50,034 nt of DNA from Actinomycetes bacterium (GTDB lineage: Bacteria > Actinomycetota > Acidimicrobiia > Acidimicrobiales > Ilumatobacteraceae). The number at the start of each line of letters is the position of its first letter. Positions within the stretch are counted from its first letter, which is position 1. The notes under the pieces were generated by a model, which searched no databases, had not been told where the DNA came from, and saw only the letters and a program-made list of their open reading frames with translations. Positions 1 to 50,034 of this stretch are shown here, piece by piece. Made by a program: the position numbers and the translations under genes. The stretch is taken from assembly GCA_014190235.1 (NCBI GenBank), contig BJGC01000016.1, positions 430 to 50,463 on the forward strand. Reading direction: 5' to 3'.

Positions 1-83
1 CGATCATGATAATTGCGAGTGTCGTCGCTGGCGTCGCAGGCTTATTGCTGCATCGCAAAAACGCGTCAATGATCAGGTCTTGA
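1..83 (+). CDS. C-terminal end of a membrane protein (partial)
   Basis: An open frame enters from the window edge and ends at TGA 81-83. The visible 26 residues are a hydrophobic helix (IMIIASVVAGVAGLLL) followed by a basic tail (HRKNASMIRS), typical of a C-terminal membrane anchor. The stop overlaps the stop of the convergent HPP gene by 11 bp, a normal arrangement for convergent genes here. The same end recurs at 3342-3440, where a few more upstream codons can be read. The family cannot be named from this fragment. Confidence 0.45.
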   Translation, partial: IMIIASVVAGVAGLLLHRKNASMIRS

Positions 84-618
84 CGGGATAACGTCGCCAG
101 GCAAATGGCGCATTAATAACGACAGCAAGCACCACGAGCAGGACCGCATTAAGTAGTACTGGTCGCCAGATGAATTTATATCCAAGATCAGTCACTGCCT
201 GGCCTCCAATAACAGCAGTAAGAGCCGTGCCGCCACTGGGCGGGTGCATGTATCCGAGCCGAACCATTGCCCCAGTGTGCACACCGACTGCAACAGCAAT
301 GGCAAGTGGAATATTGTTGAAAATTTGGGCTGACGCAACTCCCAAAAAAGCCCCCACAACGTGGGCGATAATCATGGGTACTGGTTGTGCAGCAGGTGCC
401 GTGGGCATTGTGAAGAGAATGACGGCGGAAGCACCCATTGACACCACTAGTAACGGCGCAGTCCCTCCAAGAAACGCGTCAGATAATAGCCACGTAATGG
501 CAATACCAAGTGCAGTACCTATTGCGCCGATGGAGGCATCTTTGTTGTTGCTTCTTGGGGATGGTAAAAGTTTGATGCGTGTCTTTCTTTTAGGTGCGGC
601 CAAAGTGTTTTGATTCAT
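73..618 (-). CDS. HPP family integral membrane protein (copy A)
   Basis: A 181-residue membrane protein with about four to five hydrophobic segments and the family motif HPPSGGTAL in the second half. HPP-family proteins are small membrane proteins; some bacterial and plastid members have been linked to nitrite or anion transport, but the substrate here cannot be told from sequence. A longer frame to 810 exists, but the added N-terminus lies inside the upstream AAA+ gene and is not membrane-like. ATG 618 is therefore preferred, giving a 29-bp overlap with the upstream gene and probable translational coupling to it. Downstream it meets the end of the convergent membrane-protein fragment. Confidence 0.8.
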   Translation of the reverse strand: MNQNTLAAPKRKTRIKLLPSPRSNNKDASIGAIGTALGIAITWLLSDAFLGGTAPLLVVSMGASAVILFTMPTAPAAQPVPMIIAHVVGAFLGVASAQIFNNIPLAIAVAVGVHTGAMVRLGYMHPPSGGTALTAVIGGQAVTDLGYKFIWRPVLLNAVLLVVLAVVINAPFAWRRYPVKT

Positions 619-1855
619 CGGTAAATTGCTTGGCAATCTGGGTCGTGATTGAAGCATTTGTTCCAGCAATTGACTTCGTAAGATCTTGTCGCGTGATATG
701 ACTTGGCTCAAAGCCATTGCGTGCACGATCAAAGGCGATGCTGGCCGCACGTTGCGAAGCGAGTTCAATGTCTCCTGGAGTAAAACCATCTGTGGCTTTG
801 ACCAACTCATCTATATCAATGTCTTGGGAATCTAAACGACTGAGAATGCTCGCCCACAGAGCTTTGCGAGCGATTTGATCTGGTGGACCAATTGGAATGA
901 CAAGGTCAAATCGGCCTGGTCGCAAAACGGCAGGATCAATGTTGCCAACGAAGTTCGTGGCACAGACGAGCAAATGACCAGCCGGTGTTCGGAACGATGG
1001 GATCATTTTAAGCAATTCATTCACCACACCGCGAGTGCCAGGGCTTTCTGAGCGAGCGGCCGCAATCTCATCTACTTCGTCGATAAATACAACAATGTTT
1101 TCAAGTTTGAGTAATTCGGTGAGAGCGTGACGAAGTTCAGCGGCAAGAGGCAATTGACCACTATCTAATTTGGATGGAAGCAATTCGACAAACGGCCAGC
1201 CCAGTCGCCCAGCAATGGCTCGAGCAAAAGTCGTTTTGCCTGTTCCGGGAGGGCCAAACAACATGACCGCTGATGGTGCGTTTACGCCAATTTTTCTCGC
1301 CAACTCTGGGTCAGCAAGAGGCGCAATTATTCGATTCTCAATCAAAGTTTTTTCAGTGTCCATGCCTGCAACTCGGTCCCACAATGTGGCATCGCAGAGT
1401 TCTCCGCCCCATTGATCAAGCACTCGCATTGCAGAGGGCTCAATGGGTTCAGATTTTTCGTAAAGCACAAGACCATGGATGGGATGAAAACCCCGATTAA
1501 CAAGAGCAGTTTGTCCCGCCTCAAAATTAGTGAGCAGTGCCGAAATTTTGCGAACTCCTTCGTGCAGCAATTTGTCTTCGAGGCGCTGCAACATTGCTGA
1601 GCCAATTCCTTGTTGCCGCCAACTAGGGCTAATGGCAACTATATTTATCCAGGCGTCATCATTGCTGATTCGACTAGACACTAAACCAACTACTTCGTTT
1701 CCGGCAACAGCGACAATTGCTGGCGAACCAGCGCTCGTATCGGCAACAAACTTTGCAATGTCAACTGGTCGTGAGTCTGCAACACCGCGACACAATTCAA
1801 GAAGACGCACCGCCGAAGACATATCACCGGGCACTAAATCGCGAACGTTGAACAT
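590..1855 (-). CDS. GNAT acetyltransferase-AAA+ ATPase fusion (copy A)
   Basis: A 421-residue two-domain protein. Residues 1-135 form a GNAT acetyltransferase domain with the acetyl-CoA loop RQQGIGSA (80-87). Residues 170-400 form a classical AAA+ module: Walker A GPPGTGKT (201-208), Walker B VVFIDE (255-260), sensor-1 ATN (299-301) and the second region of homology with arginines 312 and 315 (LRPGRFD). The ATPase resembles the FtsH/CDC48 type, but no protease domain or membrane segment is present. The combination suggests an ATP-driven remodeller that carries or controls an acetyltransferase; this is inference. The start is fixed by a -10 element six bases upstream. The gene overlaps the HPP gene downstream. 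Confidence 0.85.
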   Translation of the reverse strand: MFNVRDLVPGDMSSAVRLLELCRGVADSRPVDIAKFVADTSAGSPAIVAVAGNEVVGLVSSRISNDDAWINIVAISPSWRQQGIGSAMLQRLEDKLLHEGVRKISALLTNFEAGQTALVNRGFHPIHGLVLYEKSEPIEPSAMRVLDQWGGELCDATLWDRVAGMDTEKTLIENRIIAPLADPELARKIGVNAPSAVMLFGPPGTGKTTFARAIAGRLGWPFVELLPSKLDSGQLPLAAELRHALTELLKLENIVVFIDEVDEIAAARSESPGTRGVVNELLKMIPSFRTPAGHLLVCATNFVGNIDPAVLRPGRFDLVIPIGPPDQIARKALWASILSRLDSQDIDIDELVKATDGFTPGDIELASQRAASIAFDRARNGFEPSHITRQDLTKSIAGTNASITTQIAKQFTDESKHFGRT

Positions 1856-1861
1856 ACCCTC

Positions 1862-1867
1862 ATACTA
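1862..1867 (-). promoter_or_regulatory. -10 element of the GNAT-AAA+ gene (leaderless layout)
   Basis: TAGTAT on the minus strand, separated by exactly 6 nt from ATG 1855. This spacing would place the transcript start on the A of the ATG. The same element lies at 5219-5224 in copy B. Confidence 0.55.
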
Positions 1868-1903
1868 TGACAACTCTTAGTGATAGCCCGACAGTGTGCG
1901 CTA

Positions 1904-1923
1904 CAAAATATGCTCAATGAGCA
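1904..1923 (-). terminator. Weak candidate terminator after the SDR gene
   Basis: On the minus strand a short hairpin TGCTC-ATT-GAGCA is followed by TATTTTG, just after the SDR stop codon. The stem is only 5 bp, so this is weak. It is repeated at 5261-5280. Confidence 0.3.
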
Positions 1924-1933
1924 AAGCAAAGCG

Positions 1934-2602
1934 CTAACTAGTAAAGGCTTCAACTGGCAGATCACGCTCACCTGCAATTATGGCGCTGACGATGCGAGCA
2001 GCCACAGCATCGGGTGCCAGACCGACTGGCATCTTTGGTGCAACTCCAGCAACTGGACGCGTAGCAAGCCCAGTTTCGGTGTGCGGTGGTCGGGCATCAA
2101 TCACGTCAATTCGACGACGACGCAATTCACGCCCAACAGCCAACATCGCTGCCCAAGCAGCCGCTTTTGAGGCGCTGTATGCAGCCATGCCAGCGACAGG
2201 TTGTGTGGCAACAACACCAGAGAGGTTGACAAAAAAGCCTCCATCATTGATGTGCGTCGAGCTTTCGCGCAACATCACGATCGGGGCAATTGCATTTACT
2301 GCAAACAATTGATTGAGAGTTGCGTCATCTAAATCGGCAATTGCACCAAAGGCGACAAGCCCCGTTGCATTGATCACACCGTCAAACGGTGCGACAGACT
2401 CAAATGCAGTGCGCAGTGTTGCATGATTTGTGATGTCTGCCAAGGCGTACTGAAAAACAGTGGCACCATCAAGTCGCGTGTGGTCACGCACAATCGCCGA
2501 AACGCGCGCGCCAACAGTGGTGAGATGGGCGGCAAGACGAGCCCCCAACACACCAGTGGCTCCAACTACAACTATGTGTGTTCCAGTTAACTCTCGAGTC
2601 AT
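1934..2602 (-). CDS. Short-chain dehydrogenase/reductase (copy A)
   Basis: A 222-residue SDR oxidoreductase. Visible signatures are the cofactor loop GATGVLG (14-20), NATG (78-81), and a catalytic triad of Ser128, Tyr142 and Lys146 (YSASK). The protein is slightly short for a classical SDR (about 250), because the C-terminal substrate-binding part is trimmed. The substrate is unknown. A good Shine-Dalgarno (AAGGAG, about 8 nt before ATG 2602) supports the start. It follows the 77-residue gene after 44 bp, so the two are probably co-transcribed. Confidence 0.8.
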   Translation of the reverse strand: MTRELTGTHIVVVGATGVLGARLAAHLTTVGARVSAIVRDHTRLDGATVFQYALADITNHATLRTAFESVAPFDGVINATGLVAFGAIADLDDATLNQLFAVNAIAPIVMLRESSTHINDGGFFVNLSGVVATQPVAGMAAYSASKAAAWAAMLAVGRELRRRRIDVIDARPPHTETGLATRPVAGVAPKMPVGLAPDAVAARIVSAIIAGERDLPVEAFTS

Positions 2603-2646
2603 TGAATTTTGCTCCTTTTTAAAATCGGTAATTCATTCAAAAAGCG

Positions 2647-2880
2647 CTAGAGCGCTAGGTGACGCACAATTTTGGCAACAAATCTTTCAGGCGATTTTTC
2701 ACACGCTTTAATCTCGCTTGCACTCATCAGCAATGACACTTCACCAGAGGAATCTCGGATAACAACTGCGGGGTAATTGCCGTTTATGCAGTGGCGCACA
2801 CCGAGCCTGGCTCCAACCCAATAACTTATTTCGCCCCACAAGGTTGCATCAGCGTCATAAACACCAATTAGTTGCGACAT
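2647..2880 (-). CDS. Small conserved-looking protein, 77 aa (copy A)
   Basis: The function is not recognised. The N-terminal half (LIGVYDADATLWGEISYWVG, then LGVRHC) recalls a family of short uncharacterised actinobacterial proteins in which the motif is followed by a CxxC-like segment; here only one cysteine follows the histidine. There is no signal peptide or membrane segment. The frame is supported by a -10 element six bases before the ATG, and by an SDR gene following in the same direction. Confidence 0.55.
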   Translation of the reverse strand: MSQLIGVYDADATLWGEISYWVGARLGVRHCINGNYPAVVIRDSSGEVSLLMSASEIKACEKSPERFVAKIVRHLAL

Positions 2881-2886
2881 TCCTTA

Positions 2887-2892
2887 AAACTA
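2887..2892 (-). promoter_or_regulatory. -10 element of the 77-aa gene (leaderless layout)
   Basis: TAGTTT on the minus strand, 6 nt before ATG 2880. The intervening TAAGGA could also act as a very close Shine-Dalgarno if transcription starts further upstream. Repeated at 6244-6249. Confidence 0.45.
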
Positions 2893-2991
2893 CACTCAAA
2901 TAAAATTAGGTTGCCAAGTCTTGCGACCAGATACCGACCTGCAAAATAGTAACTGCTTAAGTTTATTGAACCGTGCATTGCGACGTGACAG

Positions 2992-3339
2992 TTATCGGCT
3001 ACCACGCAAATCGATATATAAAGTTTTTCGATTTTCGACGATGGGCCGCACATCAGTGGGTAGAGCAAGTTGTTCAGGTGCCAAAGTTCGTTTGTTGCAA
3101 TCAGTGAACTTGCGGGTGTTGGGAGTGTGCGTCACCAAGCACGATGCATCAGAGTCTGCAGGGTGGCCGTAATACACCTGCCATCCGCGTGTGGGATCAG
3201 CACCAGTGTGGTCAAGCACAATTGAACGGGTGCCGTTGGGGCTCTTGAGATCAGGGAACAAAAGTGGGCCACCGGTGTCAACAGCACGAGCAATCGACTC
3301 AACAGGGCCAACTTCAAAGATTCGGGCGCCCAAATTGGT
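2992..3339 (-). pseudogene. Truncated Rieske-like anchored protein (copy A)
   Basis: The C-terminal 116 residues of the protein encoded intact at 6349-6831. The N-terminal 44 residues, which hold the membrane helix, are lost at the join near 3339. The apparent ATG at 3342 is created by the junction: the full copy has Ile at that position. Against the intact copy there are about 27 base changes but only 4 amino-acid changes, so the two versions diverged while both were under selection as functional genes. That does not fit decay of a freshly truncated duplicate. Confidence 0.75.
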
Positions 3340-3345
3340 CATGGT
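3335..3345. other. Junction between tandem copies
   Basis: Up to about 3339 the sequence aligns with the Rieske-like gene of copy B (ending at 6696). From about 3340 it no longer does, and instead reads in frame (plus strand) into the C-terminal end of the membrane protein also seen at 1-83. The join therefore connects the interior of one gene to the interior of another. No target-site duplication or long microhomology is apparent. Confidence 0.6.
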
Positions 3346-3440
3346 TTGATCGATTCCCGATCATGATAATTGCGAGTGTCGTCGCTGGCGTCGCAGGCTT
3401 ATTGCTGCATCGCAAAAACGCGTCAATGATCAGGTCTTGA
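3342..3440 (+). CDS. C-terminal end of membrane protein, second copy (broken upstream)
   Basis: The same C-terminal helix and basic tail as at 1-83, preceded in frame by WFDRFP, which looks like natural juxtamembrane sequence. This suggests the native gene continued further left before the junction at about 3340. It has no start codon of its own in context. The stop overlaps the second HPP gene by 11 bp. Confidence 0.4.
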   Translation, partial: WFDRFPIMIIASVVAGVAGLLLHRKNASMIRS

Positions 3441-3975
3441 CGGGATAACGTCGCCAGGCAAATGGCGCATTAATAACGACAGCAAGCACCACGAGCAGGA
3501 CCGCATTAAGTAGTACTGGTCGCCAGATGAATTTATATCCAAGATCAGTCACTGCCTGGCCTCCAATAACAGCAGTAAGAGCCGTGCCGCCACTGGGCGG
3601 GTGCATGTATCCGAGCCGAACCATTGCCCCAGTGTGCACACCGACTGCAACAGCAATGGCAAGTGGAATATTGTTGAAAATTTGGGCTGACGCAACTCCC
3701 AAAAAAGCCCCCACAACGTGGGCGATAATCATGGGTACTGGTTGTGCAGCAGGTGCCGTGGGCATTGTGAAGAGAATGACGGCGGAAGCACCCATTGACA
3801 CCACTAGTAACGGCGCAGTCCCTCCAAGAAACGCGTCAGATAATAGCCACGTAATGGCAATACCAAGTGCAGTACCTATTGCGCCGATGGAGGCATCTTT
3901 GTTGTTGCTTCTTGGGGATGGTAAAAGTTTGATGCGTGTCTTTCTTTTAGGTGCGGCCAAAGTGTTTTGATTCAT
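3430..3975 (-). CDS. HPP family integral membrane protein (copy B)
   Basis: Reads as identical to 73-618: 181 residues, four to five membrane segments, motif HPPSGGTAL. ATG 3975 is preferred over the longer frame to 4167, which lies inside the AAA+ gene. Same 29-bp overlap with the upstream gene. Confidence 0.8.
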   Translation of the reverse strand: MNQNTLAAPKRKTRIKLLPSPRSNNKDASIGAIGTALGIAITWLLSDAFLGGTAPLLVVSMGASAVILFTMPTAPAAQPVPMIIAHVVGAFLGVASAQIFNNIPLAIAVAVGVHTGAMVRLGYMHPPSGGTALTAVIGGQAVTDLGYKFIWRPVLLNAVLLVVLAVVINAPFAWRRYPVKT

Positions 3976-5212
3976 CGGTAAATTGCTTGGCAATCTGGGT
4001 CGTGATTGAAGCATTTGTTCCAGCAATTGACTTCGTAAGATCTTGTCGCGTGATATGACTTGGCTCAAAGCCATTGCGTGCACGATCAAAGGCGATGCTG
4101 GCCGCACGTTGCGAAGCGAGTTCAATGTCTCCTGGAGTAAAACCATCTGTGGCTTTGACCAACTCATCTATATCAATGTCTTGGGAATCTAAACGACTGA
4201 GAATGCTCGCCCACAGAGCTTTGCGAGCGATTTGATCTGGTGGACCAATTGGAATGACAAGGTCAAATCGGCCTGGTCGCAAAACGGCAGGATCAATGTT
4301 GCCAACGAAGTTCGTGGCACAGACGAGCAAATGACCAGCCGGTGTTCGGAACGATGGGATCATTTTAAGCAATTCATTCACCACACCGCGAGTGCCAGGG
4401 CTTTCTGAGCGAGCGGCCGCAATCTCATCTACTTCGTCGATAAATACAACAATGTTTTCAAGTTTGAGTAATTCGGTGAGAGCGTGACGAAGTTCAGCGG
4501 CAAGAGGCAATTGACCACTATCTAATTTGGATGGAAGCAATTCGACAAACGGCCAGCCCAGTCGCCCAGCAATGGCTCGAGCAAAAGTCGTTTTGCCTGT
4601 TCCGGGAGGGCCAAACAACATGACCGCTGATGGTGCGTTTACGCCAATTTTTCTCGCCAACTCTGGGTCAGCAAGAGGCGCAATTATTCGATTCTCAATC
4701 AAAGTTTTTTCAGTGTCCATGCCTGCAACTCGGTCCCACAATGTGGCATCGCAGAGTTCTCCGCCCCATTGATCAAGCACTCGCATTGCAGAGGGCTCAA
4801 TGGGTTCAGATTTTTCGTAAAGCACAAGACCATGGATGGGATGAAAACCCCGATTAACAAGAGCAGTTTGTCCCGCCTCAAAATTAGTGAGCAGTGCCGA
4901 AATTTTGCGAACTCCTTCGTGCAGCAATTTGTCTTCGAGGCGCTGCAACATTGCTGAGCCAATTCCTTGTTGCCGCCAACTAGGGCTAATGGCAACTATA
5001 TTTATCCAGGCGTCATCATTGCTGATTCGACTAGACACTAAACCAACTACTTCGTTTCCGGCAACAGCGACAATTGCTGGCGAACCAGCGCTCGTATCGG
5101 CAACAAACTTTGCAATGTCAACTGGTCGTGAGTCTGCAACACCGCGACACAATTCAAGAAGACGCACCGCCGAAGACATATCACCGGGCACTAAATCGCG
5201 AACGTTGAACAT
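3947..5212 (-). CDS. GNAT acetyltransferase-AAA+ ATPase fusion (copy B)
   Basis: Reads as identical to 590-1855, with GNAT domain at residues 1-135 and AAA+ module at 170-400. The -10 TAGTAT lies at 5219-5224, 6 nt before the ATG. If the block is a genuine duplication, this ATPase and its partner genes are present at two copies per genome. Confidence 0.85.
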   Translation of the reverse strand: MFNVRDLVPGDMSSAVRLLELCRGVADSRPVDIAKFVADTSAGSPAIVAVAGNEVVGLVSSRISNDDAWINIVAISPSWRQQGIGSAMLQRLEDKLLHEGVRKISALLTNFEAGQTALVNRGFHPIHGLVLYEKSEPIEPSAMRVLDQWGGELCDATLWDRVAGMDTEKTLIENRIIAPLADPELARKIGVNAPSAVMLFGPPGTGKTTFARAIAGRLGWPFVELLPSKLDSGQLPLAAELRHALTELLKLENIVVFIDEVDEIAAARSESPGTRGVVNELLKMIPSFRTPAGHLLVCATNFVGNIDPAVLRPGRFDLVIPIGPPDQIARKALWASILSRLDSQDIDIDELVKATDGFTPGDIELASQRAASIAFDRARNGFEPSHITRQDLTKSIAGTNASITTQIAKQFTDESKHFGRT

Positions 5213-5290
5213 ACCCTCATACTATGACAACTCTTAGTGATAGCCCGACAGTGTGCGCTACAAAATATGCTCAATGAGCAAAGCAAAGCG

Positions 5291-5959
5291 CTAACTAGTA
5301 AAGGCTTCAACTGGCAGATCACGCTCACCTGCAATTATGGCGCTGACGATGCGAGCAGCCACAGCATCGGGTGCCAGACCGACTGGCATCTTTGGTGCAA
5401 CTCCAGCAACTGGACGCGTAGCAAGCCCAGTTTCGGTGTGCGGTGGTCGGGCATCAATCACGTCAATTCGACGACGACGCAATTCACGCCCAACAGCCAA
5501 CATCGCTGCCCAAGCAGCCGCTTTTGAGGCGCTGTATGCAGCCATGCCAGCGACAGGTTGTGTGGCAACAACACCAGAGAGGTTGACAAAAAAGCCTCCA
5601 TCATTGATGTGCGTCGAGCTTTCGCGCAACATCACGATCGGGGCAATTGCATTTACTGCAAACAATTGATTGAGAGTTGCGTCATCTAAATCGGCAATTG
5701 CACCAAAGGCGACAAGCCCCGTTGCATTGATCACACCGTCAAACGGTGCGACAGACTCAAATGCAGTGCGCAGTGTTGCATGATTTGTGATGTCTGCCAA
5801 GGCGTACTGAAAAACAGTGGCACCATCAAGTCGCGTGTGGTCACGCACAATCGCCGAAACGCGCGCGCCAACAGTGGTGAGATGGGCGGCAAGACGAGCC
5901 CCCAACACACCAGTGGCTCCAACTACAACTATGTGTGTTCCAGTTAACTCTCGAGTCAT
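5291..5959 (-). CDS. Short-chain dehydrogenase/reductase (copy B)
   Basis: Reads as identical to 1934-2602, with GATGVLG cofactor loop and Ser128/Tyr142/Lys146. Preceded by the same strong Shine-Dalgarno AAGGAG. Confidence 0.8.
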   Translation of the reverse strand: MTRELTGTHIVVVGATGVLGARLAAHLTTVGARVSAIVRDHTRLDGATVFQYALADITNHATLRTAFESVAPFDGVINATGLVAFGAIADLDDATLNQLFAVNAIAPIVMLRESSTHINDGGFFVNLSGVVATQPVAGMAAYSASKAAAWAAMLAVGRELRRRRIDVIDARPPHTETGLATRPVAGVAPKMPVGLAPDAVAARIVSAIIAGERDLPVEAFTS

Positions 5960-6003
5960 TGAATTTTGCTCCTTTTTAAAATCGGTAATTCATTCAAAAA
6001 GCG

Positions 6004-6237
6004 CTAGAGCGCTAGGTGACGCACAATTTTGGCAACAAATCTTTCAGGCGATTTTTCACACGCTTTAATCTCGCTTGCACTCATCAGCAATGACACTTCA
6101 CCAGAGGAATCTCGGATAACAACTGCGGGGTAATTGCCGTTTATGCAGTGGCGCACACCGAGCCTGGCTCCAACCCAATAACTTATTTCGCCCCACAAGG
6201 TTGCATCAGCGTCATAAACACCAATTAGTTGCGACAT
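6004..6237 (-). CDS. Small conserved-looking protein, 77 aa (copy B)
   Basis: Reads as identical to 2647-2880. The function is not recognised. The -10 TAGTTT lies at 6244-6249, six bases before the ATG. Confidence 0.55.
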   Translation of the reverse strand: MSQLIGVYDADATLWGEISYWVGARLGVRHCINGNYPAVVIRDSSGEVSLLMSASEIKACEKSPERFVAKIVRHLAL

Positions 6238-6348
6238 TCCTTAAAACTACACTCAAATAAAATTAGGTTGCCAAGTCTTGCGACCAGATACCGACCTGCA
6301 AAATAGTAACTGCTTAAGTTTATTGAACCGTGCATTGCGACGTGACAG

Positions 6349-6831
6349 TTATCGGCTACCACGCAAATCGATATATAAAGTTTTTCGATTTTCGACGATG
6401 GGCCGCACATCAGTGGGTAGCGCAAGTTGTTCAGGTGACAAAGTTCGTTTATTGCAATCAGTGAACTTCCGGGTGTTGGGAGTGTGCGTCACTAAGCAGG
6501 ATGCATCAGAGTCTGCAGGGTGGCCGTAATACACCTGCCATCCACGTGTGGGATCAGATCCAGTGTGGTCAAGCACAATTGAACGGGTGCCGTTGGGGCT
6601 CTTGAGGTCGGGGAACAAAAGCGGACCGCCTGCATCAACGGCGCGTGCAATCGACTCAACGGGGCCAACCTCAAAGATTTTTGCGCCCAAGTTGGTGATA
6701 TTGGATGGTCGTTGGGAGACGTAGCTGGCCATGCCCCAGGTGGCCGCCATCAATACGGCAAAGAACCCAATACCGAGCCCTACAGGCACAACGGCACGAG
6801 CCAAAGGGGACTTGAGTTGGGGAAGTTGCAC
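6349..6831 (-). CDS. Membrane-anchored extracytoplasmic protein, Rieske-like fold (intact)
   Basis: A 160-residue protein with one N-terminal membrane helix (about residues 12-37, VVPVGLGIGFFAVLMAATWG) and a roughly 120-residue domain predicted outside the membrane. The domain order (FEVGPVESI, WQVYYGHPAD, CLVTHTPNTRKFTDC) recalls Rieske-like subunits of actinobacteria, but the cluster-binding CxH pairs are absent, so no iron-sulfur cluster is expected. The two cysteines of the domain could form a disulfide. The fold assignment is tentative. It starts with GTG 6831 and is divergent from the mcmA2-like gene across 57 bp. It heads the minus-strand block. Confidence 0.6.
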   Translation of the reverse strand: MQLPQLKSPLARAVVPVGLGIGFFAVLMAATWGMASYVSQRPSNITNLGAKIFEVGPVESIARAVDAGGPLLFPDLKSPNGTRSIVLDHTGSDPTRGWQVYYGHPADSDASCLVTHTPNTRKFTDCNKRTLSPEQLALPTDVRPIVENRKTLYIDLRGSR

Positions 6832-6888
6832 ACCACTATTGTGGCGGGTTGGGACGACATTGCCATCACGGCGTAAGGTTTAACTTCT

Positions 6889-7293
6889 GTGAAGCGCCTC
6901 TACCGTGTCGTCGTTGCCAAGCCTGGGTTAGATGGCCATGATCGCGGGGCTAAGACAATCACTCGTGCCCTGCGTGACCATGGATTTGAGGTCATCTACA
7001 CAGGATTGCACCAGACTCCCGAGCAGATTGCCGAGACGGCCTTGCAAGAAGACGTTGATGTCGTGGGTCTGTCGTTGTTGTCGGGGGCACATTTGACGTT
7101 ATTTCCGCGCGTGATGGAAGAACTGCGAACTAGGGATCTTGGAGACATTTTAATTTTTGGTGGCGGCGTTATCCCGGATGCAGATGCGCGCGTATTGCAC
7201 GAACAAGGTGTTGCAAAGATTTTTGGTCCAGGGTCGTCTCTCAAAGACATCTGTATTTGGCTAGAAGAAGAACTCGACAACAGGGAGCAATAA
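6889..7293 (+). CDS. Cobalamin-binding subunit of an acyl-CoA mutase (methylmalonyl-CoA mutase small subunit type)
   Basis: A 134-residue stand-alone B12-binding domain. The lower-axial-ligand motif DGHDRG (15-20, His17) is intact, followed by SLLSGAHL and the glycine-rich FGGGVIPD. In this family the domain pairs with a separate large catalytic subunit, either methylmalonyl-CoA or isobutyryl-CoA mutase type, which is not in the window. Adjacency to sucCD favours methylmalonyl-CoA to succinyl-CoA. Start GTG 6889; a TAAGGT element ends 9 nt upstream, implying a leader of about 3 nt. The gene abuts sucC, whose GTG follows directly after this stop. Confidence 0.85.
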
Positions 7294-8442
7294 GTGGATC
7301 TATTTGAATACCAGGGCAAGCAATATTTTGCCCGCTATGACATACCAGTATCAGCAGGTGGGGTTGCCACCACTGTTGATGAAGCGGTTGCTGTTGCCAA
7401 CAAAACTGGCTATCCCGTTGTTGTTAAAGCACAAGTACAAGTTGGCGGCCGAGGCAAAGCAGGCGGTATCAAGTTGGCCAATGATGAAGCCGAAGTACGC
7501 ACACACGCCGGAAACATTTTGGGCATGGATATCAAGGGCCATGTCGTCAAGCGCATTTGGGTTGAAAATGCCTCTGACATCAAAGAGGAGTACTACGCGT
7601 CGTTCACATTAGATCGCGCAGCCAAGCAACATCTTTTGATGCTCAGTGTTGAAGGCGGGGTTGAGATCGAAGTAGTTGCGGCCAAAAACCCTGATGCAAT
7701 CATTAAGTTGCATATCAATCCGGTTGATGGCTTGTCGCTAACAGCAGCAAAGAAAGCAGTTGTCGATGCCAAGATTCCAGCACAAGCCCAAGCAGGGGTG
7801 GCAGAGATGTTGATTAAGTTGTATCGCTGCTTTACAGAGGGTGATTGCGATTTAGCCGAAATTAATCCGCTTATCTTGAAGCCAAACGGCCAAATACATG
7901 CTCTCGATGCCAAGGTTAGTTTGGACGAGAACGCAGAGTTTCGTCATCCAGAGTGGGCTGAATTTATGGCCACAATTGAGCTAGACGCACGCGAAAAACT
8001 CGCCCGTGAATATGGGCTGCAGTACATCGGTCTTGACGGCACGGTTGGCATTATTGCTAACGGTGCAGGCTTGGCAATGAGCACGCTTGACGTGGTCAAT
8101 CAAGTCGGCGGATCCGCAGCGAACTTCCTTGACATTGGTGGTGGCGCAAATGCCGATCTGATGGCGCATGCGCTTGAAGTAATTAACTCGGACAAAAATG
8201 TGAAGAGTATTTTCATCAACATCTTTGGTGGCATTACGCGCGGTGAAGAAGTTGCCAAAGGAATTGTTGAAGCGATGTCTCGCGTTGACTTACGAGCGCC
8301 AATTGTGATTCGACTTGACGGAACAAACGCCCAAGAAGGCAGAGACATCTTGGCTAATGCTGGTATTCCTGCATCAAAGTTGACAAGTAAACCCACCATG
8401 TTGGATGCTGCACGCGCGGCTGTCGAACTTGCTCAGAAATAG
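7294..8442 (+). CDS. sucC: Succinyl-CoA synthetase, beta subunit
   Basis: A 382-residue ADP/GDP-forming succinyl-CoA ligase beta subunit at the usual length. N-terminal ATP-grasp signature LFEYQGKQYFARYDIPV, then VVKAQVQVGGRGKAGG (nucleotide-binding lysine and glycine loop), and NIFGGITRGEEVAKGIVEA in the C-terminal CoA-ligase domain. It forms the catalytic complex with SucD, next gene, and makes succinate and NTP from succinyl-CoA in the TCA cycle. Start GTG 7294 with Shine-Dalgarno AGGGAG inside the end of the upstream gene. Likely operon mcmA2-sucC-sucD-purH. Confidence 0.97.
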   Translation: MDLFEYQGKQYFARYDIPVSAGGVATTVDEAVAVANKTGYPVVVKAQVQVGGRGKAGGIKLANDEAEVRTHAGNILGMDIKGHVVKRIWVENASDIKEEYYASFTLDRAAKQHLLMLSVEGGVEIEVVAAKNPDAIIKLHINPVDGLSLTAAKKAVVDAKIPAQAQAGVAEMLIKLYRCFTEGDCDLAEINPLILKPNGQIHALDAKVSLDENAEFRHPEWAEFMATIELDAREKLAREYGLQYIGLDGTVGIIANGAGLAMSTLDVVNQVGGSAANFLDIGGGANADLMAHALEVINSDKNVKSIFINIFGGITRGEEVAKGIVEAMSRVDLRAPIVIRLDGTNAQEGRDILANAGIPASKLTSKPTMLDAARAAVELAQK

Positions 8443-8451
8443 GAAACAGTT

Positions 8452-9351
8452 ATGGCAATTTTTGTAGATCACAACACCAAGGTCATTGTGCAAGGACTCA
8501 CTGGCGGACAAGGAAAATATCACGGCTTGCGCAACAAGGCGTACGGAACCCAAGTAGTTGCAGGCGTGACTCCTGGCAAAGGTGGTCAAGATGTCGAGGG
8601 TATTCCCGTGTATGACACGGTGGCTCAAGCAGTGCAGGCAACGGGAGCGACGGCATCATTTGTGACTGTGCCCCCAAAGGCCGCACCTGCTGCAATTTTG
8701 GAGGCTGCTGCCGCGGGTGTCACATTTATTGTGTGTATTACAGAAGGTATTCCGGCCCAGGATGAGGCACGCACCTACAACACGTTGGTTCGCGACTACC
8801 CCAATGTTCGATTACTCGGACCAAATTGCCCCGGCATTATCAGCCCCGGAAAATGCAATATCGGAATCACTGCTGGAGAAATTGCTCAGTTACCAACTGC
8901 CAAGGGACCAAATGTTGGAATCGTTTCGCGATCCGGAACGCTGACATATCAGGCGTTGTACGAACTGAAGCAACTCGGAATTGGCGTGAGCACGTGCGTC
9001 GGTATCGGCGGAGATCCAGTTCCGGGAACATCTTTTATCGATTGCTTGCGCGAGTTTCAAAACGATCCAGAGACTCACGCAATCATCATGATCGGTGAGA
9101 TTGGCGGATCAGCCGAAGAAGAAGCAGCAGACTTCATTACAGCACATGTCACTAAGCCGATGTCTGCGTACATTGCCGGCGTCACTGCACCTGCCGGAAA
9201 AAAGATGGGTCACGCTGGCGCCATCGTGTCAGGCGGTAAAGGAACAGCACAAGGCAAAATGGATGCGTTGCGCGCAGCAGGAGTGCGCGTTGGGCTCAAC
9301 CCAACCGAGGCTGGAGCATTGATGGCTGACATTGTGAAAGAACTCGCCTAA
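8452..9351 (+). CDS. sucD: Succinyl-CoA synthetase, alpha subunit
   Basis: A 299-residue alpha subunit. CoA-binding Rossmann part starts with VQGLTGGQGKYHG; the phosphohistidine region is GHAGAIVSGGKGTAQGK. Shine-Dalgarno AGGAAA lies before ATG 8452, 9 bp after sucC. Its stop is immediately followed by the purH ATG, with no spacer. Confidence 0.97.
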   Translation: MAIFVDHNTKVIVQGLTGGQGKYHGLRNKAYGTQVVAGVTPGKGGQDVEGIPVYDTVAQAVQATGATASFVTVPPKAAPAAILEAAAAGVTFIVCITEGIPAQDEARTYNTLVRDYPNVRLLGPNCPGIISPGKCNIGITAGEIAQLPTAKGPNVGIVSRSGTLTYQALYELKQLGIGVSTCVGIGGDPVPGTSFIDCLREFQNDPETHAIIMIGEIGGSAEEEAADFITAHVTKPMSAYIAGVTAPAGKKMGHAGAIVSGGKGTAQGKMDALRAAGVRVGLNPTEAGALMADIVKELA

Positions 9352-10860
9352 ATGCCACGCGCATTGCTGTCGGTCTACGACAAGAACGGCATCGTTGAGT
9401 TTGCTGAGGCGCTACACGAACTTGGATGGGAACTGCTGTCAAGTGGTGGCACGGCCAAAGTAATCGCAGATAATGGCATCCCAGTGATTGATGTTGCAGA
9501 GATCACCGGTCTTGGTCCAATTCTTGATCATCGTGTTGTCACATTGCATCCAAAGATTCATGGTGGCTTACTGGCTGATATTGCTAATCCTGCTCACGTT
9601 GCCGAGATGTTGCAATACGGAATCGAGCCGATTTCATTGGTAGTGGTGAACCTGTATCCGTTCACGACCAACCCAAGTATTGAGTTGATTGATATTGGTG
9701 GACCAGCCATGGTTCGGGCAGCCGCTAAAAATCATGCCCATGTCGGCGTCATTGTCGATGTCAGCGACTACGACGGAGTTCTTGACTTGATTCGACACGA
9801 TGATTTTGACGTTGTTGCTCGACGACAGTTGGCTGCAAAAGCATTTCGCATTACGAGTGCGTATGACGCTGCAGTGGCCGCTTGGATGGGCAGTGACATT
9901 GAGAGCAGTATTGATGCCACGCTTCCGCCCGTACTCACAGTTGTTGGAGAACGAGATGAAATTTTGCGATACGGAGAAAATCCACACCAGGTAGGGGCAC
10001 GATACAGATTGCCTGGTCTCAGAAGTTGGTGGGATTCTGCTCTGCAACTGAACGGCAAAGAAATGAGCTACCTCAATGTCTTTGACACCGAAGCAGCGTG
10101 GCAACTTGTTAATAAGTTTGATGCACCTGCCGCCGTTATTGTCAAGCACGCCAATGCGTGTGGCGTTGCAACGGGGGAATCAATTGATGATGCCTATCGC
10201 GCAGCACATGCTGCCGACCCGATCAGTGCTTTTGGCGGAATCATTGCTCTCAACCGCGCAGTCACAGACGATACGGCACGGGCAATCGCCGAGATTTTTA
10301 CGGAAGTTGTGGTGGCGCCTGGGTTTAGTGCAGGGGCACTAGAAATTTTGTGTGCAAAACCATCACTGCGACTGCTTGAGGCAACGGCGCCATTCAATGA
10401 AAATGCATTGCAGGTGCGCAGTATTGACGGTGGCCTGTTGGTGCAAACAACAGACGAAGTGGATGAACCACTCGATCTGTACACGGTTGCCACTGATCGC
10501 ACACCGACTGATACAGAATGGACTGACTTGTTGTTGGCGTGGCAAGTTGCTGCAGCAACATGGAGCAACGCCATTGTGTTGGTCAAAAATGGAATTGCGA
10601 TTGGCATTGGCGGGGGACAACCCAATCGAGTTGACGCTGCTCGGATTGCCATTGGTCGTGCCGCCAATAATGTGGTGGGTTCGGTGGCTGCTAGCGACGC
10701 GTTTTTCCCGTTTCGCGACACCATTGATGAACTGGCCAAGGCGGGCGTAACGGCAATTATTCAGCCGGGCGGAAGTGTTCGCGATGCAGAGTCAATTGCG
10801 GCAGCGAACGAACATGGGCTGGCCATGGTGGTTACCGGAGTTCGTCACTTTCGCCATTAA
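9352..10860 (+). CDS. purH: Bifunctional AICAR formyltransferase/IMP cyclohydrolase
   Basis: A 502-residue enzyme for the last two steps of IMP synthesis, within the family's usual 500-530. The N-terminal cyclohydrolase (MGS-like) domain shows SSGGTAK and HRVVTLHPKIHGG. The formyltransferase domain has LRYGENPHQ and the catalytic KHANACGVA, with Ala where many homologues have Pro. The formyl donor is 10-formyl-tetrahydrofolate, which links it to metF downstream. It begins directly after the sucD stop without a clear Shine-Dalgarno, so it is probably translationally coupled. The actinobacterial partner purN is not adjacent here. Confidence 0.96.
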   Translation: MPRALLSVYDKNGIVEFAEALHELGWELLSSGGTAKVIADNGIPVIDVAEITGLGPILDHRVVTLHPKIHGGLLADIANPAHVAEMLQYGIEPISLVVVNLYPFTTNPSIELIDIGGPAMVRAAAKNHAHVGVIVDVSDYDGVLDLIRHDDFDVVARRQLAAKAFRITSAYDAAVAAWMGSDIESSIDATLPPVLTVVGERDEILRYGENPHQVGARYRLPGLRSWWDSALQLNGKEMSYLNVFDTEAAWQLVNKFDAPAAVIVKHANACGVATGESIDDAYRAAHAADPISAFGGIIALNRAVTDDTARAIAEIFTEVVVAPGFSAGALEILCAKPSLRLLEATAPFNENALQVRSIDGGLLVQTTDEVDEPLDLYTVATDRTPTDTEWTDLLLAWQVAAATWSNAIVLVKNGIAIGIGGGQPNRVDAARIAIGRAANNVVGSVAASDAFFPFRDTIDELAKAGVTAIIQPGGSVRDAESIAAANEHGLAMVVTGVRHFRH

Positions 10861-10861
10861 C

Positions 10862-10889
10862 GATGCGCCTCATCTTCGCCGAGCGCATC
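10862..10889 (+). terminator. Candidate hairpin after purH
   Basis: GATGCGC(C)TC pairs with GAGCGCATC (9 bp with one bulge) around a 9-nt loop, directly after the purH stop. There is no T-run behind it, so it may be a weak terminator or an mRNA 3' end. It ends four bases before the metF -10 element. Confidence 0.35.
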
Positions 10890-10892
10890 TAA

Positions 10893-10898
10893 TAGAAT
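10893..10898 (+). promoter_or_regulatory. -10 element of metF (leaderless layout)
   Basis: TAGAAT ends exactly 6 nt before GTG 10905, which predicts a transcript starting at the G of the start codon. Confidence 0.6.
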
Positions 10899-10904
10899 GA
10901 ACCC

Positions 10905-11765
10905 GTGACACGGATTAGCGCTCTTTTACAAGCAGGACGTACGTTCTCGTTTGAGTTTTTCCCTCCCAAAAATGATGAGGCTCAGGTCGCGTTGACGCGA
11001 GCGATTATCGAACTCGAACCGTTGGCCCCCAGTTTTGTCAGCGTTACCTACGGGGCGGGCGGCTCGACACGCGAACGCACTCGAGATCTAGTGGTACAGA
11101 TGCGGCGCGAGACAAAGATTCCGCCAATGGCTCATCTCACATGTGTGGGGCACACGCGTGCAGAGATACAAGACATCATCGGGGCCTATGTCGAGGCAGG
11201 AGTAGAGAACGTTTTGGCGCTTGCAGGTGATTTGCCAGCAGACGGGACTGATATTCCGCCAAGTGATTATGTCTATGCCACAGATCTCGTTGAGCATCTG
11301 CGCAGTATCACCGACATGTGCATTGGTGTTGCCGCTCATCCAGAAGGGCATCCCCGATCACTCGATCGAGCGACAGATCGTCGTCATATGGCTGCAAAAT
11401 TGCAGATGGCCGATTTTGCCACGACTCAATTTTTCTTTGAGGTCGAGCACTACGTTCGATTAGTCAATGAACTTGCCGATCTTGGTTGCACGAAGCCCGT
11501 CATCCCCGGAATCATGCCCGTGACCAACTTGTCCCAAGTGCAAAGAATGGCCGCAATGTCTGGAACAGAGTTCCCGTCGTGGTTGCACGATGAATTGGCG
11601 TCGATGAGAACACCTGAAGATGTTCGTCGCGCCGGAGTCGATGCTGCTACTCGGCTCTGTGCAGAACTGCTTGAGGCCAATGCACCAGGATTGCATTTTT
11701 ATACGATGAACCGCTCGACTGCTACTCGAGAAATTTACGCTGAACTTGGACTTCCCGTCACGTAA
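10905..11765 (+). CDS. metF: 5,10-Methylenetetrahydrofolate reductase
   Basis: A 286-residue FAD enzyme that reduces methylene-THF to methyl-THF for methionine synthesis. TIM-barrel signatures in order: FEFFPPKN (strand 1, catalytic Glu), SVTYGAGGSTRERT, HLTCVGHTRAEI, LALAGDLP, and TQFFFEVEHYVRLV. Normal bacterial length. Start GTG 10905 is supported by the -10 element. The following acyltransferase starts 6 bp after the stop and may be co-transcribed. Confidence 0.95.
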   Translation: MTRISALLQAGRTFSFEFFPPKNDEAQVALTRAIIELEPLAPSFVSVTYGAGGSTRERTRDLVVQMRRETKIPPMAHLTCVGHTRAEIQDIIGAYVEAGVENVLALAGDLPADGTDIPPSDYVYATDLVEHLRSITDMCIGVAAHPEGHPRSLDRATDRRHMAAKLQMADFATTQFFFEVEHYVRLVNELADLGCTKPVIPGIMPVTNLSQVQRMAAMSGTEFPSWLHDELASMRTPEDVRRAGVDAATRLCAELLEANAPGLHFYTMNRSTATREIYAELGLPVT

Positions 11766-11771
11766 TCAAAG

Positions 11772-13718
11772 ATGAATCAAAACGCGACATACGAAAACGG
11801 AACCCCAGCATGGGGCGCGCGGCGTGGTCCGGTGATGCCCTACATCCCGGCCGTTGATGGCTTGCGGGCGTTGTCTGTGATTGCCGTCATTGTGTATCAC
11901 GCCAATAAGAGTTGGCTCGGCGGTGGATTCTTAGGTGTCGAAGTATTTTTTGTTATTTCGGGATACTTGATCACACTGCTATTGCTCGCTGAAAGAGAAA
12001 GAACCGGCACAGTAACACTGCGTAATTTCTGGATGCGCAGAGCACGACGTTTACTGCCCGCGTTATGGACGCTCCTGTTGTCGATCACGATCTGGTGTGC
12101 ATTTTTTGATCGCGAGCGGTTGGGAATGCTGCGTGGAGATGTTGTTGGGGCATTTATATATATGTCGAACTGGTTCAACATCTGGTCTGGTTCGTCATAC
12201 ACATCGTCTTTTTCGTTTGCACCGTTACGCCATTTATGGTCACTAGCCGTCGAAGAGCAGTACTACTTGCTGTGGCCAATCGTGATGTTTGTTGTGCTCA
12301 AACGTATGAGACAACGCCTATTGCCTTTCATTGGCTTATTTTTTGTAGCAATTGCAGTTGCCATCGCCGTGGTGACGGCAGTGATGTATCAAACAGGGCC
12401 GATCGATACCTTTGCTAAAACTCCTCACCAGTTCATGTCGTTATTTGGACATCGCGTCTTACGCATTGACTTTCTCTACTTGGGTACTTTTAGCAGAGCA
12501 ACTGGATTATTTCTGGGCTCCGGACTTGCAATGATGTGGCGACCTTGGGCGCTCGCACGCGGCAAGGTAATTCGCACTGGTAGAGCCTTAGATCTTCTCG
12601 GTGTGGGAGCAATCGCAGCACTTGGCTACATGGCCTGGAGTTTTCGCACAGTCGTCGAAGGCGTTGATGTCGGACAGCAAGGCTATGACTTGCTATATCG
12701 TGGCGGATTTTTTCTTGTTGGCCTCGCATCTATTATCGTGATTGCCGCCGTCACGCACCCACGCTCAGAACTGGGTCGATGGGTGATCGGTAACCCACTG
12801 TTTGTGTGGGTAGGAGTTCGAAGTTACGGACTGTATTTATACCATTGGCCGATTTTTCAGATCTATCGAAAAAGTGCAGGGACGCCACTGACCGTCGAAC
12901 AATTTGGGTGGCTAATGCTGGCGTCATTGATTGTGACGGAGTTGTCGTATCAATGTATTGAAATGCCGATACGTCGCGGAAAACTCATGCCGTATTATCG
13001 CAACTTGCGGGCATCTATCAGCGACAGTCAGGCAATGGTACGTCGCCGAGCCGGCACTGCAGTTTTAGTGGTATCACTCTTGCCGATTTTTGCGGTGGGC
13101 GCTCTCGTGACTGCCGACGTCGTGCCCGACGAGATCACACAGAACCTAAACGACAACGAAGACGCCGTGACCAACGTAATGGCTAGTACAACAACATCAG
13201 CAACAACCTTGGCGGTGGCCACATCAACACCGGCGACTCTTGCACCAGTCAAACGAATTGATGTGCTTGCAATTGGCGATTCAGTGATGCTGGGCGCCGC
13301 ACGTAAACTCAAAGCCAAAGGCATCACCGTTGACGCCGAAAAAAATCGGCAGTTCAACGAGTCACTCCAAATATTTGGGTATCTCAAAGCAACCAGAGAA
13401 CTTGGAGACAACGTAGTCATCCATCTCGGGACAAATAACGGCACAACAAAGCAAACTCTTGACCGAATTATGAAGGCATTGGTCGATGTGAAACTCGTGG
13501 TCTTTCTCACGACGCATGTCCCCACAAGAGGTTGGCAGCAAGAGACCAACTCACTCATCGCAGCACTTCCAAAGCAGTATCCGAATGTCAAAGTCGTGTA
13601 TTGGAATGCCATCACCAAGGATCATCCTGAGTATTTTGCGGGTGACAGGGTGCATCTCAAGCCCGCTGGTCAAGACTTCTATGTGGAGCAGATCATGGCC
13701 GCATTAGGCCGTTCCTAG
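11772..13718 (+). CDS. Acyltransferase-3/SGNH two-domain membrane protein (OafA-like)
   Basis: A 648-residue protein. The N-terminal 380 or so residues form a polytopic acyltransferase-3 domain that starts with the typical YIPAVDGLRALSVIAVIVYH (catalytic His in VYHA), includes FFVISGYLIT and has about ten membrane helices. A Thr/Ala-rich linker (around residues 465-490) leads to an extracytoplasmic SGNH domain with IGDSVMLG (block I Ser), HLGTNNG and DRVHL (catalytic Asp/His). Such proteins O-acylate cell-surface polysaccharides or peptidoglycan; the acceptor here is unknown. It sits between metF and mdh without obvious functional link. Confidence 0.9.
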   Translation: MNQNATYENGTPAWGARRGPVMPYIPAVDGLRALSVIAVIVYHANKSWLGGGFLGVEVFFVISGYLITLLLLAERERTGTVTLRNFWMRRARRLLPALWTLLLSITIWCAFFDRERLGMLRGDVVGAFIYMSNWFNIWSGSSYTSSFSFAPLRHLWSLAVEEQYYLLWPIVMFVVLKRMRQRLLPFIGLFFVAIAVAIAVVTAVMYQTGPIDTFAKTPHQFMSLFGHRVLRIDFLYLGTFSRATGLFLGSGLAMMWRPWALARGKVIRTGRALDLLGVGAIAALGYMAWSFRTVVEGVDVGQQGYDLLYRGGFFLVGLASIIVIAAVTHPRSELGRWVIGNPLFVWVGVRSYGLYLYHWPIFQIYRKSAGTPLTVEQFGWLMLASLIVTELSYQCIEMPIRRGKLMPYYRNLRASISDSQAMVRRRAGTAVLVVSLLPIFAVGALVTADVVPDEITQNLNDNEDAVTNVMASTTTSATTLAVATSTPATLAPVKRIDVLAIGDSVMLGAARKLKAKGITVDAEKNRQFNESLQIFGYLKATRELGDNVVIHLGTNNGTTKQTLDRIMKALVDVKLVVFLTTHVPTRGWQQETNSLIAALPKQYPNVKVVYWNAITKDHPEYFAGDRVHLKPAGQDFYVEQIMAALGRS

Positions 13719-13744
13719 GGGCCAGCGCCTACGATTGAAGGTCT

Positions 13745-14731
13745 ATGACAACCCCTATCAAAGTTACGGTCACCGGTGCTGCAGGTCAGATTGGCTACAG
13801 CCTCCTTTTTAGAATTGCCTCTGGCGCAATGTTGGGAGCCAACACGCCCATCATTTTGCAATTGCTTGAAATCACGCCCGCATTAGGCGCGCTTGATGGC
13901 GTGCGCATGGAGCTTGAGGACTGCGCGTTCCCGTTGTTGGCCGGAATCGTGTGCACTGATCAAGCCGATGTTGCCTTTGGTGACGCAGATGTAGCCATGT
14001 TGGTGGGTGCGATGCCGCGCAAAGATGGCATGGAGCGGGCTGATCTGCTGTCGGCAAATGGTGGAATATTTAAACCACAAGGTCAAGCAATCGGAGCCAA
14101 TGCGAAGAAAAACATCAAGGTATTGGTTGTGGGTAATCCGGCCAATACCAATGCGCTGATCGCAATGAATAATGCAAGCGGCGTTGCTCCGCGGCAATTT
14201 ACGGCAATGACCCGCCTCGATCACAATAGGGCGATCACACAGTTGGCCTTGCGGGTTGGTTCGCCAATTACTGCAGTGAAAAAGATGACAATTTGGGGTA
14301 ATCACTCGACCACGCAGTATCCGGATCTCACGCATTGCGAGGTCAACGGCAAGAACGCCGCAGAGTTGGTGAGCGATCATGCGTGGATAGACGCCGAGTA
14401 CAACCCCACGGTTGCCAAGCGCGGTGCGGCCATCATTAAGGCGCGTGGTTTGTCGTCTGCGGCGTCTGCAGCAAACGCCGCCATTGATCATGTGCGCAGT
14501 TGGGCTCTTGGCACCCCAGAAGGTGATTGGGTGTCCATGGCTGTGCCTTCTGACGGCAGTTATGGCGTCCCAGAGGGTTTGATCTCGTCATTCCCTTGTG
14601 TGTGCAAGGACGGGGAATACAGCATCGTGCAAGGCCTCGAGATTGATTCCTATAGTCGCGGCAAGATCGATGCATCGGTGGCCGAGTTGGCAGAAGAGCG
14701 AGATGCTGTTCGGGAGTTGGGACTCATCTAA
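13745..14731 (+). CDS. mdh: Malate dehydrogenase
   Basis: A 328-residue NAD-dependent malate dehydrogenase of the cytosolic type. Signatures are [63 protein letters not shown] and the catalytic His in [12 protein letters not shown]. It completes the TCA-cycle set with sucCD and sdhCAB in this window. The -10 TACGAT (13730-13735) ends 9 nt before the ATG, giving a leader of about 3 nt. Its TAA shares a base with the ATG of the next gene. Confidence 0.96.
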
Positions 14732-15444
14732 TGACTCCAGAGGCCTTGATCGATACTGATCGATGGCCCCTTAATGACACTGCGTTGCACGAGCAACTGC
14801 ACAGCATCTTTTGTGCTGAGAATGTTGTGGTTCTGCCTGGTTTTATTCGCCACGAATACATTGACGAACTTGTGCGTGAGTCTGAAGAATTGATGACTGT
14901 CTCGTACCGAAGTGAGGTCAACGGCAAGGTCAATGTCGTGGCCTATGACCAGTTCCCGGCACACAGTTTGTTGCGTGCGCTCTATGAGTGGGACGGGCTA
15001 ATGAACTTTGTTGGCAAGGTGCTTGGGGAAGTCAAGTTGTTTCGGTATGCAGATGAGTTAGGTGCACTGAATTTGTCGAGCATGATCGATGGCGATGATT
15101 TGGGTTGGCATTTTGATCAAACCGATTTTGTGGTTTCCATTGCATTACAGCCATCAATCAGCGGTGGTGAGTTCAAAAATGCTGCATGCATTCGCAGTGC
15201 TGACAGCGACAACGAAGACATTGTGCAGGCAGTTCGCAATGGTGAACGCCCAGACCTCGTGCGTGTAGAACCCATGACGCCCGGAACGTTGATGGTCTTT
15301 AATGGTCGTTGGAGCCTGCATCAGGTGTCACCGATTGTGGGTGATGTCACACGACACGTAGCGTTGCTCGCGTATGACACCAAGCCCGGAACAGAATCAA
15401 ATCAAGAATTGAAATTTACTCGCTACGGAAGGATGCCTGCATGA
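14731..15444 (+). CDS. Fe(II)/2-oxoglutarate dioxygenase (phytanoyl-CoA hydroxylase/ArpA-like)
   Basis: A 237-residue double-stranded beta-helix oxygenase. The facial triad is visible as His127 and Asp129 (WHFDQTDF) and His197 (SLHQVSP), with Arg208 (TRHVALL) placed to bind 2-oxoglutarate. The family hydroxylates or N/O-demethylates small molecules; the substrate is unknown. The gene is coupled to mdh by a TAATG overlap and to the Fae homologue downstream by an ATGA overlap. If it is a demethylase it would release formaldehyde next to a Fae-type protein; this is inference from context. Confidence 0.8.
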   Translation: MTPEALIDTDRWPLNDTALHEQLHSIFCAENVVVLPGFIRHEYIDELVRESEELMTVSYRSEVNGKVNVVAYDQFPAHSLLRALYEWDGLMNFVGKVLGEVKLFRYADELGALNLSSMIDGDDLGWHFDQTDFVVSIALQPSISGGEFKNAACIRSADSDNEDIVQAVRNGERPDLVRVEPMTPGTLMVFNGRWSLHQVSPIVGDVTRHVALLAYDTKPGTESNQELKFTRYGRMPA

Positions 15445-15947
15445 GTGCCGACGACGATATTTGTATTGGTGAAGGATTCATCGGACAAGGTGTGAACGCT
15501 GCACATGTCAATACAGTTTTTGGTCTACGAAATGGTCCAGTTGGGGTTGCATGGGCCACTGCTTTGGCGACACCGCGTCAGGGGCACGTGCCATTTGTTG
15601 CAGTTGCGAAACCCAACGTTCCGGTTGTGCCGTTCACGCTGTTTGTGAACAAGGCAGAAATCACCAGCGGTGCACATGGCATCTTGACATGGGGTGCAGC
15701 GCAAGCAGGTATTGCTGCAGGAGTCGCTGTTGCTCACGAAGACGGATCCTTGCCCACTGATTGCAGGGATTACGTATTGATTGCCGCTGTGTGGGTTAAT
15801 CCAGATGCAACAGACGAAGAAGAAGTCTTTGCCAATAATCGAGACGCGATTGCAAGTGCGTTAGCGATGGCGCGTGCTGGTGGTCCGATGGTAGAAGATG
15901 CACTGGTTGCAATGACTAATCCGACGAACCCGTATTTTCGGAAGTAG
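15441..15947 (+). CDS. Formaldehyde-activating enzyme (Fae) homologue
   Basis: A 168-residue protein that aligns along its length with Fae, which condenses formaldehyde with tetrahydromethanopterin. Shared features are GEGFIGQG near the N-terminus, the proposed catalytic His22 (NAAHVNTVFG), KPNVPVVPFTLFVNKAEI, WGAAQAGIAAGVA, and the C-terminal NPTNPYF. It is diverged from methylotroph Fae, so it may be a Fae-like protein with another carrier or function. It starts inside the stop of the dioxygenase gene (ATGA). No other tetrahydromethanopterin pathway gene is in the window. Confidence 0.75.
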   Translation: MSADDDICIGEGFIGQGVNAAHVNTVFGLRNGPVGVAWATALATPRQGHVPFVAVAKPNVPVVPFTLFVNKAEITSGAHGILTWGAAQAGIAAGVAVAHEDGSLPTDCRDYVLIAAVWVNPDATDEEEVFANNRDAIASALAMARAGGPMVEDALVAMTNPTNPYFRK

Positions 15948-15949
15948 TT

Positions 15950-16339
15950 TTATTCGTAGACGGTTTCTTGACGAACAGTCTCGAACACTGCGTCTAGAGC
16001 GACGAACACTGCTTGACATGCGATCAGTTTTTGCAGATCACCGGTGACGCTGATTTTTCCGCCAATCAGTAACTCCTGTGTGTTCATGGTTCCGGTTGCC
16101 ACAGCAACTGCTGTGTCCCATGATTGCTCCATGCGCACATCTTCATCTGGTGCGGCGCCAGCACCAAATGTGGCTGCACCATCAGCCACGATGAGGTGAT
16201 AGACGACGTCTCCTGGGGGGCCACCAGTGACGACTTGCGTGATTGCGAGGGAGTGCTGCGCGCATGCATCGGCAACGGGCGCACTATTGGCGACATGCTG
16301 TGAGAGTGTGTGGATCCAGTCCAGACTGAGGTATCGCAT
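15950..16339 (-). CDS. SCP2 sterol-carrier-like domain protein
   Basis: A 129-residue single-domain protein resembling SCP2 lipid-binding proteins: VVYHLIVADGAATFGAG, a segment that tolerates hydrophobic ligands, and the motif GTMNTQELLIGGKISVTGDL that closes the SCP2 fold. It probably binds a lipid or acyl-CoA. It lies 14 bp after dedA on the same strand and is the last gene of a likely hppA-dedA-SCP2 unit. It converges with the fae-like gene, 2 bp between stops. Confidence 0.75.
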   Translation of the reverse strand: MRYLSLDWIHTLSQHVANSAPVADACAQHSLAITQVVTGGPPGDVVYHLIVADGAATFGAGAAPDEDVRMEQSWDTAVAVATGTMNTQELLIGGKISVTGDLQKLIACQAVFVALDAVFETVRQETVYE

Positions 16340-16353
16340 GTCTGTAGTGTGCC

Positions 16354-16974
16354 TTATTTTGGGGCGTTTTGACTGCGCCGATGGCTGATGTATTCAAAGA
16401 CCACGGGCAAGAGAGAGATAAACACCACCGCAAGGATGGCAATCTCAATGTGATTTTTGACAACGTCGACGCGTCCCAGCAAAAATCCAAGGAGCGGAAC
16501 TCCCGCACCCCAGCCGATGCCGCCCAGCACATTGTATTTGACGAATGTTTTGTACTCCATGCCTCCGACACCTGCCACGACGGGCGCAAATGTACGCACG
16601 ATCGGTACGAATCGTGCCAATACGATTGTTCTGTTGCCGTATTTCTCCAAGAAAGTATGGGCACGCACGACGTGTGATGGATTGAAAAGTTTTGACTTTG
16701 GTCGGTCAAAGAGTGCTGGCCCCACTTTTTTTCCAAACCAATATCCGACTTGGTCGCCAGCGATGGCTGCGATCACCGTCACGATGATGACGAGCGGAAT
16801 TGGTGGCAGCACATTTTTTCCTGCTTCGCTCGCCAAGAATCCGGCGATAAAGAGCAACGAGTCGCCAGGCAGAAAAAATCCGACCAACAAACCAGACTCG
16901 GCAAACACAATTGCCGCCAAGACAAAGAGTCCTCCGTTTTCTAGGAGTTGTTCAAGATTAAAAAGGGCGAGCAT
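16354..16974 (-). CDS. DedA/SNARE-associated (VTT) family membrane protein
   Basis: A 206-residue polytopic membrane protein. Typical DedA motifs are FAESGLLVGFFLPGDSLLF, GDQVGYWFGKKVG, and RFVPIVRTFAPVVAGVGGM with the conserved membrane arginines. The family includes lipid scramblases and undecaprenyl-phosphate flippases. It begins 9 bp after hppA; AAGGGG just before the ATG serves as Shine-Dalgarno. Confidence 0.9.
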   Translation of the reverse strand: MLALFNLEQLLENGGLFVLAAIVFAESGLLVGFFLPGDSLLFIAGFLASEAGKNVLPPIPLVIIVTVIAAIAGDQVGYWFGKKVGPALFDRPKSKLFNPSHVVRAHTFLEKYGNRTIVLARFVPIVRTFAPVVAGVGGMEYKTFVKYNVLGGIGWGAGVPLLGFLLGRVDVVKNHIEIAILAVVFISLLPVVFEYISHRRSQNAPK

Positions 16975-16983
16975 GCGCCCCTT

Positions 16984-19287
16984 CTATGCTGCGCTAGCGG
17001 TGATTCCGCCGCTCTTGCGACCTGAGTACACAACTGCGCTCACTAAGACAACTGTGGCCAGACCAGCAACGCCGAGGCGCAGACCGTCATTGTCTTGTGT
17101 GCTGATGATGGCTGGAAGAATTAGCAACGACACAAGGTTCATCACTTTGATCAGTGGGTTGAGCGCTGGACCTGCAGTGTCTTTAAATGGATCGCCAACC
17201 GTGTCTGCAATAACAGCAGCCTTGTATGGCTCTGAGCCCTTGCCGCCGTGGTTTCCGTCCTCGATGTATTTCTTGGAGTTATCCCACGCACCACCAGCGT
17301 TGCTGAGGTAGTTCGCCATGAGCTGACCAGTCAGAATCACCGCAGCCAAGAAACCGCCAAGAGCCTTCCAGTCAATTCCAAAGCCGATGATGACCGGCGT
17401 GAGAACTGCAAGAAGTGCAGGTGTCAAGAGTTCGCGCAATGATGCTTCTGTGCAGATGTCAATGACTGGTCCGTACTCTGGCAACTTTTCTCCGCTCATG
17501 ATTTTTCCGTCGGCGAATTGTTTGCGAACTTCTTGCACAACAACTCCAGCGGTTCGACCAACAGCACGAATCGCAAGCGCTGAGAACAAGAACGGCACAG
17601 CGCCACCGATCAAAAGACCAATAAAGATCTTTGGATCCGCAACGTTGATGGAGAGTTCTGGAACCTTGAAGACACCGTCTTTGAGGTTTTCGACTTTGAT
17701 TCCGAGTTCGGAGCCTGCAGTTTCGATGAACGATGCAAAGAGTGCAACGGCCGCGATGACGGCTGAGCCGATCGCAAAGCCCTTGGTAACAGCCTTTGTG
17801 GTGTTGCCAACTGCGTCGAGGCTGACCATGATCTTTTGTGCTTCGCCATGAAACTCACCGCTCATTTCAGCGATGCCAGCAGCATTATCTGACACTGGGC
17901 CAAACGTATCTTCCGACACGATGACTCCGGTTGTGGCGAGCATTCCCATACCGCAAAGGGCAACGAGATACAGCGACAAGGTGAGGTTTCCGCCACCAAG
18001 AGCAAGTGCTGCACCGATTGCGATTGCGATTGCGATGACGGCGTACACACTGCTCTCAAGACCGTATGCAGTACCAGAAAGAATCACTGTTGCAGGACCA
18101 GTCTCTGCTGATCCGGCGATTTCTTTGACTGGCGCGTGATGAGTTGCGGTGTAGTACTCAGTGAGACGACTCACAAGTTGCGCAAGAATCAGACCGATAG
18201 CTACAGCTCCAAAACACTTCCAGCCGATGTTGTCAAATTCGTTGCCGACATATCCAAGTGACAATGCAAGCGTTCCGATAAGCGTGAGTGAGCCAGCAAC
18301 CATGAAGCCTTTGTTGATCGGCTTGAGTGCATTGGTCTCGCCTTCTTTTGCTTTTACTGCAAAGACGCCAGCGATTGACGCAATCACGCCAATGGCGCGA
18401 GCAGCGAGGGGGAAGACAAGTCCAAGGGCGGGGTTTGCTCCAACAGAGTTAAATGCGGCAACACCAAGAATGATCGAAGCAACAAGAGTGACTTCGTAAC
18501 TTTCAAATAAGTCAGCAGCCATACCTGCGCAGTCGCCAACATTGTCGCCAACATTGTCGGCGATTACTGCAGGGTTGCGAGGGTCGTCTTCTGGAATACC
18601 GGCTTCGACTTTGCCCACGAGGTCAGCACCGACATCGGCGGCCTTCGTGAAAATACCGCCACCGACTCGCAAGAAGAGCGCCAAGAGTGAGCCACCAAAT
18701 CCAAATCCAACCAAGATGGCACTTGATGTGTTCTGGAAGATCATGATGATTCCGGTGGCACCAAGAAGTCCAAGGCCAACTGTGAACATGCCAGCAACGC
18801 CGCCTGTACGAAACGCCACATCCAGTGCACGAGGCATTGAGCCAGTCAGTGCTGCGGCTGCGGTTCGTACGTTTCCGCGCGTTGCAAGGGTCATGCCGAT
18901 GTAACCAGTAAAACCAGAGGCAAAACAACCAAGTACGAAAGCAAGTGTTCGCCAGAATCCGGACTGAACAAAACTCAACGCTTCAGAACCATCGCTGCGC
19001 GAAATTGCACTTGACGTGATGAACACGATGACGGCCAACGGAATCAAAATAAGGGCAATCGTCTTGAACTGACGCTTCAAGTAGGCGAGTGCGCCTTCTT
19101 GAATGGCCAGAGCGATCTCTTTCATTTTGGGTGTGCCTTCGTCGGCTGCCATGACTGATTTGGCTAAGTAGAAGCCGACTGCGATAGCAAGAAGGGCCGA
19201 CGCAATTGAAAGATATAAGACGGCCCACTCACCACCTTTCAATACGAACTCCTGGTAACCACCTTCTGCTGCAAATATTCCAAACAC
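16984..19287 (-). CDS. hppA: Membrane-bound proton-translocating pyrophosphatase
   Basis: A polytopic M-PPase of about 767 residues that pumps ions with energy from pyrophosphate. Substrate motifs: DVGADLVGKVEAGIPEDDPR, DNVGDNVGDCAGMAADLFE, and the C-terminal DTVGDPFKDTAGPA. The segment GNTTKAVTKG carries Lys where potassium-dependent enzymes have Ala, so a potassium-independent proton pump is expected. Start: GTG 19287 gives EGGYQ and GGEW segments I recall in actinobacterial homologues, with GGGAG nine bases upstream. An alternative is TTG 19242 with AGGAG. The frame open to 19404 includes unlikely sequence. A 10-codon upstream frame ends 2 nt before the GTG. Confidence 0.95.
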   Translation of the reverse strand: MFGIFAAEGGYQEFVLKGGEWAVLYLSIASALLAIAVGFYLAKSVMAADEGTPKMKEIALAIQEGALAYLKRQFKTIALILIPLAVIVFITSSAISRSDGSEALSFVQSGFWRTLAFVLGCFASGFTGYIGMTLATRGNVRTAAAALTGSMPRALDVAFRTGGVAGMFTVGLGLLGATGIIMIFQNTSSAILVGFGFGGSLLALFLRVGGGIFTKAADVGADLVGKVEAGIPEDDPRNPAVIADNVGDNVGDCAGMAADLFESYEVTLVASIILGVAAFNSVGANPALGLVFPLAARAIGVIASIAGVFAVKAKEGETNALKPINKGFMVAGSLTLIGTLALSLGYVGNEFDNIGWKCFGAVAIGLILAQLVSRLTEYYTATHHAPVKEIAGSAETGPATVILSGTAYGLESSVYAVIAIAIAIGAALALGGGNLTLSLYLVALCGMGMLATTGVIVSEDTFGPVSDNAAGIAEMSGEFHGEAQKIMVSLDAVGNTTKAVTKGFAIGSAVIAAVALFASFIETAGSELGIKVENLKDGVFKVPELSINVADPKIFIGLLIGGAVPFLFSALAIRAVGRTAGVVVQEVRKQFADGKIMSGEKLPEYGPVIDICTEASLRELLTPALLAVLTPVIIGFGIDWKALGGFLAAVILTGQLMANYLSNAGGAWDNSKKYIEDGNHGGKGSEPYKAAVIADTVGDPFKDTAGPALNPLIKVMNLVSLLILPAIISTQDNDGLRLGVAGLATVVLVSAVVYSGRKSGGITASAA

Positions 19288-19289
19288 CG

Positions 19290-19322
19290 TTATTGTCTCC
19301 CGGCGGTCTCGGGGGAAGCCAT
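19290..19322 (-). other. Candidate leader peptide upstream of hppA
   Basis: On the minus strand ATG 19322 opens a 10-codon frame (MASPETAGRQ) whose TAA ends 2 nt before the hppA GTG. It is preceded by AAGGAGG (19334-19340 complement), 11 nt upstream, one of the best Shine-Dalgarno matches in the region. A -10 element lies further upstream at 19354-19359. Translation of this peptide could deliver ribosomes to the weak GTG start. No composition typical of attenuation is seen. Confidence 0.3.
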
Positions 19323-19353
19323 GTTGCGGCTGCCCTCCTTGGTGAACGTGACA

Positions 19354-19359
19354 ACAATA
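19354..19359 (-). promoter_or_regulatory. Candidate -10 element of hppA
   Basis: TATTGT on the minus strand in the hppA/sdhC divergent region. It would start the hppA mRNA near 19347, with a leader of about 60 nt holding the candidate leader peptide. Confidence 0.35.
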
Positions 19360-19525
19360 GTGAAGCCGACCCCCAAAACACGAAATGGTCAGGACTTTTT
19401 TCACAACCCCGAATTGTCAGGGCTGAAGTTCCTTGTTTGGGTCGCTCTCGGAGTACCGTTTCAGGGCAGTCAGTGTGCTCGATTCGCGGGCAGGGTGGCG
19501 GCAGGAAAGGTTCAAGGGAATCCCT

Positions 19526-20293
19526 ATGGCTCAGGCAGTCAGCAGTCAGCGCGGGCCTGTCACTGGCACGGCGATGCGTTCTCGCAAGCGCCGTCCATTC
19601 TTGCTCGACCTCTATTCCACGGCGGTGGGCAAGAAGTATGTGATGGCCATCACCGGAATCGCCATGATGGGATTTGTTCTGTTTCACATGATTGGCAACC
19701 TCAAGATGTACTTGGGGGCCGCAGACCTCAACCACTACGCCAAATTTTTAGAAGAGTTGCTGTATCCGCTTGCACCACATGGGGTGACGCTCTGGATTTT
19801 GCGTGCTGGGCTGATCACAATGTTGCTGCTTCATCTTCATGCTGCGTATTCGCTCACAGTTCTTAATCGTCGGGCTCGACCAGTGAAATATCAAAGCGCT
19901 CGGGATTATCAGATCGCAACATTTGCAAGTCGCACAATGCGATGGAGCGGAATCATCGCTTTGGCGTTTATCACGTGGCATTTACTCGATCTCACATTTG
20001 GGGTTGTCAACGATCATGTCGGCACAAAAGATGCTGCCGGTCTGAAAGATGTTTATGGAAACGTGGTGTTCAGTTTGCAGCGAGTTCCAGTTGCAATTTT
20101 TTATGTTGTGGCCAACGTTTTGCTCGGAATCCATTTGTTCCACGGCGCGTGGAGCATCTTTCAGTCACTGGGATGGAACAACCCGCGTTTTAATAAGTGG
20201 CGTCGTGCATTTGCAACTGGCTTTGCTGCCATCATTGTGATCGGCAACGTGTCATTCCCGATAGCGGTACTCGCTGGTGTCGTGGGGAACTAA
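19526..20293 (+). CDS. sdhC: Succinate dehydrogenase cytochrome b subunit (b558 type)
   Basis: A 255-residue membrane anchor with about five helices, the single-subunit b558 type found with Bacillus- and actinobacterial-type SdhA/SdhB. Likely haem ligands include histidines in LFHMIGNL, LHLHAAYSL, FITWHLLDL and GIHLFHGAWS. ATG 19526 (MAQAVSSQ) has Shine-Dalgarno AGGGAA; the longer frame back to 19433 is not protein-like. A TACCGT about 60 bp upstream may be its -10 element. Confidence 0.9.
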   Translation: MAQAVSSQRGPVTGTAMRSRKRRPFLLDLYSTAVGKKYVMAITGIAMMGFVLFHMIGNLKMYLGAADLNHYAKFLEELLYPLAPHGVTLWILRAGLITMLLLHLHAAYSLTVLNRRARPVKYQSARDYQIATFASRTMRWSGIIALAFITWHLLDLTFGVVNDHVGTKDAAGLKDVYGNVVFSLQRVPVAIFYVVANVLLGIHLFHGAWSIFQSLGWNNPRFNKWRRAFATGFAAIIVIGNVSFPIAVLAGVVGN

Positions 20294-20339
20294 CTCAGAT
20301 GAAAACACTTAAATCAGATTGCCAAATCAGGAGAACAGC

Positions 20340-22292
20340 ATGAGCCTCACACAGGATCTTCTCGCACGCAACACAGTGCAACTCAATAGCAAAATTCCGC
20401 TTGGTTCAATTGAAGACAAGTGGGACAACTACAAAGCCGACATGAAGCTTGTAAATCCGGGTAACAAGCGCAAGTTTAAAGTCATCGTGGTAGGCACGGG
20501 ACTAGCGGGTGCATCTGCAGCAGCGACGCTCGCTGAACTCGGATACCAGGTCGATTCATTTACGTTTCATGATTCACCACGCCGTGCGCACTCGATTGCG
20601 GCGCAAGGAGGCATCAACGCCGCCAAGAACTATCAAGGCGACGGTGACAGCGTCCATCGATTGTTTTACGACACCGTCAAAGGTGGTGATTTTCGCTCTC
20701 GTGAATCCAATGTGCATCGCCTTGCTCAAGTAAGCGTCAACATCATCGATCAGATGGTCGCTCAAGGTGTTCCGTTTGCTCGTGAATATGGTGGTCTGCT
20801 CGACAATCGCTCATTTGGAGGTGCCCAAGTCAGTCGTACGTTCTACGCTCGCGGCCAAACCGGACAGCAGTTGCTCTTGGGTGCATATCAGCAACTCGCA
20901 CGCCAGATCGGACTCGGGGGAGTGCGTTTGTTTAATCGCACAGAGTTTCTTGACGTCGTCACAGTTGATGGTCGTGCTGCAGGCATCGTGGTGCGCGATC
21001 TCGTGACGGGTGAGATCGAATCTCATGCTGCTCACGCCGTGGTGTTGGCCACCGGCGGATACGGGAACGTATTTTTCTTGTCAACAAATGCGATGTCATG
21101 CAATGTCACGGCCGCATGGCGAGCGCACCGCAAGGGAGCGCTGTTTGCAAATCCGTGTTACACGCAAATTCATCCAACATGTATTCCTCAGAGTGATGAG
21201 TTTCAGTCCAAATTGACCTTGATGTCAGAGTCTTTACGAAACGATGGTCGAGTCTGGGTGCCAAAAAATCCAAACGAAACTCGTCCCGCTCACGAAATAG
21301 CAGAGGCAGATCGTGACTATTACTTAGAGCGTTTGTATCCGTCGTACGGAAACCTGGCGGCTCGCGATGTGTCCTCTCGTGCGGCAAAACGTCTTGTTGA
21401 CAAAGGTCAGGGTGTTGGCCCTCTCAAGAACGGTGTGTACTTGGACTTTAATGAGGTCATTACGCGCCTCGGACGTGATGTCGTTCAGGAGCGCTACGGA
21501 AACTTGTTTGAGATGTACGAGCGAATCGCTGGAGAAAACCCCTACGACATGCCAATGCGTATTTATCCTGCATCGCATTACACAATGGGCGGTCTATGGG
21601 TTGACTACGAATTGCAAACAAATATTCCTGGACTCTATGCGGCTGGTGAAGCAAACTTTTCTGATCACGGAGCTAATCGATTGGGTGCGAGTGCGTTGAT
21701 GCAAGGACTAGCAGACGGATATTTTGTGTTGCCATACACAATCGGAAACGAGTTAGCACCAATGTTGGGCAAAACCATTCCAGGAGTCGATCATCCAGAG
21801 TTCAAAAAAGCAGAGCAAGCCGCACGAGATCAATACAACGGCTACCTAAATATCAAAGGAACTCGCTCACCAGATTGGTTTCATCGTGAATTAGGCAAGA
21901 TTATTTGGGATCGGTGCGGAATGGAGCGCGACGAACAAGGTCTCAAGCAAGCCTTATCTGATCTGCCAGCGTTGCATGAAGAATTCAAGACTGACCTGAA
22001 CGTCACCGGAGACGGAATGAGTCTTAATCAAACACTCGAAAAGGCTGGTCGCGTTGATGACTTCTTCCAACTCGGAATGCTGATGTGTCGTGACGCACTC
22101 TCGCGCCAAGAGAGTTGTGGCACGCACTTTCGCACAGAACACCAAACCGATGAGGGCGAAGCCAAGCGAGACGATGAAAACTATTGCCATGTATCTGCAT
22201 GGGAGTGGGGCGGCGACGCAATGTCACCAAATCTCAACGTCGAACCACTCGAATTTGAAGCAATTCACCTCGCCACACGGAGCTACAAATGA
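20340..22292 (+). CDS. sdhA: Succinate dehydrogenase flavoprotein subunit
   Basis: A 650-residue flavoprotein that oxidises succinate to fumarate. FAD-binding [18 protein letters not shown], the covalent-flavin histidine in [13 protein letters not shown], active-site [14 protein letters not shown], and the FAD end [18 protein letters not shown] are all present. ATG 20340 has a strong AGGAG; the few extra codons in the longer frame are unsupported. It forms a complex with SdhC and SdhB. The stop overlaps the sdhB start (ATGA). Confidence 0.97.
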
Positions 22293-23062
22293 GCAACAGC
22301 ATAAAAAATCTCACACTTAAGATTTGGCGTCAACTCGGACCTACATCAAAAGGCACATTCGAGACGTACAACGTCGAAGAGATAAGCGACGAGGCTTCTT
22401 TTCTTGAAATGCTTGACTACCTAAATGAGCGCTTGATCGGTGAAGGCGAAACGGCGATTGTATTTGACCATGATTGTCGTGAAGGAATTTGCGGAACATG
22501 TTCGCTGATGATCAACGGGCAGGCACATGGACCCCAGCGGGGCGGTGCAACATGTCAATTGCATATGCGTTCGTTCTCTGACGGTGACAATATTGTGATT
22601 GAACCATTTCGAGCAGAAGCGTTTCCCATCATTCGAGATCTGATGGTTGATCGTTCGAAGTTTGACCGCGTTATTGAGTCTGGTGGTTTTATCACCGCAC
22701 CAACCGGAGGTGCTCCTGATGCAAACTTGATTGCTATTCCCAAACCAGTATCTGATGCGGCGATGGACTCAGCACAGTGCATCGGATGTGGCGCATGTGT
22801 TGCGGCGTGTCCAAATGGTGCTGCCAACTTGTTTACCGGAGCAAAAGTCGCTCATCTCAATCGTTTGCCGCAGGGACAACCAGAGCGTTTTAAGCGTGTC
22901 GAAGCAATGGTCGAGACAATGGATGAATATTTTGGTTCGTGCACAAATCACGGCGAATGTGAAGGTGCATGCCCCAAAGAGATTTCAGTAGATGTCATCG
23001 CTTTGTTAAACAAGGACTATCGCAAAGCAAAGTTTGCAAGTCGCAAGGATCTTGCACGCTAA
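22289..23062 (+). CDS. sdhB: Succinate dehydrogenase iron-sulfur subunit
   Basis: A 257-residue electron-transfer subunit. The N-terminal ferredoxin domain binds a [2Fe-2S] cluster through CREGICGTC plus a later Cys (GATC). The C-terminal domain holds [12 protein letters not shown] and [13 protein letters not shown] for the [4Fe-4S] and [3Fe-4S] clusters. It passes electrons from SdhA to the menaquinone site in SdhC. It ends 7 bp before the convergent GH2-like gene. Confidence 0.97.
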
Positions 23063-23069
23063 AAAGTTG

Positions 23070-24923
23070 CTATGCCACAATCGTGTATACATAGCGATTG
23101 CTTGAGGTGTGCTCTCCGGCCTCGACGAGCAGACTCAAAATCAGTGAGCCGACTGTTGTGGGCGTCACAGAATCAACATGTCCAATGAATACACATGTAT
23201 CACGGGCGATATCGCCGGTCCACTCATGGTGTTGTTGACCCCCTGACCACGTGAGCGTGGCGATGACTCTGGCATCAACAAGTTCGTGATGGACGTCGCT
23301 CACCACGTGCACATCAAATGAAATGACGTCACCTGGTTGCAGCACAGACGGGAGTTGATCTGCCACAACGATCACCGGGCGGCAAGCGTCTTGGAGCGCA
23401 AAATACGAAGGTTTTGGACTTGCTGCGGAGTCCAGTACGCCACCATCTGACAAGGTTGATGAATCCAGCAAGCCCGGAAAACAAAACCCGCCTGCCGGTG
23501 AATATTTCACTCGACGTAGTGCTTCGATGTCGCGTCGGATTGAAACCGGGTCGGTGACGGCCTCGTGGGCATCGACATGAACAACATGCCATTGTTCGTG
23601 GGTTGGAAATCTTGCAATGTTTGGAATAACCGCGATTGATGTTGTTAGGTCGTGTCCGATACCAGACAAGAACTGTCGCACGGGTTTGGCTCGCTCGTGA
23701 TTGAAGAGTCCAAGCGGAACTGCCGTGCTCGCATGCGCAACGATTGGCCGTGTGACGTCAACTTTGCGCAGATGGCTCTGCGTCCATTTATCGAACGCCT
23801 TGTGGTGCCACAATGAAACGCTCGGATGATGTCCAAGAGTTGCTACAAGACCATCTGACCAACGACTAGCAACACGTCGTCCACGTTTGCCGGTTGGGCG
23901 ATGCGGAATGTCTTGCCAGATCATCATGCCCAACGCGTCGGCGGTTTCGTAGATTGCAGGGTGTGCCACATGGTCATGCATGCGAACAAGATTGAGACCG
24001 AGTTCATGTGCCAACACAATGGGGTGGGCAATGTCTTGGTCGCTCACTGCGCCCATGTCACAGTCGGGCATTTCTAAATATGCACCTTTTGTGTACATTC
24101 GTTCTCCGTTGACATGAAGTACCCAGTCAGCCATAGAAACTTCGCGCAAACCGGTCAATACTGTGTATGAGTCGCTGATTACACCGTCGATCACAACTTC
24201 AATCAGAACAGTGCACAATGGTTGATCTCCCAAGCCCCACGGAAACCAAAGAGCAGGTTGGTCAATATCAATTGTCCATGCGATTTCATTTGAACCTGGC
24301 GACAGCGAATGATTTTTTTGTGACAACACAACGTCATTGATACTTGTTCGTACGGTTGTCATACACGAAACGCTTGAATCGAGAACGGCATGTAGTCGCA
24401 AATGTGCCTGAGCATCAGTGGCATCGCGACACAAAATGCGAGTTGTCTCGATACCAACAAGTCCAGTTGTCACTAACTCAATCGGTCGCCAGATGCCGGC
24501 ATGATACGAGCCATTGACTTCGACAATCAGTGAATGCGTTGTATCTAGGCGCGACAAAGCGGTGACATCGTAAGCGTGGCGCAGGAAATAGTCATCTTGG
24601 TCACCGATGTATGCGCCATCGAGCCAAATATCAGCCTGATCAAAGATGCCATCGCAAGTGATCCACAAACGCTGATCTGTTGTAGGCATCACGTGATCAA
24701 ATGTGGTGCGATAAAGAACGCCGCCAGCATGGTCGGCAAAAGCCTCGTTGGATCGCCATTCACCAGGCACCCGCACGCTGTTCCAATCCAGCGAATCAGA
24801 GTCTCCAGAGAGCGCCAGGCGACGGGAATCATCCGTTGCGGGGGTAGCAATCCACTGCTCCACTAGGTGATGCGGAGCGTCTCCGATACTGTTATGAAAT
24901 GAGCGACGTGCCAAACGCACCAT
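23070..24923 (-). CDS. Glycoside hydrolase family 2-like protein, catalytic residues not found
   Basis: About 600 residues with the GH2 layout: an N-terminal jelly-roll (VPGEWRSNEAF, YRTTF, LWITCDGIFDQADIWLDG, GIWRPIELV), an immunoglobulin-like domain, and a TIM-barrel start (GLNLVRMHDHVAHPAIYETA, DALGMMIWQDIP). The usual acid/base Asn-Glu after HPSVxxW is replaced: HHPSVSLWHHKAFDKW (near residues 365-380). No SEFG-like nucleophile segment is visible before the end motif SPKPSYFALQDACRPV. It may be an inactive or lectin-like relative of beta-mannosidases. Start ATG 24923 has AGGAAGG but overlaps the divergent moxR start; GTG 24863 is an alternative. There is no signal peptide. Confidence 0.7.
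   Translation of the reverse strand: MVRLARRSFHNSIGDAPHHLVEQWIATPATDDSRRLALSGDSDSLDWNSVRVPGEWRSNEAFADHAGGVLYRTTFDHVMPTTDQRLWITCDGIFDQADIWLDGAYIGDQDDYFLRHAYDVTALSRLDTTHSLIVEVNGSYHAGIWRPIELVTTGLVGIETTRILCRDATDAQAHLRLHAVLDSSVSCMTTVRTSINDVVLSQKNHSLSPGSNEIAWTIDIDQPALWFPWGLGDQPLCTVLIEVVIDGVISDSYTVLTGLREVSMADWVLHVNGERMYTKGAYLEMPDCDMGAVSDQDIAHPIVLAHELGLNLVRMHDHVAHPAIYETADALGMMIWQDIPHRPTGKRGRRVASRWSDGLVATLGHHPSVSLWHHKAFDKWTQSHLRKVDVTRPIVAHASTAVPLGLFNHERAKPVRQFLSGIGHDLTTSIAVIPNIARFPTHEQWHVVHVDAHEAVTDPVSIRRDIEALRRVKYSPAGGFCFPGLLDSSTLSDGGVLDSAASPKPSYFALQDACRPVIVVADQLPSVLQPGDVISFDVHVVSDVHHELVDARVIATLTWSGGQQHHEWTGDIARDTCVFIGHVDSVTPTTVGSLILSLLVEAGEHTSSNRYVYTIVA
24887..24892 (+). promoter_or_regulatory. -10 element of the MoxR-type gene (leaderless layout)
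   Basis: TACTGT ends 6 nt before ATG 24899. It lies inside the N-terminal coding region of the divergent GH2-like gene if that gene starts at 24923. Confidence 0.55.
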
Positions 24924-26326
24924 CCAACCTTCCTACCACCTTGGGTGCCCTGCGCGCATCAGGCTGGCAATCTCAGTCTGTCAAAGATGAGTTACGCCTG
25001 AACGCCATCGCTCGCATTAAGGCTGCTGAACCGTTATTCGAAGGTGTGCTGGGATACGAAGACTCTGTCATGCCGCAATTAGAAAATGCATTGCTTGCAG
25101 GACATGATGTCGTGTTCTTGGGGGAGCGTGGTCAGGCCAAAAGCCGCATCATTCGTTCACTCACGGGCTTGTTGGACGAATGGATGCCCATTATCGCTGG
25201 CAGCGAAATCAACGACGATCCGTATAACCCTGTGTCGCGCTATGCCATCAATCTTTGTGAGAAGCGAGGCGACAAAACCCCTGTGTCATGGGTGCATCGA
25301 TCAGAACGCTTTGGTGAAAAACTTGCAACACCCGATACCTCAATTGCTGATCTCATTGGCGAAGTTGATCCAATAAAAGTCGCCGAGGGTCGCTACCTGT
25401 CTGATGAATTGACGCTGCATTACGGACTTGTTCCGCGCACGAATCGCGGAATCTTTGCGATTAATGAATTACCCGACCTCGCAGAGCGAATTCAGGTTGG
25501 CCTGCTTAATATTTTAGAAGAGCGCGATGTGCAGATTCGCGGATACAAAATCAGATTGCCAATCGATGTCATGTTGGTGGCATCTGCAAACCCTGAGGAC
25601 TACACAAACCGTGGCCGAATTATTACGCCACTGAAGGATCGATTCGGAAGTCAGATTCGTACGCATTATCCACTTGATGTTGACACCGAGATCAGCATCG
25701 TGCGACAAGAGGCGCGTCCTGCAAGTATCGGCGATGTCGATGTCAGCATGCCGTTTTTCATGGAGCAAATCGTCGCCACGTTCTCACAACATGCTCGCGC
25801 TAGCAGTCAGGTCAATCAGCGCAGTGGTGTCAGCGTGCGCTTGTCCGTGAGCAACTACGAAATCCTCTGCGCTAATGCAGTACGTCGTGCTCTGCGCGCC
25901 GGGGAAACACATGTCGCTCCGCGAATCACTGACCTCGAAGCACTGGCATCAAGTACGAGTGGCAAAATCGAGATCGAGTCCCTTGAAGAAGGACGCGAGT
26001 CAGCGATCTTGCAGCAACTTATTTCCGGCGCAGTCTTAACGGTGTACAAACAGCTTGCTCAGCACGAAAAGATGCGCGATGTCATCGCCGCTTTTGAAGA
26101 AGGCGGAGTCGCCCACGTTGGCGGAGATCGCGGTTCTCTTGAGCAGGCCACATTGATAATGGAAATGCCGGCATTGCGCGAACCAGTATTGGCTCTCATT
26201 GGTGGCGATGAATCACCTGCTGTGGTGGCGAGTGCTGTTGAGTTCGTACTTGAAGGATTGCATCTTTCAAAGCGCCTCAATAAAGATGCAATGGGAAATC
26301 GCGCAACATACCGCTCACGCAGTTAG
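24899..26326 (+). CDS. MoxR/ChlI-type AAA+ ATPase
   Basis: A 475-residue ATPase. The nucleotide loop is a variant Walker A, GERGQAKSR, with a conserved Lys-Ser. Further magnesium-chelatase-like features are GIFAINELPDLAERIQVGLLN (Walker B region), LEERDVQIRGYKIRLPIDV, ASANPEDYTNRGRIITPLKDRF (sensor 1 and arginine finger). MoxR ATPases work with VWA proteins to insert metals or remodel complexes. The cognate VWA gene is at 26947, separated by an oppositely oriented cyclase gene. Start supported by the -10 element. Confidence 0.9.
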   Translation: MSDVPNAPSNLPTTLGALRASGWQSQSVKDELRLNAIARIKAAEPLFEGVLGYEDSVMPQLENALLAGHDVVFLGERGQAKSRIIRSLTGLLDEWMPIIAGSEINDDPYNPVSRYAINLCEKRGDKTPVSWVHRSERFGEKLATPDTSIADLIGEVDPIKVAEGRYLSDELTLHYGLVPRTNRGIFAINELPDLAERIQVGLLNILEERDVQIRGYKIRLPIDVMLVASANPEDYTNRGRIITPLKDRFGSQIRTHYPLDVDTEISIVRQEARPASIGDVDVSMPFFMEQIVATFSQHARASSQVNQRSGVSVRLSVSNYEILCANAVRRALRAGETHVAPRITDLEALASSTSGKIEIESLEEGRESAILQQLISGAVLTVYKQLAQHEKMRDVIAAFEEGGVAHVGGDRGSLEQATLIMEMPALREPVLALIGGDESPAVVASAVEFVLEGLHLSKRLNKDAMGNRATYRSRS

Positions 26327-26361
26327 TGCCAGCACAGAGGGGGCGTTGTACTCAACCGTAT

Positions 26362-26913
26362 CTAGAAAACTGACGGTGACCGAGTCCAGAGTTCGCCAGT
26401 GTCATTTTTTGCCGTGTTCGTTGGCGCACCTGTGAGCACGACGACTGGAATCGCTTCAGGAAGTCCGCGCATTGAAAGTGGCGCATGTTTGACGATCGTG
26501 ACACCCTCGGGAAGTTCTCCGACGTGTTCGGTTGGAATAAGAACCTCGAGCGGTTCGGCAGCGTCACAGAGTCGAGCAGCAGTGTTGACGGCAGAGCCGA
26601 TGTAATCGTCGCCTTCGAAGAGCAGTGCCAGACCCGTTGCCATTCCGGTGCGGATGCTGAGCGGGGCACAGGCAGCCCCTGAGCGCTTTTGGAGTTCCAT
26701 CGCAAAGATGATGGCGTCATGTTGTTGGACAGCAACGACCATGCATCCGTCTCCGAGCCATTTAGCAATTCGTACGCCTGTTTCAGAGGCCACATCCCGG
26801 GTGACGGTTCGCCATGCGGACAACAGCCTCCCGGCAGCGTCGTCACCTTGGGAGGTCGTGAAATTAGTGAAACCGGAGATGTCCACAAAGACGAAAGTAC
26901 GGGGCACGCGCAT
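26362..26913 (-). CDS. Class III adenylate cyclase domain protein
   Basis: A 183-residue soluble cyclase homology domain with no membrane or sensor domain. All catalytic positions appear present: metal-binding Asp11 (FVDISGFTNFT) and Asp55 (KWLGDG), purine-selecting Lys51 and Asp103 (GDDYIGSAVNTAARL), and Asn110 and Arg114 for the transition state. It is therefore a likely active ATP cyclase, working as a dimer. ATG 26913 is preferred to 26934. It converges with the MoxR gene (35 bp) and diverges from the VWA gene (33 bp between start codons). Confidence 0.85.
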   Translation of the reverse strand: MRVPRTFVFVDISGFTNFTTSQGDDAAGRLLSAWRTVTRDVASETGVRIAKWLGDGCMVVAVQQHDAIIFAMELQKRSGAACAPLSIRTGMATGLALLFEGDDYIGSAVNTAARLCDAAEPLEVLIPTEHVGELPEGVTIVKHAPLSMRGLPEAIPVVVLTGAPTNTAKNDTGELWTRSPSVF

Positions 26914-26922
26914 GTCCCCTAC

Positions 26923-26940
26923 ACAATAGAGCACTATCGT
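26923..26940. promoter_or_regulatory. Divergent -10 elements of the cyclase and VWA genes
   Basis: Minus strand: TATTGT at 26923-26928, 9 nt before ATG 26913. Plus strand: TATCGT at 26935-26940, exactly 6 nt before ATG 26947. The start codons are only 33 bp apart, so the two polymerase footprints must overlap and the genes may exclude each other's transcription. Confidence 0.5.
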
Positions 26941-26946
26941 GCGGAT

Positions 26947-28944
26947 ATGGGTTCTGGCTTCACTTATTCACGTTGGGATGGCACTCAACAAGGTTTTGAC
27001 CTCGATGCTGATGCACTTCTTGAAGAACTCACTGACGATTTGCTGTATCACGGAGATCTCAATGCTGCACTTCGCCGACTCATGCGCGAGGGAATGACAG
27101 ACCCCGACGGTAACCGAATTGAAGGCCTTCAAGAAATGCTGAAGCGTATTCGGGAGCGACGCAAAGAGATCGAGGAGAGCGGAGATCTCGGCGGTGTGTT
27201 CGGAGAGATTGCTCAAGAGTTGCGAGACATCGTTGACGAAGAGCGGCACGGCATTGAGCAAGCATTGAAAAAAGCAGAGCAGTCTGGTGATCAGCGGCGG
27301 GCAGAGAACGCCCAGAACTCAGCGATGGAGCATAATTTTCGACTTGATATGTTGCCAGAAGATCTTGCAGGAATGGTGAAAGAACTGCAGTCATACGATT
27401 TTGAATCAGCAGAGGCGCGACAACGCTTTGACGAACTCATGGAGAAACTGCGCCAAGAATTGATGCAACAATTTGTTGATCAGTTATCAGGCGAGATGCA
27501 AAATATGTCACCTGAGGACATGCAGCGGATGAAAGACATGATGTCTGAACTTAATCAGATGATCGAACGTCATCAGGCGGGCCAAGACCCCAAGTTCGAA
27601 GAGTTCATGCAGAACTTTGGCGACTTCTTTCCGGAGAATCCCCAAACGCTTGAAGAACTACTTCAGATAATGGCTCAACGCATGCAAGCGATGCAAGCGA
27701 TGATGAACTCCATGACTCCCGAGCAGCGACAACAACTTCAGGAGTTGTCCGAACAAATGCTCGGTGACATGGATCTGCAGTGGCAAGTGCAACAACTGAG
27801 TGAAAATCTGCAGGGAATGTTTCCGCAACAGGGATGGAACAAGGAGTACAACTTCAGCGGATCAGAGCCAATGAACATGGGCCAAGCAATGCAATCGATG
27901 CAAGAGATGGGCCAGCTCGACGAACTTGAAGGTCTTTTGCGTAACGCCACGAATCCGTCAGCACTCGCAGAGGCAGATCTTGACAGGGTTCGAGATCTAC
28001 TGGGTGACGATGCCGCCAAATCCATGGAGCGACTGGCCCAAATGACCAAAAAGCTCGAAGAAGCCGGCTTGATTAATCGCAAAGATGGCAAGCTCGAACT
28101 CACGCCGCGAGGGCTAAAAGCAATCGGCAACAACGCGTTGCGTGAATTGTTTTCAAAACTCGCCAAAGACAAATTCGGTCAGCATCGAATTACCAAAGAT
28201 GGCAGTGGACACGAACGCACCTACGACAGCAAGCAATACGAATTTGGCGATCCATTTCGCCTCGATTTGCAGCAAACGATTCGCAACGCAATTCGCCGCC
28301 AGGGTGGGGGAACGCCCGTAAAATTATCTGTTGATGACTTTGAGATTGAACGTACGGAGCATTCAACTCGTTCTTCAACTGTGCTGATGCTTGATCTCAG
28401 CATGTCGATGCCAATGCGCGGCAACTTTGTCCCTGCAAAAAAAGTCGCAATGGCACTTCACTCCCTGATTAGTTCACAGTTCCCGCGTGACTATCTTGGC
28501 CTCGTCGGCTTTAGCGAAATGGCCCATGTGCTGACACATGAGCAATTGCCAGAAGTGTCGTGGGATCTGGCGTATGGCACCAACATGCAACACGGATTCC
28601 GTCTAGCGCGACAACTGCTGAGTCGTCAGACTGGCACGAAGCAGATCATCATGATTACGGACGGAGAACCGACTGCTCATATCACTCCTTCAGGCGATGT
28701 GTATTTCAATTACCCGCCAGTGCGCGAGACAGTCGAAGCCACACTGCACGAAGTCATGCGCTGCACAAAAGACAATATTCGGATCAATACATTTGTTCTT
28801 GACGCCACAGGGGCGCTACGAGCATTCATCGAACAACTCACCCGCATCAATAATGGGCGCGCTTTTTTCACGACGCCCGAGACACTCGGTGACTATGTGC
28901 TCGTCGACTTCATGGACAACAAAAAGCGAACATCTGTTCGTTGA
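26947..28944 (+). CDS. VWA domain protein, partner of the MoxR ATPase
   Basis: A 665-residue cytoplasmic protein. The N-terminal two thirds are acidic, helical and rich in Gln/Met/Glu, with probable coiled coils (roughly residues 40-340). The C-terminal quarter is a von Willebrand A domain with an intact MIDAS: Asp483-x-Ser485-x-Ser487 (DLSMSMP) and ITDGEPT. The layout resembles ChlD/CobT-type partners of MoxR ATPases. The frame open upstream to 26689 is antisense to the cyclase and is rejected; ATG 26947 has a -10 element at six bases. The target of the complex is unknown. Confidence 0.88.
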   Translation: MGSGFTYSRWDGTQQGFDLDADALLEELTDDLLYHGDLNAALRRLMREGMTDPDGNRIEGLQEMLKRIRERRKEIEESGDLGGVFGEIAQELRDIVDEERHGIEQALKKAEQSGDQRRAENAQNSAMEHNFRLDMLPEDLAGMVKELQSYDFESAEARQRFDELMEKLRQELMQQFVDQLSGEMQNMSPEDMQRMKDMMSELNQMIERHQAGQDPKFEEFMQNFGDFFPENPQTLEELLQIMAQRMQAMQAMMNSMTPEQRQQLQELSEQMLGDMDLQWQVQQLSENLQGMFPQQGWNKEYNFSGSEPMNMGQAMQSMQEMGQLDELEGLLRNATNPSALAEADLDRVRDLLGDDAAKSMERLAQMTKKLEEAGLINRKDGKLELTPRGLKAIGNNALRELFSKLAKDKFGQHRITKDGSGHERTYDSKQYEFGDPFRLDLQQTIRNAIRRQGGGTPVKLSVDDFEIERTEHSTRSSTVLMLDLSMSMPMRGNFVPAKKVAMALHSLISSQFPRDYLGLVGFSEMAHVLTHEQLPEVSWDLAYGTNMQHGFRLARQLLSRQTGTKQIIMITDGEPTAHITPSGDVYFNYPPVRETVEATLHEVMRCTKDNIRINTFVLDATGALRAFIEQLTRINNGRAFFTTPETLGDYVLVDFMDNKKRTSVR

Positions 28945-28991
28945 GGGCGCTCAGTTTCAAATCCCTTGCCTTTTGGGGTATCATTTGTCAT

Positions 28992-29023
28992 AGTTACACA
29001 GTTGTAATTACAGCAGTGTGACT
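28992..29023. promoter_or_regulatory. Dyad symmetry upstream of whiB
   Basis: A 32-bp imperfect dyad centred on the perfect palindrome TGTAATTACA (29002-29011). The outer arms are AGTTACAC (28992-28999) and GTGTGACT (29016-29023), complementary at 7 of 8 positions. It lies 57 bp upstream of the whiB ATG in a 135-bp gap, so it is a good candidate for a dimeric repressor or activator site, or an mRNA hairpin if transcription starts upstream. Confidence 0.45.
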
Positions 29024-29079
29024 GGCATGGGGGTTGGCAATAGTCAGTTCTCCTGACATTTTATTTGAAAGGCGTTTTG

Positions 29080-29355
29080 ATGGCATTTGAACACGATGAA
29101 CTTAGCCAAGATCGTGCATGGCAAGACGAGGCAAATTGTCTTGGAGTGGACCCCGATCTATTCTTCCCTGAACGCGGAGCATCGACACGCGAAGCAAAAG
29201 AAGTCTGCAAAGGATGCGTAGTTCGTGGTGATTGCCTTGAGTTTGCATTGGTGAACGGTGAGAAATTCGGAATCTGGGGTGGCCTGAGTGAACGCGAGAG
29301 GCGTCGCTTGCGACGTCAACGCGCTCAAACGATTCGCATTACCGGCACTGCTTAA
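29080..29355 (+). CDS. WhiB-family [4Fe-4S] transcription regulator
   Basis: A 91-residue Wbl protein. Four cluster cysteines are seen: EANC, then CKGC and GDC in the C-x2-C-x5-C arrangement. The turn GIWGG and a basic tail (RERRRLRRQR) complete the family pattern. Wbl proteins bind the main sigma factor and respond to redox or nitric oxide signals. ATG 29080 with Shine-Dalgarno GAAAGG is preferred over TTG 29065. The TAA overlaps the convergent ftcD stop. Confidence 0.93.
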   Translation: MAFEHDELSQDRAWQDEANCLGVDPDLFFPERGASTREAKEVCKGCVVRGDCLEFALVNGEKFGIWGGLSERERRRLRRQRAQTIRITGTA

Positions 29356-30155
29356 TTAGCGCGCAGATCTCTTGCGCGCGCAGCGATTTTCCATTCAATA
29401 GTTTTTTCTATTGAAAGATCGAGGCGTTTCCATTCGGTTGAAGAAATTGGTGCAAGCGTGCGCGCTGTCGCAAGCCCAACAAGTTCTGTGCGTTCGATAT
29501 CGGCATGTTGCGCAATAGTTTCGTACACATCAGCCGGACCAACAACGCCAATATCAATGAGATTCATGCTTATTTGCGTTGATGAGCCAACCTGAAATCC
29601 GAGTGCACGCACAGTGTCACTGCGCACGAGTGCAGCAATGGCACGGGCTTGAGTAAGCGGTGTGTTGGCAAGCCAGATGTTGTATGCCACCAAGACAGGA
29701 CGTGCTCCGACACAGATTGCACCAGCAGTTGGATGAGGAGCGGACGGTCCGACATCAGGCTGCAACGAACTGAACGCATGCTTGCGAATAAAAGGCAACG
29801 ATCTTTCGGGGCCGTACAGAAAACATGGCACCTGCAGAGTGTCAACTGCCCATGCCGCAAATTCATCTCGAGCTCGTAGCGCATCCGACATTGTTGAGTC
29901 TGCAAGTGGCACAAAAGGCACAACGTCGATGACTCCGAGTCGTGGGTGCACGCCGACATGGTTGTTAAGTGTGAGATGCAAAACGGCGTTGCGAGCAAGC
30001 ACGCGTGGAGCCAGTTCACCGACGAGTGTAAAGACGCTGCGATTGTGATGCCGATCAGAGTGGAGGTCGAGCAAATCCTTGCGCACCGCATTGGCAAGGG
30101 AGTCCAGCATGATCTGGTCAGACCCTTGGCTGACATTGACAACGCACTCAAGCAC
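29352..30155 (-). CDS. Glutamate formiminotransferase (FtcD N-terminal type)
   Basis: A 267-residue protein with family signatures CVVNVSQGSD, DRHHNRSVFTLVGE, HVGVHPRLGVIDVVPFVPL, RDEFAAWA, FLYG and PHPTAGAICVGARPVLVAYN. Formiminotransferases move the formimino group to tetrahydrofolate during histidine degradation; the cyclodeaminase domain is absent, as in other short forms. No histidine-degradation genes are nearby, so a general folate role is possible. Start GTG 30155. Divergent from tatA. Confidence 0.88.
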   Translation of the reverse strand: MLECVVNVSQGSDQIMLDSLANAVRKDLLDLHSDRHHNRSVFTLVGELAPRVLARNAVLHLTLNNHVGVHPRLGVIDVVPFVPLADSTMSDALRARDEFAAWAVDTLQVPCFLYGPERSLPFIRKHAFSSLQPDVGPSAPHPTAGAICVGARPVLVAYNIWLANTPLTQARAIAALVRSDTVRALGFQVGSSTQISMNLIDIGVVGPADVYETIAQHADIERTELVGLATARTLAPISSTEWKRLDLSIEKTIEWKIAARARDLRAN

Positions 30156-30188
30156 GGGTTCTGCTTATCAGACGATGGGTCGAAGTGC

Positions 30189-30194
30189 TACGGT
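30189..30194 (+). promoter_or_regulatory. -10 element of tatA (leaderless layout)
   Basis: TACGGT ends 6 nt before ATG 30201, in the 45-bp gap between the divergent ftcD and tatA start codons. Confidence 0.55.
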
Positions 30195-30200
30195 CAAGAC

Positions 30201-30380
30201 ATGTTCTCTTTCCTTGAAGGTCCCGAGTTAATCGTTCTTATCGTGGTCGTGCTGGTTTTATTCGGCGGATCCCAATTGCCCAAACTGGCCAAAAATCTCG
30301 GTCAGGCACAAAAAGAGTTTAAAAAGGCCATGGATAACAAGTCCGATGATCCGTCAGACGGGTCCCCGACTGACAAATAG
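30201..30380 (+). CDS. tatA: Sec-independent translocase subunit TatA
   Basis: A 59-residue TatA. The N-terminal helix (GPELIVLIVVVLVLFGGSQL), the hinge with Phe-Gly, the amphipathic helix (PKLAKNLGQAQKEFKKAM) and the acidic tail follow the classical plan. It forms the pore-like assembly of the Tat export pathway; tatB and tatC are not in the window. The longer frame from 29946 is antisense to ftcD. Converges with the second whiB after 12 bp. Confidence 0.92.
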   Translation: MFSFLEGPELIVLIVVVLVLFGGSQLPKLAKNLGQAQKEFKKAMDNKSDDPSDGSPTDK

Positions 30381-30392
30381 GTAGGGGCCGTT

Positions 30393-30683
30393 TTAGGCTA
30401 CGTTCAGTCGACTCTTTGTAATGCGGCGACGCTCACGCTCGCTTGTGCCACCCCACACACCGTGCTCAATGTTCTCGCTTAAGGCGTATTCCAGGCAACT
30501 AGATGCAACTGGGCACTCTTTGCAGATCTTTTGGGCGGCAATCACACCAGTGCCATCTGTGGGGAAAAACATTGCTGGTGGGTAGATCCGACAGGTGCCA
30601 CTATTCATCCACGCGGTGGGTGAATTCTGGAACATTCTCTTTTGACCGACGGGCTGAATGGTGACTTGCAGTGTGGCTGACAT
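30393..30683 (-). CDS. WhiB-family [4Fe-4S] transcription regulator (second)
   Basis: A 96-residue Wbl protein with SGTC, then CKECPVASSC (C-x2-C-x5-C), GVWGG and a basic end (SERERRRITKSR). It differs clearly from the protein at 29080, so the two are paralogues with separate roles. ATG 30683 has a textbook Shine-Dalgarno AAGGAG (30688-30693 complement) at 4-nt spacing; the longer frame to 30800 is unlikely. Divergent from the 88-residue gene across 139 bp. Confidence 0.92.
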   Translation of the reverse strand: MSATLQVTIQPVGQKRMFQNSPTAWMNSGTCRIYPPAMFFPTDGTGVIAAQKICKECPVASSCLEYALSENIEHGVWGGTSERERRRITKSRLNVA

Positions 30684-30756
30684 GACTCTCCTTGGGATGC
30701 ATTTCCGGGGCGGATCTGCTGATGTCATGTCTGACGACCCACGCCCCCAAAAAGTT

Positions 30757-30782
30757 CCCGACTTCACCGATACAATGTCGGG
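30757..30782 (+). promoter_or_regulatory. Promoter of the 88-aa gene within an inverted repeat
   Basis: TACAAT (30771-30776) is a good -10 element for the gene at 30823. Inverted arms CCCGAC (30757-30762) and GTCGGG (30777-30782) flank the stretch containing it, so a protein bound to the arms would block or position polymerase. No convincing -35 element is seen. Confidence 0.35.
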
Positions 30783-30822
30783 GCGTTGTTGTGACGCCAT
30801 TTATCTAGTTGCGGAGGTCCTT

Positions 30823-31089
30823 ATGTCTGATGTCACCATTGTTGAGCCACCCGTTGCCCATGCTCGGATTGCCTATCTCGGAGCCGTTTCACCCCACTGG
30901 GAGGTCTACGGCGACTACGGCGACCATGTGTTGCTCCAAGAATTCCGCGCCCGCGTTTTGGCCCGTCTTGTCCTTTTGCCCAGAGATGACCCACAGTTTC
31001 GTCGCAATATGGCGCGCATTGTTCGTGACGCCGAGCGTGAACGAATTTCTATCGAATGGGATATGGGTGATCCGAACTACGAGATCTAA
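30823..31089 (+). CDS. Conserved-looking protein of unknown function, 88 aa
   Basis: Not recognised. A soluble, charged protein with a central helical stretch (EFRARVLARLVLLPRDD) and an acidic C-terminus (WDMGDPNYE). ATG 30823 has a strong Shine-Dalgarno (GGAGG, 5 nt). It is divergent from the second whiB, and followed after about 100 bp by ppk with its own promoter. No domain or signal peptide seen. Confidence 0.6.
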   Translation: MSDVTIVEPPVAHARIAYLGAVSPHWEVYGDYGDHVLLQEFRARVLARLVLLPRDDPQFRRNMARIVRDAERERISIEWDMGDPNYEI

Positions 31090-31179
31090 GGCTCATTTTT
31101 CAGGTGAACAATGGGCGACGCCAGAACAAAGATTTGGCGTTATCGCGCAGCGTGACGCATGTGGTCAATCAGCACTCAA

Positions 31180-31185
31180 TACGCT
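31180..31185 (+). promoter_or_regulatory. -10 element of ppk (leaderless layout)
   Basis: TACGCT ends 6 nt before GTG 31192 and so selects that start over the upstream ATG 31159. A single GTTCACC half-site (minus strand, 31103-31109) lies upstream but without a second unit in register. Confidence 0.5.
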
Positions 31186-31191
31186 GAAATC

Positions 31192-33276
31192 GTGAGTCTA
31201 GGCTTTATTAATCGCGAACTCAGTTGGCTCGATTTCAACGAACGCGTCCTTTCGCTTGCGACTGAGGAATCAATACCACTCCTTGAGCGTCTGAAATTCT
31301 GCGCTATTTTTGCGGCGAATCTTGATGAGTTTTTTCAAGTGCGCGTTGGTGCACTCAAAGATCAAGTTGCAGCTGACGTCACAACTCGTGGGCCTGACAA
31401 CCGAACTCCAATGATGCAACTCACGGAGATTGCTCATCGCGTCGACATTTTGACATCGCGGCATGAAAGCATTGTCTTTGATCAGTTGATGCCACAGCTC
31501 GCTTCTGTCGGCATCAGTCTCTGTCGATGGTCTGAGATGTCAGATCACGAACAAAAAGTGGTGACTGCTGATTTTGATGCGCGCATCTTTCCGGTGCTAA
31601 CACCGTTGGCTGTTGATCCTTCTCATCCGTTCCCGTATGTCTCGAGCCTGGCTCTGAGTATCGGCGTCTTTGTTTGTGATCCCGACACCAACGAAGAACG
31701 ATTTGCCCGCATCAAAGTTCCGACATTTTTGACACGATTTGTCCAAGTCGATGACACTCGTTTCATCACGGTTGAAGACGTCATTGTTGCACATCTCGAT
31801 CGATTGTTCCCGGGAATGACAATCGAAGGGGCATCAACGTTCAGACTTACTCGAAATGCCGACCTTTCGCTTGAAGAGGACGAAGAAGCGGACGATCTTT
31901 TGCAAGCAGTCGAACTCGAGCTCCGCCGCCGTAGGTTTGGTAACGCTGTGCGACTTGAAGTCGAAAGCGGTATCGACTCTCGAATGCTGGCAATCTTGCT
32001 CGATGAACTCGAGCTCGAAAAGACCGATGTGTCGTACCATTTGGCACCACTTGACCTCACCTGCTTGTGGCAGTTGCATCGTTTACCAAGACCAGATCTC
32101 AAGGACACACCGTGGCTACCAGTAACGGCCGGAAGGCTTGCGGTTGCTGACCAAACGAGTCGCTCAATCTTTAGCGTCATTCGTGAACGTGATCTTTTGG
32201 TGCATCATCCGTACGAATCATTCGCGTCTTCCACCGAAGATTTTATTGCCCAAGCAGCCCAAGATCCGCGCGTGCAAGGTATCAAGATGACTCTGTATCG
32301 CACGTCTGGCGATAGCCCAATTGCCAAGAGCCTTATTGCGGCTGCCGAGCGCGGGGTGCAAGTCGTGGCATTAATCGAACTTAAAGCGCGCTTTGACGAA
32401 GCAGTCAATGTGACATGGGCAAAAGCACTCGAACGTGCAGGAGTACATGTTGTCTATGGCATGGCAGGATTGAAAATACACAGCAAGTGTGTGCTTGTTG
32501 TGCGCAACGACGATGACGGTATACGCCGATACACACACATTGGTACTGGCAATTACAACTCCAAGACAGCGCGGGTGTACGAAGACATCGGACTCTTCAC
32601 ATGCAATCCTCAAATCACTGATGACGTCTCACATTTGTTTAACCATCTGACCGGCTACAGCCATGACAAGGGCTACAAAGAATTGATCATCGCCCCAAAG
32701 CATTTTCGACCGACGATACGCAGACTTATTGACAACGAAACGCGCTTTGGTGCCAACGGACGCATCACAATCAAAGTCAACTCGATTGCTGATGTAGAGA
32801 TCATCGAGGCTCTCTATCGTGCGAGCGACGCAGGAGTACAGATTGATCTCATTGTTCGCGGCATCTGCTGTTTGTGCCCTGGTGCATCTTCTCAGTCCAA
32901 CATGAGAGTTCGCAGTGTGGTTGGCCGTAACCTTGAACACTCCCGCATTTACCGATTTGGTCACGGTGGACAAGACAATCAGACTGCATATTTTATTGGC
33001 TCAGCCGATCTGATGCCCCGAAACCTCGACAAGAGGATCGAAGTTCTCGCACCGGTGAGTCATCCCAAACATCAGATGTGGCTTGACACCACGCTGTCGT
33101 ATCTTCTGGCAGATGGTGTTGTGGCTCACGAGATGGACTCAGATGGCCAATGGCACCGTGTTGGACCAGTTGATTTCATTGAGGACAATGATGCCCAGGC
33201 GCGTCTGTATCGCTGGGCAGCAGATGCTCAATTGCGATTAGGCGTCCCAAGTCCTGCATCTCCGAGCCGGGAGTAG
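31192..33276 (+). CDS. ppk: Polyphosphate kinase
   Basis: A 694-residue PPK1, the usual length. N-terminal FINRELSWLDFNERVL, then two phospholipase-D-like catalytic halves. The phosphorylated histidine is His430 (AGLKIHSK), and a second conserved His region is HSRIYRFGHGG (583-593). RVYEDIGLFTC and GSADLMPRNLDKRIEV are also typical. It makes polyphosphate from ATP reversibly. GTG 31192 is preferred from the -10 spacing and from homologues that start near FINREL. It opens the phosphate island. Confidence 0.95.
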   Translation: MSLGFINRELSWLDFNERVLSLATEESIPLLERLKFCAIFAANLDEFFQVRVGALKDQVAADVTTRGPDNRTPMMQLTEIAHRVDILTSRHESIVFDQLMPQLASVGISLCRWSEMSDHEQKVVTADFDARIFPVLTPLAVDPSHPFPYVSSLALSIGVFVCDPDTNEERFARIKVPTFLTRFVQVDDTRFITVEDVIVAHLDRLFPGMTIEGASTFRLTRNADLSLEEDEEADDLLQAVELELRRRRFGNAVRLEVESGIDSRMLAILLDELELEKTDVSYHLAPLDLTCLWQLHRLPRPDLKDTPWLPVTAGRLAVADQTSRSIFSVIRERDLLVHHPYESFASSTEDFIAQAAQDPRVQGIKMTLYRTSGDSPIAKSLIAAAERGVQVVALIELKARFDEAVNVTWAKALERAGVHVVYGMAGLKIHSKCVLVVRNDDDGIRRYTHIGTGNYNSKTARVYEDIGLFTCNPQITDDVSHLFNHLTGYSHDKGYKELIIAPKHFRPTIRRLIDNETRFGANGRITIKVNSIADVEIIEALYRASDAGVQIDLIVRGICCLCPGASSQSNMRVRSVVGRNLEHSRIYRFGHGGQDNQTAYFIGSADLMPRNLDKRIEVLAPVSHPKHQMWLDTTLSYLLADGVVAHEMDSDGQWHRVGPVDFIEDNDAQARLYRWAADAQLRLGVPSPASPSRE

Positions 33277-33279
33277 TCC

Positions 33280-33301
33280 GTTCACTCCGTGTTTGCTTAA
33301 T
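33280..33301 (+). promoter_or_regulatory. PHO-box-like direct repeat upstream of phoU
   Basis: Two 11-bp units in direct register: GTTCACTCCGT (33280-33290) and GTTTGCTTAAT (33291-33301). The unit resembles the GTTCACC-type repeats bound by PhoP/RegX3-family regulators in actinobacteria. TAGATT at 33330-33335 is a -10 element at suitable distance downstream. Confidence 0.4.
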
Positions 33302-33359
33302 ATGCACTCTGACGTTTGTGTGTCTCGTCTAGATTTACAGGTTGCAGAACACAAAAAAG

Positions 33360-34124
33360 ATGGCAGAAAGAAGTAAGGGAATGGAAGAACTACGGTCCGG
33401 ATTTCATCAGCAGTTAGATCTCTTGCGCCAGTCGCTCACAACGCTCATCGCGTCGGTCGTTGATGCTATTCCGAGGGCGACAGGTGCTCTTCTTGGTGGT
33501 GACTTAGAAGGTGCAGATTATTTGATTCAATTTGACGACGAGATCGATGCTCGCTCAATCGAGATAGAAGAGCAGTGCTATCAACTGATCGCTCTTCAGG
33601 CTCCGGTTGCGGGTGACCTACGCCAAGTGGTGTCTATTGTTCGAATGGTTGCAGAAGTAGAGCGTTCAGCAGATCTCACTGTCAATATCTGCAAGGGAGC
33701 ACGCCGAATATATGGCCACGATTTAGATCCTAAGCTGCGCGGAACCATCACAAAGATGAGCGAACAAGCACAGAATCTCTTTTCGGCTGCTCTTGAAGCG
33801 TTCGAAGAGGACGATATCGCGAAGGCATCTGCAATTGATGACATGGACAACTATCTCGATAGTTTGCAGCGCCAATTCATTCAGGCAATATTTGAGAGTC
33901 ATTCTGCCGGGAACATTGATCTTCAGGTCGCTATTCAGTTAGCAGTAATCGCGCGTTTTTACGAAAGAATCGGTGATCACGCCGTAAATATAGGAGAGCG
34001 TGTGAGATACATGGTGACAGGCTGGTTGCCAGAACATAAAGGCGCTGCACGGTATCGACGTGCGAATCCGCAAGATGATACTGACGGTGTTCCAGTAATA
34101 CAGATGAACCGTGACGTCGTTTGA
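33360..34124 (+). CDS. phoU: Phosphate signalling protein PhoU
   Basis: About 254 residues forming two three-helix bundles. The metal-binding acidic motifs are seen as DDEIDARSIEIEEQC and DDMDNYLDSLQRQF, with ARFYERIGDHAVNIGERV near the end. PhoU restrains the phosphate sensor kinase and modulates transporters. The exact start is unclear: ATG 33360 and ATG 33381 are both possible, and the frame is open to TTG 33342. The end overlaps the following kinase by 14 bp, a strong sign of co-translation of PhoU with its kinase. No pst genes are adjacent. Confidence 0.92.
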   Translation: MAERSKGMEELRSGFHQQLDLLRQSLTTLIASVVDAIPRATGALLGGDLEGADYLIQFDDEIDARSIEIEEQCYQLIALQAPVAGDLRQVVSIVRMVAEVERSADLTVNICKGARRIYGHDLDPKLRGTITKMSEQAQNLFSAALEAFEEDDIAKASAIDDMDNYLDSLQRQFIQAIFESHSAGNIDLQVAIQLAVIARFYERIGDHAVNIGERVRYMVTGWLPEHKGAARYRRANPQDDTDGVPVIQMNRDVV

Positions 34125-35112
34125 TCTCACTCAATGGCAAATCGCTGTTGACGCACTACCGCTTGGAGTTATTATCTTTGCTGACAATGGCAAAGAAGAG
34201 TGGCGAAATTCTGTTGCATCGAAAATGGGCGGAGTTCGACACACAGAGGTCTTGATTAATGAAGCCATCGATCACGTAGGTCGTCTTGTCGTGGCGGGTG
34301 AAGCGACAACATCACAACTTGATCTCGCCGGCCCGCCACCAAGGGTTTTCAACATACGAGGTTTGCCGTTGTTGTCTGGTGGAGCTGTAGTGACGGTAGA
34401 GGATGTGACAGAGCAACTTCGAACAGAAAAAGTCCGAACAGACTTTGTCGCAAATCTAAGTCATGAACTCAAGACACCTGTTGGGGCAATCGCTATCCTC
34501 GCCGAACTACTCGAAGGCGAAACAGATCGCGAAACGGTGAAGAAATTGGCGTTGCGAATTGAGTCAGAAACTCATCGCATGACGCAGATGGTGGATGATC
34601 TTTTCGAGCTATCCGGCATTGAGATGCAATCAGTGATGCAAACTCAGGTAAATCTATGCGAAGTCGTGTTCGAAGTAGAGAGAATTATTTCGACGGTTGC
34701 GTCGCACTCTGGGATTGCAATAAAGACACATTTTGATGACAAGCCGATGCTCGTCCTTGGCGACAAGACTCAGTTGCTCTCTGCAGTGAGCAATTTGGCA
34801 GAAAATGCGGTCAAGTACAGCAATGCCGGTGGCATTGTGGAGATGACCCTGTCGCATGAGGGCAAGGATGTTGTCTTGTCCGTGTCCGATCAAGGAATCG
34901 GCATCCCGCCAGACAGTTTGCCCCGTATTTTTGAGCGCTTTTATCGGGTCGATAAGGCTCGCAGTAGGGGCACTGGCGGCTCTGGGCTTGGTTTATCAAT
35001 CGCACGACACGTTATTTCCAATCACCACGGAACCCTGAGCGTGACATCTTCAGAGGGTGAGGGGTCGGTATTTTTGGTCAAATTACCCCAATTAAAGATG
35101 AACACGCCGTAA
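34111..35112 (+). CDS. SenX3/PhoR-like sensor histidine kinase 1
   Basis: A 333-residue kinase: PAS-like N-terminal segment (about 1-95), then DHp with His118 (SHELKTPVG), and the ATPase domain with NLAENAVKYSN, DQGIGIPP, ERFYRVD and GTGGSGLGLSI. It lacks the N-terminal membrane helices present in typical SenX3, so it is probably cytosolic or docks through PhoU. The start GTG 34111 lies inside phoU. No response regulator follows directly; the only one is at 37085, after a second kinase. Confidence 0.88.
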   Translation: MTSFDLTQWQIAVDALPLGVIIFADNGKEEWRNSVASKMGGVRHTEVLINEAIDHVGRLVVAGEATTSQLDLAGPPPRVFNIRGLPLLSGGAVVTVEDVTEQLRTEKVRTDFVANLSHELKTPVGAIAILAELLEGETDRETVKKLALRIESETHRMTQMVDDLFELSGIEMQSVMQTQVNLCEVVFEVERIISTVASHSGIAIKTHFDDKPMLVLGDKTQLLSAVSNLAENAVKYSNAGGIVEMTLSHEGKDVVLSVSDQGIGIPPDSLPRIFERFYRVDKARSRGTGGSGLGLSIARHVISNHHGTLSVTSSEGEGSVFLVKLPQLKMNTP

Positions 35113-35126
35113 ACCGCTCATCTTGT

Positions 35127-35159
35127 GTTCACCTCTAGTTCTTGCTGGGTCGGTGTTAC
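35127..35159 (+). promoter_or_regulatory. PHO-box-like triple direct repeat upstream of the DUF47-pit genes
   Basis: Three consecutive 11-bp units: GTTCACCTCTA (35127-35137), GTTCTTGCTGG (35138-35148) and GTCGGTGTTAC (35149-35159). Unit one matches the GTTCACC core and unit two shares GTTC. The position, about 50-80 bp before the start of the DUF47 fragment, fits an activator site for RegX3, encoded 2 kb downstream. Confidence 0.45.
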
Positions 35160-35205
35160 TTGATAGACATAGGGACACAAGAGACAGGTCATGAAATGAG
35201 GTGAC

Positions 35206-35367
35206 ATGGCGTTTCGACTGATACCGCGTGATGAGGGGTTTTTTCCACTCTTCGAACAAGCCGCAGACATGGCCAATGACTGTGCCCATCGATTGCTGGG
35301 CATCTTGCACTCAGTGCCACCAACGGAGGCCGAAGTCACCGCCATTTGTCTCTGCAGCGGCCTTTAG
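35206..35367 (+). pseudogene. DUF47 (PhoU-like) phosphate transport regulator, N-terminal remnant
   Basis: ATG 35206 after GAGGTG opens a frame that starts like DUF47 proteins (FRLIPRDEGFFPLFEQAADM, then RLLGILHSVPPTEAEVTAI). About 46 residues match before the frame runs out of register into pit sequence and stops at 35367. The full family is about 205 residues, so about three quarters are missing. DUF47 proteins are normally encoded immediately before low-affinity phosphate permeases, as here. Confidence 0.7.
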
Positions 35368-35812
35368 CTTGGGACACGGCGCAAATGATGCCCAAAAAAC
35401 AATGGGACTTATTCTGGCCCTGCTGATTGCGACAAATAAGGTTGGCCCAGAAGCAGATGTCCCGCTGTGGGTGGTGCTCTCAGCGCATTTCGCCATTGCG
35501 CTTGGAACAATGTTTGGGGGATGGCGTATCGTCAAGACGATGGGAACCAAGTTGACCCGCATTCAGCCAATGGGAGGATTCGCTGCTGAGACAGCAGCAG
35601 CGCTGACGCTGTTCTTTACGTCTGCAAAGGGAATTCCAGTATCGACAACGCACACCATTACTGGGGCAATAGTCGGCGTCGGATCAGTGAACAGATTAAG
35701 CGCGGTTCGATGGGGAGTTGCCCGTCGTGTGTTGTGGGCTTGGATATTTACTATTGCAGGAGCAGCACTTGTGGCTGCAGGTGCATACGCAGTCGTGGCG
35801 TTCGTTTCATGA
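35345..35812 (+). pseudogene. Low-affinity inorganic phosphate permease (PiT), C-terminal half
   Basis: From about 35345 the frame encodes the second PiT repeat: SAAAFSLGHGANDAQKTMG, RIQPMGGFAAETAAALTLF, and GIPVSTTHTITGAIVGVG, with about four to five membrane helices. The N-terminal half is absent. Upstream sequence in this frame is the out-of-register DUF47 gene. The simplest reading is one deletion, very roughly 1 kb, that removed the end of DUF47 and the start of pit. The transporter should be non-functional unless the gap is an assembly error. Confidence 0.75.
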
Positions 35813-35825
35813 AACTGGTTCGCAG

Positions 35826-36017
35826 ATGAAAAAGTGGTGGCTAGATCGCCGAGCAGTGATATTCCTGTGCTTTGCCGCAGTTGCTTGTGCCCTGATTCCA
35901 GTGTGTCCAGATAAATTTGACTGGGTGGGCATTTCGGTTACAAGTGTGTATGTGGTGTTGGGTCTTGCATCGTGGCTTGACCATCTAGGCAGGGCGCGTT
36001 CTGGAAGCAGTCGGTAG
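35826..36017 (+). CDS. Small two-helix membrane protein, 63 aa
   Basis: ATG 35826 (KKWWLDRRAVIFLCFAAVAC, then VGISVTSVYVVLGLASWLDH). Two hydrophobic helices are joined by a short loop with Pro-Val-Cys-Pro; both ends are basic. It begins 14 bp after pit and ends 3 bp before kinase 2. The function is not recognised. It may be a small partner of the permease, or a detached membrane part for the helix-less kinase downstream (speculative). Confidence 0.55.
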   Translation: MKKWWLDRRAVIFLCFAAVACALIPVCPDKFDWVGISVTSVYVVLGLASWLDHLGRARSGSSR

Positions 36018-36020
36018 ATA

Positions 36021-37082
36021 ATGAAACTGTGGCTGCGGACACGGGAGATAGAAAAAAAAGGGATAGCCACTGATGTCAATCCCGATCATATTTCTCTCAC
36101 GCAGATGCGGACTGCGCTAAATGCTCTACCAATCGGGGTGGTTATCTACGACGCAGGCGGAAACGAATGGTGGCTTAATCGTGCTGCACATGCGGTGGTT
36201 GATCAACAGCGGGGCCATCAGGACATGGCGCACACGATGACCTCCTTGTCGAACAAGGCATTACATGGCAGAACATCAACCGTACATGTCGATGTTGACG
36301 GCCCCCCCGGGCAGACTCTGGAGATTCGCTCGGTCTCACTCATTAACGGTGGTGCGTTATTGATGATTGAAGACGTCACGGAAAGAATTATTACCGATCG
36401 TGTGCGAACTGATTTTGTCGCAAATATCAGTCACGAACTAAAGACTCCAGTAGGTGCTCTTGCATTGTTGGCAGAGACCATTGCAGGCGAGGCAGATGAA
36501 CCAGATTCCGATATCGAACGTCTTGCCAAGCGAATGGTGGAGGAGTCCCATCGAGTCGCTCGTATTATCGATGATCTTCTTGAACTGGCAAAGATTGAGT
36601 TTGATGGTGTTGCAGATCAAGCGCCAGTAAACATCCAGACAATTCTCTCGGAGGCGGTTGGGCGTGTTAACGCAGTAGCTGTTGCTAATAAAATTTTCAT
36701 AAGTTCTGTACCGATTGATACAGATATCGTCTGTCATGGCGACGCTCGTCAATTGGTTTCGGCAATTACAAACCTGTGTGAAAATGCAGTGAAATATAGC
36801 AATGCGGGGGCGCAAGTGGATGTCGCCGTTACTCGTGAAAGTGGGTATGTCACCATTTCGGTTGCTGACCGCGGAATTGGCATCGAGCCCGAACACCTTG
36901 ATCGTGTCTTTGAACGTTTTTATCGGGTTGATCAAGCCCGCAGCCGACAGACCGGAGGAACAGGTCTTGGATTAGCAATTGTTCGGCATGTGGCAGCAAA
37001 TCATGGCGGTGAGGTGAACGTAGTGTCAACTCCAGGTGAAGGGTCAACGTTTTCACTGCGCTTACCCATGGCGAGAGGGTAA
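36021..37082 (+). CDS. SenX3/PhoR-like sensor histidine kinase 2
   Basis: A 353-residue paralogue of kinase 1 with the same plan: PAS-like segment (25-115), His138 (SHELKTPVG), NLCENAVKYSN, DRGIGIEP, ERFYRVD and GTGLGLAIVRHV. No membrane helix is visible. It lies 3 bp after the small membrane protein and 2 bp before regX3, so it is the direct operon partner of the regulator. Kinase 1 and kinase 2 share long stretches around the H box (RTDFVAN-SHELKTPVGA), indicating duplication. Confidence 0.9.
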   Translation: MKLWLRTREIEKKGIATDVNPDHISLTQMRTALNALPIGVVIYDAGGNEWWLNRAAHAVVDQQRGHQDMAHTMTSLSNKALHGRTSTVHVDVDGPPGQTLEIRSVSLINGGALLMIEDVTERIITDRVRTDFVANISHELKTPVGALALLAETIAGEADEPDSDIERLAKRMVEESHRVARIIDDLLELAKIEFDGVADQAPVNIQTILSEAVGRVNAVAVANKIFISSVPIDTDIVCHGDARQLVSAITNLCENAVKYSNAGAQVDVAVTRESGYVTISVADRGIGIEPEHLDRVFERFYRVDQARSRQTGGTGLGLAIVRHVAANHGGEVNVVSTPGEGSTFSLRLPMARG

Positions 37083-37084
37083 AC

Positions 37085-37789
37085 ATGAGTATGCCAACTG
37101 TTCTCGTTGTCGAAGACGAAGAATCATTTATCGAAGCTCTCCTGGTCGGGCTCAAACGTGAAGGCTTTCGTGTAGAGATTGCCCGAGACGGTCTCCAGGC
37201 GTTAGAGATGTTCGATCTCGTGAAGCCAGATTTAGTGCTACTAGATGTGATGTTGCCCAAGATGTCCGGAATCGATGTCTGCCGTGAACTTCGCAAGAAA
37301 ACTGTCACGCCAATCATTATGGTCACGGCAAAAGGCGCCGAGATAGACACTGTGGTCGGTCTAGAGGTTGGAGCAGACGATTATGTGACAAAGCCTTATC
37401 GCCTGCGTGAACTCACTGCACGCATGCGAGCCGTCATGCGTCGCGTGCCAGCGGAGCGAGGTGGTGAGCTCAGTTCTTCAATTCTTCAAGTTGGCGATAT
37501 CGGTCTTGACCCAGAACAGCACGAGGTCGTGGTGCGTGGCGAGACCATGAGGTTGCCTCTCAAAGAGTTCGAACTGCTACACATTTTGTTGGCCAATGCA
37601 GGTCGTGTTCTTACTCGAGACACCCTGATCGACAGAGTCTGGGGAAGTGATTATGTCGGTGACACCAAAACTCTAGACGTGCATATCAAGAGGTTGCGCT
37701 CCAAGATAGAGATTCAGCCCAGTGTCCCAGCGTGTATTTTGACGATTCGTGGTCTTGGATATAAGTACGACAAGCCCCGCGCGGTTTAG
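37085..37789 (+). CDS. regX3: RegX3-type phosphate response regulator
   Basis: A 234-residue OmpR/PhoB-family regulator. Receiver: acidic pair Asp11/Glu12, phosphoacceptor Asp54 (LVLLDVMLPKMSG), Thr81 and Lys103 (TKPYRLRELTARMRAVMRR, typical of RegX3). C-terminal winged helix: LPLKEFELLHILLANAGRVL, LDVHIKRLRSKIE and IRGLGYKYD. Shine-Dalgarno GAGAGGG before ATG 37085. It is the only response regulator for two kinases here and the likely reader of the PHO-like repeats at 33280 and 35127. Confidence 0.92.
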   Translation: MSMPTVLVVEDEESFIEALLVGLKREGFRVEIARDGLQALEMFDLVKPDLVLLDVMLPKMSGIDVCRELRKKTVTPIIMVTAKGAEIDTVVGLEVGADDYVTKPYRLRELTARMRAVMRRVPAERGGELSSSILQVGDIGLDPEQHEVVVRGETMRLPLKEFELLHILLANAGRVLTRDTLIDRVWGSDYVGDTKTLDVHIKRLRSKIEIQPSVPACILTIRGLGYKYDKPRAV

Positions 37790-37792
37790 TAT
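37787..37792 (+). promoter_or_regulatory. -10 element of the MFS gene (leaderless layout)
   Basis: TAGTAT overlaps the regX3 stop codon and ends 6 nt before GTG 37799. Confidence 0.55.
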
Positions 37793-37798
37793 TTCCGT

Positions 37799-39061
37799 GT
37801 GAACACGGTCGATCCATCGCTGCCAGACAAACTCGGTCGACGGCCAGGTGGACTTGCCCCAATCGCGCCACTTGTTCGCCTGAAGCGCGTGCATGCTCTG
37901 ATGACCGCAGGCGAGACCATCATGGCGGTTGCGCTCGCTGACTCGTTGTTTTTGTCAATCAGTCCAGATGCTGCGCGAACCAAAGTCATTTTGTTTCTGG
38001 CTATCAGCATGGCGCCCTTTGCAGTAGTGGCACCTCTTGTTGGTCCAGCAATCGACCGCATGCCTGGTGGTCAGCGCTTGGTGATTGTGCTGGTGTCGTT
38101 TTTGCGAGCAGTAGTGATGGTGGCCATGATGTTTCATGTCGATTCCCTCGCACTGTTTCCACTTGCGTTTGCGGCTCTCGTATTGTCCAAGACCTACAGC
38201 ATTGCAAAGTCGGCATTGGTGCCAACGACAATTGTCGGGGACGAAGGACTCGTTGAAGCAAATAGCAAGCTCGGACAAATCGCCGGAATTGTCGGCTTTG
38301 TGGTGGTGTTCCCGGCTGGCTTAGTGCAGATTTTTAGCACTCCTGCGACACTGTGTTTTGGTGCAGTTGTATTTGTGACCGCATCCGTCTTTGCGTTTCA
38401 GTTGCCCAAAGATGTTGTGATTGCTGATTCCCGTGCCGAACGCCTTGAGGTGCGTGAGTTGCATTCACAACAAGTTGTCCGCGCGGCAAACATGATGAGA
38501 ATTCTGCGTGGCAGTGCTGGATTCATGTTCTTTCATCTTGCATTTTGGTTACGTGGCGAAACTGCAGGTACAGCATGGTTTGGCATAGCAGTTGGATTCG
38601 GAGCGCTCTGTACTTTGGGGGCAAACACAGTTGCTCCTGATTTGCGGCGCAAGATGTCCGTTGAAAAAATGCTATTAACAACAATGATCGTACTTGCACT
38701 TATGGGTCTTCTTGCGGGCTTCTCCGGACGCGTACTTGCTGGCATCGCACTCGCCGGAATTGTTAATGGTGCTGCTGCAATTGGTCGGCTGGCATTTGAA
38801 TCGATTGTGCAGCGAGATGCCCCTGACGCAAACCGGGGTCGCGCTTTTGCACAATTTGAAACTCAAAATCAGATGGCGTGGGTCTTGGCTGGGCTGCTTC
38901 CGGTTATTTTCACTCCATCTGGAAAAATTGGTTTCTTTGTTGTCGCAATTGCTGGTATCGCTGGTTGTGTTGTCTTTATCAAACAAGTACCGCGCGCAAC
39001 AAAGAGGTCTACTGCAACTCCAGACGTGCGATCCATAAGCCCGGAGCCTCCAACTCGTTAG
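37799..39061 (+). CDS. Major facilitator superfamily transporter
   Basis: A 420-residue membrane protein with about 10-12 helices (for example VILFLAISMAPFAVVAPLVG, then PAIDRMPGG between helices 2 and 3 as an MFS A-like loop). The substrate cannot be inferred. It starts with GTG, has its own promoter, and its 3' end overlaps the convergent DUF2342 gene by 53 bp. Confidence 0.8.
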   Translation: MNTVDPSLPDKLGRRPGGLAPIAPLVRLKRVHALMTAGETIMAVALADSLFLSISPDAARTKVILFLAISMAPFAVVAPLVGPAIDRMPGGQRLVIVLVSFLRAVVMVAMMFHVDSLALFPLAFAALVLSKTYSIAKSALVPTTIVGDEGLVEANSKLGQIAGIVGFVVVFPAGLVQIFSTPATLCFGAVVFVTASVFAFQLPKDVVIADSRAERLEVRELHSQQVVRAANMMRILRGSAGFMFFHLAFWLRGETAGTAWFGIAVGFGALCTLGANTVAPDLRRKMSVEKMLLTTMIVLALMGLLAGFSGRVLAGIALAGIVNGAAAIGRLAFESIVQRDAPDANRGRAFAQFETQNQMAWVLAGLLPVIFTPSGKIGFFVVAIAGIAGCVVFIKQVPRATKRSTATPDVRSISPEPPTR

Positions 39062-40196
39062 GCGTAGGCAGGTTCGCCGCGTCAGCCATGAGCATGAGCA
39101 AGGCGTCTTCTCCGCCGCGCTGCAGAACTCCATCGATGAATGCTCGTCCACTCTGCAATTGTTGATGTGACAGTTTTAAGCCCAAGAGATGCTCAACAAA
39201 CACAGCATCTGGTCCGGTCTCAAGACGCCGGCGCCGCGCTGCTTCTGCAATCTGTTTACTGCCACCAAGAATACGCTCGGTGACGACATCAACGACATGA
39301 TCGATATATGAGATTACGGCCGACGCGTGCGCATCAAGAAGCGGAGCGATGCGTCCTTGTTCTGGTGTACGAACTGCGCCCATTAGCGCTGTTGGGTCTG
39401 CAAAGACACTTTGCAGATTTTGCATGGCACTTGGATCACTGATGTCGAGATCTGAAAGTTTGTCAAAAATTGCAGTCGCATCTGGGCGAAATGCAGCCAC
39501 ATGTTGTCTCACAAGTGCCGTGACTCCTTGGTCAACGGCGGTCGTCGACAAAACAGCATGAGATGTGAGTTCATGAATCAATACCCACATGCGAACATCG
39601 TCGGTATTGAGACTCCAGTCAACGGCAAATTTTTCAATAGACGACGGCAGAAGCATTAGTTGGCTAGTGTCAGGACGAGGCAGTGGTAAGTCGTACTGTC
39701 CAAATGCTCGCTGTGCCATTGCGCCAATCATTGAGCCGATTGACATTCCAAGTAGTGCTGGTGACATCATTGCGCTAAGACCAGAAAGCATCGACGACAT
39801 CGGATCTTCGCTGCCGTCAGATGTTGGCCGCTGTGACAGAGCATTGGCTAGATCTGTAAACAACGGACGAAAGTCTTGCAATGTGCGGTGCGCCCATAAT
39901 GCGCGCGTCGTGGGATGTAATTCTGTGCGCGTGTTGTGTGGGTCTGTCGAGAGCGTTGTCACATCGCGAACATGCATGTCAGCAATAGTGGCTAATTCGG
40001 CAAATGCAAACCGCACTTGGGGATCAGGGGTTTCGTCAGGTGAGTCGCCAACCGCTCCGAGTGCGGCAAACTGCTTTGCCATGTCCCAATTAAGTGGCCC
40101 CTGGCTAGACATTGCCTTGGCCATATCGGCAAAGAAAGGTATTCCGGCAAAGGGATTTGGCATATCTGGGGGTTCGGGCAAATCATCTGAGGCCAT
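39009..40196 (-). CDS. DUF2342 (zinc-dependent metalloprotease-like) protein
   Basis: A 395-residue protein with the architecture of the actinobacterial DUF2342 family: LWAHRTLQDFRPLFTDL, a Met/Gly-rich stretch (MSIGSMIGAMAQRAFGQYDL), LPSSIEKFAVDW, and a C-terminal domain with RRRLETGPDAVFVEHLLGL. The presumed metal motif reads HELTSH (208-213): Ser takes the second His position of HExxH and His is shifted by one, so protease activity is doubtful. Start ATG 40196 with a -10 element at six bases. Confidence 0.8.
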   Translation of the reverse strand: MASDDLPEPPDMPNPFAGIPFFADMAKAMSSQGPLNWDMAKQFAALGAVGDSPDETPDPQVRFAFAELATIADMHVRDVTTLSTDPHNTRTELHPTTRALWAHRTLQDFRPLFTDLANALSQRPTSDGSEDPMSSMLSGLSAMMSPALLGMSIGSMIGAMAQRAFGQYDLPLPRPDTSQLMLLPSSIEKFAVDWSLNTDDVRMWVLIHELTSHAVLSTTAVDQGVTALVRQHVAAFRPDATAIFDKLSDLDISDPSAMQNLQSVFADPTALMGAVRTPEQGRIAPLLDAHASAVISYIDHVVDVVTERILGGSKQIAEAARRRRLETGPDAVFVEHLLGLKLSHQQLQSGRAFIDGVLQRGGEDALLMLMADAANLPTPNELEAPGLWIARLELQ

Positions 40197-40202
40197 AGGG
40201 CA

Positions 40203-40222
40203 AGGTTATGCGCAGTTAGCCT
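40203..40222. promoter_or_regulatory. Divergent -10 elements, DUF2342 and epimerase-like genes
   Basis: Minus strand: TAACCT (40203-40208), 6 nt before ATG 40196. Plus strand: TAGCCT (40217-40222), 7 nt before ATG 40230. The start codons are 33 bp apart. The plus-strand element shares GCAGTTAGCCTG with the promoter of the GT4 gene at 49392. Confidence 0.45.
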
Positions 40223-40229
40223 GCTCTGC

Positions 40230-41114
40230 ATGACCCAATCGGCACAAAGAACGGTTCCTTGCGCCACCGTGCTGAATGCACAGTCGCTTGCTTCGCTGCG
40301 TGATGACGGCGCAATCCTCATTCAGCAGACGCGATTATTTTTAAGCGACGCAACCAGTCGTCAAGTCACGCATCTTGTGTTCGTTTCGTCAGCAATGGTG
40401 TACGGAGCGTGGGAAAACAATGCAGTGCCACTCACTGAAGACGCACCGCTTCGACCTGACCCTGAATTTTCGCTGGTGTGCGCATTCGCGGTTGCCGAAG
40501 CCCTAGTCGAAGATTGGCGCAGTGCTGTGAGTGGTCGCTCCTCTACGATTCTGCGGCCAGTTCCGGTGGTCACTCGCGGATCAACGAGTTCGTTAGTCGC
40601 AGCACTTGCTCAAGCAGCCGGAAGTGAGATGTCATTGAGTCTGCCTGCCGCACAATTCTTAAACTCATCTGATTTAGATGCTGCGATTGAGATTTGCTGC
40701 AAGAACTGTCCAGATGGTGTCTTTAATGTGTCACCAGATGGCGCGATTAGCGGAGAACGTTTGCGTAAGTTGGCGGCACGGCCGTTGCAGTTGCGCCTAC
40801 CACGTTTTGCTGTTGAGTGGGTTGACGCAATGCGGTGGCGTGCCGAGCGCGGACCAATTCCGCCCGGCTTACGGTCGTACTCGCGTTTTTCATGGGTGGT
40901 GTCCAATGATCGTCTCAAACAACTCGGCTGGATTCCGCAAGTAACAAATGAAGAGGCCTACATTGAAGGAACAGAAGGATCGTTTTTTGACGGGCTGAGT
41001 GCCAAACGACGCCAAGAGATTGGCCTTATCGCGAGTGTGGTGGTGATTGTCAGCGTTGTGACGTTGCTATGGCGCCTCTTGAGACATCGGTCGCGGCGCA
41101 ATAATATTGGCTAG
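40230..41114 (+). CDS. Degenerate NAD-dependent epimerase-like protein with C-terminal membrane anchor
   Basis: A 294-residue protein related to extended SDR/epimerases: VTHLVFVSSAMVYGAWENN, TILRPVPVVTRGS, DGVFNVSPDGAISGERLRKL. The first 50 or so residues are too short for the Rossmann GxxGxxG unit, which is absent. The usual YxxxK is replaced by residues around SLVCAFAVAEALV, so no catalytic Tyr/Lys is present. The C-terminus adds a single membrane helix (IGLIASVVVIVSVVTLLW) with a basic tail. It may be a binding or structural protein, or a gene that lost its 5' part. Its end overlaps a small antisense gene by 48 bp. Confidence 0.65.
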   Translation: MTQSAQRTVPCATVLNAQSLASLRDDGAILIQQTRLFLSDATSRQVTHLVFVSSAMVYGAWENNAVPLTEDAPLRPDPEFSLVCAFAVAEALVEDWRSAVSGRSSTILRPVPVVTRGSTSSLVAALAQAAGSEMSLSLPAAQFLNSSDLDAAIEICCKNCPDGVFNVSPDGAISGERLRKLAARPLQLRLPRFAVEWVDAMRWRAERGPIPPGLRSYSRFSWVVSNDRLKQLGWIPQVTNEEAYIEGTEGSFFDGLSAKRRQEIGLIASVVVIVSVVTLLWRLLRHRSRRNNIG

Positions 41115-41228
41115 GCATTGTTCGACTTGTCTTTGGGCATCAGCGATTTCGGTGGGATGGCGCCATGTACGGCTGTTCAGCGGCGGAGGTGCAACGGAAG
41201 TATCTTCGTCGTTGTCACTGCTTTCCAT
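41067..41228 (-). CDS. Small acidic protein with RTWRHPTE motif, 53 aa
   Basis: A short protein that begins acidic (MESSDNDEDTS), then a Pro run and RTWRHPTEI. The RTWxHPSE-like motif recurs in N-terminal parts of several Acidimicrobiia/actinobacterial proteins, where its role is unknown. ATG 41228 is chosen because TATTGT (41238-41243, minus strand) ends 9 nt upstream. It overlaps the end of the convergent epimerase-like gene. The function is unknown. Confidence 0.5.
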   Translation of the reverse strand: MESSDNDEDTSVAPPPLNSRTWRHPTEIADAQRQVEQCLANIIAPRPMSQEAP

Positions 41229-41256
41229 AGAAGACCAACAATAGTTCCAAATTGTC

Positions 41257-41288
41257 ATCAAGTCTCGTCGGTAATCAAGTCTCGTCGG
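41257..41288. repeat. Short tandem repeat, 15 bp at 17-bp period
   Basis: ATCAAGTCTCGTCGG occurs at 41257-41271 and again at 41274-41288, directly upstream of the moaE -10 element at 41300. The second unit spans the -35 position. It may be slippage or a tandem regulator site. Confidence 0.7.
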
Positions 41289-41299
41289 CATTGGGACAC

Positions 41300-41305
41300 T
41301 ACGAT
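41300..41305 (+). promoter_or_regulatory. -10 element of moaE (leaderless layout)
   Basis: TACGAT ends 6 nt before GTG 41312 and so favours that start over the longer frame from 41252. Confidence 0.55.
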
Positions 41306-41311
41306 GTACCT

Positions 41312-41839
41312 GTGCAGGCGACCAGTATTGACAATAATTGGTGCGCCATTAGCAGTGAACCTCTGCCAATCCAAGAGGCCTATGAGTGGGCCATCTTGCC
41401 GCAGTGCGGAGCGGTTGTCGTGTTTTCCGGAATCGTTCGAGATCATGCCGATGGACGCAACGATGTGACTGCGCTGACGTATGAGGCTTTTGAAGCAGAA
41501 GTCGTCAAAAAATTTAACGACATCGTGACAGAATTGCGCAAACGGTGGTCAGCGGTCGGACGAGTCGCGTTGTTGCATCGTCTCGGAACATTGTCACTCG
41601 GTGAATCGTCAGTGCTAACCGTTGTATCAGCCCCTCATCGCGACATGGCCTTCGAGGCGGCTCGTTTTGCGATTGATGCACTCAAAGAATCTGCTCCGAT
41701 CTGGAAAAAGGAACACTGGATAGGTGGTTCTGATTGGGGGACAGGTGCACACGACGTTGTTGCTCCTGAGAATGTAAAATCTCAGCACTCTACAAATAGT
41801 GCGACAGCAACTACTGCGATAGATAGTACGAACCAATGA
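41312..41839 (+). CDS. moaE: Molybdopterin synthase catalytic subunit
   Basis: A 175-residue MoaE, the large subunit that makes molybdopterin with MoaD. Signatures: CGAVVVFSGIVRDHADGRND, ALTYEAFEAEV, HRLGTLSLGESSVLTVVSAP, and the catalytic lysines in KESAPIWKKEHW. A Ser/Thr-rich tail of about 20 residues follows the domain. No moaD or other cofactor genes are near. Its stop overlaps the next start (ATGA). Confidence 0.92.
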   Translation: MQATSIDNNWCAISSEPLPIQEAYEWAILPQCGAVVVFSGIVRDHADGRNDVTALTYEAFEAEVVKKFNDIVTELRKRWSAVGRVALLHRLGTLSLGESSVLTVVSAPHRDMAFEAARFAIDALKESAPIWKKEHWIGGSDWGTGAHDVVAPENVKSQHSTNSATATTAIDSTNQ

Positions 41840-42051
41840 TTGCATTGGGGATCTTGCCAGTGATATTTAGTCTGTGTGCAGCCACATGTGGCGTCGTTCT
41901 GCTTGTGTTGATATTTTTGGATTTTCGCAAGACTCGCATTGATGACGGCATCTCGGCTTTTCATCGTCACATTGATGCACTCTCTCCACAGGCGCGGCGT
42001 GATTCAATAGTGCATAATGACAACGATTCAAAGAGAGGGCAGTACAGATAA
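41836..42051 (+). CDS. Small single-pass membrane protein, 71 aa
   Basis: One N-terminal membrane helix (GILPVIFSLCAATCGVVLLV) and a charged cytoplasmic tail (RKTRIDDG, DALSPQARRD). It overlaps moaE upstream (ATGA) and shares its last base with the mreB ATG. Tight coupling to mreB suggests a role near the rod complex, but the family is not recognised. Confidence 0.6.
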   Translation: MIALGILPVIFSLCAATCGVVLLVLIFLDFRKTRIDDGISAFHRHIDALSPQARRDSIVHNDNDSKRGQYR

Positions 42052-43055
42052 TGGCACGTGACCTCGCAATCGACCTCGGAACAGCAAATACTCTCGTGTA
42101 TATGAAAGGCCGCGGAATCGTGCTTAATGAGCCCTCTGTGATAGCGGTCAACCGAAAATCAGGCGAAGTGTTGGCTACCGGTCACGAAGCCTGGGACATG
42201 ATCGGTCGAACACCTAGTTATATCGTGGCCGTGAGACCGCTGCGTGGTGGGGCAATCACCGACTTTGATATCACTGAACGAATGATTCGCTTGTTGCTGC
42301 AGCGTGTTGGTGTGTCGCGATTTACACGACCCAAAGTGGTGATTTGTGTTCCGTCCGCAATTACCGAAGTAGAAAGACGAGCAGTCACCGACGCAACCCG
42401 CAGAGCAGGGGCGTCTGATGCACAACTAATCGAGCAACCAATGGCCGCCGCAATTGGCGCCAACTTGCCCATTGACGAACCCGTTGGCAACATGATTATC
42501 GATATTGGTGGTGGCACCAGCGAGACCGCGGTGATCAGTTTGGGTGGCGTCGTTGCACTCGAAGCAGTGCGTGTCGGAAGTTTTGATATTGATGCAACAA
42601 TCCAAAGCTACGTGCGACGCGAACACGGCGTTGCAATTGGTGAGCGCACTGCCGAAGAAATAAAAATTCATATTGGCTCAGCAGAACCATCAGCACAAGA
42701 TCAAAGTGCTGATATTCGCGGTCGCGACTTGGTCTCTGGATTACCAAAGACTGTGCGATTAACAGCAGAAGAAGTACGATTCGCTATTGAAGAACCAGTT
42801 ACTGCAATCGTGTTGTCTGTCAAACGATGCCTATCAAAGGCTCCACCAGAACTTGCACAGGACTTTATCAGTCGCGGAATCTATCTTGTTGGTGGTGGCG
42901 GAATGCTGCGCGGACTTGCTGATCGAATTTCTCGCGAAACATCGGTTCCGGTTCTGATGTCATCACAGCCACTTGAGGCCGTTGTGCTCGGCGCTGGGCA
43001 TTGCATTGAGAACTATCAGTCGCTACGCGGAATGTTTATGGGTTCCCGGCGGTAA
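42051..43055 (+). CDS. mreB: Rod-shape-determining actin homologue MreB
   Basis: A 334-residue bacterial actin. Phosphate 1 loop DLGTANTLVY, PSVIAV, VRPLRGGAITDFD, phosphate 2 IDIGGGTSETAVISLGG, and adenosine loop VGGGGMLRGLADRIS are all present. MreB guides lateral wall synthesis in rod cells. mreC, mreD and rodA do not follow; the gene meets a convergent sugar-dehydrogenase-like gene with a 20-bp overlap. The ATG directly overlaps the end of the small membrane protein gene. Confidence 0.94.
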   Translation: MARDLAIDLGTANTLVYMKGRGIVLNEPSVIAVNRKSGEVLATGHEAWDMIGRTPSYIVAVRPLRGGAITDFDITERMIRLLLQRVGVSRFTRPKVVICVPSAITEVERRAVTDATRRAGASDAQLIEQPMAAAIGANLPIDEPVGNMIIDIGGGTSETAVISLGGVVALEAVRVGSFDIDATIQSYVRREHGVAIGERTAEEIKIHIGSAEPSAQDQSADIRGRDLVSGLPKTVRLTAEEVRFAIEEPVTAIVLSVKRCLSKAPPELAQDFISRGIYLVGGGGMLRGLADRISRETSVPVLMSSQPLEAVVLGAGHCIENYQSLRGMFMGSRR

Positions 43056-44148
43056 TTGAATAGATTTTGCCATCGAATGCGAGGACATAGATTCCGCGTG
43101 AGGTTTGTTGCACCGCAACAACACTGCCAAGGTTTTTTACCAGATCACTTGAGCGAATGAGTTTGGTTCCTTGAAGTTGCAGCCCCTTTAGCACTCCGGA
43201 GCAATAATCACTGAAAAGATACTTGTTGCGTAGCGCCACTATCGGGTGCGTCTTGCTCACCCTGACGCCACCGCTCACAGAACAGCCATCAGAACCATGC
43301 GCATATTCATAGATGGGCATGACAGATGCTGGGGCAGTCTGGTCTGTATTGAAACGGTGCTTGCCCTCATAGGCGCTCCAGCCAAAATTGCTCCCTCGAC
43401 CACCTGGGAGTGCATTTTTTGCTTGGGCAAGGTTGATCTCTTCCCATCTATTTTGTCCAACATCTGCAACCCAGAGATTTTTGTCATCATCAAATGAGAA
43501 TCGCCACGGATTACGTAGACCAATCGACCAGATTTCTGGACGTGCACCTTTAACACCTACGAACGGATTGTCAGTAGGAATTGTGTATGGTTTCGAACTT
43601 GTTCGGGTTGGATCAATGCGCAGCATTTTGCCCAACAGTGATGAGGTGTTAAGAGCATTGCGTTCGGGATCTCCGCCTGAGCCACCATCTCCCATGCCGA
43701 TGTACAACATATTGTCTGGGCCAGTAACGATGTCGCCACCATTGTGGTTGGCATACGGCTGCAAAATAGTCATCAACTCGCGCCGCGATGATGTGCGGAA
43801 TATTCCTGACTTGTCGACGGCGTACTCTGCAATAACGGTGTGTCCGTTCGTATTGGTGTAGTTGATGTACGCAAAATCTCCGCGAAAAGCAAGACCAAGT
43901 AGTCCACGTTCGTTTCCGGTTGTTGTGAGTGACGAAATATTGAGAACGGTGGACACTTTTTTAGTGTTGTATTCCCACCGAAGAATCCGTCCAGGACGAG
44001 ACACAATGTATGCGGCATTCTCATCGACGCGACGCTCGACTATTGCAAGGGGTGTGGCAACAGTCAGCACTACCGTGGCTCGAACTTGTGAATTACTTGC
44101 TGCGGGGAATGCAACTAGTGCGAGAAGAAGCGATGAAAAAAATTTCAT
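43036..44148 (-). CDS. Secreted PQQ-dependent sugar dehydrogenase-like beta-propeller protein
   Basis: A 370-residue exported protein: signal peptide (KFFSSLLLALVAFPAASNSQ) then a six-bladed propeller of the glucose/sorbosone dehydrogenase type. Conserved features are GNERGLLGLAF, NHNGGDIVTGPDNMLYIG, MGDGGSGGDP, RPEIWSIGLRNPWRFSFD, WVADVGQNRWEEI and NFGWSAYEG. Members oxidise sugars with PQQ, but many homologues are uncharacterised. Its ATG overlaps the tesB stop (ATGA), so it is translated after tesB. Confidence 0.85.
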   Translation of the reverse strand: MKFFSSLLLALVAFPAASNSQVRATVVLTVATPLAIVERRVDENAAYIVSRPGRILRWEYNTKKVSTVLNISSLTTTGNERGLLGLAFRGDFAYINYTNTNGHTVIAEYAVDKSGIFRTSSRRELMTILQPYANHNGGDIVTGPDNMLYIGMGDGGSGGDPERNALNTSSLLGKMLRIDPTRTSSKPYTIPTDNPFVGVKGARPEIWSIGLRNPWRFSFDDDKNLWVADVGQNRWEEINLAQAKNALPGGRGSNFGWSAYEGKHRFNTDQTAPASVMPIYEYAHGSDGCSVSGGVRVSKTHPIVALRNKYLFSDYCSGVLKGLQLQGTKLIRSSDLVKNLGSVVAVQQTSRGIYVLAFDGKIYSITAGNP

Positions 44149-45002
44149 GAGCGACGAAGCCGCGTGAGTCCTTCTTGTACCACGGTGACTGCGAGTTGGC
44201 CATCGCTAGTAAAAATAGATCCGCCTGCTAAACCGCGTGAATTAGATGTGCTAATTGATGACTGGTCATACAACAACCAATCGTCTGCACGAAATGGACG
44301 GTGGAACCACATTGCATGATCGAGACTCGCCATCTGAACGCCTTCGTCGTTCCAGCCGAGTCCGTGTGGCAAAAGCGTGGTGTCAAGCAACGTCATGTCG
44401 CTGGCATACGTGGCAATACAGGCGTGCAACACGGGGTCGTCTGACAATTTGCCATCTGCGCGTAGCCACACCTGCTGACCGGGCGATGCTGTTCCGGATC
44501 TACTAAAAGGGTCTTCGCTGACGTAACGGAGGTCAATGGGTCGGGGAGCGTCATACCAATCTCCGATGAGATGTTTATGCGGAGCCATACGTTCTTTAAA
44601 GTCTGGAAGTGACTCTGGGGCAGGCACGTTGAGAGGCATCGGAATCTGATGCTCTAGTCCTGGCTCAAATGCATGAAAACTTGCTTGCAAGTTAAAAATA
44701 ACTTCGCCGTGTTGTATTGCTACAACTCCACGAGTTGTAAAACTTCGACCATCTCGCAGTCGGTCGACCTGGTACAAGATTGGTGCGTTGGGGTCGCCTG
44801 GGCGCAAAAAGTACGAATGCAGCGAGTGCACCTGACGGGTTGGGTCGTCTACTGTGCGGGCAGCCGCGACCAGAGATTGTCCTGCGACCTGGCCACCAAA
44901 GACTCGCTGTCTGTTTTCCTGTGGGGACACACCACGGAAAATATTGACCTCAATAGGTTCAAGGTCGAGCAGGGTAACGAGATCGTCAAGGGCGCTAGGC
45001 AT
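44145..45002 (-). CDS. tesB: Acyl-CoA thioesterase II (TesB family)
   Basis: A 285-residue double hot-dog thioesterase: RVFGGQVAGQSLVAA and HSLHSYFLRPGD in the N-terminal half, and MASLDHAMWFHRPFRADDWL (conserved Asp) and TVVQEG (conserved Gln) in the C-terminal half. It hydrolyses acyl-CoAs. ATG 45002 has TACTAT six bases upstream. It shares a 22-bp divergent promoter with the nitroreductase gene. Confidence 0.92.
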   Translation of the reverse strand: MPSALDDLVTLLDLEPIEVNIFRGVSPQENRQRVFGGQVAGQSLVAAARTVDDPTRQVHSLHSYFLRPGDPNAPILYQVDRLRDGRSFTTRGVVAIQHGEVIFNLQASFHAFEPGLEHQIPMPLNVPAPESLPDFKERMAPHKHLIGDWYDAPRPIDLRYVSEDPFSRSGTASPGQQVWLRADGKLSDDPVLHACIATYASDMTLLDTTLLPHGLGWNDEGVQMASLDHAMWFHRPFRADDWLLYDQSSISTSNSRGLAGGSIFTSDGQLAVTVVQEGLTRLRRS

Positions 45003-45024
45003 TCACCCATAGTAGGGTCGTAGC
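45003..45024. promoter_or_regulatory. 22-bp bidirectional leaderless promoter, tesB/nitroreductase
   Basis: All sequence between the two start codons. Minus strand TACTAT (45009-45014) and plus strand TAGGGT (45013-45018) overlap by two bases, and each ends exactly 6 nt from its start codon. Each gene's upstream promoter half must therefore lie inside the other gene. Confidence 0.6.
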
Positions 45025-45684
45025 ATGACACTTCTACCACTTAACCCAGATCAGTTGCTCACCACCACCCGTGCGGTGCGCAAAAGGCTTGATTTTTCTC
45101 GTCCCGTCGAAGAACATCTCATCCGTGAATGCGTCGATATTGCGATGCAATCACCTTCTGGCTCTAACAGCATGTCGATGCAATTTGTCATCGTACGTGA
45201 TGCCCAGAAGCGCAAAGCACTTGGCGATCTTTATCGAGATTGTTACGCGATCTACTCTCAGATGGATGGCACGTACATTCGCACGATTGACAAGGGCGAC
45301 GCGACAGGAAATGCCCAGCAACAACGGTCTGCAGACTCTGCAGACTTTTTGGGAGAACACATGGGTGATGCCCCTGTCTTGGTCATTGCATGCAACACCG
45401 GAGCACGCACCGACAATCTTCCGGGAATGGTGTCTGCATCACTCGCGGCCAACATTATTCCGGCCATGTGGAGTTTCATGTTGGCCGCACGGGCTCGTGG
45501 TATGGGCACGGCCTGGACAACCGTGCATCTGTTTATGGAGCAACAAGCCGCCGATATTTTAGGAATACCTTTTGACACAGTTCAGCAATTCAGTTTGTCC
45601 CCACTTGCTTATACAAAGGGAACTGAGTTTCGTCCTGCTGCGCGCCCACCAGCAGAAAGCATTATCCACTGGGATACTTGGTGA
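45025..45684 (+). CDS. Nitroreductase family FMN oxidoreductase
   Basis: A 219-residue flavoprotein. FMN-binding residues are recognisable in TRAVRKRLDFSRPV and SPSGSNSMSMQFVIVRD, and the C-terminal GMGTAWTT segment is typical. The substrate is unknown. It starts in the bidirectional promoter and ends overlapping the methyltransferase start. Confidence 0.85.
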   Translation: MTLLPLNPDQLLTTTRAVRKRLDFSRPVEEHLIRECVDIAMQSPSGSNSMSMQFVIVRDAQKRKALGDLYRDCYAIYSQMDGTYIRTIDKGDATGNAQQQRSADSADFLGEHMGDAPVLVIACNTGARTDNLPGMVSASLAANIIPAMWSFMLAARARGMGTAWTTVHLFMEQQAADILGIPFDTVQQFSLSPLAYTKGTEFRPAARPPAESIIHWDTW

Positions 45685-46313
45685 TTGACCCTGTTCTTCG
45701 ACGTCATGCGTTGGCGGCGAACGGATTCATGCCACAAGAAGAAGGTGATGCACTCTACGACGCGGCCGTACGCGCCGCCCACAATGTTGCCGATGCACCA
45801 TTTGTCGAAGTTGGTTCGTATTGTGGTCGCTCAACAATTTGGCTCGGAGCTGCTGCGCGTCACACCCAACGAACTCTATTTGCAGTAGATCATCATTTCG
45901 GAAGCGAAGAAAACCAACCTGGGTGGGAATGGCATGACACATCGTTGGTCGATAGCAGAACTGGCCGCATGGATACGCTGCCATTTTTTCGTAGCACAAT
46001 TTTGGATGCAGGTTTGTCTGATGTGGTTATCACGATGGTTGGCGACTCGGCAACAATTGCAAAGCACTGGTCGACGCCGTTGGCTTTTTTGTTCATTGAC
46101 GGGGGGCACGGCACTGAACCCGCAACCCGCGACTATCTAGGTTGGACGCCGCGTGTTTTGCGTGGCGGAATACTGGCAATCCACGATGTGTTTGCAGATC
46201 CAGCAGACGGCGGAAGACCTCCATTTGAAAACATTTATCTCCCAGCCATCGAGAGCGGGCTATTTGTTGAGGTCAGTGCAACGGGTTCGTTGCGCGTGCT
46301 ACAGAAGACGTAA
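45681..46313 (+). CDS. Class I SAM-dependent methyltransferase
   Basis: A 210-residue protein with SAM motif I FVEVGSYCGRSTIWLGAA, AVDHHFGSEE, and FIDGGHGTEPATRDY, as in the TylF/methyltransferase-24 group, which often methylates sugars or small hydroxylated compounds. GTG 45681 lies over the nitroreductase stop. The 3' end overlaps the convergent toroid-protein gene by 41 bp. Confidence 0.85.
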   Translation: MIDPVLRRHALAANGFMPQEEGDALYDAAVRAAHNVADAPFVEVGSYCGRSTIWLGAAARHTQRTLFAVDHHFGSEENQPGWEWHDTSLVDSRTGRMDTLPFFRSTILDAGLSDVVITMVGDSATIAKHWSTPLAFLFIDGGHGTEPATRDYLGWTPRVLRGGILAIHDVFADPADGGRPPFENIYLPAIESGLFVEVSATGSLRVLQKT

Positions 46314-47340
46314 ACACTCGTGATGCACGTGATCCGTGACTGATCGCATCTGCTGCCAAAATAATGGCCGCGGCTGTGTAGGCACTGTATTCATCCGCCG
46401 GAAAATGCACAATAGTTTTCTCTGGTAGTGCTGGATACACAATCCCGGTCCAATAAGCACCATCATCTCGACGATGTGGCATTGTCCATAACAATAATTC
46501 TTTTGCAGTCTCACGATCACCCGCCGCGCAATGAGCAATCGCGCACTCTGCAGTTTCGGCAGCAGTGACCCACTGCTCGTCATGAACACACCGCACGCCA
46601 CGATCATCAAGAACAAACTTGTCCCACCCTTGGGCCAGTCGAGCCTTTGCAGCAGCACCCGTGAGTGATCCGGTCAGAACTGGGTAGTACCAGTCCATGG
46701 CCCAACGCTCTTTTGGCTCAAAAGCACTCAAGTCATGAGCGATGACATCGTCGATCATGTCAGCGGTTGCCATCCACTCCGGTTGTGGTTCACCCAGTGA
46801 GTCCCCAAGCGCTACTCCGCACCGAAGAGCATGACGAATACTTGAACAGCCCGTGAGCAACGCGTAGTCCCAGGGCTTGCTGTCTACTTCGCGTGCCCAG
46901 AGGATTGTTCCGTTAAAGCGTCTAAGCGACATTACAAAGTTGAGTGCATCGCGCACCATCGGCCACCATGTCGCAACGCGTGCTCTATCTTGTGTGCACA
47001 ACAAGTGGTGCCAGACACCAGCAGCAACATATGCAGTGACATTGCTATCGAGTTTGTGGTCTTCAATGCTTCCGTCAGTGTTGTAATAGTTGTGCCAGCT
47101 TCCGTCTGGACGCTGAATGTTTGCGAGCCAGTCATAGGCGAGCGCGGCAGCATCATGTCGCCCCATCACATCGAGAGCCATTGCAGTTTCAACATGGTTC
47201 CACGGATCGCAGTGGCCGTTTGGATACCACGGAATCATTCCGTTTTTGAGTTGCAGGTTTTGGATGGAATCTGCAGTGCGCGAAAGATCGGCCGTACTCA
47301 AAATACCGGACAAGTGCGGCATAGGTTGTTGATTAATCAC
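46273..47340 (-). CDS. Alpha/alpha-toroid protein (prenyltransferase/squalene-cyclase or glycosidase-like)
   Basis: A 355-residue protein made of repeated helix pairs with aromatic and Gly-containing turns: GMIPWYPNGHCDPWNHVETAM, NIQRPDGSWHNYY, DGAYWTGIVYP. This matches the alpha/alpha-barrel of terpene cyclases, prenyltransferases and some glycosidases; no DxDD or other terpene-cyclase acid motif is seen, and WNHVETAMAL resembles six-hairpin glycosidases. GTG 47340 overlaps the methyltransferase stop (GTGA). Third gene of the trio with GT4 and methyltransferase, so action on a glycan or glycolipid is plausible. Confidence 0.7.
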   Translation of the reverse strand: MINQQPMPHLSGILSTADLSRTADSIQNLQLKNGMIPWYPNGHCDPWNHVETAMALDVMGRHDAAALAYDWLANIQRPDGSWHNYYNTDGSIEDHKLDSNVTAYVAAGVWHHLLCTQDRARVATWWPMVRDALNFVMSLRRFNGTILWAREVDSKPWDYALLTGCSSIRHALRCGVALGDSLGEPQPEWMATADMIDDVIAHDLSAFEPKERWAMDWYYPVLTGSLTGAAAKARLAQGWDKFVLDDRGVRCVHDEQWVTAAETAECAIAHCAAGDRETAKELLLWTMPHRRDDGAYWTGIVYPALPEKTIVHFPADEYSAYTAAAIILAADAISHGSRASRVFTSSVARATNPLH

Positions 47341-48080
47341 GATGTTGCCCCAACCTTGTCGTTAATTTTTTTAGTGGAATAGACAACGTAACTCTTGCCA
47401 AGCAATGGATTCAGAAGTCGATCTGCAAGGCGAGTCGACTTCGGGGCCTTAATAATGTCCCATTCCAGAAACCGTTTATATGTTGCAACAGCCTTATTTG
47501 CATCATTTGCAGGCCCAACTGCGCAACGTAGCCACCAGTATGGTGAATGCAAAGCGTGTGCATGATGACTACCGCGCACGGTGAGTCCAGCAGAGCGCAA
47601 CTTCGCTTTGAGTTCTGTAGCGCTATAGATTCGCACATGTCCGCCCTTGCTAATTGGAGCGTGATACTGCTCTGACAACATCCAGTTAACTTTTTCAGGC
47701 CACCATGTCGGAACGGTCACACCCAGTGAGCCACCTGGTTTGAGAACACGAACAAGTTCTGAGATTGCAGTGACATCGTCCTGAATGTGTTCGAGTACTT
47801 CTGAAGTGACCACGCAATCAAAGGTGTTGTCCGCGAATGGAAGTTTTGTCGCATCACCACGAAGTGCGCCACCGAATTTGTCTTCGCTGATTTCATGAGC
47901 AGCAGACATGGCGGCAAATGTGGCGCGAGTTGTCATGACTTCGTCTTGGGCGTAATCAAGGGCAAACACGGTCGCGCCTTGACGGGCGGCTTCGTACGCG
48001 TGACGACCAAAACCAGCCCCAGCATCTAAAAACATGTCTCCTGGTTGCAGTCCTAAACGATCGAAACGAAGCGTCAGCAT
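47337..48080 (-). CDS. Class I SAM-dependent methyltransferase (methyltransferase-11)
   Basis: A 247-residue enzyme: motif I FLDAGAGFGRHAYEAARQG, post-I ALDY, GDATKLPFADNTFDCVVTSE, LEHIQDD and LKPGGSLGVTVP. It starts right after the GT4 stop codon and overlaps the toroid gene, so the three are one transcriptional unit. The probable substrate is a product of the neighbouring glycosyltransferase. Confidence 0.88.
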   Translation of the reverse strand: MLTLRFDRLGLQPGDMFLDAGAGFGRHAYEAARQGATVFALDYAQDEVMTTRATFAAMSAAHEISEDKFGGALRGDATKLPFADNTFDCVVTSEVLEHIQDDVTAISELVRVLKPGGSLGVTVPTWWPEKVNWMLSEQYHAPISKGGHVRIYSATELKAKLRSAGLTVRGSHHAHALHSPYWWLRCAVGPANDANKAVATYKRFLEWDIIKAPKSTRLADRLLNPLLGKSYVVYSTKKINDKVGATS

Positions 48081-49382
48081 TTAGTTGCCCTGCTTCTGCG
48101 CTCGTGCGGCAATTTTGCGTTGATTATGTGGCATCGCAAGAACTTCGCGGTATTGATCAACCGTCAGAGCGGCACAATGTTTCCAGCTCCAGCGTTCTGT
48201 TACTCGTTGTCGTCCTGCAGCACCGATGCGTTGTCGTAATTCGGCATCATCAAGCCCCCGACGGATTGCCGCAGCGAGTCCGTCTGCATCACCGGCTGTG
48301 CATCCAAGAACCGTGTCGTTGTCGGCTCCAGTAACCTCAGGCAGTGCACCACCATCTGTTGCGACAAGACACGTACCAGTTGCCATCGCTTCGATAGCAG
48401 GCAAACTAAAACCCTCATACAGACTTGGTACGACCGCAAGTTCTGCTTGTGCGTACAACTCGACAATGCGTTCGTCGGTAACTCCAGATACAAAGTCAAT
48501 GCAGTCACTCAGTCCAAGCGCTGTAATTAGATCAGCACTTGCACCTTGTCGAGCCTTGCCGATAATGGTGAGTCGAACATCTCGCTCTGTGCGTAACTTT
48601 GCGAGTGCCTCTAACAAGTAGGACAATCCTTTGAGCGCAACGTCTGCAGATGCAGTCGTGATGAGACGACCAGGCTCGCGCTGAATATGAGCGAGCGGCT
48701 TAAAGAGATCAGGATCGACACCAACTGGCACCAAGCGCATGCGATCTAATGACACGCCCATGTCGGTGTTGATGTCTGCAATACTGTTTTCGCTCACCAC
48801 AACAATGCGTGGCAATTTGCTCGCAACTTTTCCTTGCATCTTGACAAAGTTGTACCAACGCCCAATCGAACGACGCTTGCGCCAATTTGGTGCATGGTTC
48901 ATCTCAAGTTCGCGATCCTTGGTGATGGGATGATGCAAAGTAACGATTGTCGGAATCATTTTTTCAATTTTTAAAATGTCGTAACCCAGACACTGGTTGT
49001 CATGCACAAGATCGAAATCATCGAGGCGAAGAGCCAACGCTCGTTTCGCGCGTTTACTAAATGCAAGTGGCTCGCTAAAAGTTCCGGCCATGTATTGCAG
49101 AGTCTCTAACACGTCTGGCCAATTTTTGAGTTCCCAATATGCCGGCACACGACCGGGGTATTGATCATTGAAAATATCTAGGCTCGGCAACTTATGTAGA
49201 GGTACTCGAGGGTCCAGAACTGGATACGGCTGACCGCCAAAGACTTCAACGCTGTGACCAAGGTCAACGAGAGCTTTAGTGAGATGACGGGTGTACACGC
49301 CCTGTCCGCCCACGTGGGGCTTGCCCCGATACGTGAGGTATGCGATGCGCAGGGGACCGTTGATGTCGAACGGCTCTTTCAT
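48081..49382 (-). CDS. Glycosyltransferase family 4
   Basis: A 433-residue GT-B enzyme. N-terminal acceptor loop GGQGVYTRHLTKALVDLGH, and in the C-terminal donor domain PVGVDPDLFKP, the sugar-nucleotide region PSLYEGFSLPAIEAMA with the EX7E pair, and ATDGGALPEV. GT4 enzymes retain anomeric configuration and transfer sugars to lipid or glycan acceptors. It heads the GT4-methyltransferase-toroid operon. TAGCCT ends 9 nt before ATG 49382. Confidence 0.92.
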   Translation of the reverse strand: MKEPFDINGPLRIAYLTYRGKPHVGGQGVYTRHLTKALVDLGHSVEVFGGQPYPVLDPRVPLHKLPSLDIFNDQYPGRVPAYWELKNWPDVLETLQYMAGTFSEPLAFSKRAKRALALRLDDFDLVHDNQCLGYDILKIEKMIPTIVTLHHPITKDRELEMNHAPNWRKRRSIGRWYNFVKMQGKVASKLPRIVVVSENSIADINTDMGVSLDRMRLVPVGVDPDLFKPLAHIQREPGRLITTASADVALKGLSYLLEALAKLRTERDVRLTIIGKARQGASADLITALGLSDCIDFVSGVTDERIVELYAQAELAVVPSLYEGFSLPAIEAMATGTCLVATDGGALPEVTGADNDTVLGCTAGDADGLAAAIRRGLDDAELRQRIGAAGRQRVTERWSWKHCAALTVDQYREVLAMPHNQRKIAARAQKQGN

Positions 49383-49391
49383 AGTTGTGAC

Positions 49392-49397
49392 AGGCTA
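49392..49397 (-). promoter_or_regulatory. -10 element of the GT4 operon
   Basis: TAGCCT on the minus strand, 9 nt before ATG 49382 (about 3-nt leader). The 12-mer GCAGTTAGCCTG around it also occurs at the epimerase-like promoter near 40213. Confidence 0.45.
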
Positions 49398-49487
49398 ACT
49401 GCGGGATAACTCTTTGGCTCCCACAGCACTAGGTCGTCAATCTGGCGATACCCACCCCTGTATGGGTTTTCCAAGACAACAAAGCTA

Positions 49488-50027
49488 TTACAGCGGTAAA
49501 AGTTGAAGTAATTTCGCAAAAATAATGCCACGATCTTCTGGCCCAGCGGGCAATTTGTCAAGCAGCCACCACCGAGCGTCATGGGTGGAAGTGAGTGCTG
49601 CTGCAGAGTCGCCAACGTAGAGCCATCCAATGTTCCAATGTTGGTGAGGTATTTCTCCTGCGGTGCGATGCTGGTGAATGATTGCAGGAGCGTCACCGAC
49701 TACTTGCACTGCCGCAGCATCGAGACCAGTTTCTTCGAGTAATTCTCGTAATGCACCATTCCTGCTTGTTTCGTGTTGGTTGAGATGACCGCCAGGCGTG
49801 CTCCAGCCCAAAGTGGAGTGTTGGACGAGAAGTATTTGTTCGAGGTTCTGACTGAACACCCACGCAGTAGCGCAGATGTGCGCGGGTTCTAAGAGTTCTG
49901 GTGCGTCAGTATCAAGAAGTTGTAAAAGAGTCTGAGATTCTTGAGTGGGAATCTGTACGGCGGCTACTTCTGCTCGTAACGCTGGCCATTTTCCGGGCAG
50001 ATCAGGAGTGGGATGAGGGAATCCCAT
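49488..50027 (-). CDS. Nudix hydrolase
   Basis: A 179-residue protein with a complete Nudix box: GGHLNQHETS followed by RELLEETGL, matching GX5EX7REUXEEXGU. It follows WSTPGGH, as in (d)NTP or nucleoside-diphosphate-sugar pyrophosphatases; the substrate is not predictable. ATG 50027 lies 7 bp from the window end, so its promoter and any earlier start are unseen. About 105 bp separate it from the GT4 gene. Confidence 0.88.
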   Translation of the reverse strand: MGFPHPTPDLPGKWPALRAEVAAVQIPTQESQTLLQLLDTDAPELLEPAHICATAWVFSQNLEQILLVQHSTLGWSTPGGHLNQHETSRNGALRELLEETGLDAAAVQVVGDAPAIIHQHRTAGEIPHQHWNIGWLYVGDSAAALTSTHDARWWLLDKLPAGPEDRGIIFAKLLQLLPL

Positions 50028-50034
50028 AGGGGTG

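Follow-up and report, generated by a model that had tools for sequence, protein, structure and literature searches.

Tandem duplications which form at short homologies are of the RecA-independent kind. The doubled block described here lies at the start of a 50,034-nucleotide stretch of an actinobacterial scaffold; this whole stretch is called the window and is numbered from its first letter. The block shares with short-homology duplications the head-to-tail joint, a six-base match and the lack of long flanking repeats, but on our best reading the two sides of the present assembly would come from different haplotypes, so that a copy number of two would not follow. Homology-facilitated illegitimate recombination (the subject of PMC3240628) and the merodiploids formed in transformation resemble the block in a divergent tract ending exactly at a short-match joint, with identical DNA beyond. 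The block differs from them in that most polarised changes are on the intact copy (16/18 sites), a SNP is present on the supposed recipient side, and the two copies need not lie in one molecule. According to PMC3784515, one pneumococcal clone carried a 3,276 b duplication without flanking repeats which had arisen during transformation. The closest likeness is to the strain-collapsed loop of de Bruijn metagenome assembly (probably of SPAdes/metaSPAdes type, k=127), with which the block shares tip overlaps of exactly k, an identical stretch equal to one edge, two branches per end and an N gap beside a vertex; it differs from such a loop in also requiring a real or chimeric head-to-tail joint. 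According to PMC8021871, most differences between strains are collapsed by metaSPAdes, with bulges projected onto a consensus.

Extent, genes and polarity of the doubled block

Comparison of window 1-3063 with 3358-6420, at an offset of 3357, gave 0 mismatches and placed the first mismatch at 3064, in agreement with the first-pass annotation, which had reported about 3063 bp of identity followed by an abrupt switch. At the same offset, 27 differences were counted across 3064-3342 and similarity between the copies was lost past about 3342. The earlier description of about 27 differing bases in 276, mostly silent and with 4 residue changes, was right in character, while the exact count was 26/276. 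At the codon level there were 20 silent differences and 4 amino-acid changes, and at the joint itself codon 1 also differed (ATG vs ATC). The differences were unevenly spread, with 9/186 in the 3' part and 17/90 beside the joint.

The scaffold shows five genes twice, as had been noted, namely those for the HPP-family protein, the GNAT-AAA fusion and the SDR-family oxidoreductase, the 77-aa ORF, and the 3' part of the 160-aa gene (Table 1). In the nearest relative, G031, the counterpart of the HPP-family protein has 167 aa, so its true start in the window is probably further in than listed. The G031 counterpart of the 77-aa ORF has 123 aa, with an additional internal stretch. The 160-aa gene occurs as a cut allele A and a full-length allele B. 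Allele A is without the N-terminal hydrophobic stretch of the 160-aa protein, as judged by eye, and allele B adjoins a gene encoding a C-terminal (B12-binding) domain of methylmalonyl-CoA mutase, an arrangement also found in relatives.

A copy-number check in related genomes, proposed earlier, was run on G031, which carries the segment once. At sites where exactly one allele equals this relative, the truncated allele A matches at 16/18 (p = 0.0013), and the intact downstream copy, allele B, is therefore the more changed one at those sites. The earlier claim that the truncated allele must have diverged elsewhere finds no support in this polarity. Pseudogene decay of the truncated copy was rejected on the 20 silent against 4 amino-acid codon differences and on the closer position of allele A than allele B to the relative.

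Table 1. Features of the doubled block and its borders (window coordinates; C16, the scaffold carrying the window; b, bases).
Feature	Coordinates	Strand	Basis or remark
Graph vertex	1..127		identical to C16:203-329 (last 127 b before the 100-N gap) and to window 3358-3484
Shared segment, first writing	1..3063		0 mismatches; coincides exactly with a single 3063-b edge in the k=127 graph, recovered by simulation
HPP-family membrane protein, ORF as listed	73..810	-	ORF list, profile match
GNAT acetyltransferase-AAA ATPase fusion	590..1855	-	ORF list, profile match
SDR-family oxidoreductase	1934..2602	-	ORF list, profile match
77-aa ORF	2647..2880	-	compared with G031
160-aa protein gene, allele A, truncated at the joint	2992..3342	-	116 aa remaining
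Divergent tract	3064..3339		26/276 bases unlike window 6421-6696
Six-base match at the joint, GGTCAT	3337..3342		also in the left flank (C16:182-187) and in the 160-aa gene as the relative has it
Left-flank sequence behind the joint	3343..3357		base 3357 (C) vs C16:202 (T)
Shared segment, second writing of the 1..3063 edge	3358..6420		identity and graph simulation
Allele B, full-length 160-aa gene	6349..6831	-	ORF list, neighbourhood

The scaffold end and the k=127 graph

The doubled block sits at a scaffold end. It had been taken simply to begin at the start of the window; C16 in fact begins 429 b upstream, with a 329-b piece followed by 100 N and then window base 1, and the piece carries a third repeat of window 1-127. 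The base preceding this 127-b match differs, being C at window 3357 and T at C16:202. The first 127 b of C16 equal the last 127 b of another contig, C15, and the order at the end of C15 follows that of G031 as far as the left flank. One other N run was examined; it showed no such overlap and may be a mask.

Contig ends were compared over the outer 1.5 kb of each, excluding 6 ends of three contigs which read as N. The outer 127-mer was found exactly at another tip for 45/104 readable ends and 0 shared 128 b, which identifies a k=127 de Bruijn assembly. All tip-to-tip overlaps found were 127 b long (22/22). One tip, C10R, has 124 b in common with the interior of another end, a dispersed repeat. 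The assembler was presumably SPAdes, and SPAdes writes 100 N at an unresolved loop. Window 1-3063 is exactly one edge between branching vertices, with the left vertex at the N gap. In a graph simulation of one strand, a single-copy haplotype plus one 548-b fragment and a true tandem duplication gave identical sets of edges.

On these sequence features, the block would be two haplotypes joined through a collapsed k=127 graph edge, to which we give a probability of about 0.75. The 3063-b edge could be entered from the true left flank (C16:1-329) or from a 548-b edge with allele A and the joint, and it could be left either towards allele B and the remaining chromosome or into that 548-b edge; the assembler would then have written edge, loop and edge again. 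Because a single edge would be written twice, the two copies would be identical by construction, and their perfect identity is thus no evidence for a recent or homogenised duplication. The switch at 3064 would be abrupt because the graph branches there. Among the origins suggested earlier, the best support goes to an assembly path in which a shared 3-kb segment links two strains, the identical stretch being exactly one edge. However, the shared segment is insufficient by itself since it cannot give a head-to-tail block; a joint is therefore needed as well, be it that of a real tandem duplication, that of a circle or a chimeric one. Another of these suggestions, gene conversion that homogenised old duplicates as far as 3063, is not needed as the identity boundary coincides with the graph branch.

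The resident haplotype would most likely be single-copy, running from C15 through the left flank, the segment and allele B to the mutase-domain gene and sucCD. The most likely source of allele A and of the joint is a second haplotype in the sample; there the segment would have been tandemly duplicated, or excised as a circle, via GGTCAT. Its differences inside the segment may be absent or may have been projected onto the consensus. The doubled writing was probably triggered by a real but small rearrangement in one strain. The sequence itself shows the graph signature, the edge boundaries, the synteny and the six-base match; from these we infer both the existence of two haplotypes and the assignment of the joint to one of them. 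Certain points stand against the collapsed edge: a true tandem duplication yields the same graph, and matches to window 3000-3400 in the bin numbered four, 4/4 in C16, so allele A is on no other contig of the assembly.

The joint and the rival explanations

GGTCAT occurs at the joint, within the left flank and at the right breakpoint in the relative; allele B has GGTGAT, and the presence of GGTCAT at allele A's own right breakpoint would follow only by way of the relative. Random joints drawn in this region had a match of at least 6 b in 0.17% of cases. Of the 15 b past the joint (3343-3357), one is unlike left flank C16:188-202, a mismatch which a joining error could excuse. Because of the six-base match and this private SNP behind it, the joint probably derives from a second haplotype, one in which a duplication or circle had really formed at short homology. 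A difference at 3357 is expected between haplotypes 5-9% apart. Against the two-haplotype reading, such a second haplotype should also differ within the 127 b beside the joint, unless it was collapsed or made identical by recombination; the chance of no difference there is 0.002 (at 4.8%). A single change next to the joint could likewise result from error-prone joining.

The main rival holds that the scaffold is a faithful chromosome. A recent tandem duplication would have formed when DNA of another strain paired at one end with the segment and at its other end was joined illegitimately via GGTCAT to the left flank. This is homology-facilitated illegitimate recombination, with a 276-b foreign tract exactly at the joint and identical duplicated recipient DNA. 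Alternatively, a plain duplication would have been followed by import of allele B over the intact gene through ordinary recombination, a variant which the greater change of allele B at the 16/18 sites would fit. The divergent tract abutting the joint, the six-base match, the mostly silent changes and the pneumococcal precedent of a small duplication without flanking repeats (PMC3784515) all agree with a faithful chromosome. The private SNP directly behind the joint is, however, unexpected in one chromosome, where a lone mutation falling within those 15 of 3078 b has by arithmetic a chance of about 0.005. The block is also next to a gap with k-mer overlap at the end of a scaffold, a setting in which two writings of one collapsed edge are bound to be identical. 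Taken together, we regard a faithful chromosome as unlikely.

The joint could instead be a library-preparation or amplification chimera of two fragments from another haplotype, present in no cell. The six-base match suits template switching too, and private differences are found on either side of the joint. But the whole 548-b path across it is present in a k=127 scaffold, which would normally need several overlapping reads, and such a chimera is very improbable.

A mobile element or a phage or plasmid as the origin of the segment was rejected; there was no phage match, and 3 plasmid records matched 98 b of the GNAT-AAA gene alone. No mobility genes were detected at curated cut-offs in the four larger proteins of the block, a scan outside which the 77-aa ORF falls. 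For the borders, Rfam at gathering scores gave no known RNA within window 1-12000, and ARAGORN gave no tRNA anywhere in the window. The exact 24-base pattern of the joint had 0 matches in viral contigs, which is weak evidence as the collection is viral. Tandem Repeats Finder returned 5 rows with 8-9-b units, none relevant. A 3357-b circle (the excised segment with allele A) coexisting with a single-copy chromosome would by reasoning have the same joint as a tandem duplication, but it is hardly credible given the lack of phage matches, the 98 b of plasmid matches inside the AAA gene and the lack of any replication, integrase or transposase family at curated cut-off in the four larger proteins. 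Models of RuvB and of replication factor C did match the AAA protein, though below their cut-offs.

Meaning of the block

A tandem block with perfect identity and then 10% silent divergence can arise from one graph edge written twice. A quick test is offered by looking for an exact k-base overlap just beyond the block and the same k at contig tips. In surveys of metagenome bins for duplications, gene conversion or allele exchange, such a block would otherwise be counted as striking biology. If the scaffold is faithful, it would be a record of strain-to-strain DNA uptake making a duplication in nature. That it is literally true, and that an uncultured actinobacterial cell (probably of Ilumatobacteraceae) carried a fresh tandem duplication with the joint marked by 276 b of another strain, seems quite improbable; were it true, the block would be the trace, left in nature and sampled from a wild population, of merodiploid formation driven by transformation.

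Sequence of the repeat and the scaffold end

The source genome (2,020,665 b in 55 contigs, estimated completeness 96.18%) is evidently a metagenome bin, because all nine related named-genome loci were titled MAG; eight of these were actinobacterial, including two Ilumatobacteraceae, and one was titled Acidobacteria. The bin itself probably belongs to Ilumatobacteraceae. Self-comparison of the 3357-b tandem block at an offset of 3357 gave zero mismatches between window 1-3063 and 3358-6420. Over 3064-3339 the copies differed at 26 of 276 bases, and beyond about 3342 they were no longer similar. The divergence between the truncated (allele A) and full-length (allele B) copies of the 160-aa gene was uneven, with 17/90 beside the joint versus 9/186 farther in. 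Of the codons that differ, 20 are silent and 4 alter an amino acid; the joint codon differs in addition. The identity and abrupt switch reported in the first-pass annotation were thus borne out in the assembly text, and chance is excluded as the source of the pattern.

The window covers bases 430-50463 of scaffold C16. Upstream of window base 1 the scaffold has 100 N, preceded by a 329-b piece, the left flank, whose final 127 b are identical to both window 1-127 and 3358-3484. Immediately before this 127-b repeat there is a one-base difference (T at C16:202, C at window 3357); the match then resumes over the 20 b farther upstream.

Coordinates of the features at the repeat
Feature	Window position	Strand	Remark
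77-aa ORF	2647-2880 and 6004-6237		relative's counterpart 123 aa
160-aa gene, intact (allele B)	6349-6831	-	N-terminal hydrophobic stretch (by eye)
160-aa gene, truncated (allele A)	2992-3342	-	ends at joint
Joint	3337-3342

Contig tips and the assembly graph

In a de Bruijn graph, adjacent edges have one k-base vertex in common. Contig tips were compared over 1.5 kb from both ends of all 55 contigs, and 104 ends were left after six all-N ends (three contigs) were dropped. The outer 127-mer was present in another end for 46 of the 104, for 45 of them exactly at another tip. All 22 tip-to-tip overlaps were 127 b when lengths of 20-399 b were tested, and sharing of 128 b was found between none of the 104 ends in their outer 1.5 kb. 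One tip has 124 b in common with the interior of another end, representing a dispersed repeat. This pattern is what a de Bruijn graph with k=127 leaves behind. The assembler was presumably SPAdes, whose loop handling would insert 100 N. Even with the 100 N masking genuine bases instead of marking a gap, the overlap of k bases would hold. The first 127 b of C16 are the last 127 b of contig C15, and several such overlaps would allow neighbouring contigs of this genome to be ordered, for example C15 to C16 and C16 to C25.

A one-strand graph with k=127 was built twice: once from a single-copy haplotype, made up of the left flank, the repeated segment and allele B, to which a single 548-b fragment with allele A and the joint was added, and once from the tandem duplication exactly as the scaffold has it. 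Both inputs gave identical edge sets, and one edge was exactly window 1-3063, equal to 3358-6420. The identity of the 'copies' follows from the double writing of this edge, so it is uninformative on whether or when any duplication happened, and the switch at 3064 is a branch point of the graph. A true duplication is also compatible with the graph taken alone.

Resident arrangement, alleles and joint

The nearest relative among the genomes searched (G031, match SXUP01000016.1) has a single copy of the segment, with a left flank that matches C16:1-150 on one side and the mutase-domain-sucC-sucD-purH cluster on the other. Over the longer matches, identity to the own locus is 82-86%. The end of C15 is collinear with the relative as far as the left flank at ~79% identity. 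A stretch of ~1.47 kb in the relative (3943-5415 of its locus L026; two ORFs) is absent from the own left flank at C16:150-196; these ORFs encode a 181-aa fasciclin-like lipoprotein (judged by eye, not family search) and a 275-aa protein. Window 2400-3484 as query found matches in 26 of 61 genomes, own included, and besides the own genome only the relative matched both ends. Among the 28 loci compared by protein, the HPP, AAA and SDR genes adjoin the 160-aa gene only in the relative, their absence being informative for the eight named-genome loci other than L027 (at least 3 kb beyond the gene) and uninformative for the 18 short loci matched by this query.

Of the 26 positions that differ, the relative equals allele A at 16, allele B at 2 (p = 0.0013 for 16 vs 2) and neither at 8, so the intact copy carries most of the polarised changes. 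This runs contrary to the earlier claim that the truncated allele had to diverge elsewhere, and the polarity also weakens the simplest reading of allele A as DNA from a foreign donor. Allele A reaches an ATG (3340-3342), also ATG in the relative, and then passes into left-flank sequence. GGTCAT is common to the left flank and the relative's version of the gene; allele B has GGTGAT. The joint therefore probably formed on an allele-A background, through short-homology joining that gave either a head-to-tail duplication or a circle. Among random joints in this region, 0.17% had a match of at least 6 b.

The block is most likely an assembly product, the trigger being an ordinary rearrangement carried by a co-occurring strain. 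Two haplotypes are preferred mainly because of base 3357, which is unlike the left flank, yet all bases after it are identical. On a single duplicated chromosome, by our arithmetic, a lone mutation would fall within the 15 b behind the joint, and not the other 3063, with a chance of ~15/3078; between two haplotypes such a SNP is unremarkable. Against this, the change could be explained by error-prone joining. For a haplotype 5% away the chance of zero differences in the next 127 b is 0.002, so the two-haplotype view must add assembler collapse or recombination; metaSPAdes collapses most strain differences through bulge projection, according to PMC8021871. Homology-facilitated illegitimate recombination, as outlined in PMC3240628, would leave foreign DNA directly at a joint with a short match, and PMC3784515 offers a transformation precedent, a small (3,276-b) duplication without flanking repeats in one pneumococcal clone. 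This reading fits well, apart from the allele polarity and the SNP just past the joint. A chimeric joint, or the segment as a circle, is possible with less support.

The 77-aa ORF and the 160-aa protein

Compared with the 77-aa ORF, the relative's counterpart has 46 additional in-frame residues in its interior, reflecting a gain or a loss in one lineage. Window 2787-2880, where this ORF begins, has a 74% match over 94 b close to the end of contig C6, perhaps a paralogue. The 160-aa protein had no match in Pfam or NCBIfam. Its gene lies beside a methylmalonyl-CoA mutase C-domain gene in 28/28 loci compared by protein (two on the same contig), with sucC next in 27, the exception being a short locus. 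The 160-aa protein represents an unnamed conserved family.
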